Shown here piece by piece: positions 1 through 58,218 of a stretch of DNA of 58,218 nt. The stretch comes from Pseudohongiella sp. GTDB taxonomy: Bacteria; Pseudomonadota; Gammaproteobacteria; Pseudomonadales; Pseudohongiellaceae. Both the position numbers and the translations under genes were made by a program. Location of the stretch: contig JAUYSM010000100.1 of assembly GCA_030696315.1 (NCBI GenBank), positions 1-58,218 on the forward strand, in the 5' to 3' direction. The notes beneath the pieces are model-generated. The model was not told the DNA's origin, ran no database searches, and worked only from the letters and a program-made list of their open reading frames with translations. Numbering within the stretch: position 1 is the stretch's first letter; each line of letters starts with the position of its first letter.

Positions 1-199
1 GATCAAATTCGGCTTTGATCACCTCGCGCTGTATCGCCGCCAGACGCTGTTGTGCCTGCTCATCGCGCGCATTGTGTGCACTGACGAGCAAGATCGCGAC
101 AACAAGCTGACACACAAAAATGCTGACCAGAATCTGCAAGGTCTGGCGCCGACGCTTTTTGTAGAGCGCCTGCCGCCAAGGCAATAAATTGATCACCAT
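1..199 (-). CDS. pilN: Type IV pilus inner-membrane protein PilN, 5' part only
   Basis: The reading frame starts at an ATG at 199-197 and runs off the left edge after 66 codons. The protein opens with M-V-I-N-L-L-P-W-R, the hallmark N-terminus of PilN that docks into a groove on PilM. A basic stretch (KKRRR) follows, then one hydrophobic membrane segment at about residues 20-42 and the start of a periplasmic coiled coil. PilN joins PilM, PilO and PilP in the inner-membrane alignment complex of the type IV pilus. Its start overlaps the pilM stop by 7 nt, so the two are translationally coupled. The rest of the gene, and probably pilO, pilP and pilQ, lies outside the window. Confidence 0.9.
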   Translation of the reverse strand, partial: MVINLLPWRQALYKKRRRQTLQILVSIFVCQLVVAILLVSAHNARDEQAQQRLAAIQREVIKAEFD

Positions 200-1128
200 C
201 GTCTTGGCTCCTGCATGGCGAGCGCAATGGCTGGCGCCATTTCTGCGGTAACGGTCTGCGACAAACCTGTGCCGGGATCCTCAATAGGCCAATCACTGAG
301 CGGGTTTAATACATGCGCGTCGCACCCGCAATACTGATTGACCAGTTCACCAAGGCCAGGCGTCCCCGATCTGCCGCCATAAACAAAGACACGCGACGGC
401 TGTGCCAGCATTTCAGACAATCGATACTGCTGCAGCGCCCTGCGCAAAGTAAGCAGAAACTCCGAGGCACCAAGGCATGCCAACTCATTATTCCCGAATG
501 AGTGACTGCGAATGTATACCGGCACCCCGCTACACAGCGCGTACAAACGTATCTCGCTGAAACCGGCATCAATGTATAAATACTGGGCAGCGCCCCGCTC
601 AGCACAATCGCCAAAACGATCAAGCACCAGCACATCCACAGCAATCTGTGCAGGGGCAACGCCGGCACTTGTCAGGGTATCAATCACAGATTGTATGACG
701 GTGGCGGAGCAGGCTGCGGCCAGCCAGGCTTGAGTGTTTGTGGGATCGCTGCTAAGGCGGGATGTATGGTCTGGAATCACATCGTAGTCAATAAACAGCC
801 CCGGGTGTTCATCCGGCGGGAAGTCCTTTTCGATTTCCATTCTGACCGCCAGATCGATCTGATCCGCGCTCAACAGGCCCGGCAACAGCAGTCTGCGCAG
901 CAACACATTTGCGCAGGGTACCGTCACCAGGATTGTCGGTTTGCGTTTGGATAAGAACTCCGGCACGGTTTTCAGCATCATCGCCAGTGTCCCGGCCGCA
1001 TTGCCTGCTGAGGGTCTGTTGATGCTGGCATGCAGCGCCCACCGATCACGCCGTCGGCTCATTACAACCAGCTTGATCGCACAGCTGCCTATGTCTATTG
1101 CAATAACAGGCTTCCAGCCATTGAGCAT
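193..1128 (-). CDS. pilM: Type IV pilus assembly protein PilM (actin-like)
   Basis: A 311-residue cytoplasmic protein with an actin/FtsA-like nucleotide-binding fold. The N-terminal phosphate-1 signature IAIDIGSCAIKL is at about residues 9-20. A second nucleotide-binding element, LYIDAGFSEIRLYA, lies near residue 185, and a glycine-rich VYGGRSG loop near residue 250. In known systems PilM binds the PilN N-terminus at the inner membrane and couples the cytoplasmic ATPases to the pilus machine. Typical PilM proteins are about 350 residues, so this one is on the short side, but the core motifs are present. It is transcribed away from mrcA, the usual arrangement in gammaproteobacteria, and overlaps pilN by 7 nt. 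Confidence 0.92.
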   Translation of the reverse strand: MLNGWKPVIAIDIGSCAIKLVVMSRRRDRWALHASINRPSAGNAAGTLAMMLKTVPEFLSKRKPTILVTVPCANVLLRRLLLPGLLSADQIDLAVRMEIEKDFPPDEHPGLFIDYDVIPDHTSRLSSDPTNTQAWLAAACSATVIQSVIDTLTSAGVAPAQIAVDVLVLDRFGDCAERGAAQYLYIDAGFSEIRLYALCSGVPVYIRSHSFGNNELACLGASEFLLTLRRALQQYRLSEMLAQPSRVFVYGGRSGTPGLGELVNQYCGCDAHVLNPLSDWPIEDPGTGLSQTVTAEMAPAIALAMQEPRRW

Positions 1129-1243
1129 TTACATGTCCTTCCCTGGTCATGTCAGGTGCATCGTTTAGAACTCATCAGTTTTTTAGCTGAAACCCGGGCT
1201 GTCTGCCGGAATTTTTACTGGGGCATTCCCTCAAAATGATGGG

Positions 1244-1249
1244 TATAAT
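1244..1249 (+). promoter_or_regulatory. Candidate -10 box upstream of mrcA
   Basis: A perfect TATAAT lies in the pilM-mrcA divergent gap, about 90 nt before the mrcA start codon. It sits inside the small inverted repeat GGGT-ATAATC-ACCC. I see no good -35 hexamer at 16-18 nt, so this is only a candidate. It could be activator-dependent. Confidence 0.3.
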
Positions 1250-1339
1250 CACCCACCTGAAAAGAGTCGCCATTTTTGGCGGTCTATTGGTCAAATTCGG
1301 TCGTCATACCACCAAGTCGTCAATGCGGGACTGCTACTC

Positions 1340-3649
1340 ATGATGAAGCTCATCAAATTCCTGTTCTGGTTCGGCGTTTTTTGCCTGAGCGGGATATTGA
1401 TGGTGGCATCCGCCGCCTATCTGTATTTGTCGCCTCAGTTGCCTTCTGCTGAAACCTATCGGCAAGTGCAGCTGGAAACACCTCTGCGTATTCTGACCGC
1501 TGATTTTAAACTGATTGAAGAAATCGGCGTGCGGCGCGACCCGATCACTTATGAAGAAATTCCGCCCATGATGATCAACGCGGTGATCGCCAGCGAGGAC
1601 GCGCGTTTTTATTCACATCCCGGCGTTGATTTTCGTGGTCTGGTGCGCGGCTTTTATGGCTTTGTGCGCGGCGTCAATCTGGGTGGCGGCAGCACCATTA
1701 CCATGCAGCTCGCCAACAACATCTCGTTCGACAGCGACAGCGTCTATGCTCGCAAACTCAAAGAAATTCCGTTTGCCCTCAGGCTACAGCAAGAATTGAC
1801 CAAAGAAGAAATCCTGACTCTGTACCTGAACCTGGTGTTTTTTGGTCAAGGCGCCGAGGGCATCAGCTCTGCCGCCGCCGTTTATTATGGCAAAACGGTC
1901 AATCAGATGACGATTGGCGAGATGGCAACCATGGTTTCACTGTTGCCTTGCCCATCGGTCTGCAATCCGATTACTGACCCAGAGCGTTCCAGAGTCCGCC
2001 GTGATGTTGTGATCAACAAGATGTTGGCACAAGGCATGATTACCCGCGAACAACATGCCCAAAGTTTGGCAGAACCGGTGAACGCCCGACGGCACATGCG
2101 CACCATTGAAGTTAACGCCCCCTATGTTGCCGAGATGGTCAGGCAACAACTGTATGCCGAATATGGCGAAGACATTTATCGTCTGGGCATAGAAGTGGTG
2201 ACCTCCATTCAGAGCGACTTGCAGAATGCTGCGACGGCAGCGCTGACCAATGGTCTTGAAAATTACTACGATCGACGTCACGGCTACCGAGGTCCCGAAG
2301 CCAGACTGTCGGCGACCGGCGATGATCAACACGAGCGCTGGATGAGCGAACTGGCCGTGCGGCCGGACTATGGCAATCATGTACCCGGCATCGTGACCAA
2401 TGTGCTTGATCGCTCGATCGGCGTCATGTTGAGAGATGGCTCAACCGTCACTGTCAACTGGTCAGGACTCGAATGGGCACGGCCTTTTATTACCCGGGAT
2501 AACGCGTGGCCCATTCCATCACAAGCGTCGGATGTTACCCGAGTGGGCGATGTTGTGCGCTTGCGCCAAAACCCGGCGGGCGAATGGCAACTGGGCCAAG
2601 TACCAGAGCTGCAGGGTGCGATTGTCTCGGTGTCACCGGATAACGGCGACATCCTTGCGTTGGTCGGAGGTTACGATTTTCAATACAGTCAGGTAAACCG
2701 CGCCATCGCTTCGCGACCACCAGGTTCCGGGTTCAAGCCATTCCTGTACGGTGCGGCACTGGAAACAGGGTATACCCCGGCGTCTCTGATAAATGATGCG
2801 CCCTTCTCGCGCGGTGATTATCGGCCACAGAACTACGAACGCAACTTTGTGGGGCCAATCACCCTGCGTAACGCCATCAAAGACTCACGAAACGTGCCGG
2901 CTGTGCGCCTGTTCGACCAGTTAGGCTGGGAAAAAGTATTTGATTTTGCAGGTCGCTTTGGATTCCGAACCGAGAATTTCCCGCGCAATGATTTGACCAT
3001 TGCCTTGGGCAGCCAGGACGTACAACCTTTGGAAATGGCAACGGCCTACGCCATGATTGCCAACGGGGGTTATCGTTTGCAGCCCACGCTAATTAAGAAA
3101 ATTGAGACCTTGCAAGGTGTCGTGTTTGAAGCCCAGACGCCTGAAACCGAATCTGTTACCGATCCACGGGTCGCCTATATTCTGAACACCATGTTGCGCA
3201 GTGTTGTGGAGGCTGGTAGCGGCCGACGCGTCGCACGTGAGATTGATCGACGCGACCTGATGGGTAAAACCGGTACTACCAACGGTCCTTCGGAGCTGTG
3301 GTTTACAGGATTTAATCGCGATATCGCCACCAGCGTTTTTGTCGGGTTCGACACGCCTGAGGCCTTGGGAGAATCCGAACAAGGCGCGACGGTCGCCGTA
3401 CCTATCTGGATTGACTACATGAAAAAGGCGCTCGAAGGGCGCCCGGAAAATACCATGCATCGCCCGGATGGACTGGTTGACCGCTTGATAGATCGGGAAA
3501 CCGGCGAAATCGCCAGACCGGGACAGGCTGACACCATGTTCGAAGTTTTTATGGCTGAATCGGCCCCGGCGGAAATGCGTAATCAACAACAACCGCGCAC
3601 ACCGAATCGTGACAACCAGAACACCCTGTCTACCGAAATCATATTCTGA
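1340..3649 (+). CDS. mrcA: Penicillin-binding protein 1A, bifunctional peptidoglycan synthase
   Basis: A 769-residue class A PBP. A single N-terminal membrane anchor (about residues 7-30) is followed by a GT51 glycosyltransferase domain with the catalytic motif EDARFYSHPGVD and the GGSTITMQL motif near residues 110-125. An OB-like insert of about 100 residues sits in the middle, as in PBP1A. The transpeptidase domain shows the SxxK box in RPPGSGFKPF, the SxN box in DSRNVPAV, and KTGTT. It polymerises and crosslinks lipid II in the periplasm. Two adjacent ATGs (1340 and 1343) can serve as start and the upstream ribosome site is weak. A strong bidirectional terminator follows at 3665-3704. Confidence 0.96.
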   Translation: MMKLIKFLFWFGVFCLSGILMVASAAYLYLSPQLPSAETYRQVQLETPLRILTADFKLIEEIGVRRDPITYEEIPPMMINAVIASEDARFYSHPGVDFRGLVRGFYGFVRGVNLGGGSTITMQLANNISFDSDSVYARKLKEIPFALRLQQELTKEEILTLYLNLVFFGQGAEGISSAAAVYYGKTVNQMTIGEMATMVSLLPCPSVCNPITDPERSRVRRDVVINKMLAQGMITREQHAQSLAEPVNARRHMRTIEVNAPYVAEMVRQQLYAEYGEDIYRLGIEVVTSIQSDLQNAATAALTNGLENYYDRRHGYRGPEARLSATGDDQHERWMSELAVRPDYGNHVPGIVTNVLDRSIGVMLRDGSTVTVNWSGLEWARPFITRDNAWPIPSQASDVTRVGDVVRLRQNPAGEWQLGQVPELQGAIVSVSPDNGDILALVGGYDFQYSQVNRAIASRPPGSGFKPFLYGAALETGYTPASLINDAPFSRGDYRPQNYERNFVGPITLRNAIKDSRNVPAVRLFDQLGWEKVFDFAGRFGFRTENFPRNDLTIALGSQDVQPLEMATAYAMIANGGYRLQPTLIKKIETLQGVVFEAQTPETESVTDPRVAYILNTMLRSVVEAGSGRRVAREIDRRDLMGKTGTTNGPSELWFTGFNRDIATSVFVGFDTPEALGESEQGATVAVPIWIDYMKKALEGRPENTMHRPDGLVDRLIDRETGEIARPGQADTMFEVFMAESAPAEMRNQQQPRTPNRDNQNTLSTEIIF

Positions 3650-3664
3650 TCATCAAATTCCGCA

Positions 3665-3704
3665 GCCCAAAAAAAGCCCCGACCAGCGGGGCTTTTTTTT
3701 GGGC
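3665..3704. terminator. Bidirectional rho-independent terminator between mrcA and rpmE
   Basis: The arms GCCC-A7-GCCCCG and CGGGGC-T8-GGGC form a long hairpin around a short ACCAG loop. The A-run on one side and the T-run on the other give a terminator usable on both strands. That fits the two convergent genes it separates, mrcA (+) and rpmE (-). Confidence 0.9.
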
Positions 3705-3721
3705 TTTCACACGTATCAAAC

Positions 3722-3934
3722 TTACTTGATTGCGCGGTTGCCAAAGCGCTTGTTGAAACGGTCAATACGACCCGCGCTGTCAAGAATCTTCTGTTTGCCA
3801 GTGTAGAACGGGTGGCAGGCTGCGCACACGTCGATCAACATGTCGTGGCCAAGTGTTGAACGGGTGTTAATAACATTGCCACAGCTGCAGGTAGCTTTGA
3901 TCGCAACGTACTTTGGATGAATATCGGCTTTCAT
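3722..3934 (-). CDS. rpmE: 50S ribosomal protein bL31, zinc-binding form
   Basis: A 70-residue protein starting MKADIHPKY and matching the usual bL31 length. It keeps all four zinc-ligand cysteines: CSC near residues 16-18 and CAAC near residues 37-40. It is therefore the C+ (zinc-containing) type and not the zinc-free paralogue made in zinc starvation. bL31 bridges the 50S central protuberance and the 30S head. A GAGGA-type ribosome site (complement of tatatcctcg) lies just before the ATG. The gene stands alone and converges on mrcA. Confidence 0.96.
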
Positions 3935-4104
3935 GGTATATCCTCGAAAATTACTGGTATCGCCACGCGCCAGTGATTACTTCCGGGCACGCACCATACC
4001 TGAGCAAGTACCACATCGCAGACAATCCCCAATTGGATTGACCATTAGTGGCTAGTGAAAAAAGGGCGCCATTGTAACAGACAATAGCGACTAAGCAAGA
4101 GCAC

Positions 4105-4425
4105 TCAAACTGGCTGAGCAGTCTGGGCACGGATTCTTTCATGGTTGCGCACAGTTTCGCGCATGATTTGCGCCAGAATGTCCGTTAACAGATCTGGATT
4201 GAGCCCATGTGCTTCACATAAATTGCGGATACTGGCCAGTTTTTCTTCTTCACGCTTGGGATCTACCGAGTTCAGACCCGCACCTGCCTTGAGCTCCCCG
4301 ACCTTTTGGGTCAACGCAAAACGGTTGGCCAACAGCAGGACCAGCGCATGGTCCAGACGGTCAATCTGCTGACGCAAAGAGAGTAGCTCATTCAAAGCAG
4401 CGGTCTGAGTGTTGTTGCTGTTCAA
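4105..4425 (-). CDS. Monofunctional AroQ-type chorismate mutase
   Basis: An all-helical protein of about 106 residues. It shows the AroQ helix-1 pattern LRQQIDRLDHALVLLLANR, then a Lys (TQKVGELK), then DPKREEEKLASI with the Arg/Glu of the active site. A C-terminal helix contains IMRETVRNHE. The family converts chorismate to prephenate, the first committed step toward phenylalanine and tyrosine. I prefer the TTG start at 4425 because an AGGAG box lies 5 nt upstream. An ATG at 4458 would add 11 residues (MGNPRLTTGAI) with no homology expected and no ribosome site. No dehydratase or dehydrogenase domain is fused. An isochorismate-pyruvate lyase role (PchB-like) is possible but less likely without siderophore genes nearby. 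Confidence 0.8.
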   Translation of the reverse strand: MNSNNTQTAALNELLSLRQQIDRLDHALVLLLANRFALTQKVGELKAGAGLNSVDPKREEEKLASIRNLCEAHGLNPDLLTDILAQIMRETVRNHERIRAQTAQPV

Positions 4426-4594
4426 GATAGCTCCTGTTGTTAGCCTTGGGTTGCCCACCTCAAACTGGTGGCATTGTTGGCATGAGTATAATGGAAGCCT
4501 GCTCCCGCTAAAACCAGTTATAATCGCCTGCTACAAAATGACACCCGGTCGGAACCGCACTCATTCATGCTCACTGACCTGCGCCAGTTACCAT

Positions 4595-6661
4595 ATGTCT
4601 GATACCCCACTCATCGAGCCGCAACGCCTCGTCATAGCCCGGGTTGCGGTACCAACACCCCTGCGCCGCAGTTTTGACTACCTGCTGCCATCAAGCTTGC
4701 TGCTCGAATTTCCATCGCTCAAACCTGGCATCAGGGTGTTGGTTCCCTTTGGCAATCGCGAGTTGACCGCCGTGCTGCTTGAACTGGATTCCAGCTCATT
4801 GCTGGACATCAACAAGCTCAAACCAGTTATACGTATACTGGACAGCGAGCCTCTGATTCCCGCACACCTGCTCAGTCTCTGGCTGTGGGCAGCAAAGTAT
4901 TATCAGCACCCCATCGGCGATGCATTACACACTTTGATGCCAGCCGGCTTGCGTGGGACAGCCCCCGCTCAGCTCAAAATTCGGGCTATGGACAAGAAAA
5001 AGTCCGGCGTAGAACACTCATACCCTGCCGAGCAAGAGCAGTTGCTCAACCCAGACCAAAAAGCTGCCTGCGACCAGATCACTCAAGCGCTGGGACGTTA
5101 TCAGGGATTTTTACTGGATGGCGTCACTGGCAGCGGAAAAACCGAAGTGTATCTGCAAGCCATCGCACAAACGCGGGCTGCAGGCAAACAGGCACTGGTA
5201 CTGGTCCCTGAAATCAGTCTGACACCACAAACCCTGGCGCGCTTCCAGCAACGCTTTGACGAGCCCATTGCCGTGCTGCACTCCGGTTTGACGGCCAGAC
5301 AGCGACTGAACGCCTGGCTGTCTGCATCAACCGGGCAGGCAGGCATCATTATCGGGACACGATCGGCCGTGTTTACACCCATGGCGGCGCCCGGGCTGAT
5401 CATTGTCGACGAAGAGCACGACAGCTCATTCAAACAACAAGATGGCTTTCGCTATTCGGCACGCGACCTCGCTGTCATGAGAGCATCGGCAGAGCAGATT
5501 CCGATTGTGCTTGGATCGGCCACGCCCAGTCTTGAAAGCCTGCAGAACGCCGCATCAGGACGTTACACGCGCTTGCAACTGACAGAGCGCGCCGGCACTG
5601 CCAACAAACCAAGGTTTGTGTTGATTGATACCCATGCCCAAGACATGAACCAGGGCTTTTCCGGCAAATTACTGGAACACATTCAACAGCACCTGAATGA
5701 CGGCAATCAGGTACTGGTTTTTATCAATCGCAGGGGCTTTGCACCTGTCTTGCAATGCGGCGATTGTGGCTGGACTGCGGAATGCAAGTTCTGCGATGCG
5801 CGCCTGACTATCCACAAAAGCCCGCCGCATTTGTGTTGCCACCATTGTGAGCGGCGCCACCCGGTATTTAGGCACTGCCCTGATTGTGGCGGAAAATCCA
5901 TGCAAGCAGTGGGTGTCGGCACTGAACGTAGTGAAGCTTTTTTGCAGGGCTGCTTCCCCACCACCGACGTAATCAGGATAGACCGGGACGTCACCCGCAA
6001 AAAGGATGAACTCGAGCGCCTGTTGGCCAAAGTGCAACAGGGGGAGCCCTGTATTCTGGTGGGAACCCAGATGCTGGCCAAGGGCCATCACTTTCCAAAG
6101 GTCACGCTGGTCGCCGTGCTGGAGGCAGACAGCGGGCTGTTCAGTGCCGATTTTCGTGGCCAGGAATTTATGGCGCAACTGTTAACCCAAGTAGCGGGGC
6201 GCGCGGGCCGGGCAGAACAACCCGGCGAAGTGTTGATCCAGACCCAGCACGCGACTCACCAAAGCCTGCAGATATTAATCAACCAGGGCTACCACGCGTT
6301 GGCGGAGCAGTTGATGCAGGAGCGCCAGCACACCAGCATGCCGCCCTTTACGTATCTGGCCTGCATCAGGGCCGAGGCAATCAACAGTCAGGCCCCGCTT
6401 GAGTTTTTAATGAAAGCCCGCGCATTAACCGAACAAGTTTGTGACACGCAGCACCTGCAACAACGCATCATGATTAATGGCCCCTTGCCCGCTCCGATGG
6501 AGAAACGCGCCAATCGTTTTCGCCAGCAGTTACTGGTCCGGGCGCATCATCGACAGGACTTGCAACTGCTGCTCAGCACCCTGTGTTTACAACTGGAAGG
6601 CCTGAGCAGCCAGCGGCAAGTGCGCTGGTCGGTCGATGTAGACCCACAGGATATGATGTAA
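4595..6661 (+). CDS. priA: Primosomal protein N', replication restart helicase PriA
   Basis: A 688-residue protein beginning MSDTPLIEPQRLVIARVAVPTPL, typical of the PriA 3'-DNA-binding domain. The Walker A motif GVTGSGKTEVY (5116-5148) and the DEEH box follow. Next comes the eight-cysteine zinc region (CGDCGWTAECKFCDARL through CPDCGGK) inserted in the helicase lobe, then the late helicase motifs QVAGRAGRAEQPGEV. PriA recognises stalled forks and reloads DnaB. The same frame is open back to 4409. However, the upstream 62 codons look unlike any PriA, and the ATG at 4595 gives the family-typical N-terminus, so I place the start there. Confidence 0.95.
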   Translation: MSDTPLIEPQRLVIARVAVPTPLRRSFDYLLPSSLLLEFPSLKPGIRVLVPFGNRELTAVLLELDSSSLLDINKLKPVIRILDSEPLIPAHLLSLWLWAAKYYQHPIGDALHTLMPAGLRGTAPAQLKIRAMDKKKSGVEHSYPAEQEQLLNPDQKAACDQITQALGRYQGFLLDGVTGSGKTEVYLQAIAQTRAAGKQALVLVPEISLTPQTLARFQQRFDEPIAVLHSGLTARQRLNAWLSASTGQAGIIIGTRSAVFTPMAAPGLIIVDEEHDSSFKQQDGFRYSARDLAVMRASAEQIPIVLGSATPSLESLQNAASGRYTRLQLTERAGTANKPRFVLIDTHAQDMNQGFSGKLLEHIQQHLNDGNQVLVFINRRGFAPVLQCGDCGWTAECKFCDARLTIHKSPPHLCCHHCERRHPVFRHCPDCGGKSMQAVGVGTERSEAFLQGCFPTTDVIRIDRDVTRKKDELERLLAKVQQGEPCILVGTQMLAKGHHFPKVTLVAVLEADSGLFSADFRGQEFMAQLLTQVAGRAGRAEQPGEVLIQTQHATHQSLQILINQGYHALAEQLMQERQHTSMPPFTYLACIRAEAINSQAPLEFLMKARALTEQVCDTQHLQQRIMINGPLPAPMEKRANRFRQQLLVRAHHRQDLQLLLSTLCLQLEGLSSQRQVRWSVDVDPQDMM

Positions 6662-6727
6662 GGCGCTGATGCGTGTATTATCTGCAACCTTGAGTGACCA
6701 ACAGCCACCTTCAGGATATTCCGCTAC

Positions 6728-7582
6728 ATGGATCAGGATTTTGCAAAAAGACGTATCCGCACGCCGCTTGCCGAGCCTTCTGCCGTGCCACAACCTTCCA
6801 GCCTTGGCTTGTTGCTGACCGGTCTGGTCACAGGTATTGCCGTTGGCCTGTTTATTGGTTTACTGGTTTATCTGTCTGGCGCTCTGCCACCCGCGCCCGG
6901 CCAGGCTGCTGCCCCTGATAATCGTCAGATCGAAACGCCAGAAATTGCCGGCGCGGACAGCGCAGGCGGGATCACCCAGGAACAACAACGCGAAGCGCAG
7001 CGACTGCAACTGGAGTTCTATCAGGAACTGCCCAACTACGAAGTGGTGGTGGATGTTACGCCAGTCAGTGGCTCAGTGCCCAGAACGCCGCCGCCAGTTG
7101 CTTCAACTGCCGCAACCATCAACGCCACTGCTAATCCCATTCAGGCGGAAAGTGAGACAGCTGTGCTTGAAACCATGGATACCGGCACAGATACGTCAAG
7201 CACGGCAACAGAACCCGTCGCCAGTGAAGTGGTCGCAAGCAGCAACACGCTTGATCCCGTCTCTGCCGCCCTGCTTGAAATCAGCAATCGTCCTGCCGCT
7301 GCGGGAGATATTAACCAAGTGGTGGCACAAGCCCCCCCAGCAGGCCCGTCATATATGTTGCAGGCTGGCGCTTTTCAGCAAAGAGAAACCGCCAATTCAC
7401 AGCTCAGCAGGTTACTCGGGCTGGGCCTGAATGCGCGCATCCGGGAAGAAACACTACCTGGTCGCACCTTGTTTCTGGTGCAAGCCGGCCCTTACGCCTC
7501 GCGTGATGACATGATGCAGGCCGAGCGTGTGCTGCGCAGCAACAGCATCGACAGTATGAGAATTACGCTCAGCCAGCCTTGA
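6728..7582 (+). CDS. ftsN: FtsN-like SPOR-domain cell division protein
   Basis: A 284-residue bitopic protein. It has a basic cytoplasmic N-terminus (FAKRRIR), one membrane helix at about residues 27-50 ([21 protein letters not shown]) and a long Ala/Thr/Pro-rich periplasmic linker. The C-terminal SPOR domain (about residues 205-284) contains [14 protein letters not shown] and [13 protein letters not shown], which bind denuded septal glycan. Just after the membrane, [13 protein letters not shown] resembles the essential helix region of FtsN. The position between priA and hslV-hslU matches E. coli ftsN. The assignment rests on domain order and synteny, because linker sequence is not conserved in this family. 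Confidence 0.85.
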
Positions 7583-7650
7583 ACACCGGCTGGCTGACCC
7601 AATATCCCTGTAGCAAGACATCCGGTTTATTCCATCCAAGGAGAAGCGCA

Positions 7651-8190
7651 TTGGAGCAGTTTCGCGGTACCACCATCTTATCTGTGCGTCGCAACAATAA
7701 AATTGTTATTGGCGGCGACGGTCAGGTTTCTCAAGGCAACACAGTGCTTAAAGGCAATGCCCGCAAAGTTCGACGTCTGTATAAAGACCAGGTGCTGGCA
7801 GGATTTGCCGGTGGTACAGCCGATGCGTTTACCTTGTTTGAACGCTTTGAAGAGCAACTCGAAAAACATCAAGGCAAATTGGTGCGCTCAGCCGTATCGC
7901 TTGCAAAACTCTGGCGCACCGAACGCTCTCTGCGTCGGCTTGAAGCCTTGTTAGTGGTTGCCGACAAAGATGCCTCACTCATCATCACCGGCAACGGTGA
8001 CGTCATTGAACCTGAAGACGGCTTGATGGCCATTGGTTCCGGCGGCTCCTTTGCGTTGTCCGCGGCACGCGCCCTGTATTTTAATACCGAGATGGAAGCG
8101 CGCACGATTGTCGAAAAAAGTCTGGGGATTGCCGCGGATATCTGCGTCTACACCAACCACCAGCATGTTATCGAAGAACTTGAATATTAA
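7651..8190 (+). CDS. hslV: ATP-dependent protease peptidase subunit HslV (ClpQ)
   Basis: A 179-residue N-terminal-nucleophile peptidase. A TTG at 7651 preceded by AAGGAG (7638-7643) gives the start [14 protein letters not shown]. The catalytic Thr would be residue 7, after removal of a six-residue propeptide, as in betaproteobacterial HslV. E. coli HslV begins directly with MTT. The frame is open further upstream to 7579, but without ribosome site or homology. Family features include [23 protein letters not shown] and [21 protein letters not shown]. HslV forms a double hexamer capped by HslU, encoded 33 nt downstream, and degrades unfolded cytoplasmic proteins during heat stress. Confidence 0.95.
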
Positions 8191-8223
8191 TCAGTTGCAG
8201 CCCCATTTTTCAGGAATACGTGC

Positions 8224-9573
8224 ATGACCATGATGACTCCCAGAGAGATCGCCTCTGAACTTGACCGACATATTGTGGGGCAAAAGGCTGCCAAACGCGC
8301 CGTTGCTATCGCACTGCGCAACCGCTGGCGACGTATGCAGCTCGGCGCGGACATTCGCCAGGAAATCACACCAAAAAATATCCTGATGATTGGCCCAACC
8401 GGGGTAGGAAAAACCGAAATAGCGCGACGTCTGGCCAAACTCGCCAATGCGCCGTTTATCAAAGTGGAAGCGACCAAATTCACCGAAGTGGGTTACGTAG
8501 GACGCGATGTCGAATCCATCATTCGTGACCTGGTCGATATTGCGGTCAAAATGTTACGCGAAGAACAGATTCGCAAAGTTCAGCACCGGGCTGAAGAAGC
8601 GGCCGAAGATCGTGTGCTCGACGCATTGTTGCCGCCACCGCCGCGCGTGCCCAATGCCGCAGCTGAGTTATCCGGTAATGACGCACAATCAGCCACTCGC
8701 CAGATGTTCCGCAAAAAGTTGCGCGAAGGTAATCTGGATGACAAAGAAATCGAAATCAGTGTCAGTGAAGGCATGGGTGGTGTTGAGATCATGGCGCCTC
8801 CCGGCCTGGAAGAAATGACCAGCCAGCTCAAATCCATGTTTTCCTCTATGCAGCATGGAAAAAAAAGGTCCAGGCGCATGCCGGTGAAAGCCGCCTTGCG
8901 ATTACTCAGAGAAGAGGAAGCCTCCAAGCTGATCAACGAGGAAGAACTCAGGGCGCTTGCTGTCGAAGCCACAGAACAGACCGGCATTGTGTTTATTGAT
9001 GAAATTGACAAGGTTACCGAACGTGGTCAAACCGGTCACAGCGGCGTATCACGCGAAGGCGTACAGCGCGACCTGCTACCTTTGATCGAAGGCTCAACGG
9101 TGACCACCAAATACGGCAGCGTAAAAACCGACCATATTCTGTTTATTGCCTCCGGCGCGTTCCATTTGTCCAAACCTTCAGATCTGATTCCTGAGCTGCA
9201 AGGGCGCTTACCGATCCGTGTTGAACTCGAAGCGCTGACAGCTGAAGACTTCGAGCGCATTCTCACCGAACCTAATGCCTCGTTGACCGAACAATACCGC
9301 GCGCTGCTCAGTACTGAAAACATGCATATCCGTTTCACCACGGAAGGCATCAAGTCGCTGGCAAAAACTGCTTGGGAAGTGAATGAGCGCACTGAAAATA
9401 TTGGTGCTCGCCGTCTGCACACAGTGATGGAACGCTTGCTGGAAGAAGTGTCTTTCAGCGCATCTGATCTGGCGGTTGGTGATCAGAAAGAACTGGTCAT
9501 TGATGCAGAGTATGTTGAGAAGCAACTTGGCGATCTGGCGCGTAATGAAGATCTCAGCCGGTTCATCCTGTAA
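8224..9573 (+). CDS. hslU: ATPase subunit HslU (ClpY) of the HslVU protease
   Basis: A 449-residue AAA+ unfoldase, the normal length for HslU. N-terminal [16 protein letters not shown] is followed by the Walker A motif [12 protein letters not shown] (about residues 58-69). The variable I domain comes next (about residues 110-240). Walker [10 protein letters not shown], the sensor region and the C-terminal DLSRFIL tail complete it. The tail inserts into HslV to activate it. The gene follows hslV closely and its TAA overlaps the ATG of the next gene by one base (TAATG), so the DUF971 protein is probably co-translated. Confidence 0.97.
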
Positions 9574-10010
9574 TGAGCCAAAACGAAATCGCCCGCGCGC
9601 CAAACGCACCGCAGCCAACAGGCATTCGCCTGCGACGCAAAAGCGCCTTGCTGGAATTGAGTTATGCCGACGGCAAGATTTTTGAGTTACCCGCAGAGTT
9701 TTTGCGGGTTTATTCGCCCTCTGCCGACGTAAAAGGCCATGGCAAAGGTCAGGAAGTCCTGCAGACGGGCAAACGCCAGGTGGGTTTGACGGGCCTTGAA
9801 TCCATGGGCAACTATGCCATTCGCCTGGACTTTGATGACGGCCATAACTCAGGCATTTTCAGTTGGGACTATCTCTATCAACTGGCTACGCAGCAACAGA
9901 GTCTGTGGCAGGATTATCTGGATAGACTGGCGACTGCCGGCAAAAGCCGTGATGCGTTGCCAGCCGGCACACAAGTCATTAACATTGTGGACCCATCCCG
10001 CAGCGCCTGA
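9573..10010 (+). CDS. DUF971 (gamma-butyrobetaine hydroxylase-like N-terminal) protein
   Basis: A 145-residue protein with the DUF971 pattern: [34 protein letters not shown], then [23 protein letters not shown]. In eukaryotic gamma-butyrobetaine hydroxylase this domain binds zinc and precedes the oxygenase. Here the catalytic oxygenase domain is absent, so it should not be called a hydroxylase. Stand-alone DUF971 proteins next to hslU are common in gammaproteobacteria and their function is not settled. Translational coupling to hslU (one-base overlap) suggests shared expression. Confidence 0.82.
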
Positions 10011-10039
10011 CCTGCCGGGTTCCCTCTTTTCCAACATCA

Positions 10040-10855
10040 ATGCCGGATACTTCGGCAACACGCGGCGGCGATATGAGCAACATTCCAGATTCCGGGCAGC
10101 ATTCAGACAGCCAAGGTGCCGAATCAACCACTCATTTTGGATATGAGCAGGTCAGCCCGGCGGAAAAAACACGCCGCGTAGGCCAGGTGTTTCATTCCGT
10201 TGCCAATCGATACGATGTGATGAATGACCTCATTTCAGTCGGCACGCACCGCATCATCAAACGACTGACCGTTGAATTGAGCGGCGTACGCCCCGGGCAT
10301 ACCGTATTGGACCTGGCGGGCGGCACCGGCGACTTCTCGATGCGCTTTGCTCCGCTGGTTGGCGCAAATGGGCAAATTGTACTCGCTGACATCAACGATT
10401 CCATGCTCAAGGTTGGGCGCGATCGGCTGATTGATAAAGGCATTACCGGCAATGTACAGATTGCCCAGGTCAATGCCGAAAGCCTGCCGTTTGCGGATGA
10501 AACCTTTGATTGCATCGTGATTGCTTATGGGTTACGCAACGTCACTGACAAAGACAAGGCTTTGCGATCCATGTACAGAACACTTAAACCCGGCGGACGT
10601 GCTCTGGTGCTGGAATTTTCAAAACCAGTTAACCCCTTGCTCGGCAAGGCCTACGATGCGTTCTCTACATTGTGGCCGGTTGCCGGAAAAGTGGTGACGG
10701 GGGATTCTGACAGCTACAAGTATCTTGTTGAGTCGATTCGTATGCACCCGGATCAGGAGACCTTAAAGACGATGATGCAAGACGCCGGTTTCAGGGACTG
10801 CAAGTACCACAACATGATTGGCGGTATCAGCGCTATCCATGTGGGTTACCGATAA
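10040..10855 (+). CDS. ubiE: Ubiquinone/menaquinone biosynthesis C-methyltransferase UbiE
   Basis: A 271-residue class I SAM methyltransferase. UbiE signatures include [26 protein letters not shown], the SAM motif [16 protein letters not shown], and [20 protein letters not shown]. The C-terminal block [11 protein letters not shown] is the classical UbiE signature 2. It adds the C-methyl group to the benzoquinol ring of ubiquinone (and menaquinone if present). The start is uncertain. The ATG at 10040 gives a 12-residue longer, poorly conserved N-terminus than the ATG at 10073, and neither has a strong ribosome site. ubiJ follows after one base. Confidence 0.95.
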
Positions 10856-10856
10856 C

Positions 10857-11501
10857 ATGCTGTCGGCAGGTTTGAGCCAGATCATCGAAGCCGGCATCAA
10901 TGGCTTGCTGCGACAAGATCCTCATTTACTGAGCAGCCTCAATCAGATAGCCGCAGGCAAAAGCCTCAGGCTGGTCTGCTCCCGGGCTGGCACCGGGGAA
11001 AACCAGCCAGCCTGGCAGTTAACAATCATCGTCACACCAGAAAAACTTCATGTCCACAGCAACTCCAGCGATGCCGTGGATGCCTGTATAACTGGCAGCG
11101 CTCGCGCATTGTCGGCGCTACTCTTCAGCGACGACCCGGCGGCAGCGCTTTATCATCCTGACATCGCGCTGTCTGGCGATGTGCATCTGATCCAGAAAAT
11201 CCACAAAACACTCAGTGCATCCGATACTCGGTGGGACGATTTACTGGCCCCCGTACTCAAACCGGTGCTGGGTGACCACGGCGTCTTTGCACTTTCAAAC
11301 TCGGTCAATTCAGGCATAGCCGCAGCCCGTAATGCCGGCCAGACATTTAAAATGGACATCCGGGATTACCTGCAAGAAGAATCCGGATTGTTGCCAACAC
11401 GCGCTGAAACAGTCTCGGCTAATAATCGTCTGGATGCACTGCGACTTCGAATCGATCGTTTGCAGGCGCGTATCGCGCTGCTCAAACAACCCAGGCTGTG
11501 A
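10857..11501 (+). CDS. ubiJ: Ubiquinone biosynthesis accessory factor UbiJ (SCP2 domain)
   Basis: A 214-residue protein starting MLSAGLSQIIEAGINGLLRQDP one base after the ubiE stop. The N-terminal SCP2-like lipid-binding domain (to about residue 110) includes the segment SARALSALLFSDDPAAAL and the SGDVHL motif. A helical region and a C-terminal coiled coil (LDALRLRIDRLQARIALLK) follow. UbiJ with UbiK helps hold hydrophobic ubiquinone intermediates in the soluble Ubi complex. The same frame is open upstream into ubiE, but the ATG at 10857 fits the family. ubiB, which normally follows in gammaproteobacteria, is not here; the bufferin operon takes its place. Confidence 0.87.
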   Translation: MLSAGLSQIIEAGINGLLRQDPHLLSSLNQIAAGKSLRLVCSRAGTGENQPAWQLTIIVTPEKLHVHSNSSDAVDACITGSARALSALLFSDDPAAALYHPDIALSGDVHLIQKIHKTLSASDTRWDDLLAPVLKPVLGDHGVFALSNSVNSGIAAARNAGQTFKMDIRDYLQEESGLLPTRAETVSANNRLDALRLRIDRLQARIALLKQPRL

Positions 11502-11767
11502 CAAATTGACGCAGTACCTTGTATTACGCTTTCAGGGTGGGATAATCCAACGCGAGGCGGGCGCCGTATCGAAAACAAAAAGTACTGACATCAGCAAAGG
11601 CATAAGACCTGAAACGGTCAGCAGTTTTGTTCAGCAAACATTCAGTCAGCCAGACACACAATAAAAGCCTGCATAATCCGGTCTTTTCATCATACCGGAG
11701 TCACCCAGGATCGATCACAATACGAGATCGTTCAAAAAGCTTAGTAAATGTTCAGGAGAGTAACCGC

Positions 11768-12289
11768 ATGAAACGTACCGATGGATTTAGTCTGGCAACT
11801 GCTGCAGCGGCATTGTTGATGTCCGGCACCAGTATGGCAACTCTCGACGTTAATCAGACCAACCCTGATGATCCCATCAAAATCAGTGTTTGCCAGAGTA
11901 TCGCGGCAGCCGGTCAAAGTGCCTGCAAAGGTTTTGGCAACGATGCGGGCGCAGGCGCAAACAGCTGCAGCGGCGTTGGTTTTGTGGCGGTCACCAGCGG
12001 TAATGGTGCGTTTTCAGCAGCACTTTGCCAGGTGCTGGGCGGCACACAAGCCGCCAGCCTGACGGCAAAACCTGATTTCACCTTAGGCGACACTGCCGTC
12101 AGCGTCACCTACTGCAACGACGTGTTCACCTGCGCAGGACTGAGCGCATGTAAAGGCAACTCCAATGCAGCGTGTGCCGGCAAAAACAGCTGCCACGGCA
12201 TCGGGTTTGTAGGTGTGTACTCAGGCAGCGAAGAATTGTCCAAATCATTGTGTGAAAAGCTGGGTGGCAGCGCACTGTCATCCCTTTAA
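11768..12289 (+). CDS. Bufferin-type Cys-rich precursor with two tandem repeats (BufA2-like)
   Basis: A 173-residue exported protein. An AGGAG at about 11754 precedes the ATG at 11768. The N-terminal signal peptide (about residues 1-24) ends GTSMA. The mature part holds two copies of one module. Repeat 1 has Cys 42, 53, 67, 87 and repeat 2 has Cys 116, 122, 128, 136, 142, 162. The last three shared cysteines have identical spacing in both repeats (14 then 20 residues). Each repeat contains SACKG, NSC-x-G-x-GFV and a final LC-x-x-LGG. The SACKG/KNSCHG motifs and the following DUF692-DUF2063 genes point to a bufferin-type metallophore precursor. Some of its cysteines are expected to become thiooxazole or related heterocycles that bind copper or other metals. 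Repeat 1 lacks two of the six cysteines, so the copies may not be equivalent. Confidence 0.8.
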   Translation: MKRTDGFSLATAAAALLMSGTSMATLDVNQTNPDDPIKISVCQSIAAAGQSACKGFGNDAGAGANSCSGVGFVAVTSGNGAFSAALCQVLGGTQAASLTAKPDFTLGDTAVSVTYCNDVFTCAGLSACKGNSNAACAGKNSCHGIGFVGVYSGSEELSKSLCEKLGGSALSSL

Positions 12290-12301
12290 CAGGATGTAAC
12301 C

Positions 12302-13162
12302 ATGCTGGGATTTGGCCTCGGACTGCGCAGCCCACACTATGACTACGTGCTGGAACACAAGCCCGCAGTTGACTGGTTTGAACTGATTACCGAGAACTAT
12401 CTCGCACCCGGCGGACGGCCTCGTGCCATTCTGCATAAAATCCGTGCACATTACCCCGTAGTGCTGCACGGATTGTCATTTAACATCGGCAGTAATGAAG
12501 CGCCCGATCTGCACTACCTTGCCCAGCTCAAAGCACTGATCAAAGAAGTTGAGCCCGCCTGGGTCTCTGATCACATCTGCTGGACAGGCTTGCATGGCAA
12601 AACCTCTCACGACCTGCTGCCCATTGCCTACAATGCTGAAACGCTGTCGCAAGTATCCGACAAGGTTTCTCAGATCCAGGACTATCTGCAGCAGACGGTG
12701 GTACTGGAAAACCCTTCCGTGTACCTGCAGTTCCGCTCGGCCAGCATGAGTGAAGCGGATTTTATCAATGCGCTGTGCGAGCGCACCGGTTGTCGTATCC
12801 TGCTGGACGTCAACAATGTCTATGTGAGCTGCTTTAATCTTGGCCAGGATCCGTATGCTCAGATCTCAGCGCTGAAACAGGATTGTGTACAGCAGTTTCA
12901 TCTGGCAGGGCATACGCACAACGGCAACCACATCATCGACACCCATGACCATCCGGTCAGCGATCCGGTCTGGGACCTGTACGCGCACGCGTGCCGGCAC
13001 TTCGGGCCTACTGCCACCTTGCTGGAGCGCGATGACCACATTCCGCCCTTCCCGGAACTGATGGCAGAGCTTGAAATGGCCCGACAGAAACAACACGAGG
13101 CTTTGTCCCGGCCGGCGACAATACCTCAGCAACAGCACCACCTCCAGGGATCCGTGGTGTGA
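12302..13162 (+). CDS. DUF692 multinuclear non-heme iron oxidase (MNIO, BufB-type)
   Basis: A 286-residue TIM-barrel protein of the DUF692 family. Conserved metal-binding positions are visible: H56 (VLHGLS), D90/H91 (VSDHICW), E136 (VLENPS), D169/N171 (LLDVNNV), H200/H204 (FHLAGH), D213/H215 (DTHDH) and E242 (LLERD). Family members use a di- or tri-iron centre and oxygen to convert Cys residues of a partner peptide into oxazolone/thioamide or thiooxazole groups. It lies 12 nt after the Cys-rich precursor and overlaps the DUF2063 gene by 4 nt, the usual precursor-enzyme-partner order. The substrate is inferred from context. Confidence 0.9.
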   Translation: MLGFGLGLRSPHYDYVLEHKPAVDWFELITENYLAPGGRPRAILHKIRAHYPVVLHGLSFNIGSNEAPDLHYLAQLKALIKEVEPAWVSDHICWTGLHGKTSHDLLPIAYNAETLSQVSDKVSQIQDYLQQTVVLENPSVYLQFRSASMSEADFINALCERTGCRILLDVNNVYVSCFNLGQDPYAQISALKQDCVQQFHLAGHTHNGNHIIDTHDHPVSDPVWDLYAHACRHFGPTATLLERDDHIPPFPELMAELEMARQKQHEALSRPATIPQQQHHLQGSVV

Positions 13163-13977
13163 ACTGGCAACAGGAGCAGCAGGCCTTCTGGGACTGGATG
13201 ACCAGACCGCAGGATCTGCGCGACAGCGCTCATGCTATTGATGCCTTGATGGCACCCCATCAAGCGCTCAGTCAGGTAGAAGCCGTCGCGATCTATAACA
13301 ACGCTTACCATCAACGCCTGATTCAAATTTCATCAGAGCTTTACCCGGTGCTCTATCACACGCTGGGCGATGAAGTTTATACCCGCCTCTGGCTGGAATA
13401 CATCGCTGCCTACCCGCCCAGACCAGGCCCGATGGGATTGCTGGGGGAGCATCTGCTGGTATTTGCCAGACAACATGCACAATTCGGGCAATTACCCGCT
13501 TTGCTGGATATTATTGAACTGGAAAGTCTGTTGATCAGCCTTTTTGACAAGGCGGATGAGCCCACTTTTACACGACCCATGTTGCAAGCCTTGGCGGTCG
13601 AGCACTGGCCAGTAATGCGTTTTCAAGCCAAACAGGACTGGGCCTTAATGCACAGCCGGTTTGATCTGGAAGGCTATTGGACGCTCATGCAGACGCATCT
13701 GGCCAACCCAACTGCGGTGCCCGGGGAGACCGGATTTTCAGTGCCGCTGCATGAACCCGCACAGTCGGTTCATTACCTGGTGCGCCGCGTGAATCACCGC
13801 ATGCAGTTTCAGCGCATCAACCCAGCCATGCAGGTGTTTTTGCACGGCATACAACTGCACTATCCATTTGCTGAACTGTGTGAGCAGCTGGAGGGCAATT
13901 TTCCGCAAGAAGACATTGCGCAGCTGAGCCTGACACTGCTGCTCAAAAGCATTGACTTGCAGCTGCTTTGCGCTTGA
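13159..13977 (+). CDS. DUF2063 substrate-recognition partner (BufC-type)
   Basis: A 272-residue protein starting at GTG inside the DUF692 stop (GTGA overlap). The N-terminal DUF2063 domain has the typical AIYNNAYHQRLIQISSELYPVLYHTLGDE stretch (about residues 43-72). The C-terminal half resembles the winged-helix-like part of BufC, with VHYLVRRVNHRMQFQRIN and a closing LLKSIDLQLL. In MNIO systems this partner recruits the precursor peptide to the oxidase. The 4-nt overlap implies tight translational coupling and a 1:1 complex. No DoxX-like BufD gene follows; the next gene is on the other strand. Confidence 0.87.
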   Translation: MNWQQEQQAFWDWMTRPQDLRDSAHAIDALMAPHQALSQVEAVAIYNNAYHQRLIQISSELYPVLYHTLGDEVYTRLWLEYIAAYPPRPGPMGLLGEHLLVFARQHAQFGQLPALLDIIELESLLISLFDKADEPTFTRPMLQALAVEHWPVMRFQAKQDWALMHSRFDLEGYWTLMQTHLANPTAVPGETGFSVPLHEPAQSVHYLVRRVNHRMQFQRINPAMQVFLHGIQLHYPFAELCEQLEGNFPQEDIAQLSLTLLLKSIDLQLLCA

Positions 13978-13999
13978 TACCCTGATAAGTCAGCGTTGA

Positions 14000-14419
14000 T
14001 CAGACTTCTATCACTTCGAAGCTGTGGGTGACTTTGACACCACCTGCCGCCAGCATGATGGAGGCTGAACAATACTTTTCCGCGGACAGACTTACCGCAC
14101 GCTCAACCTGTTTTTCGCTAAGTCCTTTGCCGCTGACTTTGAAGTGCAGGTGAATGGTTTCAAATACGGCGGGCGTGGCATCGGCGCGCGTGGCTTCTAC
14201 TTCTGCCACACAATCAGTTATGTCCTGGCGCGATTTTTTCAGAATACTTACCACGTCAAACGAGGAGCATCCGCCGGTGCCAATCAACACCATCTCCATG
14301 GGACGTAAACCCATGTTGCGCCCGCCACTGCTTTCGGGTCCATCCATCACAACAGCGTGACCACTGCCAGACTCGCCCACAAACATTGCTCCATCAACCC
14401 AACGTACTGTCGCTTTCAT
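14000..14419 (-). CDS. OsmC-family protein, YhfA type
   Basis: A 139-residue OsmC-fold protein with the two family cysteines in GTGGCSSFDVVSIL and SAEKYCSASIML. These form the redox pair that reduces organic hydroperoxides in characterised members. The GRNMGLRPMEMVLIG stretch matches the YhfA subgroup, whose substrate is unknown. It is divergent from crp, the same pairing as E. coli yhfA-crp and Pseudomonas PA0653-vfr, which supports the subgroup call. Confidence 0.88.
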   Translation of the reverse strand: MKATVRWVDGAMFVGESGSGHAVVMDGPESSGGRNMGLRPMEMVLIGTGGCSSFDVVSILKKSRQDITDCVAEVEATRADATPAVFETIHLHFKVSGKGLSEKQVERAVSLSAEKYCSASIMLAAGGVKVTHSFEVIEV

Positions 14420-14593
14420 ACTCCACCTTGAACAAAACCGAAAAAAAACCTGTCAAACTTTGAACTGCATCACACACTGCCGTTCTGGCTGCGCAAGATT
14501 ACCACAGCATGTTGATACAGGTTAGCTTAGCTCACTTTGCTTGCGCTACAATCATCCGGCTTTTAACAGGCAACAGGTCAGGAGAGACTATCT

Positions 14594-15229
14594 ATGGCAT
14601 TGATGGCCATAACACCCCACATTGAGGATCTTGATAATTTTCTGGACTCCTGTGCGCTGCGACGCTACGAGCGTGGCCAGACAATCATTTATGCAGGTGA
14701 TGTGCCGTCGACATTGTTTTATCTTATCAAAGGCGGCGTATCCGTCATTTTAGAAGACGAAGACCACAAAGAAGTGGTGGTTGCCTATTTGAACCCCGGC
14801 GACTTTTTTGGCGAGATGGGCCTGTTTGATACTCACAAAGCCCGCAGTGCCTGCTGCAGGGCGCGCTTCACCTGCGACATCGCAGAAATCAGCTACGACC
14901 GTTTTAATGATTACGCTCATTCGCATCCCGAGATCCTGTTTACCATCGGAAAACAGATGGCAAACCGTTTGCGTAACACCACACGCAAAGTCGGTGATCT
15001 GGCATTTTATGATGTGACCGGACGCATAGCGCGCACCCTGATCGAGTTGAGCAAAGAACCCGATGCCATGACACATCCCGATGGCATGCAAATCAAAATT
15101 ACCCGCCAGGAAATCGGTCGTCTGGTCAATTGCTCACGCGAAATGGCAGGCAGGGTATTAAAAACATTGGAAGAACAGAATCTGATTTCCGTGCATGGCC
15201 AGACTGTGGTGGTCTTTGGCACGCGATAA
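14594..15229 (+). CDS. crp: cAMP-binding transcription regulator, CRP/Vfr family
   Basis: A 211-residue protein. The N-terminal cyclic-nucleotide domain carries the phosphate-binding cassette FFGEMGLF-x5-ARSA, with the Glu, Arg and Ser needed for cAMP. The dimerisation helix carries Arg and Thr-Thr in NRLRNTTRKVG, the positions that contact adenine. The C-terminal helix-turn-helix ITRQEIGRLVNCSREMAGRVLKTLEEQ keeps the Arg/Glu of CRP recognition. It is therefore expected to bind cAMP and TGTGA-type half sites as a global regulator. Divergent from osmC and next to trpC, as Pseudomonas vfr is. An AGGAGAG ribosome site precedes the start. The next gene converges on it. Confidence 0.9.
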   Translation: MALMAITPHIEDLDNFLDSCALRRYERGQTIIYAGDVPSTLFYLIKGGVSVILEDEDHKEVVVAYLNPGDFFGEMGLFDTHKARSACCRARFTCDIAEISYDRFNDYAHSHPEILFTIGKQMANRLRNTTRKVGDLAFYDVTGRIARTLIELSKEPDAMTHPDGMQIKITRQEIGRLVNCSREMAGRVLKTLEEQNLISVHGQTVVVFGTR

Positions 15230-15238
15230 CACACGGAG

Positions 15239-15952
15239 TCAGTCTGTTTTAGCTAACAACAACAGCCCTGCGCTGACCTGACTTTCGTCAAACACGCGTT
15301 GACGCTCGGCTTTGATGTACGCAAGTTTTTCTTGTTTTTCAGGTGTCGGAATTCCCTTAACGCTTAACAAACTTTCAGCACGCCGGAACAAAGACATTGC
15401 ACGAATGGTATCTTCTTGCTCCATCGCCTTCTGGGCCATTAAAAAGCAGGAGTTGACCGACACTCTGACACCCAGCAAACGCAGTTTGTTTTTGGTGTTT
15501 TCAAACTGACCGGCACTGATTTTGTCATGCCGGTAGAGATCAGCGAACATCTGCAGTGCTTTTTGAATATGCCGCTGAGCCACCAATAACTCTTGTTCGG
15601 TCGCAACCGCTGCACTGCCACCCGATATCGGATTGCTGCGCGGCCGCATGGCGGCTTCGGCTTCCTGTATGTGCCTGTTCAAATCATCACGCACAGGATC
15701 CAGCGCCTGCATTTGCTTGAGATCCTCAATCATGGTGCCGTACATGGTGCCCAGGATATCCGGGTCTACATCCATGCGTTGCAGTGCTCGCCCAATTTCC
15801 TGAACACTCTGTCTTCGTTGATCAAGTAAGGCCAACTGACTCAGAGTCTGGTACTGCGCCGCCTGCAATTGTGCGGCCCAACCGGCCAGCATCAATCCTG
15901 CCAGCATCAGCACAAGAAAAAAAATGATCGGAAGCAGATTGCCAGCAAACAT
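15239..15952 (-). CDS. Unrecognised membrane-anchored helical protein
   Basis: A 237-residue protein I cannot assign to a family. It has one N-terminal membrane helix (about residues 5-24, LLPIIFFLVLMLAGLMLAGW) with almost no cytoplasmic part. A predicted all-helical, charged soluble domain follows, rich in Gln, Glu and Arg (coiled-coil patterns in QYQTLSQLALLDQRRQSVQEI and near ALQMFADLY). The C-terminal region KAMEQEDTIRAMSLFRRAESLL looks like a TPR-like helix pair. It lies between crp and trpC, where Pseudomonas has no gene, and converges on crp. It probably acts at the inner membrane; its function is unknown. Confidence 0.7.
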   Translation of the reverse strand: MFAGNLLPIIFFLVLMLAGLMLAGWAAQLQAAQYQTLSQLALLDQRRQSVQEIGRALQRMDVDPDILGTMYGTMIEDLKQMQALDPVRDDLNRHIQEAEAAMRPRSNPISGGSAAVATEQELLVAQRHIQKALQMFADLYRHDKISAGQFENTKNKLRLLGVRVSVNSCFLMAQKAMEQEDTIRAMSLFRRAESLLSVKGIPTPEKQEKLAYIKAERQRVFDESQVSAGLLLLAKTD

Positions 15953-16027
15953 GCACGGCCCGCGCAGCGTTTAAGAGTTGGAATTCGACTTAAACGCTAT
16001 CGGCAGATGCCGTGACTTGTTTACCCC

Positions 16028-16825
16028 TCAGGCAAATAATTCGCGCAGCTTTTCGCCGGGGTTATCTGCACGCATAAAGGTTTCACCAATCAGGAATCCA
16101 TAGATTCCTCTGGATATCATGCGTTTGACATCTTCTGCCGTGCTGATACCACTTTCGGTGACAATCAGTTTGCCATCCGGCACCAACTCAGCCAGCCTGA
16201 ACGTGGTGTCCAGATCGGTGTGGAAGGTATGCAGGTTGCGATTGTTGACGCCAATCAGGTCAAAACCCGCGGCCAGTGCAATCTCAAGCTCGGCTTCGTT
16301 ATGCACTTCCACCAACACGTCCAGCGCCAGTTCAGCCGCATATTGCGACAAGGCATGCAAGGCGGGCGGGCTGATGGCTGCCACAATCAACAAAATACAA
16401 TCGGCGCCCATAGCACCGGCTTCTGCGACCTGGTAGGGGTCAATAATAAAGTCCTTGCGGATCACGGGCAGTGCGCAGGCAGCCCGCGCTTGTTGCAAGT
16501 AGTCAGTGCAGCCCTGAAAAAACTGCTCATCGGTTAACACCGACAGGCATGCGGCACCTGCATCCGCGTACTGCTGTGCAATTTTTGCCGGATTAAAATC
16601 CTGTCGAATCAACCCGCGACTGGGGGATGCTTTTTTGATTTCTGCAATCACCGCGGCCTGCTGCGCATCCATACGTGTGCGCAGTGCGCTGATAAAACCC
16701 CGCCGATCAGGAATCTGCTGTACCGCCATGGCATGTTGCAGGGCAAGGCTGGAACGCTGTGTGTTCTGGCGAATTTCAACAGTTTTTTGCGCCAGAATTT
16801 TTTCGAGAATGGTGCTGGTGTTCAC
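16028..16825 (-). CDS. trpC: Indole-3-glycerol phosphate synthase
   Basis: A 265-residue (beta/alpha)8 enzyme of tryptophan synthesis. Diagnostic segments are ILEKILAQKTVEI at the N-terminus, AEIKKASPSRGLIR (substrate Lys and phosphate loop), VIRKDFIID, LLIVAAI, LVEVHNEAELEIA, IGVNNRNL and VTESGIS. It closes the indole ring of CdRP to give indoleglycerol phosphate. No PRAI domain is fused, as in Pseudomonas. It is the last gene of the trpG-trpD-trpC operon (29 nt after trpD). Confidence 0.97.
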   Translation of the reverse strand: MNTSTILEKILAQKTVEIRQNTQRSSLALQHAMAVQQIPDRRGFISALRTRMDAQQAAVIAEIKKASPSRGLIRQDFNPAKIAQQYADAGAACLSVLTDEQFFQGCTDYLQQARAACALPVIRKDFIIDPYQVAEAGAMGADCILLIVAAISPPALHALSQYAAELALDVLVEVHNEAELEIALAAGFDLIGVNNRNLHTFHTDLDTTFRLAELVPDGKLIVTESGISTAEDVKRMISRGIYGFLIGETFMRADNPGEKLRELFA

Positions 16826-16854
16826 GCCTTTTATTCCTCAGCCTCGTAACAAGA

Positions 16855-17892
16855 CTATGGTGTTTCAAGTGGAAGCGACTGAGTGAAGGCCGCCAGTTGT
16901 TCGAGTTTTTTTAAGGCTTCGCCGCTGCGCAAAATGTCCTGAGCCTTTTTGACACCCGCCGGCAAATCATCACACAGGTTGGCAGCGTAAATGGCAGCGC
17001 CGGCATTCAAGGCAACGATGTCACCCGCCGCTTCATTTTCATAAGTCAGTGCCTGCCTGACCATGACCAGACTCTCTTGAGGCGAGCTGACTTTCAACAT
17101 GTCAAACCCATCGCGTTGCAGCATGCCAAAGTCGGCAGGCTGCACGGTATAACTCACCAGGTGGCCGTCCCTCAATTCACCAATGCGGGTAGGTGCTGAG
17201 ATACTGATTTCATCCAGACCATCGTCGGCGGCCAGCACCAGTACGTGATGACTGCCCATCGACTTGAGCACTTCCAGCACAGGATCAATCCAGATGGCAT
17301 CAAACACCCCCAGCACCTGATTGGGTGCACCCGCCGGGTTAGTCAGCGGCCCCAGCATATTAAAAATGGTGCGCACACCGATTTCGCGGCGCGGACCAAT
17401 CACGTGCTTCATGGCGCTGTGATGACCCGGCGCAAACATAAATCCCACTCCCACCTGCTCGACACATTGTGCTACCTGCGCGGGCGTGATGTTAAGTCGG
17501 ACACCCGCAGCTTCCAACAGATCGGCGCTGCCACTTTTACTTGTTGCTCCGCGATTGCCGTGTTTGGCCACGCGCGCGCCGGCGCAGGCCGCGACCATCG
17601 CCGATGAGGTTGAGATATTAAAAGTATCTGTGCTGGTCCCCCCGGTTCCGCAGGTATCCACCAAGTGCGCATCGGGCGGCAAACTGACCGGTGCAGCCAG
17701 GGAGCGCATGGTTTTAGCCGCACCCAGCAGCTCAGGTGTTTTGATTCCTTTCATCTGCAGAGCAACCAGAAATGCAGCGATTTGTGCATCCGTACATTGC
17801 CCGGTCATCAGCTCGCGCATCAGCGTGGCCATGTCATCGGCACTCAGATCACGTCTCTCAGACAGATGGCGTATGGCTTGTTTGATATCCAT
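16855..17892 (-). CDS. trpD: Anthranilate phosphoribosyltransferase
   Basis: A 345-residue enzyme of normal length. The N-terminal helical domain (AIRHLSERRDLSADDMATLMRELM) is followed by the PRPP-binding DTCGTGGTSTDTFNIST loop, KHGNRG, and the GVGFMFAPGHHSAMKHV motif for anthranilate and metal. It transfers phosphoribose to anthranilate. There is no fusion to TrpG. The gap to trpG is only 2 nt. Confidence 0.97.
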   Translation of the reverse strand: MDIKQAIRHLSERRDLSADDMATLMRELMTGQCTDAQIAAFLVALQMKGIKTPELLGAAKTMRSLAAPVSLPPDAHLVDTCGTGGTSTDTFNISTSSAMVAACAGARVAKHGNRGATSKSGSADLLEAAGVRLNITPAQVAQCVEQVGVGFMFAPGHHSAMKHVIGPRREIGVRTIFNMLGPLTNPAGAPNQVLGVFDAIWIDPVLEVLKSMGSHHVLVLAADDGLDEISISAPTRIGELRDGHLVSYTVQPADFGMLQRDGFDMLKVSSPQESLVMVRQALTYENEAAGDIVALNAGAAIYAANLCDDLPAGVKKAQDILRSGEALKKLEQLAAFTQSLPLETP

Positions 17893-17894
17893 GG

Positions 17895-18476
17895 TTATTT
17901 GCCCTGCAAAAAGTTCCTGAATAACTGATGACCGTGCTCACTGAGAATGGACTCAGGGTGAAATTGCACGCCTTGCACGTCCAGTGTTTTATGTCGCACA
18001 CCCATAATCTCGTCCAGTTCGCCATTCTGCAACTGCGTCCAGGCGGTAATTTCAAGACACGCGGGCAAGGTGGATTTATCAATCACCAGCGAGTGATAAC
18101 GGGTAGCGGTAAACGGGCTGGGTAAATCCGAAAAAATCCCGATGTTGTTGTGATACATGGCTGACAACTTGCCGTGCATCACCTGCCTGGCACGAATGAC
18201 ATCGCCGCCATACGCCTGGCCAATCGCCTGATGCCCCAGACACACACCCAGCAAGGGGATACGGCCAGCAAAGGTCTTTATCACATCCAGCGAAATACCG
18301 GCTTCTGTTGGCGTGCATGGCCCCGGGGAAATGACAATCTTCTCAGGGGCCAAAGACTCAATGTCTGCCAGACTGATAGCGTCATTACGGTATACCCGCA
18401 CATCAGCACCCAACTCACCGAGATATTGCACGATGTTGTAGGTAAATGAGTCGTAATTGTCGATCATCAGGATCAT
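17895..18476 (-). CDS. trpG: Anthranilate synthase glutamine amidotransferase subunit
   Basis: A 193-residue class I glutamine amidotransferase. The N-terminus [23 protein letters not shown], the nucleophile elbow [11 protein letters not shown] (Cys) and the His/Glu in VQFHPESIL form the catalytic triad. It supplies ammonia to TrpE, whose gene lies 10 kb away at 28445. In some bacteria the same subunit also serves aminodeoxychorismate synthase. It is first in the trpG-trpD-trpC operon. I see no leader peptide or clear attenuator in the short gap upstream. Confidence 0.96.
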
Positions 18477-18574
18477 GAATTGGGGTCTCCATAAAATCAG
18501 GCTGCATTTTCGCTGAAATCGTGCTCAACTTAAACCTTGATGATCAATCTGCTGCAAAAGAACGAGGATACAGC

Positions 18575-19045
18575 ATGACCGGCCTGACCAGTTTTGAAAA
18601 CGCCGCCCATGTCCTGGACGAGTTGATAGCCTGTCATGAACATCTGGCAGAGCTTTATCAGGGTTTGCAGGAGCTCGCCAGCCCGCTGGGCGTCATGTTT
18701 CTTGAACAACTGTCCGTGCGTGAAAAAAAGCTGGCGGACACGCTGGAGCGGTACGAGGACAACGCGCCCGTCAAAGTGCTGAAAACCTGGATTCAGATCC
18801 CGTTTCCGGACGACCCTGATAAATTCCTTGCGGCACTCCAGCAGGATTTACCCGCGGAGCTGTCAACGCAGGATATCTATGAACTGGCCAGTAAGGCCGA
18901 CGATTTTATTACACACCTGCTGGAACATTTGCGTGATCGCTGTGAGATCACCGACGTTAAAAAGTTGTTTGAAGATCTGATTGCCGGTGAAAAAATCGAA
19001 CACATTGCACTCAGCAAAACTTACAACTCGCTGCGCGAGATGTAA
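18575..19045 (+). CDS. Small helical protein, possibly ferritin-like
   Basis: A 156-residue acidic protein with a predicted four-helix layout. I use the ATG at 18575, which has GAGGA 9 nt upstream; the frame is open to 18521. Helices carry Glu/His residues in ACHEHLAELYQGL, FLEQLSVREKKLADTLERYED, DDFITHLLEHL and AGEKIEHIALSK. The last contains an E-x-x-H step (EKIEH) as in rubrerythrin or ferritin-like diiron proteins. The family is not recognised with certainty and the metal role is inference. It converges with the ArsM-like gene, so the two are not co-transcribed. Confidence 0.6.
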   Translation: MTGLTSFENAAHVLDELIACHEHLAELYQGLQELASPLGVMFLEQLSVREKKLADTLERYEDNAPVKVLKTWIQIPFPDDPDKFLAALQQDLPAELSTQDIYELASKADDFITHLLEHLRDRCEITDVKKLFEDLIAGEKIEHIALSKTYNSLREM

Positions 19046-19073
19046 GTTTTACACACTCATCCACCTACAAGGA

Positions 19074-20114
19074 TCAGCAGCAGGCTGCCGATGCGTTGCC
19101 AGAGGCCGTGATATCAAACGGCAATCCACCACCACAGCCTTCAAACAGACCAAAGTGTTTGCTGAAGTCCCCGATAAATTCAAAGTGTGCTGCAAAACGT
19201 GTGTCATGAAGCATGCGCCAGGTGTTGCCACATACCGGGAATACCCGGCCAGTTTCAATATCATGATGCTTGTCCAATACAAAGCGATCAGGGGCGTTGC
19301 TTAAGGTGCCTTTGTAAATGACAGCCTGACCATAGTCTTCGCAATCCGGCTCCAATCCATCGAGTTTAAACAAGCGGTACGTTGCAGAGTAAAAATGGAC
19401 AGGCCCAATGCGGGCAGCAATGGCTGGATCCGTCATCGTTAAAGGGCGATCCTCTACCAAACGGGGATCCGTAAAACCCGCGCGGCGCGCCATGTGCTGA
19501 AAATCATTCCAGTACAAGGCACCGCCAAGACATTCGCCGTACAACTCGGGATCATTTTTGACGGCGTCCGGCACACGGCGATCAGCATACACATCCGAAA
19601 AGTAGAATTCTCCACCCGGTTTTAACAAGCGGAAAATCCCCTTGAGCACGGATGCTTTGTCCGGCGACAGATTCAACACGCAATTGGACACAATCACATC
19701 GACCGATCCGGGCGCCAGATCAAGCTGGTCAAGTTGCTCCATGTAACCTTGCACAAACTGCACATTGTCATAACCAAACTGTGTGGCGTGCCAGGTTTTG
19801 TGTTGCTCGGCAACGGCCAACTGCTGCTCCGTCATATCCAGACCAATAATCCGCCCATGAGCGCCCACCATTTGAGCCAGCGCATAGACATCACGCCCGG
19901 TGCCACAACCCAGATCCAGAATAGTGCACCCGTCGAGCGCCGCCGGTGCAACCAATCCGCAGCCGTAATAACGTGCAAGCACTTCCGGATGAATGCGTGT
20001 CAGCAAAGGCTTCAGCCACTCAGGCATGGATGAAACATCACAACACGCCGAGGTTTTTAAATCTGCAGAGCTTTGTAATTGTTTGCCGTAATAATCTTTA
20101 ACCACGTCGTACAT
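19074..20114 (-). CDS. ArsM-like arsenite methyltransferase (arsenosugar type)
   Basis: A 346-residue SAM methyltransferase. It begins with the subgroup pattern VVKDYYGKQLQSSADLKTSACC (Cys 24-25), then ARYYGCGL, the SAM motif ILDLGCGTGRDVY, VSNCVLNLSPDKA and LYGECLGGALYWNDF. The cysteines in SACC, SNC and GEC match the As(III)-binding positions of ArsM enzymes. A C-terminal domain of about 110 residues (YKGTL, VCGNTWRML, HFEFIGDFSKHFGLF) and a closing SAACC are typical of the arsenosugar-associated ArsM branch. It methylates trivalent arsenic in known relatives. It sits 40 nt downstream of a radical SAM gene, presumably in one operon. There is no arsR, arsC or arsB nearby. Confidence 0.78.
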   Translation of the reverse strand: MYDVVKDYYGKQLQSSADLKTSACCDVSSMPEWLKPLLTRIHPEVLARYYGCGLVAPAALDGCTILDLGCGTGRDVYALAQMVGAHGRIIGLDMTEQQLAVAEQHKTWHATQFGYDNVQFVQGYMEQLDQLDLAPGSVDVIVSNCVLNLSPDKASVLKGIFRLLKPGGEFYFSDVYADRRVPDAVKNDPELYGECLGGALYWNDFQHMARRAGFTDPRLVEDRPLTMTDPAIAARIGPVHFYSATYRLFKLDGLEPDCEDYGQAVIYKGTLSNAPDRFVLDKHHDIETGRVFPVCGNTWRMLHDTRFAAHFEFIGDFSKHFGLFEGCGGGLPFDITASGNASAACC

Positions 20115-20154
20115 GACACTTCCCTTGCTGTTTTATTTTTAACTGGCGCGCTTT

Positions 20155-21135
20155 TTAAACTGGCGCACTGCAACTGGCACCAAATTTGTAACAACTGAAA
20201 CATCGATGATGCCGCAACATGATGCGCGCCTTCATACTCTCTGCCAAGGTGCCGCCCAGATCATAATCAGGATCGTCGTCAACCAAGGTGCACGCGTAAA
20301 CCCGCACACCTTTGGCGGTATTCACCAGCATACGGGTATAGGTACACATAAAGTGTGATCGAGTTTCCGGTGTCGGGTATTTTGTCATGCAGTTGGTGGT
20401 CACTTCCGGGCTGCCATCTTCAGTGCCCGGTGTGCCAAAATCAGGGAATGCAGTAAACGGCAGTGTGTGCTGGATGCCCGCCTGCACAAAAATCGCAGCA
20501 AACGCACTTTCAACAGCAGCACTGTTCTCATGCAGCTCCATCTGCCGTGCAATGGATACCTTGAAGCCGTTGTCCAGCAACCACTTGATACTTTCCAGCG
20601 ACTCACCAAAACTGCCTTCACCACGACCGGCGTCATGTCGCGCCGCGTCCGGATAATCCAGACTGATGCGAAAGCTGATCGGAAAGGCGTTATGTTTGAG
20701 CGGCAGCAATTGGTGAGCGCGCTGGGTTAATACCCGCGTGCCATTGGTCAGCACAAAACAGGGTCTGTGTTGGCTGGCGTAGTCCAGGATATTAACAAAA
20801 TCGCGGATGACAAACGGTTCACCGCCGGTAAAGGAAAACTGCTGCACCCCCATCTCCACGGCTTCATTAATGAAGGGTTTCAACAATTCCAGCGACATGG
20901 CCGGCAAGCGCGTGTCACCCGGTTTGGAACCTTCCAGGCAGAATGGGCAAGCCAGATTGCACGCCGTACCGGTGTGAATCCAGAGTTCACTGAGCTTGTC
21001 TGCATCAATATAACCACGCGCATCGCCGTTACGCGTATGCGTCCAGCTATCCTTGTGTCGTGGTGAAACAAGAGGAACCAGGGGAATACGATCATCGCCC
21101 ATTACGGTGTGGGTGGTTGTCACGGCGCTGCTCAC
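20155..21135 (-). CDS. Radical SAM protein with C-terminal Cys cluster, partner of ArsM-like enzyme
   Basis: A 326-residue radical SAM enzyme. The C-x3-C-x2-C motif is at residues 59-66 (CNLACPFC), followed by the GGEP element (FTGGEPF) and RISLDYPDA. The C-terminus has extra cysteines (HFMCTY, VYACTLV, then C312, C315 and C322 in RCFSCYKFGASC). They suggest a second iron-sulphur cluster of the SPASM/twitch kind. It is not the usual ArsS, which has CNQxCxHC and a DUF3641 domain. Transcription precedes the ArsM-like gene by 40 nt. In known systems radical SAM plus ArsM makes adenosylated or 3-amino-3-carboxypropyl organoarsenicals. That role here is inference; peptide or other small-molecule substrates are possible. 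Confidence 0.75.
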   Translation of the reverse strand: MSSAVTTTHTVMGDDRIPLVPLVSPRHKDSWTHTRNGDARGYIDADKLSELWIHTGTACNLACPFCLEGSKPGDTRLPAMSLELLKPFINEAVEMGVQQFSFTGGEPFVIRDFVNILDYASQHRPCFVLTNGTRVLTQRAHQLLPLKHNAFPISFRISLDYPDAARHDAGRGEGSFGESLESIKWLLDNGFKVSIARQMELHENSAAVESAFAAIFVQAGIQHTLPFTAFPDFGTPGTEDGSPEVTTNCMTKYPTPETRSHFMCTYTRMLVNTAKGVRVYACTLVDDDPDYDLGGTLAESMKARIMLRHHRCFSCYKFGASCSAPV

Positions 21136-21312
21136 AGTGTTGTTATTCCTTTAATGCTTGATCAACTCAGGCGTAAGACCGGGATACGCCGGTTTTATGT
21201 GCCACAAAAATGTGTGGCAAGAACGTATGACAAGATAACAGATTGATCCTGACGGCGGCACTCGGCGTAGAATGCCACCGACCACAACAGCACAAGTCCA
21301 CCAGGAGATTTT

Positions 21313-22827
21313 ATCATCGCGCCGCTCGCCTCCACGCCAACTGCCTCACTTGCTCAGACTACTACGCAGCAGAGCATCGTCTGGTTCCGTCAGGACCTCA
21401 GATTGGGCGACAACCCGGCCTTGGTTGAAGCAGCACAGGCGGGCAGCGTAATTCCCGTCTACATTCTGGATGACGTGAACGCGGCAGAATGGGCCATGGG
21501 TGGCGCCAGTCGTTGGTGGTTGCATCATTCCCTGACGGCACTCAACCAGTCTCTGCAAGGCCGCCTGTTGTTGCTGAAAGGTGACGCACTCACTTTGTTG
21601 CCGGCGCTGGCCCGTCAAGTAAACGCCAGCCAGATAGTCTGGAACCGTTGTTATGAACCGTGGCGGGTGCAACGAGATAAACAGCTGAAAGAAATTCTGC
21701 AGCAACAAGGTACTCCCGCGCGCAGTTTTAACGGGTCCTTGTTGTGGGAACCCTGGCAGGTCTTCAAAGAGGATCAAACGCCGTACAAGGTTTTTACACC
21801 TTATTTCAGACGCGGTTGCATAAAAGCCGCGGCACCCGCGTTACCTTTGCCTGTGCCCTCCAGACTGGACTGTATGGACATTGAGGCGATGAGCGCTATG
21901 AATCTGTTGCCGCTCACCGGCGAGGCCGGCATCAACGCGCTGGACCTGTTGCCACACATTGCCTGGGATGGCGGCCTGCAACAGCGCTGGCAGATTGGGG
22001 AACAGGCCGCGAAACAGCGCCTGGCACGCTTTCTGGACAATGGCATCCGTGGATACAAGGAAGGCCGAAATTTTCCGGCCAGAGAAAATGTATCCGGCTT
22101 ATCTCCACACCTGCACTTTGGTGAGATTTCACCGCGCCAGATCTGGCATGAAGCCTTGTCAGCTGGGTTGTCGGGCGGCTTTGAAAATGATCTGGATTGT
22201 TTTCAGTCAGAGCTTGGCTGGCGCGAGTTTTCGTATGCGCTGCTTTATCACAATCCGTCACTACCCAGGCGCGCCATTCAAACCCGTTTTGAACACTTTC
22301 CCTGGCTCAAAAGACCGCCTGCTTTGCGCGCATGGCAAGGTGGTGAAACCGGCATTCCGCTGGTGGACGCAGGCATGCGCGAGCTTTGGCAAACCGGCTA
22401 TATGCATAACCGCGTGCGCATGGTGGTGGGTTCGTTTCTGGTCAAAAATCTGCTGACTCACTGGCATGATGGCGAAGACTGGTTCTGGGATTGCCTTGTT
22501 GATGCCGACCTTGCCAGCAACTCAGCCAGCTGGCAATGGATTGCTGGCTGTGGTGCCGACGCTGCGCCTTACTTCCGCGTTTTTAATGCAGTGACTCAAA
22601 GTGAGAAGTTTGATGAGGACGGCGAATATCTGCGCCGCTACCTGCCTGAACTGGCAAAACTTCCCAACAAGTACATCCATGCACCGTTTTTGGCGCCTGA
22701 CCACGTGTTGAGAGCGGCAGGTGTCAGTCTGGACAGCAATTATCCAAGACCGGTTGTTGACTTGAAACTGTCGCGGGAACAGGCATTGGCAGCGTTTAAA
22801 TCATTGACGCCCGGGCTTGATGCTTGA
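21313..22827 (+). CDS. phr: Deoxyribodipyrimidine photolyase / cryptochrome family protein
   Basis: A class I photolyase of about 500 residues. The antenna domain starts SIVWFRQDLRLGDNPAL. The FAD domain shows ARENVSGLSPHLHFGEISPRQIW, ELGWREFSY, the ELWQTGYMHNRVRMVVGSFLVKNL stretch and WFWDCLVDADLASNSASWQW. These residues line FAD and the CPD lesion, so light-driven repair of pyrimidine dimers is likely. No ATG, GTG or TTG occurs in frame between the upstream stop (about 21268) and a TTG inside the conserved RLGDN motif. AGGAG at 21303-21307 stands 5 nt before an ATC (21313) and 8 nt before another, so I place a non-canonical start here. The gene is divergent from the radical SAM gene. Confidence 0.88.
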   Translation: MIAPLASTPTASLAQTTTQQSIVWFRQDLRLGDNPALVEAAQAGSVIPVYILDDVNAAEWAMGGASRWWLHHSLTALNQSLQGRLLLLKGDALTLLPALARQVNASQIVWNRCYEPWRVQRDKQLKEILQQQGTPARSFNGSLLWEPWQVFKEDQTPYKVFTPYFRRGCIKAAAPALPLPVPSRLDCMDIEAMSAMNLLPLTGEAGINALDLLPHIAWDGGLQQRWQIGEQAAKQRLARFLDNGIRGYKEGRNFPARENVSGLSPHLHFGEISPRQIWHEALSAGLSGGFENDLDCFQSELGWREFSYALLYHNPSLPRRAIQTRFEHFPWLKRPPALRAWQGGETGIPLVDAGMRELWQTGYMHNRVRMVVGSFLVKNLLTHWHDGEDWFWDCLVDADLASNSASWQWIAGCGADAAPYFRVFNAVTQSEKFDEDGEYLRRYLPELAKLPNKYIHAPFLAPDHVLRAAGVSLDSNYPRPVVDLKLSREQALAAFKSLTPGLDA

Positions 22828-22853
22828 AGACCAGCCCGAGCGTCTGAGCGTTT

Positions 22854-24002
22854 TTAGTCGGCGCTGATGCTTAAGGGAGTCGTTTTGGCCTTGGTTAGCC
22901 CGGGGGCTTTGTCGTTCAACCAGTTATTCAGGTCAACCCACATATTCTCGATCTCAGCCTTGCTCGGCATGATACCGGCAGAAGGCAGCTCGAGTGTGAT
23001 CACCGGAATGCCCAGATCCAAACCACCATAGTTACCCAGGGATCCCGGATATACGCCAAGCTGATGCAGGTGCAGATGTCCGATCTTGTGGGGCGCTTCC
23101 ACGGGACCATCAAAGTCCAACAAGGCGTGTGGCGCGTGCACAGACACAATCACGACCGGTTTGAATTCTTCGATTTGCTGCAAAATCCACTGCGTTTCCG
23201 GTTCACTGGCAGGAGAATGGCCAGGGAAGCGTCTTGGATTGCTGCCCGTGGTTACGCGCCATGACTCCAGCGCGGTGCGCTCCCAGTCGCCCGAGGGGAA
23301 ATTGCGATTCAGGTCTACGCCGTTGGCATTCTGACGTGTGGCTTCGCCATCCAACAGACCGTCTGGATTAGCCAAGGGGAGAAAACGCCAATGGAAGTCT
23401 GAATCCTGATTGCTGGCCAGCAGATTCATCCACTTGAACATGATGGAGATGGAAGAATATTCATCGCCGTGAATTCCACCCATGATCAGAATACGCGACA
23501 CAGGCTCGCTCAAATCCTTTGGCAGGAAATCACGCTTGGTCAACACGCGCTCGTTGACAGAAAATCCATCCGCAAACTGCAGTTTCTGATTGTTGCAATC
23601 GGCGACCGATACACTGCCCAGCTTGTTACCAATTTCACGGCACAAGGCGCTGACCGCTGGCTGGTGCAAATCAGACGGGGCAGGTTGCGCAGGAACGGGT
23701 GCGGCTGCAGATACGGGGGCACCAGAAGGTTCAGCCTGTGCAATTAATGGCTCAGACTCAGGCGCCGGCGAGACCGCTTGTGGTGACAACTCATCGGCAA
23801 CAACAGGACTATCGGCTTCAATAGCATCTACCGGCGGCATTTCCTGCACAACAACCGCCGGGGCTACCGCACTGGCGGCAGTTTGTGGCGCGCTGACATC
23901 GGCAGGGGCTGGCTGGCGGACCTGTTGATCGGAGTCTGGCATCATCACCAGACAACCAACCAGCGTTGCAACCGATAAAACAATCAGTAGGCTACGAATC
24001 AT
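22854..24002 (-). CDS. Lipoprotein zinc amidase of the M14 family, MpaA-like
   Basis: A 382-residue predicted lipoprotein. The signal LLIVLSVATLVGC has a lipobox with Cys 17 and no Asp at +2. A Pro/Ala/Glu-rich linker of about 100 residues leads to an M14 carboxypeptidase domain. That domain has the zinc motif GGIHGDE (H-x-x-E), NANGVDLNRNFPSGDW, the third zinc His in VSVHAPHALLDF and the catalytic Glu in ITLELPS. The domain resembles MpaA, which removes diaminopimelate from murein tripeptide. E. coli MpaA is cytoplasmic, so an outer-membrane lipoprotein form would act on murein in the periplasm. It is 5 nt downstream of the L,D-transpeptidase gene, probably in the same operon. Confidence 0.78.
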   Translation of the reverse strand: MIRSLLIVLSVATLVGCLVMMPDSDQQVRQPAPADVSAPQTAASAVAPAVVVQEMPPVDAIEADSPVVADELSPQAVSPAPESEPLIAQAEPSGAPVSAAAPVPAQPAPSDLHQPAVSALCREIGNKLGSVSVADCNNQKLQFADGFSVNERVLTKRDFLPKDLSEPVSRILIMGGIHGDEYSSISIMFKWMNLLASNQDSDFHWRFLPLANPDGLLDGEATRQNANGVDLNRNFPSGDWERTALESWRVTTGSNPRRFPGHSPASEPETQWILQQIEEFKPVVIVSVHAPHALLDFDGPVEAPHKIGHLHLHQLGVYPGSLGNYGGLDLGIPVITLELPSAGIMPSKAEIENMWVDLNNWLNDKAPGLTKAKTTPLSISAD

Positions 24003-24007
24003 GATAA

Positions 24008-25051
24008 CTACCCATTGCCTTCATAGATGATTTTCCAGCCACTGCCCGTCTGCTGCCAGAGTTGCTCCTTCCAACCATCCCAATCATGGTTGTTGCTTCG
24101 GTAGCGCTGGTAAAAACGCGCGGTCACCAATGTCGGGTCACGCGGGTCGGCAATCAGGCTCAGATCAGAAGTCTGCACCGAAATCTCTGTTTTGCCACGG
24201 TTTACGCGCGTTTTGTAGGTAGACCATGCGCTTAAATCGCTGCTCAGGTCACTGAAGTTTTCACCGTAATGAGACAGGTAGGCGTCATTATTGATGGCCT
24301 CCCAATCTGAACGCCACTGCTCAAAGGCAGCACTGATACTGGTCTCCTGGCGTGCAAATGAATCAGCGGACTCCCACTTGATGTCGCCTTCAGACATCAC
24401 AATGTAGGTCGCGCCGGTCTGAATATAGTCGCTCAGGCGCACCAGGCTGTAGTTATCCACCACCACACAGCCATCAGAATCCATTAACGGGCGTTGATCA
24501 ATATTCTTGGGCAGACCATGCAACCAGATACCATGCCCGGTGCGCTTGTTCAGCTTGTCGTGTGCATTGGGATAGTTGAGCGGAAAAGCGCCGTTACCGT
24601 AGAAATCGTCCAGCTTTTGATCTTCGATAAAACTGGTCAAACGATACACCCCGATGGGCGTGAGCTTATCGCCTTCCAGCTCTTTGCCATAACCGTTTTT
24701 GCCGATGGAAACCGGGATGATTTTGATGGTGTTCAAACCACCGTGCTCCTGGCGTTCCATCACGTGCAGGCGTCCACGCTTGAGTTCTACCCAGAGCAGG
24801 TAACGCTGGTCATCTGCCAGTTTAAGTACACCCTGTGGTCGCTGTGGCTCAGACAGAACCTGCATCCTGCCGAATCCAACATCGCTGGTTTCGACCAATC
24901 GGAACAAGCTGTTATCGGTTGAATTCATGGACAACGCAGGGAAGGCGCCGGCTTGTGCAAACAACTTGGATGATGAAAAAAACAACAGAAGAAATACAAA
25001 CCAAACACTGCCTGGACCACTTTCCAATCTGCTTTTTATTGATCTTGTCAC
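24008..25051 (-). CDS. L,D-transpeptidase (YkuD) with C-terminal NTF2-like domain
   Basis: A secreted protein of about 347 residues. I choose the GTG at 25051, which has GAGG 9 nt upstream and gives a clean signal peptide (VWFVFLLLFFSSSKLFAQ). An ATG at 25075 and a GTG at 25123 are alternatives. The YkuD domain has RYLLWVELKRGRLHV, TPIGVYRL, the HGIWLHG motif and the catalytic SDGCVVV cysteine. The C-terminal 110 residues form a Cds6/NTF2-like domain (SDWEAINNDAYLSHYGENF, GSGWKIIYEG). It would make 3-3 murein crosslinks or attach proteins to murein. The neighbouring AAA protein ends in a similar domain. Confidence 0.85.
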   Translation of the reverse strand: MTRSIKSRLESGPGSVWFVFLLLFFSSSKLFAQAGAFPALSMNSTDNSLFRLVETSDVGFGRMQVLSEPQRPQGVLKLADDQRYLLWVELKRGRLHVMERQEHGGLNTIKIIPVSIGKNGYGKELEGDKLTPIGVYRLTSFIEDQKLDDFYGNGAFPLNYPNAHDKLNKRTGHGIWLHGLPKNIDQRPLMDSDGCVVVDNYSLVRLSDYIQTGATYIVMSEGDIKWESADSFARQETSISAAFEQWRSDWEAINNDAYLSHYGENFSDLSSDLSAWSTYKTRVNRGKTEISVQTSDLSLIADPRDPTLVTARFYQRYRSNNHDWDGWKEQLWQQTGSGWKIIYEGNG

Positions 25052-25333
25052 GTTAAAACGCCTCAGAGATGCCATTTGTCGCAAAATTACACAAAAAAAC
25101 CATTTTAAGCAAGCACTTGGCACCCTCCCTTAAAGTGATACCGAACCATTTTTTTCAAGAATGCCAATTTTTTGGCTGGAATCAGTGCGAGTGCTGCCAA
25201 TTTATCAACGGCACATGACTGTCGGTTCGACTCGGCATCCATGGCAAAGTTGTTTACAATGGTCCGCAAACCAATCCGCTGAACACAATGCTCCACTGCT
25301 TACCGCAAGACTCAAATGGAGAATGAGGATTTT

Positions 25334-26812
25334 ATGTACTACGCAGGAGAGCCGTACGGCCGAGTGCTTGAGCAGTTTAAAGCACTGCTCAAGGAGCCCG
25401 AATTTTTTGTCCGACTGACCGGCGCACAAGGCAGCGGCAAGTCAGCGTTGCTTGAACAGGCCATGCAATACTATCAGGCGCAAGGTTGCCTGACCCGTTA
25501 CTTTGCGGCAAATCCGGACTCCCCGATGGCCCTGCGCAGTGCGCTGCGTAAAAGCTTTGATTTGCCCAAAACCCATAACTTCCAACGCAACCTTCAGGAA
25601 TATCTGAGTCATCAGGCCTTGACGCATCAAGGCATTGTGCTGGTTTTTGATGACTGCCACCTGATGAACAACGCCACCTTGCTAGAGCTGACCAAACTGA
25701 CGGACATTCAGATCAATAACAGCTGCATGCTGAGCATCATCATGTGCGGATCGGATGCCCTGGATGCCCGGCTTAACCGTGATCATGAACTCAGGCCAGT
25801 ACTGCAACGCATCACCTTGAGCGAACAACTGCCTGCACTGGATAAAAAAGGTACCGCACTGTTTTTGCAGACACTGTTTGATGCCGCCAATCAGCAGGAT
25901 CTGCAGTTCCAACCGCAGGCACTCACGCTTCTTTTTAAGGTCAGCCGCGGGTTGCCACAACGCATCATCGACGTAGGCTCATTGTGCTCAAACCTGTATC
26001 GATCGCAAGAATTGGGATCGCCGGTCAGCAAGACGGAGCTGGCGCAGGTGCTTAAACATGCTTCATTGGCCATGCGTGGCTTTAACCGCACACCGCCCAA
26101 TCGCCGGGTTGCAGCCGCCATTGCAGCAACAATCCTGGTAGCGGTGGCGGCCACTGCCTGGATAGCGCTGCAGCCAACGCCGCCAGATACCGTGCCCACG
26201 GCTGCGGTGGCAACACTGAGTGCTGAGGACCTAACCGAATTGTCACCGGATCTCATGCCGCCACTGGATAACATCAGTGAAGTCATCGAGATCAGCGAAG
26301 CCACTGAAGTCACTGAAGTCAGCGAAACATTGCCAGAACCTGAAGCTGCGCTGCCAACTGAGCCCGCATTGGCAATCACTGAACCGCCCACAGACCAAGC
26401 AGTGATAGCGCCGCAGTTGACAGCCGAGCCGCCAGCAACACCGCCACCGGCAATTGAGACACCGGCCGCCTCAGCTGAGCAGGCACTACAAAACTGGGTA
26501 GCCGCCTGGCAAGCTCGCGACGTGGATGCTTATTTCAGCTTTTATCATGCCGAGTTTTTCCCACGCGGTTTTGACTCGCTCAGCGCATGGCAGGAAAACC
26601 GGCGGCGCAATATTGGCAACAGGGAGTGGATCGCGCTGCAGATATCAGAGCTGAGCATCAACAATGTTTCCGAGCAAACAGCGCAGCTTGAGTTCTGGCT
26701 GGCCTATCAATCGCCGGGTTATAGCGACAGGACGCAGAAACAAGTGTTGATGCGACGAGGTAATCAGGGCTGGCAAATTGTGCAAGAGATCAATCTGGAG
26801 ATCATTTACTGA
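25334..26812 (+). CDS. ExeA/DamX-like AAA ATPase with membrane helix and NTF2-like C-terminus
   Basis: A 492-residue protein. The ATG at 25334 is preceded by GAGG 5 nt upstream; an ATG at 25316 would add six residues. The AAA domain has Walker A GAQGSGKS (residues 30-37), Walker B IVLVFDDCH and SRGLPQRI. One membrane helix (about residues 260-280, AAAIAATILVAVAATAWIAL) is followed by an acidic Pro/Glu/Thr linker with short EVTEVSE-type repeats. The C-terminal 110 residues are a periplasmic NTF2-like domain (NWVAAWQARDVDAYFSFYHAEF, NQGWQIVQE). DamX-like AAA proteins normally end in SPOR; here a Cds6-like domain replaces it. It is divergent from the L,D-transpeptidase. Confidence 0.75.
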   Translation: MYYAGEPYGRVLEQFKALLKEPEFFVRLTGAQGSGKSALLEQAMQYYQAQGCLTRYFAANPDSPMALRSALRKSFDLPKTHNFQRNLQEYLSHQALTHQGIVLVFDDCHLMNNATLLELTKLTDIQINNSCMLSIIMCGSDALDARLNRDHELRPVLQRITLSEQLPALDKKGTALFLQTLFDAANQQDLQFQPQALTLLFKVSRGLPQRIIDVGSLCSNLYRSQELGSPVSKTELAQVLKHASLAMRGFNRTPPNRRVAAAIAATILVAVAATAWIALQPTPPDTVPTAAVATLSAEDLTELSPDLMPPLDNISEVIEISEATEVTEVSETLPEPEAALPTEPALAITEPPTDQAVIAPQLTAEPPATPPPAIETPAASAEQALQNWVAAWQARDVDAYFSFYHAEFFPRGFDSLSAWQENRRRNIGNREWIALQISELSINNVSEQTAQLEFWLAYQSPGYSDRTQKQVLMRRGNQGWQIVQEINLEIIY

Positions 26813-26821
26813 TCAGCCCGT

Positions 26822-27469
26822 TTACAGCAGCCCGAGATTGATTGCCCTGAGTACTGCTTGTGTACGATCCCGTACGCCGAGTTTCTCGAGAATAGACGAC
26901 ACCTGATTTTTCACGGTGCCTTCCGACTTATGAATGGTGCGTGAGATTTCCCGATTACTGAAACCGCCGGCCATCAAGCGCAGCACTTCCACTTCTTTGT
27001 CGCTGAGTGATTCAGGCGCTACCAGATTATCAAAGCGCGGCTCCATCGAAGACAAGCCTTTCAGGATGCGCTCAGTGATAGCCGGCTGCACCAGCGTGCC
27101 ACCGGCATACACACTTTCAATAGCACCCACCAGACTATTCAGTGACACGTCTTTCAGCAGATAACCTTTGGCACCTGCCTGCATACCCTCGAGCACCAGC
27201 TGACTGTCATCAAATGTGGTCAGGATGATGCTAGGCACCATACAACCGGCGGCGCGCATGGCATGCAAAGCATCAATACCTGTCATTTTGGGCATGCGAA
27301 TATCCATCAACAGCACATCTGGTTTGAATTTCTGGATACCTTCAACCACGTGACTGCCATCTTCCACCTGCCCAACCACGTCGATACGCTCGCTGAGCTC
27401 GAGCAAACTGCATATTCCGAGACGAACCAGATTCTGGTCTTCTGCCAGCATGACGCGGATTTTATTCAT
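26822..27469 (-). CDS. NarL/FixJ-family response regulator, orphan
   Basis: A 215-residue response regulator. The receiver domain has the acidic pair (LAEDQ), the phospho-acceptor Asp in DVLLMDIRMPKMTG, Thr in ILTTFDD and Lys in YLLKDVS. The C-terminal LuxR-type helix-turn-helix reads LSDKEVEVLRLMAGGFSNREI and SEGTVKNQVSSILEKL. All phosphorylation residues are present. No histidine kinase gene is adjacent, so its partner is elsewhere. It converges with the AAA gene (9 nt apart). Targets cannot be told from the sequence. Confidence 0.92.
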   Translation of the reverse strand: MNKIRVMLAEDQNLVRLGICSLLELSERIDVVGQVEDGSHVVEGIQKFKPDVLLMDIRMPKMTGIDALHAMRAAGCMVPSIILTTFDDSQLVLEGMQAGAKGYLLKDVSLNSLVGAIESVYAGGTLVQPAITERILKGLSSMEPRFDNLVAPESLSDKEVEVLRLMAGGFSNREISRTIHKSEGTVKNQVSSILEKLGVRDRTQAVLRAINLGLL

Positions 27470-27702
27470 GTGCCGAATGATCTCAGTTGGGTGAGTGATA
27501 TGAAGTATGTGATACGGGCCATGCGATATTGCTGTGTTCGGGGATTATGGTACAGGCTGGCACAAACAACGTATAGGCCTTAAGTAACGAGGCACAACAT
27601 GGCTTAAGTCACTAGTCAGACCCAAGGGGTTCTGTCAGCATTATCATACGGCAAACGGGAAAATTGCCACTTGCGAATGCTGATCAAAAACAGGAGTTGA
27701 CC

Positions 27703-28437
27703 ATGTTTCTGCTTCACCAGACTGCCGTTTATCTCCATATCACCGGTGGCGTTGTTGCCTTGCTGCTGTTCTGGATACCTGTGTTTGCGCGCAAAGGCTC
27801 CCCTATTCATAAACGTATCGGGCGCTACTTTGCGCTACTGATGTATATGATCGGGATATCAGGTTTGCTGATGAGTTCCATGGATTTATGGATACCGGAA
27901 GTGCTGCATCCTGATAACAATCCCGCCAATACGCGCAACACCGCCATCTTCTTGTTTTCGCTGAGCCTGCTGGTGCTGACAACCACCCGCCACGGGTGGT
28001 TGACCATCAACTATCGAGACAATCGCTTGCCCCTGCGCAAGCCATTTCAACTGGCGCTGGTTGGCGCCTTACTGTTATGTGGCATAGGTTTGTTTGCACT
28101 GGGTCTGATGCGCAGCAACATGATTTTTGTTGCGTTTGGGGGCCTTGAAGTTGCGCTGAGCGCAGGCATTTTGCGTTACACCTTTAAACAGCAGACCCGA
28201 CCGCGCGAATGGTGGATTGAACATCTGGGCGGATTGATTGCCTCCGGCATCGGCGCGTACACGGCGTTTTTTGTTTTTGGTGCAGTTACGATTATGGAAC
28301 CGCTATTTAATCAACTGCCATGGTTGCCCGTGCTGGTCTGGGTGGGTCCGGGCGTCATAGGCGGCATTGCCATCACAATCGTCAGCCGGCATTACCGCCG
28401 GAAGTTTTCACCTAAACCAGCCACAGTCAGCAGCTGA
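27703..28437 (+). CDS. Multi-spanning membrane protein, DUF2306-like
   Basis: A 244-residue integral membrane protein with about seven hydrophobic segments. These include HITGGVVALLLFWIPVFA, an RIGRYFALLMYMIG segment and several later ones. The ATG at 27703 has CAGGAG 6-11 nt upstream, better than the in-frame upstream alternative at 27664. Conserved His residues (HQTAVYLHITGG, HKRIGR, EHLGG) recall DUF2306 membrane proteins, where heme or metal binding has been suggested. The function is unknown. It converges with trpE. Confidence 0.65.
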   Translation: MFLLHQTAVYLHITGGVVALLLFWIPVFARKGSPIHKRIGRYFALLMYMIGISGLLMSSMDLWIPEVLHPDNNPANTRNTAIFLFSLSLLVLTTTRHGWLTINYRDNRLPLRKPFQLALVGALLLCGIGLFALGLMRSNMIFVAFGGLEVALSAGILRYTFKQQTRPREWWIEHLGGLIASGIGAYTAFFVFGAVTIMEPLFNQLPWLPVLVWVGPGVIGGIAITIVSRHYRRKFSPKPATVSS

Positions 28438-28444
28438 GCAAGGG

Positions 28445-29968
28445 CTAGAGCTGCAGGCCTTTTTGGGCCAGTGCCACGGCGCGGAAAATGGCCCGCGCCT
28501 TGTTCATGGTTTCTTCCCATTCCAGCGTCGGCACTGAATCTGCTACCACCCCTGCGCCGGCCTGCACATACAGCGTATTGTCTTTAATCACAGCGGTGCG
28601 AATGGCAATTGCCATATCCATATTGCCGCCCCAGCCGATGTACCCCATGGCGCCGCCATAGATACCGCGTTTAACCGGCTCCAGCTGATCGATGATCTGC
28701 ATGGCCCGTACTTTTGGCGCACCCGACAAGGTGCCTACCGGCAAGGTCGCTTTGAGCACATCAAGCGCCGTTTTGTCATCACTCATCTGACTTTCGACTA
28801 TGGAGGCGATATGCATCACGTGAGAATAACGTTCCACAAACATCTTTTTGGGCACGTGCACCGAACCGGTTTTTGAGACCCGGCCAGAATCGTTGCGGCT
28901 GAGGTCAATCAGCATCAGATGTTCCGCAATTTCTTTGGCATCGGCCAGCAGTTCCTGCTCCAAGGCCTGATCCTGCTCATCGGTGGCGCCGCGTTTACGG
29001 GTGCCTGCCAAAGGCCGCACTGTGATTAAACCCTCTTCTACGCGGGCCAGAATTTCAGGTGAGGCGCTGACAATATGGTGATCACCCATATTAAAAAACA
29101 CCATATACGGCGACGGATTCAGGTAACGCAGGGCACGATAGGCATGGATAGGATCGCCATCAAACGGCACCGACATGCGCTGTGCCAGCACAACCTGCAT
29201 GACATCACCCGCCAGAATGTAATCCTTGATGGAATTCACCGCTTTTTCAAACGGCGCCTGCTGGAAGCTGGAGAAAAAGTCCTGTTCCGCGCTGATCACA
29301 TCAGCACGCGACCTGGCAACCGGGCGCTGGAACGGTTGCATGAGCCCGGATTCGATTTCATCCAAGCGTGCGTAGGCCTTATCCAAAGCGCCTTTTTGTG
29401 ACGGGTCCGCATGGCACACAATTGAAATTGTGCCGCGCAGATTATCAAACACCACAACCTCTTCAGACAGCAGCAGCAAAATTTCAGGTGTGCCAATTTC
29501 ATCTTCACCAGGGGCCACGCCCAAGGAAGGTTCGACGTAACGCACGGTGTCGTAGCTGAAGTAGCCAACCAGTCCACCACTGAATTTTGGCACACCCGCC
29601 AGCTCGGCAACTTTGAAACGGTTTTTAAACGCCTCAACAAATACAAACGGGTCGTCCATGCTGTGTTGCTCGATGACAACACCCTCCCGCTCTACCCGCA
29701 CGTCATTGGCACTGACCCGTACAACCGTTTTACAGGGCAGTCCAATAATGGAGAAACGCCCCCACTTTTCGCCGCCTTGCACCGACTCAAACAGGTAGGT
29801 GTAAACCCCACCTGCAAGTTTTAAATACGTGCTGAGCGGTGTTTCAAAATCAGCCAGCACCTCGCGCACGACGGGGACGCGGTTGTAGCCGGCAGCGGCC
29901 AGCGCATCAATATCCTGCTGTTGCAGTCGGGTTGCCACGGCGGTGGAGGAAAATTGATTGCGCGTCAT
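28445..29968 (-). CDS. trpE: Anthranilate synthase component I
   Basis: A 507-residue chorismate-utilising enzyme of normal length. The N-terminal part holds the feedback region ([27 protein letters not shown], with the LLES-like element as LFES). The C-terminal half has the catalytic blocks [64 protein letters not shown] and [13 protein letters not shown]. It makes anthranilate from chorismate using ammonia from TrpG. It follows rpe by 15 nt. trpG-trpD-trpC is 10 kb downstream on the same strand, and gph, which often lies between rpe and trpE, is absent. Confidence 0.97.
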
Positions 29969-29983
29969 CGATGGCCTTCCCTT

Positions 29984-30691
29984 TTAAACAGCAACAGTCT
30001 GCGCCAGTTGCTGGCGCATGGTGCTGATGGCTTTTTCGTAAGAGTCACTGTTAAAAATGGCAGACCCTGCCACAAACATGTCAGCGCCAGCGCGCGCGAT
30101 GTCTGCAATATTGTCGGTGGTCACACCACCATCAATTTCAAGACGGATATTAAAACCGCTGGCATCAATCAGACGGCGTGCCTGCTGCAATTTCTTGAGC
30201 GCCGTCGGGATAAACTTCTGACCACCAAAACCCGGGTTCACCGACATGATCAGAATCAGGTCGATTTTATCCATCAGGTACTCCAGGCAATCCAGACTGG
30301 TCGCCGGGTTAAACACCAGGCCCGCTTTGCAGCCGGCATCACGGATCAACTGCAAAGAGCGATCAACGTGCTGGGACGCTTCAGGGTGAAAACTGATAAT
30401 GCTGGCACCGGCTTTGGCAAAATCGCTGATCATCTGATCAACCGGTTGCACCATCAAATGCACATCAATCGGGGCTTTGATGCCGTAAGTCCGCAGCGCT
30501 TTGCATACCATGGGGCCAATGGTCAGATTGGGGACGTAGTGATTATCCATGACATCAAAATGCACCACATCAGCACCAGCGGCGAGCACGGCATCGACTT
30601 CTTGCCCCAATCGGGCAAAGTCGGCTGACAAAATCGAGGGGGCAATCAGAAAGTCCTTTTGCAGCAATTCAGTCTTCAGAACATCAGTCAT
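29984..30691 (-). CDS. rpe: Ribulose-phosphate 3-epimerase
   Basis: A 235-residue TIM-barrel enzyme. Active-site and signature segments are [66 protein letters not shown], and [11 protein letters not shown]. His, Asp and Met residues for metal binding are present. It interconverts ribulose-5-phosphate and xylulose-5-phosphate in the pentose phosphate pathway. It is upstream of trpE in a likely operon, the order seen in pseudomonads. Confidence 0.97.
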
Positions 30692-30705
30692 CGCAAGGTC
30701 GCCGG

Positions 30706-31401
30706 CTACGAATTAATAAGCCGGCATTCTAACGCCTTCAGCCGCTCGGGTGAACCGATATCCTGCCAGTCGCCTGCGAAGTACTCGCCTGTGACCTGTT
30801 GGCGCGACATGGCCTGACGCAACAGTGGCGACAAGGGCAGACGTTGCACCGACAAGCCGGTAAACAAGTGTGGATGCAGCACGCTGATGCCGCTGAAGGT
30901 AAGTCGTGGCTCGCGGTCGTCGGACACCTGAGCGCTATCACTCAGGTGGAAATCGCCTCGCAGGTGATGCGCCGCATTGGGCACCAACACCAGATGCGCC
31001 AGCGGTCGATTGGCGTCGGTCGCAGCATCAAGGTCAGCTGCAACGGTTTTCAGGCGTGAAAAGTCAAAGTCAGTCCAGACGTCTCCATTCACCACAGCAA
31101 ATGCCTGTGTCCCCAGCAGAGGTAAAGCCTGAATGATGCCACCCGCAGTTTCCAGCAACTCAGTCTCCGCGGAATATTGAATGTGCACGCCGTACTGCGA
31201 ACCGTCACCCAGTGCCGCAGGAATTTGCTCACCCAAATGATGCAGATTGATCACCAGCTCTCGCAGACCAGCCTTGGCCAGTTTCAGAATCTGCCACTCG
31301 ATCAGGCAGTGATCACCTGCTTTCAGTAATGGTTTTGGTGTCAGCTCTGTCAAGGGCAGCATGCGTTTGCCATGACCAGCCGCCAGAATCATGACTTTCA
31401 T
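30706..31401 (-). CDS. murU: N-acetylmuramate-1-phosphate uridylyltransferase MurU
   Basis: A 231-residue nucleotidyltransferase. It opens [26 protein letters not shown], the NTP-binding GxGxRxxPxT loop and Lys. [11 protein letters not shown] and [11 protein letters not shown] (metal Asp) follow, and the protein ends [11 protein letters not shown]. It overlaps amgK by 4 nt. The amgK-murU pair, divergent from lptD, marks the MurNAc salvage route of pseudomonads, which bypasses de novo MurA-MurB synthesis. MurU makes UDP-MurNAc from MurNAc-1-phosphate. Confidence 0.9.
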
Positions 31402-32612
31402 AACTGACTGTTTTCGAACTGAGCGGATAACTCAGACGCCGACACCATAGGACCTGATGCTGTTAACACACCATACATATCGATCATCGGCCCACGACGG
31501 AACCAGCTGATAAATGCTTTTAATTCAGGATGGCGCTCACCCACCGTCACCACATAATCCATCACCACTGGCAGATCCAGCAGGTATCGCGGTTTATTGT
31601 CACGCAGCGCCAGCCGACAGAAAATGCCAAGCACTTTGATATGGCGCTGTATTCCCATCAGATCAAAATCACGTTGGAAGGCTTCAAAACTCAAAGAGGC
31701 CGGCAAAATGTCACGTGCACGCGCCTCGTTATAATAGTCGCGCAACCATCGGTTCACCTGCTCTGCAGGCCAAACGATGTAACAGTCGCGGAGCAATGAC
31801 ACCAGATCGTAGGTCACCGGCCCAATAACCGCATCCTGAAAGTCGATGATGCCAGGCGCTTGATTTTCGGGATGCGAGCCATCGGCCTGCTGTCGCACCA
31901 TCAGATTGCGCGAGTGGAAATCGCGATGGACGCGCACTTGCACTTGATTCTGCGCTGCCTGTTCGAGAAAGCGCCAGGTTTGCGCCAGCAGTTGTTTCTC
32001 GTCTGAATCCAGCGCGATGCCCAACATATGACCACAGAACCACTCATCAAACAGACAGAGCTCGGTGTGCAGTCGCGCCTGATCATAGGCGGGCAGTTGC
32101 GATGCACTGCGATCACTTTGCAGTGTCAACAGCGCGGCCATGGCTTGGGCGTAAAGCACATCGACGCGCGCGATATCACTGACATCCTCTTCATCATCAC
32201 CTTGCGCAGCCTGCAGGCACGGCAGATACAGCTGATCCCCAAAGTCCTCAATCAACATAAAACCTTGCTCAAGGTCATAGGCCAGAATGGTGGGTGTTTT
32301 TAACCCGGCTGCGCGAAACTCGGTGGCGGTCAATAAAAATGCCGGGTTGTTTTCACGAGCAGGTGGCGCATCCACTAACATCAAGCTGGTCTTCAATCCA
32401 TCAAACCCGGCCAGCGCTAGTTCGCTTGGCGAGTGATAACGAAAATAGCGTCGAAAACTGGCATCCCCGCCCAGCGCATCCGCGTGTATCGGGCCAGGAT
32501 CAGATCCCAACAATTGTTGCAGCTCACCTCGCGCCCAGTGTTGAACCTGCTGATGACGGATATCTTCAGGCTCGCCGGAATCAGCGCACGTGAATGCTTG
32601 TTGCTGGGTCAT
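31398..32612 (-). CDS. amgK: N-acetylmuramate/N-acetylglucosamine anomeric kinase AmgK
   Basis: A 404-residue aminoglycoside-phosphotransferase-fold kinase. It shows LGGDASFRRYFRY (nucleotide loop), LMLVDAPPARENNPAFL, FMLIEDFGDQLY (hinge), the catalytic VRVHRDFHSRNLMV, and the metal-binding IIDFQDAVIGPVTYDLVSLLRD. These are the family's signatures. Known AmgK proteins are near 340 residues. This one is longer because of about 35 extra N-terminal residues and an acidic insert (GDDEEDVSD near residue 145). It phosphorylates the anomeric hydroxyl of MurNAc or GlcNAc and feeds MurU. It is divergent from lptD. Confidence 0.9.
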   Translation of the reverse strand: MTQQQAFTCADSGEPEDIRHQQVQHWARGELQQLLGSDPGPIHADALGGDASFRRYFRYHSPSELALAGFDGLKTSLMLVDAPPARENNPAFLLTATEFRAAGLKTPTILAYDLEQGFMLIEDFGDQLYLPCLQAAQGDDEEDVSDIARVDVLYAQAMAALLTLQSDRSASQLPAYDQARLHTELCLFDEWFCGHMLGIALDSDEKQLLAQTWRFLEQAAQNQVQVRVHRDFHSRNLMVRQQADGSHPENQAPGIIDFQDAVIGPVTYDLVSLLRDCYIVWPAEQVNRWLRDYYNEARARDILPASLSFEAFQRDFDLMGIQRHIKVLGIFCRLALRDNKPRYLLDLPVVMDYVVTVGERHPELKAFISWFRRGPMIDMYGVLTASGPMVSASELSAQFENSQL

Positions 32613-32765
32613 TGTTGAATCTGCTCCGCCATTGCTTTCTAATGAAAGGTCGATGAATTATCATGCCTGCGCTGGCCAATGTCGCCCCAGACTTACAATT
32701 CAGGGCAACAGGCAGCAACATCTGATGCTCACCATTCTCTATTGCCGACTGGATCGCCCGCAACC

Positions 32766-35273
32766 ATGTCTGACAGAAAAATAAAAACCAGCCTTTTGAC
32801 AACAGGATGGATGCTGCCTGTGCTGGTACTGTCCGGAATACATGGCGATGCAGCTGCGCAGGTTCCGGGTGCAGACAATTCGGCGCCACAATCACCGGCC
32901 GGCATCATGCAAGACTGGGCAACACGCGAAAACATGAGCGCTGAACAAGCGGCCCGTGTCAACCCGGCTTGCTGTGGCATGTTTGTGGAGCCGGAGATCA
33001 GCGGTGACAATGCTGATCTTGACCCCGACAGTGCACCCACCGAAATTGAAACCACTGCGCGCGTCAACCAACCCGAACCCGCACAGCTGTATGTGGAAGG
33101 TGATGTCAGTGTTCGTCAGGGTTACCGCACCCTGTTGGCAAGCGACGGACTGCACCTGAACGAAGAAACCAATATCCTGACGCTGCAGGGTGATGTGGTA
33201 TTTCGCGAGCCGGGATTTCTTGTCACAGGCGAAGGGGCCGTGCTTGACCAGAATGCGGGTGATAACACCATCAGTCAGGCCTCCTATGTGATTCACGATA
33301 CCCAGATTCACGGGACCGCAGAACGGCTGAGTTACAACAGCGACAGCGGTATGATGACCATGGACAACGGCGCATTCAGCCGCTGCGAACCCATGGATCC
33401 GTTCTGGATGGTGCAAGCCAGCAGTCTGATGCTGGACAATGCCAACGGCGTTGGTTATGCACGAGAGTTGACGCTACGGCTGCGCGATGTGCCCGTGTTC
33501 TACTACCCCTATACCTTGCAGTTCCCGATTGGTGACCAGCGGGTATCGGGCATTTTGCCACCCAGTATCAGCAACAGCCGCGACAATGGTCTCGATATTG
33601 CCGTGCCTTATTACTTCAATCTCGCACCGCATTACGATGCCACGCTGACACCACGATTGATGACCGAGCGCGGTCTGATGCTGAATGCCGAATTCAGGTA
33701 CCTGGCCGATTGGTCGATGAATACCGTCACCGCTGCGCTGTTGCCTGACGACAAAACCTACGATGCCACTCGGGCCAGCCTCAGCAGCAACGCCACGCCA
33801 CAATCGCGGCGCTGGTTTGCTGGCTTCAGTCATGAAGGCCAACCCTGGCAGAACTGGCGCACGTTTGTCGATTTGAATGCAGTCAGTGATGCCAACTATT
33901 TCAGGGATCTGGGCACTCGTAATCTTGACCTGGAAAGCCGCACCCATCTCAACAAAGAAGCGGTCATGTCCTGGCAGGATGCTGCCTGGCATGCCGAAGC
34001 ACGCGTGCAAAGCATTCAGCTGCTGGACCCTTACCTGGCATCCATTGACGTTAACAAACCCTTTGATCGCCTGCCCGAAGTCAAACTCAGCCGCCAGGGC
34101 GACAGCCTGGGCCCACTGCGTTACGGCGTAGATGGCTCACATGTGCGCTTTGATCGCTCGCTGGATCGATCACTGTTGTCCGCACAGCAGATTTCCAATG
34201 GTGCTCTGGTCACCGGCTCCAGAGTCAGCGCGGAACCGTGGCTGAGTTTGCCATTGCGCGGGGCGGGGTACTTTTTTATTCCGGCCGCGCGTTATCGTTA
34301 CGCCAGCTGGCAGCTGGATCAACAGGCCGCCAATACCGCCGGCAATCCCGAGCGCGGCGTCTCGGTGTTCAGCCTTGATAGTGGTTTGATTTTTGATCGA
34401 CCAGTGACCGTCGCAGGGCTGTCCGCCACTCAAACACTGGAACCCCGACTTTATTACCTGTTCAGCGAACAGAAAGAGCAACACTTGCTGCCAAATTTTG
34501 ACAGCGCGCAGCTGCACATGAACTTTAACCAGCTGTTCCGCGACAATCGCTTCAGCGGTGGCGACCGGGTCGGTGACGCCAACCAGATCAGCGCTGCGGT
34601 GACCAGCCGCTTGTTGACCATTGATGGTCAGGAACGCGCTCGTATCAGCGTTGGCCAGATTTTCCACTTTAAAGACCGCAAAGTCTCATTGGACAGCCCG
34701 CTGCAAAAATGGCTGACGCTGCAACCACTGGACACTGACCGCTCAGCACTGATCATGGAAGCCAGTTATCGCCCGCATGAGCGCTGGCAGCTGATGACCG
34801 ACCTGCAATGGGATCAGGAAAACAACAACATCGACCAGGGCAGCATTGCAGTACAGTTACGCGGCGATCAAGACCGCCTGTTTAATCTGGCGTTCCGCTA
34901 TCGGGAAAAAACCGACGTTTTTCTGGATGCACCGCCCTTGCTTGACCCACGCATCAAACAAACTGACATGTCGGCGGTCTGGCCGCTGAACGAAAGTTGG
35001 CGCATGCTGGGTCGTTGGAACTATGACCACAGTAACAGCAGGAACCTTGAAACCTTTGCAGGTGTCGAATACAGTAACTGCTGCGCAACCGTGCGCCTGA
35101 TCGCCCGCGACTGGGTCAATGACTACGAATTTAACGAACTGAACACCAGACAGAACCGGGGCATCTTTTTTCAGCTTTCCCTGCACGGCCTGGGCGACCT
35201 CGCCGGTGGCGGTCTCGACAGCCTGCTTAGCAACAGCATCCCCGGATTCAAGGAGCAAGACAGCAATGACTAA
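32766..35273 (+). CDS. lptD: LPS-assembly outer-membrane protein LptD
   Basis: An 835-residue protein starting MSDRKIKTS with a signal peptide ending near DAAAQ. The N-terminal jellyroll (YVEGDVSVRQGYRTLLASDGLHL, LQGDVVFREPG) precedes a large beta-barrel with the conserved NRDNGLD-like SNSRDNGLDIAVPYYF and NYEFNELNTRQNRGIFFQLSL region. Two cysteine pairs, CC in NPACCGMF and CC in YSNCCATV, are placed to form the inter-domain disulphides needed for LptD maturation. It inserts LPS into the outer leaflet with LptE. The frame is open back to 32679, but the signal peptide sets the start at 32766. It overlaps surA by 8 nt. Confidence 0.94.
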   Translation: MSDRKIKTSLLTTGWMLPVLVLSGIHGDAAAQVPGADNSAPQSPAGIMQDWATRENMSAEQAARVNPACCGMFVEPEISGDNADLDPDSAPTEIETTARVNQPEPAQLYVEGDVSVRQGYRTLLASDGLHLNEETNILTLQGDVVFREPGFLVTGEGAVLDQNAGDNTISQASYVIHDTQIHGTAERLSYNSDSGMMTMDNGAFSRCEPMDPFWMVQASSLMLDNANGVGYARELTLRLRDVPVFYYPYTLQFPIGDQRVSGILPPSISNSRDNGLDIAVPYYFNLAPHYDATLTPRLMTERGLMLNAEFRYLADWSMNTVTAALLPDDKTYDATRASLSSNATPQSRRWFAGFSHEGQPWQNWRTFVDLNAVSDANYFRDLGTRNLDLESRTHLNKEAVMSWQDAAWHAEARVQSIQLLDPYLASIDVNKPFDRLPEVKLSRQGDSLGPLRYGVDGSHVRFDRSLDRSLLSAQQISNGALVTGSRVSAEPWLSLPLRGAGYFFIPAARYRYASWQLDQQAANTAGNPERGVSVFSLDSGLIFDRPVTVAGLSATQTLEPRLYYLFSEQKEQHLLPNFDSAQLHMNFNQLFRDNRFSGGDRVGDANQISAAVTSRLLTIDGQERARISVGQIFHFKDRKVSLDSPLQKWLTLQPLDTDRSALIMEASYRPHERWQLMTDLQWDQENNNIDQGSIAVQLRGDQDRLFNLAFRYREKTDVFLDAPPLLDPRIKQTDMSAVWPLNESWRMLGRWNYDHSNSRNLETFAGVEYSNCCATVRLIARDWVNDYEFNELNTRQNRGIFFQLSLHGLGDLAGGGLDSLLSNSIPGFKEQDSND

Positions 35274-36597
35274 CAATTTTCGGCATTTTCTGACGCAAGG
35301 CAGACATATTGGCCTGAGCAGTCTGGCCGCCATGTTGATGCTGGCCGGTAGCGCCAACGCCCAGCCACAGATGCTGGACAAAATTATTGCCGTGGTTGAC
35401 GACGGTGTTGTTTTGCAAAGTGAATACGAAGAACGTGTTGTTGAAGTACAGGCACGCGCCTCACAGATGAACATGGCACTGCCTGCACCTGACGCCTTGC
35501 GCGAACAAGTGATGGAAAGTCTGATCATCGAAAATCTGCAGCTGCAACTTGCAGAACGGGTGGGCATTCGTTTTGACGACGACACACTCAACCGCGTGAT
35601 GGGCGATCTTGCCCAGTCCAGCAATATGAGCTTTGACCAATACGTCAGTGCCCTGCAGGCGCAAGGCGTCTACACACAGACACGCGAGCGCATCCGCAAG
35701 GAACTGGCGGTCAACGAGGTACAGCGCGGCATGGTGAATCGTCGTATCACCATCACCGACCAGGAAATTGATAACTACCTGAGCTCTGAAGCAGGCCGTA
35801 TCGCGATGGCCCCGGATTATCTGGTTGACCAGATTCTGATACCAGTGCCCGAGTCCGATTCACCTGCCGTACGTTCTGCAAAAGAAGCCTTTGCGCGCGA
35901 CATGTACCAGCGACTGGCCGATGGTGCTGATTTTGCTCAGGTACGCATGGAGTCACAGCAGGCCGCTGTGGCCAACCCGCCGCGTGGATTTCAAGTCACT
36001 GGCGGCGAATTGGGCTGGCGTAAAGCGGATCAGCTGCCCAGTTTGTTTGTGGAGATTGTCCCGGCCATGCGTGTCGGACAGATCAATGAACCTATCCGCA
36101 GCGCCAACGGTTTCCATATTATTCGCCTGTCCGATGTTCGCGGCGACTCGAATCGTCTGGTCAAACAGACTCAGGCACGCCATATCCTGATTGCGCCTTC
36201 TGAAATTCGCACCGAAGATCAGGCACGACGCCTGGCGGAAACGGTGCATCAGCGTATTGTTGATGGTGAAGAATTTGGCATTCTGGCGCGTCAGTTTTCG
36301 GATGACACCATGTCGGTTGTGGCCGGCGGTGATTTAGGCTGGGTCAGTGACGGCGGCATGCCCCCGCAGTTTGAAGAGCAGATCCGAGATATGGAAGCCG
36401 GGGAGCTGAGCGAGCCGTTCCGTACCAGTTTTGGCTGGCATGTCGCCGAAGTGACCGGACGCCGTGAACAGGATTTAAGCCGCGAGTATCAACGCCAGCA
36501 AGCACAAAACGCCCTGCGCCAGCGTAAATTTGATATCGAACTTGAAAACTGGATGCTGGAAATCAGGGACGAAGCCTACGTCAAATACATCGACTGA
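35266..36597 (+). CDS. surA: Periplasmic chaperone/peptidyl-prolyl isomerase SurA
   Basis: A 443-residue secreted protein. The signal peptide ends AGSANA (about residue 32). It is followed by the SurA N-terminal chaperone domain (LDKIIAVVDDGVVLQSEYEERV) and two parvulin domains. The first holds GGELGWRKADQLPSLF and the second ARHILIAPSEIRTEDQA to GGDLGWVSDGGMPPQFEE. A C-terminal helix closes the chaperone core. SurA escorts beta-barrel proteins such as LptD, whose gene overlaps the surA start by 8 nt. AAGGAG lies 10 nt before the ATG. Confidence 0.96.
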   Translation: MTNNFRHFLTQGRHIGLSSLAAMLMLAGSANAQPQMLDKIIAVVDDGVVLQSEYEERVVEVQARASQMNMALPAPDALREQVMESLIIENLQLQLAERVGIRFDDDTLNRVMGDLAQSSNMSFDQYVSALQAQGVYTQTRERIRKELAVNEVQRGMVNRRITITDQEIDNYLSSEAGRIAMAPDYLVDQILIPVPESDSPAVRSAKEAFARDMYQRLADGADFAQVRMESQQAAVANPPRGFQVTGGELGWRKADQLPSLFVEIVPAMRVGQINEPIRSANGFHIIRLSDVRGDSNRLVKQTQARHILIAPSEIRTEDQARRLAETVHQRIVDGEEFGILARQFSDDTMSVVAGGDLGWVSDGGMPPQFEEQIRDMEAGELSEPFRTSFGWHVAEVTGRREQDLSREYQRQQAQNALRQRKFDIELENWMLEIRDEAYVKYID

Positions 36598-36606
36598 TTA
36601 TTGACT

Positions 36607-37635
36607 ATGCCCATGCTACTGGCTGTTACACCCGGCGAACCCGCCGGCATAGGTCCTGAGCTGCTGATTCAATTGATTCAGGAGCCGTCGCGCCTGCCAG
36701 CTGATTGTAGCCTGATTGCCATCGCAGACCCCGCCCTGTTGCAAGCACGCGCCGACCTGCTTGGACTTACGTTACAGTTAACCGAGTGGCAACCGGGTGT
36801 ATCCGCCCGCCTGTCTGGTGTGGGCGAGTTATATGTTCTGCCAGTAGCTCTCAAGGTGCCATGTGAGGCGGGTGCGCTTAATGCGGCCAACGCCGCGTAT
36901 GTCCTGGAAACTCTGCGCATAGCCTGTCAGTTATGCCAGGACAAACAGGTTGATGCCATGGTGACGGCACCCGTCCACAAGGGCATCATCAATGACGCCG
37001 GCATCGCTTTTTCCGGGCACACCGAGTTTCTTGCGCAACAGTGCGACGTTGAACAGACTGTCATGATGCTGGCCACTGAAGGTTTGCGGGTGGCACTGGC
37101 AACCACGCACCTGCCCTTAAAAGACGTCGCCGCCGCCATCACCGCCCCCTTGTTAAGCAGCGTGCTGAACATTCTCAATGATGATCTGTGCAGCAAGTTT
37201 GGTCTGGAAAACCCTTATATTCTGGTGTGTGGTCTCAATCCACATGCAGGTGAGGGTGGCCATCTTGGGCGTGAGGAAATCGATATCATCACCCCGGTTC
37301 TGGATAAGTTGCGCGATCAAGGCCTGCACCTGCAGGGCCCGCTGCCCGCCGACACCTTGTTTACGGATAAGTACCTGAGCAAAGCTGATGCTGTACTGGC
37401 CATGTACCACGATCAGGGCTTGCCGGTGCTCAAATACAAAGGTTTTGGCCGTGCCAGCAATATCACCCTGGGCCTGCCTATCATCCGAACCTCGGTGGAT
37501 CACGGCACTGCGCTGGATCTTGCCGGCACGGGCACAGCCGACACAGGCAGTTTACGCAATGCCATCGAAACCGCCTGCCAGATGATTCAGGCACAACTGA
37601 AGGCAGCCAGTCAGTTGTCGCGGAGCGGTACGTGA
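36607..37635 (+). CDS. pdxA: 4-hydroxythreonine-4-phosphate dehydrogenase PdxA
   Basis: About 342 residues. The N-terminus [17 protein letters not shown] is diagnostic. [25 protein letters not shown] provides a metal-ligand His, and [18 protein letters not shown] and [17 protein letters not shown] complete the metal and substrate site. It oxidises 4-phosphohydroxythreonine in pyridoxal-phosphate synthesis. A TTG at 36601 and ATGs at 36607 and 36613 are all possible starts; I take the first ATG. Its stop overlaps the rsmA GTG. Confidence 0.95.
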
Positions 37636-38468
37636 GTCAGTACAACAGCCAACACCCGATTACCCAACCCGATCACCAGGCCCGCAAACGCTTTGGTCAG
37701 AATTTTCTGCATGACGCTCATGTCATCCGCAAAATTGTGCAAGCCATTGGCCCACAGCCAGATCAGCACTTGCTGGAAATCGGGCCAGGGCAAGGCGCGC
37801 TGACCATTCCTTTGGTCAACAGCGGCGCAAAGCTGGATGTGGTTGAACTCGATCGTGACCTTGCGGCCTGGCTGCAAAACCACTTTGCGGACTGTGAGCG
37901 CTTCACCCTGCACCTGGGTGACGTCCTTAAATTCGACCTGAAAACGCTGACACAAAAGCCACGCAGTATCCGGGTTATTGGCAACCTGCCTTACAACATT
38001 TCTACGCCCTGCCTGTTTCACCTGCTGGAGTCAGAGTCGCTCATTGATGACATGACCTTTATGCTGCAGAAAGAGGTTGTGCAACGTCTGGCAGCGGGCC
38101 CTGACGATGATGAATACGGTCGTCTCAGCGTGATGGTGCAGTACTTCTGCACAGTCGAGCATCTGTTTGACGTGCCTCCCGGCGCGTTTAAACCCGCGCC
38201 CAAGGTCACATCTGCGATCGTGCGTTTGCGACCGCATCGTGAATATAAAGAACAGGCTACTGACACCGCGCTGCTAAGAGATCTGGTCAGAACCGCTTTT
38301 TCGCAACGCCGTAAAACGCTGAGAAACTGCATAAAACCCTTGATCGTAGATCTTGACCCACAAGACCTGCCGGTTGATCTGTCACTGCGACCAGAGAATC
38401 TGGGTATTGCAGACTATGTCAGGCTCAGTAATAAAATCAGCAGCCTGCGGGCTGCATCAGCGCCATAA
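37632..38468 (+). CDS. rsmA: 16S rRNA dimethyladenosine transferase RsmA (KsgA)
   Basis: A 278-residue SAM methyltransferase with [26 protein letters not shown] (SAM motif I), [12 protein letters not shown] (catalytic N-L-P-Y) and [18 protein letters not shown]. It dimethylates A1518 and A1519 of 16S rRNA during 30S maturation. It starts at GTG, overlapping the pdxA TGA by 4 nt. It belongs to the classical surA-pdxA-rsmA-apaG-apaH cluster. Confidence 0.97.
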
Positions 38469-38525
38469 ACTTCCCGATCTTTTTGACAGTGATTTAAGCC
38501 AGACGCAGTTCAGGAGTGTTGATAG

Positions 38526-38915
38526 ATGCCGGAATCCAGACAAGATGCCGCCGCGATAGAAATATCCGTGCAGACGCAGTACTTGCAAGATCAGTCTGAT
38601 CCTGCCAACCACCGCTATGCATTTTCCTACACCATCGCTATCGAAAACCTGGGCAAAGAATCCGTCAAGTTACTGTCACGACACTGGCTTATAACCGATG
38701 ACAACAACAAAATTGAGGAGGTTCGTGGCCCAGGTGTTGTGGGCCTGCAACCCATGATTCATCCCGGACAAAAATTTGTGTATAGCAGCGGTGCTGTGTT
38801 AACAACACAGTTTGGTACCATGCAAGGCAGTTACGAAATGCTTAAACCCGATGGCAGCCGCTTTGACGTCCCGATTCCGGCGTTTTTGCTGTCCCGACCA
38901 CACTCGGTGCACTGA
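38526..38915 (+). CDS. apaG: ApaG-domain protein (Co2+/Mg2+ efflux protein ApaG)
   Basis: A 129-residue single-domain ApaG protein, with ISVQTQYLQDQSDP, YAFSYTIAIENLG, LLSRHWLITDDNNKIEEVRGPGVVGLQP and the closing MLKPDGSRFDVPIPAFLL. The fold is fibronectin III-like. A role in cobalt resistance or magnesium efflux is reported for Salmonella CorD, but the biochemical activity is not firmly known. AGGAG precedes the ATG. It is 14 nt upstream of apaH. Confidence 0.94.
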   Translation: MPESRQDAAAIEISVQTQYLQDQSDPANHRYAFSYTIAIENLGKESVKLLSRHWLITDDNNKIEEVRGPGVVGLQPMIHPGQKFVYSSGAVLTTQFGTMQGSYEMLKPDGSRFDVPIPAFLLSRPHSVH

Positions 38916-38929
38916 CGCCCGGAAGTCTG

Positions 38930-39754
38930 ATGGCAACATATGTAATAGGTGACATTCAAGGGTGTTATAAACCCCTCCGGCGCTTGTTGAAGTCGGTTAA
39001 TTTCAACCCCGGGGCTGATCTGTTGTGGTGCGTGGGTGACCTGATCAACCGTGGCCCCAAATCTCTGGACACACTGCGTTATCTTCGTGATCTCGGCAAA
39101 GCCGCCACCATGGTGCTAGGCAATCACGATCTACATTTTCTGGCGTTGTATCACGGCTGCACCCCGGACTTTGCCAGCAATCGACACACGCTTGAAAAAT
39201 TGCTGGCCGCCCCCGACTGTGGCGAGCTTGCCAACTGGCTGCGGCACAAACCCCTGGCGCATTACGATTGCATCGCAACGGAACAAAGTGGCGTGCAGTT
39301 CTATCTGATGGTGCACGCAGGTGTTGCGCCACAATGGAACCTGCGCCGCACCATGGAGCTGGCCGCCGAAGTTGAACTGGCATTGCAAGGGCCTGAGTAT
39401 CTTGAGTTTCTGCGCTCCATGTATGGTGATTCACCCGCGCAGTGGCATAACAACCTGTCCGGCAATGATCGATTGCGCGTGATCACCAATTACCTGACAC
39501 GCCTGCGCTTTTGCAATGACAAAGGCGTGATGGAGATGCAGATCAAAGAAGCGGCCAATAAAGCCCCGGAAGGTTTCAGCCCGTGGTTCAATTTTGAACG
39601 CATCACTCCCACCACCAACATCCTGTTTGGACATTGGGCTGCGCTGGAAGGTGTCACCGGCCGACCGCACGTATATGCACTGGATACTGGCTGTGTCTGG
39701 GGTCGCGAGTTGACCATGATGCGGCTGGAAGACCACAAACTGTTCAGCGTCTGA
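38930..39754 (+). CDS. apaH: Bis(5'-nucleosyl)-tetraphosphatase ApaH
   Basis: A 274-residue metallophosphoesterase. Metal motifs are GDIQGCYKPL, VGDLINRGPKSLDTL, VLGNHDLHFLA, HAGVAPQW and, near the C-terminus, FGHWAALEG. It cleaves Ap4A symmetrically to ADP and also removes Np4 caps from RNA. The length matches E. coli ApaH. It is the end of the apaG-apaH pair. Confidence 0.96.
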   Translation: MATYVIGDIQGCYKPLRRLLKSVNFNPGADLLWCVGDLINRGPKSLDTLRYLRDLGKAATMVLGNHDLHFLALYHGCTPDFASNRHTLEKLLAAPDCGELANWLRHKPLAHYDCIATEQSGVQFYLMVHAGVAPQWNLRRTMELAAEVELALQGPEYLEFLRSMYGDSPAQWHNNLSGNDRLRVITNYLTRLRFCNDKGVMEMQIKEAANKAPEGFSPWFNFERITPTTNILFGHWAALEGVTGRPHVYALDTGCVWGRELTMMRLEDHKLFSV

Positions 39755-39769
39755 TAGACTCGGCGCATC

Positions 39770-41026
39770 ATGAAAATTTACCTTGTTGGCGGCGCCGTAC
39801 GTGATTCCCTGCTTAACCTCTCCGGTTCCGATCGCGACTGGGTGGTGGTTGGTGCCAGTATTGAAGAGATGCTGGCACTCGGTTACAAACCCGTTGGCAA
39901 AGATTTCCCGGTATTCCTGCACCCTAAAACGGGTGAAGAATACGCGCTGGCCCGCACCGAACGAAAATCTGGCAAAGGCTACAAAGGTTTTACGGTGTAT
40001 GCCGCGCCGGATGTCACCCTGGAAGAAGATCTGCAGCGACGCGACCTCACCATCAATGCCATGGCCATGGACGATCAGCAACAGCTGGTAGACCCTTGGG
40101 GTGGTCAACGTGATCTTGCACTGAAACATCTGCGCCACGTGTCGCCGGCATTTGGTGAAGACCCACTCCGGGTATTACGCGTAGCCCGTTTTGCGGCACG
40201 TTTTGCGCATCTGGGCTTTGTGGTGGCACCCGACACCCATCAACTGATGTGCAATATGGTTGAAGAGGGCGAACTTGAGCATTTGATTGCCGAGCGAGTC
40301 TGGCGCGAAATGGATACCGCTCTGGGCGAGACCGATGCGCGGGTATTCATTGAAGTGTTGCGCGCCTGCGGCGCCCTGCATGTCTTGCTGCCAGAACTTG
40401 ATCGCCTGTTTGGGGTACCGCAACCGCCCAAATGGCACCCCGAAATTGACACTGGCTTGCACACCTTGATGGTGCTCGATCAGGCCTGCCGTTTGTCAAA
40501 CGACAAGACCGTGCGCTTTGCCGCGCTGATGCACGATCTCGGCAAAGGCACAACGCCTACTGCTGAATTGCCACGCCACATCGGGCATGAGACACGCGGT
40601 ATCAAGTTGATCGATAAGGTGTGTCGGCGCCTGCGTGTGCCAACTGCCTATGCTGAATTGGCGTCTCTGGCCAGCCAGTTTCACACACATTGCCACCAAG
40701 CCTTGGTGCTGCGTCCCGATACGGTGTTAAAACTGTTTGAATCGCTGGATGCATTTCGCCGGGCGGAGCGATTCGAGAAATTCCTGCTGGTCTGTGAAGC
40801 CGATGCCCGCGGCCGTCTGGGGCTTGAGGATGAACCCTACCCGCAAGCGGATTATCTGCGCCAGGCATTTAAAAGCGTGGCGGATCTGAACGTGCCCGAC
40901 TTACTGCGCGAGCACCCGGTGCCCGCAGGCCCACAAGCCGGCGAGGCCATTCGTGAGCTGTTACACACCAAACGACTGCAGGTGTTGCGCGCGTTTGTTG
41001 AACAACAACGCAGCGCGCCACAATGA
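39770..41026 (+). CDS. cca: Multifunctional CCA tRNA nucleotidyltransferase/HD phosphohydrolase
   Basis: A 418-residue class II CCA-adding enzyme. [13 protein letters not shown] and SDRDWVVVG hold the catalytic Asp residues; [17 protein letters not shown] and the [15 protein letters not shown] helix follow. The C-terminal half has an HD domain ([26 protein letters not shown]) for 2',3'-cyclic phosphodiesterase and phosphatase activity. This is the long gammaproteobacterial form. It repairs or adds the 3' CCA of tRNAs. It starts 15 nt after apaH and ends 7 nt before the SDR gene. Confidence 0.96.
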
Positions 41027-41033
41027 GTAGGGC

Positions 41034-41807
41034 ATGATGAGTGACATCTCTCGCGATTGCTTGACAGAAGAGCGCGTCGTCTTAATCACGGGCGCCGCAC
41101 GCAGGATCGGGGCGCGCACTGCCGAGATCTTTCATCAACAGGGTTATCGGGTGCTGATCCATTGCCATCACTCACTCAGTGATGCTGAAACCCTGGCACA
41201 CACACTGAATACGGCGCGCAGCAACAGCGCATTTGTTCTACAGGCAGACCTGAATTGTGCAGAAGCGATTCATGCGCTGGCCGCCAGCGTACTGTCACAA
41301 CACCCGCGACTGGATGTGCTGGTCAACAACGCCAGCAGTTTTTATGCAACGCCCTTAGCCAGCGTGTCTGAACAGCAGTGGCTGGATCTGATGGGCAGCA
41401 ATGCGCATGCGCCGCTGTTTTTGTGCCAGGCGCTGGCACCACGCTTGCGCGACAGTCAGGGCAGCATCGTGAATTTAACCGACATGAACATCAATCGAGG
41501 CATGGCAGGTTTCAGCGCCTACACCATGGCCAAAGCGGCGCTGCAAGCGATGACACGCTCACTCGCGCGCGAACTGGCACCGCAGGTGCGGGTCAATGCT
41601 GTTTCGCCTGGCGCCATTTTATGGCCGGAACATGCCAGTGATCCGATCATCCATGCCAAGGAACAGGCAGCCATTCTGGCCGGCATTCCGATGGCCAGAC
41701 TGGGCACACCGGACGACATTGCGCAGACCGTATTTTTCCTTGCCCATCATGCGCACTATGTCACCGGACAAACCTGGCGTGTGGATGGCGGGCGGGGCCT
41801 GAGTTAA
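41034..41807 (+). CDS. Short-chain dehydrogenase, pteridine reductase (FolM-like)
   Basis: A 257-residue SDR (or 256, from the second ATG). It has the nucleotide loop VLITGAARRIGART, the Arg of which matches the TGxxxRxG variant in pteridine reductases. NNASSFYATPL follows, then the catalytic Tyr/Lys in FSAYTMAKAALQAM, NAVSPGAILWPE, and a C-terminal VTGQTWRVDGGRGLS. The pattern fits the FolM/PTR1 branch, which reduces dihydromonapterin or dihydrofolate. The nearby folK and folB genes add weak support. It converges with the MtfA-like gene. Confidence 0.8.
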   Translation: MMSDISRDCLTEERVVLITGAARRIGARTAEIFHQQGYRVLIHCHHSLSDAETLAHTLNTARSNSAFVLQADLNCAEAIHALAASVLSQHPRLDVLVNNASSFYATPLASVSEQQWLDLMGSNAHAPLFLCQALAPRLRDSQGSIVNLTDMNINRGMAGFSAYTMAKAALQAMTRSLARELAPQVRVNAVSPGAILWPEHASDPIIHAKEQAAILAGIPMARLGTPDDIAQTVFFLAHHAHYVTGQTWRVDGGRGLS

Positions 41808-41831
41808 CAACGACCTTTGTCATACTGCCTG

Positions 41832-42683
41832 CTAGTGCCAAAGGCGCGGATCGACCCGGTAATAGAAATGCAGCTGCTCAAACAGTTCGGGATGGCGTGC
41901 CGCCAAGGCATGTGGCCTTTCAAAAAACGCTTCGGTGGACACCGCAAAAAACTCTGCAGGCTCGCTGGCGCCATAAAAATCCAGCACCTGCTCACTCATC
42001 CCCTGATACCTGGCCACCGGATCTTCAGCAAGCCGTCGTAAACGCAAAAATTCTTCATTAAATACCCGCGACCAGTCTTGCAGAGCCTGATGACTGCTCT
42101 GCCAGGGCGCGCCATTGGCATGACCAAACTGATTATCCAGTTGATGGGCAAATTCATGCAGCACCACGTTATAACCATCTGCAAAATCTGCCGCGCCACG
42201 CGCAACACTGTCCCAGGACAGAATAATTTTGCCATCACTCCACGCTTCGCCGGCCAGCACATTCGCCCGGTTCGACACCAGGCCAGACTCATCAGCCCGC
42301 TCATGTGCGGCCATAAACTCGCTCGGATACACCAGAATACTGCCCAAGCTGGAGTAATAATCTCCTGGCCGCTGCAGAATCAGCAGGCAGGCTTGCGCGG
42401 CGATGCTTACTTTGACGGCGTCATTCATCACAAACCCGGCGCAGCCTACAAACCGCTTGTTGGCCAGAAAGTGTTTGATCTGATTCTGCAGGGCAATCTG
42501 CAAGGCCGGTGGCATACGCCGGTAAAACGGCAGGCTTTGCTCGACCACACGCAACCAGTTGGCAGGGAACGGCTGACGCTCAATTTGTCGATGGCGCCAG
42601 CGCGGATACACAAATAACCATAGCGCTGTTGCCAGCACAATCAACAATAAACTTGTTACTACCAGGATGCTGGACCACGACAT
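41832..42683 (-). CDS. mtfA: MtfA-like zinc metallopeptidase (M90)
   Basis: A 283-residue protein. One N-terminal membrane helix (about residues 5-26) is followed by an M90 peptidase domain. The zinc motif HEFAHQLDNQFG is at about residues 180-191, with Glu in the downstream FFAVSTEAFFERP, the third ligand region. MtfA in E. coli is soluble and binds the Mlc repressor; the membrane anchor here is a difference. Its ATG directly follows the TAA of the upstream FtsH-like gene (no gap), so it is translationally coupled to a second protease. Confidence 0.82.
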   Translation of the reverse strand: MSWSSILVVTSLLLIVLATALWLFVYPRWRHRQIERQPFPANWLRVVEQSLPFYRRMPPALQIALQNQIKHFLANKRFVGCAGFVMNDAVKVSIAAQACLLILQRPGDYYSSLGSILVYPSEFMAAHERADESGLVSNRANVLAGEAWSDGKIILSWDSVARGAADFADGYNVVLHEFAHQLDNQFGHANGAPWQSSHQALQDWSRVFNEEFLRLRRLAEDPVARYQGMSEQVLDFYGASEPAEFFAVSTEAFFERPHALAARHPELFEQLHFYYRVDPRLWH

Positions 42684-44543
42684 TTAATGTTGACCTGCAA
42701 CGGCTGCTTGCACCGCGTGCGCGTCCAGGGTTTCATTGGCCAGCAGCGCATCTACCAGCCGCTGCAAGGCATCGCGATTGCCGGTCAGCACATCAATGGT
42801 ACGTTGCTCCGCCTCGGTGATCAGGCGTTTGACTTCCTCATCAATGCGTTGTGCGGTTACTTCGCTGAAGTCCTTTTCCTGCGTCATTTCATAACCCAGA
42901 AACGGATGCTCACTGCCCAGATGAAAATGCACCGGTCCCAGCAGTTCACTCATACCCCATTGCGCCACCATCATGCGCGCCAGCCGGGTTGCCTGTTCAA
43001 GGTCATTGGCCGCGCCACTGCTGACATTGCCCAACACCAATCGCTCGGCGCAGCGACCACCGAGCAACACCGACAGCCGTGTCGCCAGATAAGGCTCCGA
43101 ATAGTTGTGCCGGTCTTCAACCGGCAATTGCTCTGTCACTCCCAGCGCGCGTCCGCGCGGGATAATACTGACTTGTCTGACCGGGTCTGATTCCGGCAAC
43201 AATAATGCGGCAAGTGCGTGACCACTCTCGTGGATAGCCGTGCGCTGGCGCTCTGATGGATTCATCAGGTCTTTGCGCTCACTGCCCATCACCACGCGAT
43301 CATGCGCTTTGTTGATGTCCTCGCGACTGACCTCGGCCGATTGCCGTCGCGCCGCCAACAGCGCTGCCTCATTAACCAGATTGGCCAGATCAGCACCCGA
43401 AAAACCAACTGTCATTCGCGATACCTCGTCCAGATCAACGTCGCTGGCCAAAGGTACTTTTTTCGAATGCACCATCAGAATCGCCAACCGCGCTGCCTGT
43501 TGAGGCAACTCCAGAGTGACCTTGCGATCAAAGCGTCCGGGGCGCAACAGTGCCGGGTCCAACACATCCGGTCGATTGGTCGCGGCAAGCACCACCACCG
43601 CCTCCTGTGCAGTAAAACCATCCATTTCAGCCAATACCTGGTTTAGCGTTTGTTCGCGCTCATCGTTGCCACCCCCCAGTCCGGTGCCACGCATCCTGCC
43701 CACAGAATCAATTTCATCAATAAAGATTAACGCCGGGGCGCGCTTGCGTGCCTCCTGGAACATGTCGCGCACACGCGACGCCCCCACGCCCACAAACATT
43801 TCAATAAATTCAGAGCCGCTGATACTAAAAAACGGCACACCGGCCTCATGCGCGGTGGCGCGGGCCAACAGGGTTTTGCCGGTGCCGGGTGGCCCCATTA
43901 ACAGGATACCGCGCGGCATATGGGCGCCCAGGCGCCTGAAACGTTCGGGATCTTTGAGAAAATCGATGATTTCCTGCAATTCCTGCTTGGCACCCTCAAC
44001 CCCTGCGACCTGATCGTAGCCCGGTGCATTGTCTGTTTCTTCAAACAATCGGGCCCGTGACCGCGAGAATCCAAACATGCCATCTTTGCCACTGGGGCCG
44101 CCGCCCAAACCGCCCAAGCGGCTTTGCATCATGCGGCTGGCATACACAAACAAACCGATCAGCATCAACCATGGCAATACGCCCAGCAGCACCTGCAGCC
44201 AAACAGGCTGTTGATCACTTTGTGCAGAAATCACCACACTGCGCGCCTCAAGCAAGGGCAACAAGTCCGCATCCGGCACTGAGGGCTGAACAGTAACAAA
44301 CGAAGTGCCTGCTCCATACTCGCCCAGAATCTGGTCGCCTTTGAAACTGACATGACTGACCTGGCCGGTGTCCACGGCCTGTTTAAATGCGGTGTAGCTG
44401 ATGGATTCGCGTGTTGGTTGCGAAATTGAGAACACCACATAATAAATAATGTAGATCAGCACCATCCAGAACAAGGCATGTCGATCAAACGGCGAGGGCC
44501 TGGGGCTGCCGGATTCTTTGGGTTTTTCAGCTGGTTCGTTCAT
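42684..44543 (-). CDS. ftsH: FtsH-family membrane AAA zinc protease
   Basis: A 619-residue membrane protease. Two membrane helices (about residues 24-40 and 115-134) flank a short periplasmic part. The AAA domain has Walker A GPPGTGKT (217-224), Walker [10 protein letters not shown], the pore loop MFVGVGAS and [17 protein letters not shown]. The peptidase zinc site is HESGH (438-442), with Asp in [14 protein letters not shown]. All catalytic residues are present. It is not next to rlmE as the housekeeping ftsH usually is, so it may be a second paralogue. Its stop abuts the mtfA ATG. The housekeeping copy, if any, is outside this window. Confidence 0.9.
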
Positions 44544-44671
44544 GACATTACCTGTGGTAAAAATGTGAGGACGACTTTAGTTCGATACCCTTTGCTCTGC
44601 CGTAGGTGCTTGGTTAATATCAGGGCGTTTTTCGATAAATCAACAACAAAAACCTGACAGAGAATTTGACT

Positions 44672-46051
44672 ATGCCGACAAACCGCCGTGAGGGAGAAAT
44701 TCAACCGGGTATCAAGTGGGGCCCATTTGTTATCCGCATCCCATTTGTACATACCCGATTTGCCTTGCCTGAGATGCTACAGGGAATCTGTGTCGCAGGC
44801 GCTACCGGTCTTGCGCTTGTGCCGATCATGGTTGCCTCATTCGGGCTGACATTTGAAGAAGCTGTCACCATGGCCATGTTCCATTCACTGCTGATTTCAT
44901 CGGCGTGGATGTTGTTTGGTGATCCGATAGGCCCGGGCTGGATTACACCGGCACTGCCTTTTATTTTTGCCTTTGTGCTGGGCACCGCGACTACGCCGGT
45001 TGAACAGTTCCAGCTGATGACGGCGCTCTCACTCAATTTTGCGGCCTTGTTATTTATCCTGGGGGTAACAGGATTTGGCGCAAAACTGGTGGCCTGGGTT
45101 CCCAATGTCCTGAAGGGCGGCATCATTCTCGGTGCGGCCGTGGCGGCATTTCTGCGTATTTTTGATCAGAACGATGCGGCCAGTGCCCTCAACTCAACAC
45201 CCATCGCAGCGATTGCCGCGCTGGCCTTGTGTATGTTTATGACTTTCTCCAAACCATTCCAGCGTCTGGCAGCACAAACACCCATCCTGGCAAAAATTGC
45301 CAGTCTGGGTCTGTTACCGGCATTTCTGGTGGCAGGCGTCATTGGCGTGACGACCGGCGAAATGACCTTCAACATACAGTACGGCTTTCTGGATGTACCT
45401 ACTCACGCTGCATCTATGTGGCAAAAAGCTTCACCGCTGGTGATTGGCTGGCCATCAGCGTCGCAGTTTATTGCGGCACTGCCATTGGCGTTTATCACCT
45501 ACATTCTGTTTTTTGGCGATCTGGTGACCGCTGAAGAAATGATCAAAAACTCCCAGCCCATGCGTAAAGACGAAAAACTGGACGTCAACAGCAACCGTGC
45601 ACACATGGCCACTGGTATCCGTAATGCCACCATGGGCATCATCGCACCATTTTTTGGTACACAAGGCGTGCTGTGGACAGGCATTCAGGTAATTATCCTC
45701 AAGCGCTGGGCATCAGGCCGCGACAAGATGGACTCGGTGTTTGACGGCATTGCCGGCTACTACGTGTACGGTCTGCCGATTCTGTTTGTGGTACTGCCGA
45801 TTGTTACTCTGCTGCAGCCCTTGTTGCCGATTGCGCTGGCGGTGACCTTACTGCTGACCGGCTTTGCCTGTGCAACGCTGGCGCTGACAGCCGTAACAGA
45901 CGCAACTGAACGCGGTGCCATGGTACTGACGGCGATCGCGTTCTCCTTGTTTGATCCGTGGACAGGTTTACTGGCCGGTCTTGCCACCATTCTGGTGGTG
46001 GTGGGTCCGCAGGTGTTTATGAAAGCAAGAGCTGACGACCACACCACGTAA
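44672..46051 (+). CDS. Multi-spanning transporter, possibly NCS2/SulP-like permease
   Basis: About 459 residues with 11-13 hydrophobic segments. These include MLQGICVAGATGLALVPIMV, FVLGTATTPVEQF, WVPNVLKGGIILGAAVAAFL and PLLPIALAVTLLLTG. Cytoplasmic loops carry NSQPMRKDEKLDVNSNRAHM and WASGRDKMDSVFDG. The helix pattern, the ALPFIFAFVLG region and the Asn/Gly-rich repeats are reminiscent of xanthine/uracil or SulP-type carriers. I cannot assign a substrate. A TTG at 44666 and an ATG at 44672 are possible starts. Its 3' end overlaps the convergent folK gene by 35 nt. Confidence 0.7.
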   Translation: MPTNRREGEIQPGIKWGPFVIRIPFVHTRFALPEMLQGICVAGATGLALVPIMVASFGLTFEEAVTMAMFHSLLISSAWMLFGDPIGPGWITPALPFIFAFVLGTATTPVEQFQLMTALSLNFAALLFILGVTGFGAKLVAWVPNVLKGGIILGAAVAAFLRIFDQNDAASALNSTPIAAIAALALCMFMTFSKPFQRLAAQTPILAKIASLGLLPAFLVAGVIGVTTGEMTFNIQYGFLDVPTHAASMWQKASPLVIGWPSASQFIAALPLAFITYILFFGDLVTAEEMIKNSQPMRKDEKLDVNSNRAHMATGIRNATMGIIAPFFGTQGVLWTGIQVIILKRWASGRDKMDSVFDGIAGYYVYGLPILFVVLPIVTLLQPLLPIALAVTLLLTGFACATLALTAVTDATERGAMVLTAIAFSLFDPWTGLLAGLATILVVVGPQVFMKARADDHTT

Positions 46052-46529
46052 AATCTATCGGCCACAGCTGCTGCTTTGAGCGGTCATAAGCCGCCCAAAG
46101 CGCACGGTAGGTTTGTCCCGACTGCGGATCAACGCGCTCGGGACAAACTTGCGACATCGGCCACAGCACGTAGGCATTCACGGTAATCTCTGGCCGTGGC
46201 AGCAAAATGCCGTGATGCTCGCCCTGCAGATCCCCTAAGGTCAGGATATCCACGTCTAATGTTCTTGAGCTGAAACGCTCCTGATTGCGCTGGCGACCGC
46301 AACGGGTTTCCAGATCTTTGATCAGTTGACTGATTTCATCAAGTGCCAGGCCGGTGTTAGCAGCCACTACCATGTTCAGAAAGTTGCCGCCTTGAAAGCC
46401 AACGGCCTCACTCTCAAACACAGCGGACAGTTCAAGTTCACCAAAACACGCCTGCAGCGCATCCAGTGCCATGGTGATGTGGCGCTGGGGATCAAGATTA
46501 CTGCCCAGGCCCAGCGTGAGTAATGCCAT
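46017..46529 (-). CDS. folK: 6-hydroxymethyl-7,8-dihydropterin pyrophosphokinase FolK
   Basis: A 170-residue enzyme starting MALLTLGLGSNLDPQRHI at 46529. The longer frame to 46619 adds an unrelated N-terminus. HPPK signatures are the N-terminal GLGSNLDP, FLNMVVAANTGLALDE, RNQERFSSRTLDVDILTLGD (metal Asp pair) and LPRPEITVNAYVLWPM. It transfers pyrophosphate from ATP in folate synthesis. It is 7 nt after folB and overlaps the transporter 3' end. Confidence 0.93.
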   Translation of the reverse strand: MALLTLGLGSNLDPQRHITMALDALQACFGELELSAVFESEAVGFQGGNFLNMVVAANTGLALDEISQLIKDLETRCGRQRNQERFSSRTLDVDILTLGDLQGEHHGILLPRPEITVNAYVLWPMSQVCPERVDPQSGQTYRALWAAYDRSKQQLWPIDFTWCGRQLLLS

Positions 46530-46536
46530 GATGTGC

Positions 46537-46956
46537 CTAGCTCTGCTGAAGGGTTGGTTGACCAGCGGGCAGCACGGGCTGTTGATCAGATTGCTGTTCA
46601 GTGCGCTGGCCACGTTCAATGATTACCCCGACATCGCGGGCGCCCGTGACCGCGCCGGGTTTGCCGACGCGTAATCTCAGCCAGGGCACGGGAAACTCGG
46701 CCAAGACAATTCCAGCCACCTTTTCGGCCATGGTTTCGATCAGCAAAAACTCGGATTCTTCAATAAAACTGATCAAGCGCTTGGACACTGCTTTGTAGTC
46801 CAGAGTCTTGTTGATGTCTTCAGAGGCGGCCGCTGCCCGAATGTCGGTAGCCATGTCCAGATCAAGGCTGACGGTCTGCCGGATTTCGCGCTCCCAGTCG
46901 TAAATACCAATCACTGTCTGAATTTGCAGCTCTCGAATATACACAATATCCATCAC
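46537..46956 (-). CDS. folB: Dihydroneopterin aldolase FolB
   Basis: A 139-residue tunnelling-fold enzyme. It begins MDIVYIRELQIQTVIGIYDWEREI (binding-site Glu/Tyr) and continues LDYKAVSKRLISFIEES, LIETMAEKVA and KPGAVTGARDVGVIIER (catalytic Lys). It converts dihydroneopterin to hydroxymethyl-dihydropterin and glycolaldehyde. The last 20 residues (QPVLPAGQPTLQQS) are a Gln/Pro tail beyond the usual 120-residue length. It is next to folK. Confidence 0.92.
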   Translation of the reverse strand: MMDIVYIRELQIQTVIGIYDWEREIRQTVSLDLDMATDIRAAAASEDINKTLDYKAVSKRLISFIEESEFLLIETMAEKVAGIVLAEFPVPWLRLRVGKPGAVTGARDVGVIIERGQRTEQQSDQQPVLPAGQPTLQQS

Positions 46957-47004
46957 ATCTCATTCCTTGGGGCATTGGGACTTAGGGGCATCGGGTTTTA
47001 AGGG

Positions 47005-48039
47005 CTATTGGGCGCGCACTGAGGGCAGACTTTCCAGCGGCCAGCGCGCATGCGCTGTGATGGCCAGGCTTTCGTGCTGCCCGGCCATCAGGCGCTGACA
47101 ACCTGCATACGCAATCATGGCACCGTTGTCTGTGCAAAATCTGGGTTGAGCATAAAAAAGCTGGCTGCGCTGAGCTTCAACCATCTCCTGTAATCCGGCG
47201 CGCAGGCGCTGATTGGCACTGACACCGCCGGCAATGATCAGGGTCTTTAAACCGGTTTGTTGCAGCGCCCGCTTGCACTTGATCACCAAGGTCTGCACCA
47301 CCGCCTCTTCAAACGCCAAGGCAACATCGGCTTTGTCTTGCTCGCAGAAGTCAGCCTGCTTGCCCAGTTCGATCAGAGTATTGCGCACCGCGGTTTTCAA
47401 ACCGCTGAAACTGAACTCCAGACCCGGGCGATTGATCATCGGGCGAGGGAACACAAAGCGTCCCGGCGTACCTTGTGTGGCCAAGGCTGCCACCCGTGGA
47501 CCACCCGGATACGCCAGACCCAGCATTTTGGCCACTTTATCAAAGGCCTCACCGGCCGCATCATCCAGCGATTCGCCCAGTAGCGTGTATTCACCCACCC
47601 CTTTCACCGCAACCAGCTGCGTGTGCCCACCGGAGACCAGCAAAGCCACAAACGGGAACGACGGCGGATTAGCCTCCAGCATGGGTGCCAATAAATGGCC
47701 TTCCATATGGTGAACACCAATGGCCGGTATGTTCCAGGCCATCGCCAGTGACCGGCCAAATGACGCGCCGACCAACAAGGCACCAATCAATCCTGGCCCG
47801 GCGGTGTAGGCGATGCCATGAATATCCGAGGCGGAGGTGCCCGTCTGTTCCATCAACTGCTGCACCATTGGCAGGGTTTTGCGGATATGGTCGCGGGAGG
47901 CCAGTTCCGGGATAACACCGCCATAACGCGCGTGCATTTCCACCTGACTGTACAAAGCGTCACCGAGCAGTCCCAGTTCACTATCGTAGATGGCTACCCC
48001 TGTTTCATCACAGGAAGTCTCAATACCCAGAACGCGCAT
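47005..48039 (-). CDS. tsaD: tRNA N6-threonylcarbamoyladenosine transferase TsaD
   Basis: A 344-residue ASKHA-fold protein from the ATG at 48039 ([19 protein letters not shown]). The frame extends to 48075 without homology. The iron/zinc motif [47 protein letters not shown] and [12 protein letters not shown] are all present. It transfers threonylcarbamoyl to A37 of ANN-decoding tRNAs with TsaB, TsaC and TsaE. It is divergent from rpsU, the common gammaproteobacterial arrangement. plsY, often between folB and tsaD, is missing. Confidence 0.97.
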
Positions 48040-48175
48040 GCGTGATTTACCCTGTTTAATGCCAACGTTCTGCAAATGTCTGTTGACCTTGTGCGAAGGA
48101 CGTGAATAATACGGCAGCCCGGAGGCTTTGGCCAGACAGCCAATTCCCCGCCGACATGGAATAGCAAATTAGGTT

Positions 48176-48204
48176 TTGCAATTCCTCGTGCGGCGCATTA
48201 CCAT
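48176..48204 (+). promoter_or_regulatory. Sigma-70 promoter of the rpsU-dnaG-rpoD operon
   Basis: TTGCAA (48176-48181), a 17-nt spacer and TACCAT (48199-48204) make a reasonable sigma-70 promoter 41 nt before the rpsU start. The -10 region lies inside a perfect inverted repeat, GCGCAT-taccat-ATGCGC, that could be an operator. It matches the expected start of the macromolecular synthesis operon. Confidence 0.55.
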
Positions 48205-48244
48205 ATGCGCCCTTTTAAATTGAATGCAAAGGTGTCTGTGCACT

Positions 48245-48460
48245 ATGCCAATGGTTAAACTGAAAGAGAACGAGCCGTTTGACGTTGCTCTGCGTCGTTT
48301 CAAGCGCGCTTGTGAAAAAGCCGGAGTTCTGGCTGAAGTACGTCGTAAGGAATTTTATGAGAAGCCCACGTCTGCCCGTAAGCGTAAAGCTGCTGCAGCC
48401 GTCAAGCGTCACCTGAAAAAACTGTCACGCGACAACAAGAAGACCAAACGCTTCTATTGA
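48245..48460 (+). CDS. rpsU: 30S ribosomal protein bS21
   Basis: A 71-residue basic protein starting [21 protein letters not shown] and ending [10 protein letters not shown], the exact usual length of bS21. An in-frame start at 48224 adds seven unrelated residues and is rejected. bS21 helps mRNA binding in the 30S subunit. It opens the operon rpsU-yqeY-dnaG-rpoD, which links initiation of translation, replication and transcription. Confidence 0.97.
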
Positions 48461-48483
48461 TTGATTGGCAGTCGGAAATCATT

Positions 48484-48942
48484 ATGGCCGACAGTCCGAT
48501 AAAGCTTAAGTTGACCGAAGCAATGAAAGACGCCATGCGGGCGAAAGATAAAGCCCGGTTAGGCGCCATTCGTCTTGCACTCGCAGAAGTCAAAAAAGTG
48601 GAAGTTGACGAACGAATCGAACCCGATGACACCCGGGTTTTGTCGTTGCTGGAAAAAATGATCAAACAGCGCCGCGAGTCCATTCGTCAGTACGAGGATG
48701 CGCAGCGTCATGATCTGTCTGATATTGAAAAAGCCGAAATCCAGGTTTTGCAGGACTTCATGCCCGCTGCCCTCAGCGAGCAGGAAATCGACGCGATCAT
48801 CAGCCAGGCGATCAGTGACTCTGGCGCTGCCAATCCCCAAGAAATGGGCAAGGTCATCGCACTGGTCAAACCTCAGGTTGCCGGACGTGCCGATATGGGC
48901 GCCATCAGCCAGAAAATAAAGAGCCGACTTAGCGGCTCCTGA
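48484..48942 (+). CDS. GatB/YqeY domain protein
   Basis: A 152-residue helical protein: LKLTEAMKDAMRAKDKARLGAIRLALAE, DTRVLSLLEKMIKQRRESI, LQDFMPAALSEQEIDAI and GKVIALVKPQVAGRADMGAIS. It is the stand-alone form of the tRNA-binding tail domain of GatB. Its precise role is not known; its fixed place between rpsU and dnaG is characteristic. The ATG at 48484 is chosen over an upstream alternative at 48457 that overlaps rpsU. Confidence 0.92.
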   Translation: MADSPIKLKLTEAMKDAMRAKDKARLGAIRLALAEVKKVEVDERIEPDDTRVLSLLEKMIKQRRESIRQYEDAQRHDLSDIEKAEIQVLQDFMPAALSEQEIDAIISQAISDSGAANPQEMGKVIALVKPQVAGRADMGAISQKIKSRLSGS

Positions 48943-48963
48943 TCACACAGAACGGGGTCTGAC

Positions 48964-50820
48964 ATGGCTGGTCTGATTCCGCAATCCTTCATCGATGACC
49001 TGCTCAGCAGAGCCGACATCGTTGAAGTGATCGACAAACGCGTCAAACTCAAAAAAACCGGCAAGAACTACTCCGCGTGCTGCCCGTTTCATCAAGAAAA
49101 AACCCCGTCCTTCAGCGTAGAGCCTGACAAACAGTTTTATTACTGCTTCGGGTGTGGCGCTGCCGGTAACGCGCTTGGTTTTGTGATGAATTACGACCAG
49201 ACCGAATTCCCGGAAGCCGTGGCCTCGCTGGCGGCCGATTATGGATTAACAGTACCGCGCGAAGAAAAGTCGCCGCAAAGCCAGAAGAAACGCCAGGAAC
49301 ACGAAGAACTGCTGAGTGCGCTTGAGCAAGCCAGCCTGTTTTACCAACAACAATTGCGCCAGCACCCGGCACGCGACAACGCTGTCAGCTACCTGAAAGG
49401 CCGCGGCCTGACCGGACAAATTGCCAAGCGCTTTGGCATCGGCTTTGCGCCGCCCGGCTGGGCGAACCTGCTGATCCATCTTCAACAATACAAAATCAGC
49501 AAAACCGTGATGGAACAGGCCGGTTTGGTGATAGCAAAAGAGTCGGATCGCCGTCACAACGACGATGACACCCACTACGACCGCTTCCGTGACCGCATCA
49601 TGTTCCCGATCCGCGATAGCCGCGGACGCGTGATCGCTTTTGGCGGTCGCGTACTGGGCGATGAAAAACCCAAATACCTGAACTCCCCGGAAACCCCCGT
49701 TTTCCACAAAGGCAGCGAGCTTTACGGCCTGTGGGAAGCGCGCAAGTCCCGCCAGAAAATCGAAAGTTTTCTGATTGTGGAAGGCTACATGGACGTGGTC
49801 GCGCTGGCCCAGCACGGTATCGACTTTGCCGTCGCCACCCTGGGCACCGCCACCAGCGCCACCCACCTGACGCGGCTGTTCCGGCTGGTGAAAAACGTGG
49901 TGTTCAGTTTTGACGGCGACAATGCCGGTCGCGCCGCCGCCGCGCGCGCCTTAAACGCCGCATTGCCCCTGATGGAAGACGGGCGACAGGTGAGATTTTT
50001 GTTTTTACCGGAAGGCGAAGACCCGGATACCCTGGTCCGCAAAGAAGGTGCTGAGGCGTTTCGTGCCCGACTGGCCAACGCCAAACCACTGTCGGATGTG
50101 TTTTTTGATCAACTGGGTGATGCCCAGGACTTTGCGAGCATGGACGGCAAAGCGCGCCTGTTCAGCCAGGCCATCCCGCTGATCAAACAAATGCCACGCG
50201 GTTTATTCCAACAACTGATGCTGGACAAACTCGCCACACTCGCCGGCACGCGCCGCGAAACCATTGACCAGTTATTGCAGGAAGCGCCCGCACCTGCGGT
50301 GGCTGCCGCACAGCCCTTTGATGAACCGCCGCCCTGGCTGGAAGACGCACCCGATTCGCACACGCACACACCCGCTGTGCGCCCAAAACGTGACTTTCGC
50401 AGCCCCGAGCCTGCACCCGTAACGGCGCGCATGAAAAAATCAGCGGGCTTGCTGGCCGTGGAATTATTGTTACACCAGCCAGCATTGGCGCAAAAAGCCG
50501 ATGGCGAATTGAGCTCACTGGCCATTCTTGGTGACGAAGATACAAATTTATTGCTGGAACTGCTTGAAGTTGCCCGTGATGACCCCGATATAAGCACTTA
50601 CGCGCTGCTGGGACACTGTTATGGCACACCAGCAGGCAAGCGCCTGACACAATTGCTAAAAAATGAGCGCATCACCCCGGAAGCGGGTCGAGCGGAAGAA
50701 TTCAGCTTCGTGCTGGGTCAACTGCTTCAAGAGGCTCAAAAGCAACAAAAGCGGAAACAATTACTGGAACAATTGAAACCCCGGGTGCGATCGGTTAAAA
50801 ACGATACCCTGGATTCATGA
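48964..50820 (+). CDS. dnaG: DNA primase DnaG
   Basis: A 618-residue primase. The N-terminal zinc finger reads CPFHQEKTPSFSVEPDKQFY then CFGCG. The RNA-polymerase core has YLKGRGLTGQIAKRFGIGFAP, RIMFPIRDSRGRVIAFGGRVLG, and the TOPRIM motif LIVEGYMDVVALAQ followed by FSFDGDNAGRAAAARAL. A Pro/Ala-rich linker precedes the C-terminal DnaB-binding helical domain. It synthesises replication primers. It is co-transcribed with rpsU and rpoD. Confidence 0.97.
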   Translation: MAGLIPQSFIDDLLSRADIVEVIDKRVKLKKTGKNYSACCPFHQEKTPSFSVEPDKQFYYCFGCGAAGNALGFVMNYDQTEFPEAVASLAADYGLTVPREEKSPQSQKKRQEHEELLSALEQASLFYQQQLRQHPARDNAVSYLKGRGLTGQIAKRFGIGFAPPGWANLLIHLQQYKISKTVMEQAGLVIAKESDRRHNDDDTHYDRFRDRIMFPIRDSRGRVIAFGGRVLGDEKPKYLNSPETPVFHKGSELYGLWEARKSRQKIESFLIVEGYMDVVALAQHGIDFAVATLGTATSATHLTRLFRLVKNVVFSFDGDNAGRAAAARALNAALPLMEDGRQVRFLFLPEGEDPDTLVRKEGAEAFRARLANAKPLSDVFFDQLGDAQDFASMDGKARLFSQAIPLIKQMPRGLFQQLMLDKLATLAGTRRETIDQLLQEAPAPAVAAAQPFDEPPPWLEDAPDSHTHTPAVRPKRDFRSPEPAPVTARMKKSAGLLAVELLLHQPALAQKADGELSSLAILGDEDTNLLLELLEVARDDPDISTYALLGHCYGTPAGKRLTQLLKNERITPEAGRAEEFSFVLGQLLQEAQKQQKRKQLLEQLKPRVRSVKNDTLDS

Positions 50821-50910
50821 CTGTCGCTGGCATAGATGACTTTGCAGGTCTATAATGCCCGGCTAAATTTTTGTTTTCAAACCGCCACCTCTTCACTCGA
50901 ATGGGAAGTT

Positions 50911-52776
50911 ATGTCTGATTCGTCTCTGAATTCCCCACAATCCGGCCTGTCCGGGTTAAAAGCCCTCATTGCCAAAGGCAAAGAACAGGGCTATCTGACC
51001 TATGCTGAGGTTAACGATCACTTGCCGGAATCCATCTCGGATCCGGACCAGGTTGAAGACATCATTCAGATGATCAACGACATGGGCATCAAGGTGTACG
51101 AAACTGCACCGGATGCAGATACCCTGCTGCTGAACGAAGGTGACGGCAGCACGGACGAACTTGCGGCGGCTGAAGCTGCGGCAGCATTGGCGGCAGTTGA
51201 AAACGAAGCCGGCCGCACCACCGACCCCGTGCGTATGTATATGCGCGAAATGGGAACCGTGGAACTGCTGACCCGTGAAGGCGAAATTGTTATCGCCAAA
51301 CGTATCGAAGAAGGCCTGCGTGAACTGATGAAGTCCATGGCCAGCTTTCCCGGCATAGTTGCCCATGTTCTGAATGAATATGAGATGGTGACCCGCGAAG
51401 AACGTCGACTGAGCGATGTGATTGTGGGCTATCTGGAAGTCGACGACCCCGTCGAGATTCCGCCTGCTGTTGAAATTGAAGAAGTGGTTGAGGTGGATGC
51501 CGCCGCGACTGAAGAAGACGACGACACCGTACTGGCCGGCGCTGAAGAGGAAGAAACTGCCTCAGGCCCGGATCCGGAAGAAGCTCGTCTGCGCTTCACT
51601 GACCTGCGCGCACAGTTTGACGCCACCGAAGCCTTGATCGCCAAACACGGCCGTCACAGCGAAGAATCGCTGTCGGAAATGGACAAACTCGGCGAGATGT
51701 TCAAGACCTTCAAACTGACACCCAAACTGTTCGACATCCTGGTTAACCAGGCACGCGCCGCTCTGTTTAAAGTCCGTCGCCACGAACGTACGGTCATGAC
51801 ACTGTGCTGCCGCAACGCCGGCATGCCACGCAAAATATTTGTTGCCAGCTTCCCCGGCAATGAAGTGAATGACGCCTGGCTGGATCAATTTAACAGCGGC
51901 AAAGAAACTTGGGCTTCGCGCCTGACCGATGTGGCTGAAGAAGTGCAGCGCACCCAGCGCAAACTGCAGGCCATGGAAGAAGAAAATGGCCTGACCGTTG
52001 CCGAGATCAAAGAAATCAACCGCGGCATGTCAATTGGTGAGGCCAAATCACGGCGCGCCAAAAAAGAAATGGTGGAAGCCAACCTGCGCCTGGTGATTTC
52101 CATTGCCAAAAAGTACACCAACCGTGGTCTACAGTTCCTCGACCTGATTCAGGAAGGCAACATCGGCCTGATGAAAGCGGTGGACAAGTTTGAATACCGT
52201 CGTGGTTACAAGTTCTCCACGTACGCCACCTGGTGGATTCGTCAGGCAATTACCCGCTCGATCGCCGACCAGGCGCGCACCATCCGTATTCCGGTGCACA
52301 TGATTGAAACCATCAACAAGCTGAACCGTATCAGCCGCCAGATGGTGCACGAGAAAGGCCGCGAGCCCACGCCGGAAGAACTCGGCGAGCGCATGGACAT
52401 GACCGAAGATAAAGTACGTCGCGTATTAAAAATCGCCAAAGAGCCCATCTCCATGGAGACGCCGATTGGTGATGACGAAGACTCACATTTGGGTGACTTT
52501 ATTGAAGACTCCACGGTGGAATCACCGGTAGACTCCTCAATCGAAGAAGGCCTGCGTGAAGCCACCCGCGAAGTGCTCAACAGCCTGACCGCCCGCGAAG
52601 CCAAAGTGCTGCGTATGCGTTTTGGTATCGACATGAACACCGACCACACGCTGGAAGAAGTGGGCAAACAGTTTGACGTCACGCGTGAGCGTATCCGCCA
52701 GATCGAAGCCAAAGCCCTGCGCAAACTGCGTCACCCGACCCGCTCAGACCACCTGCGCAGTTTTCTGGACGATTGA
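50911..52776 (+). CDS. rpoD: RNA polymerase sigma factor RpoD (sigma-70)
   Basis: A 621-residue primary sigma factor, started at the ATG of [12 protein letters not shown] (50911). The frame extends to 50836 without homology. Region 1.1 ([24 protein letters not shown]) is followed by region 1.2 ([21 protein letters not shown]) and the non-conserved acidic insert ([15 protein letters not shown]). Regions 2.2-2.4 ([30 protein letters not shown]), region 3, and region 4.2 ([20 protein letters not shown]) complete the protein. It is the last gene of the operon; palindromic repeats start 18 nt after its stop. Confidence 0.98.
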
Positions 52777-52794
52777 TAATAGGGACCTGGATAT

Positions 52795-52820
52795 GGGGAC
52801 GGAGGTATACCTCCGTCCCC
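52795..52820. repeat. REP-like perfect palindrome 1
   Basis: A perfect 26-nt palindrome: GGGGACGGAGGTA and its reverse complement. It shares the outer 10 nt (GGGGACGGAG) with the palindrome at 52848. Such GGGGACGGAG palindromes are known around RAYT-type Y1 transposase genes. It could also fold into a hairpin that protects or terminates rpoD mRNA. Confidence 0.8.
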
Positions 52821-52847
52821 TTAAAACGGTATTAGGGGACCGGTTAA

Positions 52848-52910
52848 GGGGACGGAGCCATGGCTCCGTCCCCTAATAACCCGAGCCATGGCTCCGTCCC
52901 CTAATAACCC
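52848..52910. repeat. REP-like palindrome 2 with 28-nt tandem duplication
   Basis: A perfect 26-nt palindrome at 52848-52873 (GGGGACGGAGCCA plus reverse complement). Its right half and flank, starting GAGCCATGGCTCCGTCCCCT and ending TAATAACCC, are 28 nt long (52855-52882) and are repeated exactly at 52883-52910. The palindrome cores differ (GTATAC in copy 1, CCATGG here), so the outer sequence is conserved and the core varies. Confidence 0.8.
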
Positions 52911-52933
52911 GCCGCCACTAAAAAGGAAACCCG

Positions 52934-54040
52934 ATGCAAAATGCCCTGAAGGCGGCCGTTAAAAAAATACCCATCCTTGGTGACATTGTTTCGCAGCGCG
53001 ACGCGCTATATGCCGAGTTAAATCGGGTGAAACTCGAAGCTGACTCGCAAAAGGCTAAACTCAACGCCGAAATCAGCGAACTAAAAAACGCCATCGACTA
53101 CGAAAAATCCAAGCTGCAATCTGAAGTTACCGCCATCAAGCATGAAATTGACTCCGAAAGAGTTCAACTGCAGTCCGCCTCCACCCTATTAAAAAACGCC
53201 ACACGCTTTGTACCGCCGGGTCACTACTACTCCCCGATTCCCGATCTTGATGAAATCCAGCAAGACGATGTAAAAATCTTCGGCAATGTACCCACGCTGA
53301 TACCCGGCCTGGATTTACTCGAATCAGAACAACTCGCGCTGCTGAACGAATTTGTCGCCTTTTACAAGGACATGCCGTTCAAAGCACACAAACAGGAAGG
53401 CCTGCGTTACCACTTCGAAAACCCTTCGTACGCTTACTCTGACGCCATCATGCTGCACTGCATGATCCGCCACCTGAAACCCAAGCGTCTGATCGAAGTG
53501 GGCTCTGGGTACTCATCGTGCGTCACGCTGGACACCAACGAACTCTTTTTCGACGGCGCCATCCACACCACCTTTATTGAGCCTTACCCCGACCTGTTTA
53601 TGTCGCTGATCAAAGACAGCGACAAACGCGCCGTCACCATCATTCCGACGCGGCTGCAGGACGTGGATTTATCAGTGTTTGATGCCTTGCAAGCCAACGA
53701 CATCCTGTTTATCGACTCCACCCACGTCAGCAAAATCCACAGCGATGTGAACTACATTGTGTTTGAAATTCTCCCGAGACTTGCGCCGGGTGTGTATGTG
53801 CACTTTCATGATATCTTTTTCCCATTCGAATACCCCAGAGAGTGGGTTTACGAAGGGCGCGCCTGGAATGAAGCGTATTTGCTACGCGCATTTCTGCAGT
53901 ACAACAGCCAATTCAGCATGGTGCTGATGAATACCTACATGGCGTATTTTCACGGTGACTTTTTTCAGGAACACATGCCGCTGTGCCTGAGAAATGCCGG
54001 TGGCAGTATTTGGATTCGTAAACATGCAGAGCCTGTTTGA
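52934..54040 (+). CDS. SAM-dependent methyltransferase with N-terminal coiled coil
   Basis: A 368-residue protein. Residues 20-85 form a Lys/Glu-rich coiled coil (LYAELNRVKLEADSQKAKLNAEI onward). The C-terminal domain belongs to the Methyltransf_24 class, with LIEVGSGYSSCVTLDTN (SAM loop), TTFIEPYPDL, DILFIDSTHVSKIHSD (acidic metal or catalytic pair) and VYVHFHDIFFPFEYP. These enzymes often modify sugars or O-antigen. The substrate is unknown. AAGGA precedes the ATG just after the REP-like repeats. Its 3' end overlaps the symporter by 17 nt. It is probably a mobile or accessory insertion downstream of rpoD. Confidence 0.75.
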   Translation: MQNALKAAVKKIPILGDIVSQRDALYAELNRVKLEADSQKAKLNAEISELKNAIDYEKSKLQSEVTAIKHEIDSERVQLQSASTLLKNATRFVPPGHYYSPIPDLDEIQQDDVKIFGNVPTLIPGLDLLESEQLALLNEFVAFYKDMPFKAHKQEGLRYHFENPSYAYSDAIMLHCMIRHLKPKRLIEVGSGYSSCVTLDTNELFFDGAIHTTFIEPYPDLFMSLIKDSDKRAVTIIPTRLQDVDLSVFDALQANDILFIDSTHVSKIHSDVNYIVFEILPRLAPGVYVHFHDIFFPFEYPREWVYEGRAWNEAYLLRAFLQYNSQFSMVLMNTYMAYFHGDFFQEHMPLCLRNAGGSIWIRKHAEPV

Positions 54041-55559
54041 CAACATCAACACGCTGTTCGCCTTTATCCAACCGGTGTCCGACGCCGTCTGGGCCTTCCC
54101 CACACAATTTGCTTTCTACTCAGCCATCCCCATCATCGGCCAGATGTCCATGGCCGTGTTGCTGCTGCTGGGCATGGGCCTGGTATTCACCATCAAAACC
54201 GGCGTTGTGCAAACCTTCAGTTTTGCCGAAGCCTACCGCATCATCACACGCCAGCATCAAGTCAGCGCAACTGGCATCAGCCCCAAAGCCGCGTTTTTGC
54301 TGGGACTCGCCATGCGCGTTGGACCCGGTAACATTGTTGGCGTGACCGGCGCCATCAGTGTAGGCGGGCCCGGCGCACTGTTCTGGATGTGGGTCGCTGC
54401 CCTGCTGGGCATGGCCAGCGCGTTCACCGAATCGGTCTTGTCGCAACTGTATAAAGAGAAAAAGGACCAGGACTTTGTGGGCGGCCTTCCGTTTTACGGC
54501 CGCAGCCTGCTGGGTGGAAAACGTTTTGTCGGCATATTCTTGTCCATCGCCTTTATTGTGTACGCACTGTTTAACCTGCCCGCACAAACCTTCAACGTAT
54601 TCACCGCCTTCGGCATGATTGCCGAAACCGTCACCGGCAACGTTGCCGAACGCCAGTCACCCCTGTATTTCAGCATCGCGATTATGCTGGTAATCAGCAC
54701 CGCCTGGATGATTCTGGGCGGCATCCGACGCGTCACCCGCTACACCAATGTCATGGTACCGGTGATGGCGGTGGTGTTCTGCGCGCTGTCATTGCTGATC
54801 ATTCTGCTGAATGCCACGCTGATCCCGACATTTTTCCGCGAAGTGTTCACCGGCGCATTCTCACCCGACGCCCTGTTCGGCGGCGCCATTGGTGTGGCCA
54901 TTGCAGAAGGTGTGCGCCGCGGCCTGATGTCCAACGAAGCCGGCCAAGGCACCATCACCATGGCCGCCGCTGCCGCACATAACCGCCACCCCTGCGAACA
55001 GGGATTTGTGCAAAGCCTTGGCGTGTTTGTCGACACCATTGTGATCTGCACATTAAGTGGATTTATTGTGGTGATCGCCCAGCTCTGGCAAACCGCACCC
55101 GACGCCGCTGCATGGAGCGTGGCCAGTGCATCGCGCATCGGCACTTACCTCGGCTCAGTGCAATACCTGACACCCGCCTGGCTGAGCGACGCGGCCACCA
55201 TCGTGCTCAGCCTGTGTTACAGCCTGTTTGCGTTTACCACTCTGCTGGGCATGATCTCGTTTGCCGAAATCTCGGCCAACTTCATTTCACGATCGGCGCG
55301 CTTCATTCTGGTGATACGACTGCTGGGCGCCATGGTGTTTGTGCCATTTGGCGCCATGACGGTCTTGGCGGGATTGGAGCTCGGCAATCTGTGGGCGATT
55401 ACCGATCTGACCAATATTGTGATGGTGTACCTGAATATCCCCTTGCTGATTCTGGGCGCCCCCATCGTGCTGAAGGCGCTGAACCATTACAAACACAGCA
55501 AAGGCGGCAGCTTTAACTCAGCTGCCGACATTGGCGTTGACACCGCCTACTGGCGGTAA
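54024..55559 (+). CDS. AGCS-family sodium:alanine symporter
   Basis: About 511 residues, started at the ATG of MQSLFDNINTLFAF (54024). The AGCS signature is GPGNIVGVTGAISVGGPGALF (part of a longer block); EGVRRGLMSNEAGQGTITMAAAAA is the second conserved block. Roughly 11 hydrophobic segments are visible. These carriers import alanine or glycine with Na+. It overlaps the methyltransferase stop by 17 nt and converges on the cytochrome gene (4 nt gap). Confidence 0.92.
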   Translation: MQSLFDNINTLFAFIQPVSDAVWAFPTQFAFYSAIPIIGQMSMAVLLLLGMGLVFTIKTGVVQTFSFAEAYRIITRQHQVSATGISPKAAFLLGLAMRVGPGNIVGVTGAISVGGPGALFWMWVAALLGMASAFTESVLSQLYKEKKDQDFVGGLPFYGRSLLGGKRFVGIFLSIAFIVYALFNLPAQTFNVFTAFGMIAETVTGNVAERQSPLYFSIAIMLVISTAWMILGGIRRVTRYTNVMVPVMAVVFCALSLLIILLNATLIPTFFREVFTGAFSPDALFGGAIGVAIAEGVRRGLMSNEAGQGTITMAAAAAHNRHPCEQGFVQSLGVFVDTIVICTLSGFIVVIAQLWQTAPDAAAWSVASASRIGTYLGSVQYLTPAWLSDAATIVLSLCYSLFAFTTLLGMISFAEISANFISRSARFILVIRLLGAMVFVPFGAMTVLAGLELGNLWAITDLTNIVMVYLNIPLLILGAPIVLKALNHYKHSKGGSFNSAADIGVDTAYWR

Positions 55560-55563
55560 CGAC

Positions 55564-55998
55564 TTACAGGGATTCAACAAACGCAGCGATGTTAGCGATG
55601 TCCGCGTCTGACAACGCAGCAGCAGAGGCATACATCAACGCGCTTTGTGGGCCACGTGTCTCACGATTTTTGTAAGCAGTCAGTGCAGTGGTCACAAAAC
55701 TTGCGTCGCGGCCAGACAACTGCGGGCCAACGCCACCTTCACCACCCGCACCGTGACAGGCTGTGCAACCTACAAATGCAGTCTTGCCAAGCTCAGCCGG
55801 ACTGGCTGATGCTGCCGCAGCTGCTGCCGCACGCTGCTGATCCAGGATGTTGCCGTTAGCAGCCACATACGCCTCGTAGCACTCGCCGACACAGGTATGC
55901 ACACGCGCCTGCTCAGGCACATCGCGATTCGCCATCGCAGTGGTCACAATCACGCCAGTAAACAGTAGAGCAAACAACGGAATCAGCAGGTCTTTCAT
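55564..55998 (-). CDS. Periplasmic c-type cytochrome, cytochrome c5-like
   Basis: A 144-residue exported protein. The signal peptide ends TTAMA (about residue 23). A Cys pair (C36, C40 in HTCVGEC) and an Ala-rich linker precede a class I cytochrome domain with the heme site C78-T-A-C81-H82 and a likely distal Met 122 (SALMYAS). GGEGGVGPQLSGRDASF and ALSDADIANIAAFVESL are typical of the c5 type. It likely shuttles electrons in the periplasm. The extra Cys pair near the N-terminus could form a disulphide. Confidence 0.88.
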   Translation of the reverse strand: MKDLLIPLFALLFTGVIVTTAMANRDVPEQARVHTCVGECYEAYVAANGNILDQQRAAAAAAASASPAELGKTAFVGCTACHGAGGEGGVGPQLSGRDASFVTTALTAYKNRETRGPQSALMYASAAALSDADIANIAAFVESL

Positions 55999-56221
55999 AA
56001 CAGCTCCAGAAGTAGTTAGCGCCCTTGATACGCACGGGAGCTCCGCTCAGATTTGCAAAAAACATGCAAAACCTGTCGGCCCGGGCAGGGTGCCGGAAAA
56101 TTAATTGATGTGTTATTTATTATGGTTTGACACAACCCGCCCCGATTGTCGGCGCCGGTACAACTATGCCTTGTCTCGACATGCCCTGAATTATGGGCTG
56201 GCGTGATCAGCAGTTCGGCCT

Positions 56222-56227
56222 TATACT
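56222..56227 (+). promoter_or_regulatory. Candidate -10 box for tRNA-Ile2
   Basis: TATACT lies 33 nt before the tRNA 5' end, followed by a GC-rich discriminator (TCGCGTC) as expected for a stringently controlled stable-RNA promoter. The -35 region has only a weak match (TGGCGT), so this is tentative. Confidence 0.35.
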
Positions 56228-56260
56228 TCGCGTCTCGTTTTTCAACGACACTTCAATACA

Positions 56261-56337
<77 letters not shown>

Positions 56338-56664
56338 CCTTTTCAGGGGTTTTCTGCTGAAAATCTCTTACTTTTCAAGCAGATGCCTTTCACCTAACGG
56401 AATTTTGGCCGGTATAAGTGACGGACTATCCATCCGTTACTCGTGAATCAGGCCTTTTGATCCCACTTTTCATGTCCTTCTGAGCGCGGGCGGCATTATA
56501 GCCCTGTGCGGGGGATTTGTCGTCTGCTTTGGGCCGGGGACTGCAGGGGATTGGGGAAGATAGTGACAAGGGGTTGTCATGGAAGATAAGAATGAGTACA
56601 ACACCCATCAGCAATTATCTGATTTAACAGGCTAGGAATTCCTAGCCCGTTAAGATGCAGCGTA
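56338..56664. other. Non-coding region between tRNA-Ile2 and secreted-protein gene
   Basis: This stretch of 327 nt has no convincing gene. It holds a weak hairpin after the tRNA (TTTTCAG ... CTGAAAA at about 56340), an imperfect inverted repeat GTGACGGA/TCCGTTAC near 56416-56441, and the palindrome at 56630. A 62-codon minus-strand reading frame (56426-56614) starts with hydrophobic residues but has no recognised content, so I do not call it. Confidence 0.6.
56630..56647. terminator. Palindromic hairpin downstream of the secreted-protein gene
   Basis: GGCTAGGAATTCCTAGCC is a perfect 18-nt palindrome, extended by AAC/GTT arms with one mismatch. It lies 18 nt beyond the stop codon of the minus-strand gene. 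It could act as a terminator or mRNA end, although there is no strong U-run. Confidence 0.4.
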
Positions 56665-57564
56665 CTATTTTGCGCGAGCTACGGCATTCTGAATCGCACC
56701 GCGTTGCCTGCCCGTAATCACACCGTCATTGCTGATGGCATTCAGGAAGTCGGCAACACCGCTGACGCGCTGACCATGGATAGACTCATCATCCCTGATC
56801 ATTTTGATCATATCGGTGATAGTGCAGCCATTGCCCAGAAGAGTATTGCCAACCTTGGAGTCATTGCCACCTACAACGACGGTGGCACTAAGATCTGATT
56901 CATCACAAGCATCGACATCGTCTTTGATACCGTCACCATCCGTATCAACATAATCGCCAATTACGGCTGCTACACTGCCACTGAAGTAGTAATTTGATCC
57001 GTAATCCTCAGCCCCAGCATAGAAATTGCCGACATCCCAGCCTGCTGTAGTCAAAGGTTCTGGGTAGGTGAAGAACCCCTCAACTTCATCAGGCAAGGAA
57101 AAATCATTCCAATCATACCAATGAACACCGCCGTAGCCATAATCTCCGGTGTCATGATTGGCATCATAGCCTCCCCAAGTTTTGGTACGGTATTTATAAC
57201 TATAGTCTAAATAGCTCTGCGTCCAGCCCAGAGTTGTAATTAATTCATCATGAAGAATGGCATTGCCGGAACTGTCGAAAATAGTGTACCTAATACTGCT
57301 AGTGCCACTTGCCCAGTAGGCGAACGCCCAGTTATCAACTGGATCTATAAAAGCTTGAGTTAGTGGTGCCGATGAACTATAGAACACCGTTGCCTGGAAT
57401 GTGGTTCCATCACCGTAAATATACTGATCATTACTGTAATTGTAGTAATAAGCTACAGGACCACTGATAGTAAATGATTCCTGCGCAACACTCGTGAGCG
57501 AAAGTGTCATAGCCAAAAAGGAACCAATTACAGATATCGAAGTGCTATTTTTATACTGGAACAT
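56665..57564 (-). CDS. Secreted protein with thrombospondin type-3 calcium repeat
   Basis: A 299-residue exported protein. The signal peptide (ISVIGSFLAMTLSLTSVAQ) is followed by a Tyr/Trp/Ser-rich beta domain of about 185 residues of unknown family. Next is a type-3 repeat, DTDGDGIKDDVDAC (about residues 207-220), expected to bind calcium. The C-terminal 70 residues (GNGCTITDMIKMI, HGQRVSGVADFLN, ITGRQRGAIQNAVARA) form a small domain seen at the ends of other type-3-repeat proteins. The gene is richer in A+T than the neighbouring housekeeping genes. It lies beyond tRNA-Ile2 and next to an insertion sequence, so recent transfer is likely. AGGAGA precedes the start. Confidence 0.7.
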   Translation of the reverse strand: MFQYKNSTSISVIGSFLAMTLSLTSVAQESFTISGPVAYYYNYSNDQYIYGDGTTFQATVFYSSSAPLTQAFIDPVDNWAFAYWASGTSSIRYTIFDSSGNAILHDELITTLGWTQSYLDYSYKYRTKTWGGYDANHDTGDYGYGGVHWYDWNDFSLPDEVEGFFTYPEPLTTAGWDVGNFYAGAEDYGSNYYFSGSVAAVIGDYVDTDGDGIKDDVDACDESDLSATVVVGGNDSKVGNTLLGNGCTITDMIKMIRDDESIHGQRVSGVADFLNAISNDGVITGRQRGAIQNAVARAK

Positions 57565-57698
57565 GATATATATATTCTCCTTTTTAGATACAACCTAAAA
57601 TGTAGCTCATCCAAACACATTATCACACCTGAAACATGAATCGCCACCAGTTTAGTAGACGCCTTTTAGCGTTACAATGAAGCTAAATGGAGGTGTCC

Positions 57699-57992
57699 AT
57701 GTCGGCCAAGCGTTATACAGAACAATTCAAGATCGAAGCAGTTAAACAGATTACGGATCAGGGCCATGCCATCGGTGATGTTGCCAAACGACTTGGCGTA
57801 ACAACCAAGAGTTTGCACGACTGGAAAGCCAGGTACGGCAGCCAGTCAGATCAGTGGCAAAAAAACAAAGCCAGTGATGATGAGATCCGCGCTCTCAAAG
57901 CCGAAGTCAAACGACTAACAATGGAGCGCGATATCCTAAAGGAGGCCGCCGCGTTCTTTGCCGTCGAGTCAAAGAAAAATACGCGTTCATAA
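57699..57992 (+). CDS. IS3-family transposase OrfA
   Basis: A 97-residue helix-turn-helix protein: SAKRYTEQFKIEAVKQITDQGH, VAKRLGVTTKSLHDWKARYG, then a leucine-zipper stretch (IRALKAEVKRLTMERDILKEA). The ATG at 57699 has GGAGGTG 9 nt upstream; an ATG at 57687 overlaps that site. OrfB begins in the -1 frame near AAAGAAAAAT, the usual place for programmed frameshifting in IS3 elements. Confidence 0.88.
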   Translation: MSAKRYTEQFKIEAVKQITDQGHAIGDVAKRLGVTTKSLHDWKARYGSQSDQWQKNKASDDEIRALKAEVKRLTMERDILKEAAAFFAVESKKNTRS

Positions 57993-58114
57993 AATCTCGG
58001 ACTAATCGTTTCCCAGTACGTTTGATGTGCGAAGTCTTGGAAATTCATCACGCCGGTTACTACGAATGGCTCAATGAACCCAAATGCCAGCGCGAAAAAG
58101 ATGATGACTATTTC
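57968..58114 (+). pseudogene. IS3 OrfB fragment (integrase part), disrupted
   Basis: In the -1 frame relative to orfA, the sequence reads VKEKYAFIKSRTNRFPVRLMC, then CEVLEIHHAGYYEWLNEPKCQREKDDDYF, typical of the N-terminal HTH_21 part of IS3 OrfB. The DDE catalytic domain is missing. Coding stops at 58129 inside foreign sequence that begins at 58115. Confidence 0.8.
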
Positions 58115-58218
58115 GTAAGCGCTCAATAAACCCCATCTAAAAATTAATCTCGTCCTGCAGTAAATTGTCCTCGCATTTTCACACGAGGATTTCCACATGC
58201 AGTTAACCGAAAAACAGT
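58115..58218 (+). mobile_element. Left end of a probable IS66-type element
   Basis: The sequence switches to GTAAGCGCTCAATAAACCCC at 58115, which resembles IS66-family terminal inverted repeats (GTAAGCG start). About 80 nt further a gene with a ribosome site begins, as expected for tnpA. The other end and the target duplication lie outside the window, so the family is tentative. Confidence 0.45.
58197..58218 (+). CDS. 5' end of an IS gene (possibly IS66 tnpA)
   Basis: ATG at 58197 with GAGGA 7-8 nt upstream; only MQLTEKQ is visible before the window ends. Position and N-terminus are compatible with the small IS66 accessory protein TnpA, but seven residues cannot prove it. Confidence 0.4.

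Follow-up and report, generated by a model that had tools for sequence, protein, structure and literature searches.

Buf2-type bufferin precursors contain six cysteines in 90% of cases and twelve in the remainder, according to the available text of the published description (PMC12452194), in which one twelve-cysteine Buf2, exemplified by Cognaticolwellia, was modelled as duplicated domains. For Buf1, the same text describes a disulfide between the first and last cysteines and modification of the central cysteines, with preliminary results making the Buf1 signal peptide part of the recognition sequence for BufB–BufC; the chemistry of Buf2 itself is preliminary in print. A DoxX-like gene is counted there among the core genes of bufferin clusters. 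In the available part of a second study (PMC12668002), an Asp at the position equivalent to FonB residue 250 is reported for Cys-Lys (Buf2-type) MNIOs.

The locus described here lies in a 58,218-nucleotide stretch of a Pseudohongiella sp. contig (the window). Its initial annotation assumed that known bufferins have one cysteine-rich module, which is wrong, Buf2 with duplicated six-cysteine domains having been published (PMC12452194, available text); the two-module design is already known, and the locus does not stand as a new two-module type. What sets the locus apart is the unequal wear of its two modules.

A bufferin-type operon with a two-module precursor

The operon is of the bufferin type, as initially annotated: a BufA-like precursor gene is followed by an MNIO gene and a DUF2063 gene (Table 1). 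BufB scores 357.6 bits against the MNIO_BufB model NF050167, above its cut-off of 310, and BufC reaches 24 bits against the HvfC model, far under the cut-off of 142. The reported absence of a DoxX gene from the operon holds, an opposite-strand OsmC gene coming after bufC; the three DoxX matches in the genome are all on other contigs. The BufB position equivalent to FonB Phe250 is occupied by Asp in all 26 orthologs (motif ERDD), and the MNIOs linked to 54 canonical Buf2 loci carry Asp there in 37 cases and a different residue in 16, with 1 unread.

Table 1 Features of the bufABC locus (window coordinates)
Feature	Position	Strand	Basis
Inverted repeat TGTGACA-AAT-TGACGCA, candidate operator	11497..11513	+	Overlaps ubiJ stop codon
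Promoter-like footprint CTTGTA-N17-GATAATC	11518..11547	+	Conservation at buf loci
bufA-like precursor gene, two modules, 173 aa	11768..12289	+	Translation, BufA2 matches, module alignment
Probable Sec signal peptide, about residues 1–25	11768..11842	+	Sequence only
Module 1, residues 42–93, Cys 42, 53, 67, 87	11891..12046	+	Cysteine positions, module alignment
Module 2, residues 116–168, Cys 116, 122, 128, 136, 142, 162	12113..12271	+	Cysteine positions, module alignment
bufB, MNIO-family bufferin maturase, 286 aa	12302..13162	+	PF05114, 346.8 bits
bufC, DUF2063 partner protein, 272 aa	13159..13977	+	PF09836, 42 bits (cut-off 27.2)

The ten cysteines of the precursor are exactly where the initial annotation had placed them, four in the first repeat and six in the second, with Ala 47 and Gly 61 in the translation standing opposite Cys 122 and Cys 136. 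The other details on which it had based a duplication also proved accurate: cysteine spacings of 14 and then 20 residues recur in both repeats (53-67-87 and 128-142-162), as does each of the motifs SACKG, NSC-x-G-x-GFV and LC-x-x-LGG. The internal duplication is real, with 30 of 61 aligned columns identical between the modules and a module-against-module score of 145, compared with a mean of 32.6 and a maximum of 72 among 5000 shuffles (none as high). With the cysteines masked, the score of 113 still exceeds that of every one of 5000 shuffles (maximum 61; none as high), and the likeness therefore goes beyond the cysteine pattern. The BufA2 model (NCBIfam NF050166) matches each module separately in the genome scan, at 29.9 and 28.2 bits (E-values 2.0e-6 and 6.5e-6).

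The whole precursor scores 49.4 bits against BufA2 in two stretches, below the curated cut-off of 60, and carries one Cys-Lys motif (SACKG) per module, compared with up to four in canonical Buf2; both observations count against its assignment as Buf2-like, and together with the second module they separate it from single-module Buf2. Six cysteines, the number that BufA2 specifies, are present in module 2 (spacing 6,6,8,6,20) and not in module 1, which has four. The precursor otherwise shares with single-module Buf2 (NF050166) the C1–C5 spacing of 6,6,n,6, an A-T/V-A-A-A stretch in the probable signal peptide, the adjacent MNIO gene and, as described in print, a neighbouring DUF2063 gene. Its probable signal-peptide region contains a LATAAAALL stretch of canonical Buf2 appearance; A10, A13–A15 and L16 are invariant across 24 aligned precursor sequences. 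Canonical Buf2 examples have a C3–C4 spacing of 7 and a C5–C6 spacing of about 13, whereas the Pseudohongiella precursor has 8 and 20, and these longer spacings are shared by both of its modules.

A Pfam search with the whole precursor returned no family at E 1. Module 1 resembles Buf1 (DUF2282) in its four-cysteine layout of an outer and an inner pair, and the two systems have MNIO and DUF2063 partners in common; unlike in Buf1, no DUF2282 (PF10048) match in the Pseudohongiella genome rises above the cut-off of 22.4, the best (15.3 bits) lying in another place. The EGKCG precursors (oxazolin, fontiphorin and bulbicupramide), many cysteines of which are modified by MNIO and DUF2063 pairs in the available published accounts, are alike in this pairing, but the Pseudohongiella precursor is without the EGKCG motif and its BufB has Asp, not Phe, at FonB position 250.

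AlphaFold2 models, obtained from 24 sequences, were weak (mean pLDDT 50.9 and 64.8), which counts against the preferred reading set out below, and only the order of strands and helices was taken from them. The models share the order strand, loop, strand, helix, strand; C1 falls at the first strand and C6 within the helix. For a relative without the module 1 inner loop, the predicted structure still has the strand-strand-helix-strand frame, with the loop short. A profile search of solved structures gave no matches, and a Foldseek comparison of the better model with the PDB gave nothing better than E 0.3; the lack of structural matches also counts against the preferred reading.

Cysteine loss across 26 orthologs and the origin of the modules

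Orthologs were sought in 95 genomes, of which 27 matched; one match (G087) is a canonical single-module protein and was left out, giving 26 orthologs. All 15 genomes of the genus have one, as do all 10 of sister genus g5 and the single genome of g7; none of 33 other genomes of Pseudohongiellaceae does. A single MNIO gene per genome was detected in 15/15 genus members and in the 4/4 g5 and g7 genomes tested, and none in the 15 other family genomes of the MNIO search. The precursor of a further Pseudohongiella record (L063) is identical. In a record titled Rhodoferax sp. OV413 (L065), the operon has the same neighbours and a precursor that is 93% identical; the title looks like that of a misnamed metagenome bin.

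The inequality noted in the source genome (4+6 cysteines) is general. Across the 26 orthologs, module 1 keeps C1 in 26, C2 in 6, C3 in 18, C4 in none, C5 in 14 and C6 in 26, and module 2 keeps C1 in 26, C2 in 25, C3 in 25, C4 in 23, C5 in 26 and C6 in 26. None of the 26, from three Pseudohongiellaceae genera, is 6+6; the totals range from 5+6 (five genomes) to 2+4 (one genome). In the last of these (G008; L089, 6178–6588), module 2 is also partly lost, with four cysteines left in it and six in the whole precursor.

Eight of the 26 orthologs lack the inner loop of module 1, from C1 to the second strand. Mapped onto a tree of HslU, UbiE, BufB and BufC (G004 and G025 without HslU, G025 also without UbiE), its absence takes three events by both Dollo and Fitch parsimony. 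The nodes defining g5 and the loop-less group within it are firm (support 100 each), so the g5 loss is separate from the others unless the loop was regained, which may have happened by recombination with module 2. G020 is placed beside g5 (97) and G007, G008 and G009 together (71); three nodes bearing on the event count are weakly supported (35, 45, 71), which counts against the preferred reading. For single cysteines, Dollo parsimony gives three losses of C2, three of C3 and six of C5 in module 1, C4 being absent throughout, and one of C2, one of C3, three of C4 and none of C5 in module 2. The corresponding Fitch changes are one, three and three for C2, C3 and C5 of module 1, and one, one, three and none for C2 to C5 of module 2; as C5 of module 1 changes six times by one method and three by the other, and C2 three times and once, the count of point events is uncertain.

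Selection was estimated as dN/dS from summed pairwise counts, which are non-independent and come from sequences of high synonymous divergence. Module 1 has values of 0.04–0.07 where the loop is present, and module 2 of 0.01–0.06. Because purifying selection persists there, loop-bearing module 1 is not simply decaying, a point against the preferred reading. Among the five nearest relatives, dN/dS of the inner loop is 0.08 in module 1, and module 2 has zero nonsynonymous changes in its loop. The outer half of module 1 has values of 0.01–0.11 in four sets of relatives; in two of the four, the outer half of module 2 is the higher (0.15 versus 0.11, and 0.07 versus 0.05), which again counts against the preferred reading.

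For comparison, 54 canonical Buf2 loci were assembled from two order-wide scans (28 + 26), taking the best match above cut-off per genome. Two modules are present in 31 of them, all 6+6, and a single module in 23; as worn modules score low, this survey is biased towards intact ones. The 12-cysteine Buf2 of the available published text (PMC12452194) resembles the Pseudohongiella precursor in the duplication of a module inside one precursor, whereas the canonical two-module proteins (31/31 with 6+6) differ from the Pseudohongiellaceae lineage, which has (2–5)+(4–6) cysteines and a separate group of modules.

That grouping comes from a tree of 94 distinct short sequences, with weak inner support and 11 of the 26 orthologs, all loop-bearing. 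Pseudohongiellaceae modules lie apart from all canonical modules included (support 100); module 1 copies group together (99, unrooted) and module 2 copies form no group. Since the Pseudohongiellaceae modules form their own group, the duplication seems to be independent of the canonical one, and these sequences suggest that it probably took place within the lineage before the split of the three genera. Concerted evolution of the modules, instead of an independent duplication, may account for the same grouping.

Outside the family, a profile of Pseudohongiellaceae precursors matched three genomes out of 390 in the order, all at two-module Buf2 loci, and gave one weak match in 274 genomes across the class; no relative of the precursor was found in the viral contigs searched. 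A second asymmetric family was sought with a cysteine pattern in 20 stretches from the class scan (5 above cut-off and 15 weak). The pattern, which would miss worn modules, found reading frames in 6 of the stretches and none in 14: a canonical 12-cysteine protein (L094), four fusions to membrane domains (L095–L098) and a CKG-repeat protein (L104). The fusions place single Buf2 modules behind an integral membrane domain and resemble the MerC fusions described in the available text of PMC12452194. The sixth frame, at 1559–1903 of a weakly BufA2-matching stretch from another gammaproteobacterium, encodes a short, secreted-looking CKGKNG-repeat protein with 12 cysteines.

Syntenic locus and conserved promoter footprint

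The genes hslV-hslU-DUF971-ubiE-ubiJ precede bufABC in those fetched loci that reach that far. In sister genus g5, ubiB is the next gene after bufC at the two loci tested (L081, 8444–10084, and L087, 8142–9782; both above the UbiB cut-offs). Where family genera lack buf, ubiB directly follows ubiJ in three of five loci, a set that includes L203, L204, L206 and L207; at L207 the two genes are separated by another one, and at L205 no ubiB was found within the fetched stretch. In g5, therefore, bufABC lies inside the ubiEJ–ubiB group. The window itself has no ubiB match. The three genes form a bufferin-type operon of Pseudohongiella and two sister genera, and its inheritance is apparently vertical.

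Upstream of bufA, all 26 loci carry the promoter-like footprint, exactly or with a single base change, 52–221 bases before the start codon, and its spacer is 17 bases in every one though 12–22 were allowed. It has one match in the window and none in 100 shuffles of it; a general consensus promoter scan did not call it, and the claim rests on conservation. The candidate operator lies just before it. At all 26 orthologous loci, the best 17-mer upstream of the promoter agrees with 9–12 of the 12 consensus positions, and the repeat, close to TGYGNCA-N3-TGNCGCA, stands 3–4 bases before CTTG in 21 loci and 14 bases before it in 5. About ten bases correspond to one turn of the helix, and such a displacement of the inverted repeat is as expected of an activator site. 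The promoter and repeat patterns were found in none of the five loci of the family genera without buf.

With one mismatch allowed, the repeat is no rarer in the window than chance would give. In the source genome it occurs, with up to one mismatch, at 11 sites, that of bufA among them (14 hits when palindromic sites are counted on each strand, against 4 for a reversed control pattern), and some of these are about 70–165 bases upstream of genes. Among them are copC-copD (L194, 1592–2994), a gene like those for TonB copper receptors (L188, 1615–3018) and a MauG/MbnH-like gene (L198, 3–1412). CopC and the CopD that follows are both over the Pfam cut-offs and under the NCBIfam ones; the receptor, incomplete because the stretch ends within it, has as its best NCBIfam match a TonB-dependent copper receptor (72 bits, cut-off 472). 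At the MauG/MbnH-like di-haem gene, the repeat is followed after a five-base gap by a -35-like element and, after a 16-base spacer, by a -10-like one, as at bufA; MbnH itself has a link to copper. Other repeats fall within genes or next to genes that have no known connection with copper, for example those of a [2Fe-2S] subunit and an AhpC/TSA protein. These sites, a lead from one genome only, hint at a shared copper regulon.

Proposed division of labour between the modules

The reading preferred here, with fair though not full confidence, is that of a divergent, Buf2-like copper bufferin in which most of the metal binding would fall to the C-terminal module, the N-terminal one being on its way to a scaffold held by a disulfide. 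It is favoured by a BufB above cut-off with the Asp state, the DUF2063 partner, the synteny, the occurrence of orthologs throughout the genus and its two sister genera, the counts of outer and inner cysteines, the three loop losses, the frame that persists in the loop-less model, and the disulfide and central modifications published for Buf1. By analogy with published bufferins, BufB–BufC would turn inner cysteines into thiooxazoles while still in the cytoplasm, the signal peptide forming part of their recognition site; next would come Sec export and formation of the outer disulfides C42–C87 and C116–C162, giving a periplasmic product that would bind surplus copper by chelation. This order, modification before export, is proposed from the example of Buf1 and from preliminary results on Buf2 (PMC12452194, available text). 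Module 2 would be the main metal module. Module 1 retains its outer pair and is losing the modifiable inner cysteines, of which Cys 53 and Cys 67 are left in the source genome; in relatives the whole loop is gone.

The initial annotation had proposed that one chain could carry one modified and one unmodified site. In the source genome, two inner cysteines remain in module 1, one of them in a Cys-Lys motif, and their modification could be possible. In 8 of the 26 orthologs, an unmodified module 1 beside a modified module 2 would be forced, because module 1 has no inner cysteines there. A more specific and tentative proposal, for which the balance is somewhat unfavourable, is that the core domain of a RiPP was turned, by removal of its metal-binding loop in three lineages independently, into a modification-free, disulfide-held scaffold, with its twin in the same precursor serving as the chemical site.

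It is also conceivable, if unlikely, that in the source genome both modules are full metal sites, module 1 a Buf1-like four-cysteine site with an outer disulfide and both inner cysteines modified, and module 2 a six-cysteine one, their differences tuning affinity or capacity. The outer pair and two inner cysteines of module 1, an arrangement described for Buf1 in the available text of PMC12452194, would suit such a site, as would the retention of SACKG and the loop dN/dS of 0.08 in module 1 among the five near relatives. Against this, module 1 drops to three and two cysteines within the genus while the operon is kept, and the same five relatives have zero nonsynonymous changes in the inner loop of module 2.

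Less probable still is a module 1 that acts as a recognition or holding element for BufB–BufC, or in oligomerization, and not as a metal site, with inner cysteines that are leftovers. The eight orthologs in which a loop-free module 1 keeps its outer cysteines and flanks are compatible with such a role, as is the dN/dS of 0.01–0.11 for the outer half; N-terminal parts can matter, given the preliminary evidence for signal-peptide recognition in Buf1 (PMC12452194, available text). However, in 23 of the 54 canonical loci the same enzyme family is accompanied by a Buf2 with one module only, and a second module is therefore not needed for recognition in general. Chance likeness between cysteine- and glycine-rich sequences, or an assembly artefact, is refuted even for a precursor rich in Gly, Ala and Ser, by the 5000 shuffles (also with cysteines masked), the presence of the gene in 26 genomes and the separate BufA2 match of each module.

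No description of a bacterial family in which the first module alone is worn down step by step, leaving the two unequal, was found in the available text of the bufferin literature searched, which likewise does not address the purpose of the second module in two-module bufferins. The Pseudohongiellaceae locus provides a natural series at one syntenic position, in which module 1 has five, four, three or two cysteines and module 2 is nearly constant. Such a series makes it possible to test which cysteines are structural, which ones carry modifications, and whether both modules are needed or used by the MNIO complex. The series also makes a case, from sequence only, for different fates of outer and inner cysteines, in line with the reports on Buf1. 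If true, the scaffold reading would represent a natural separation of the bufferin fold from bufferin chemistry.
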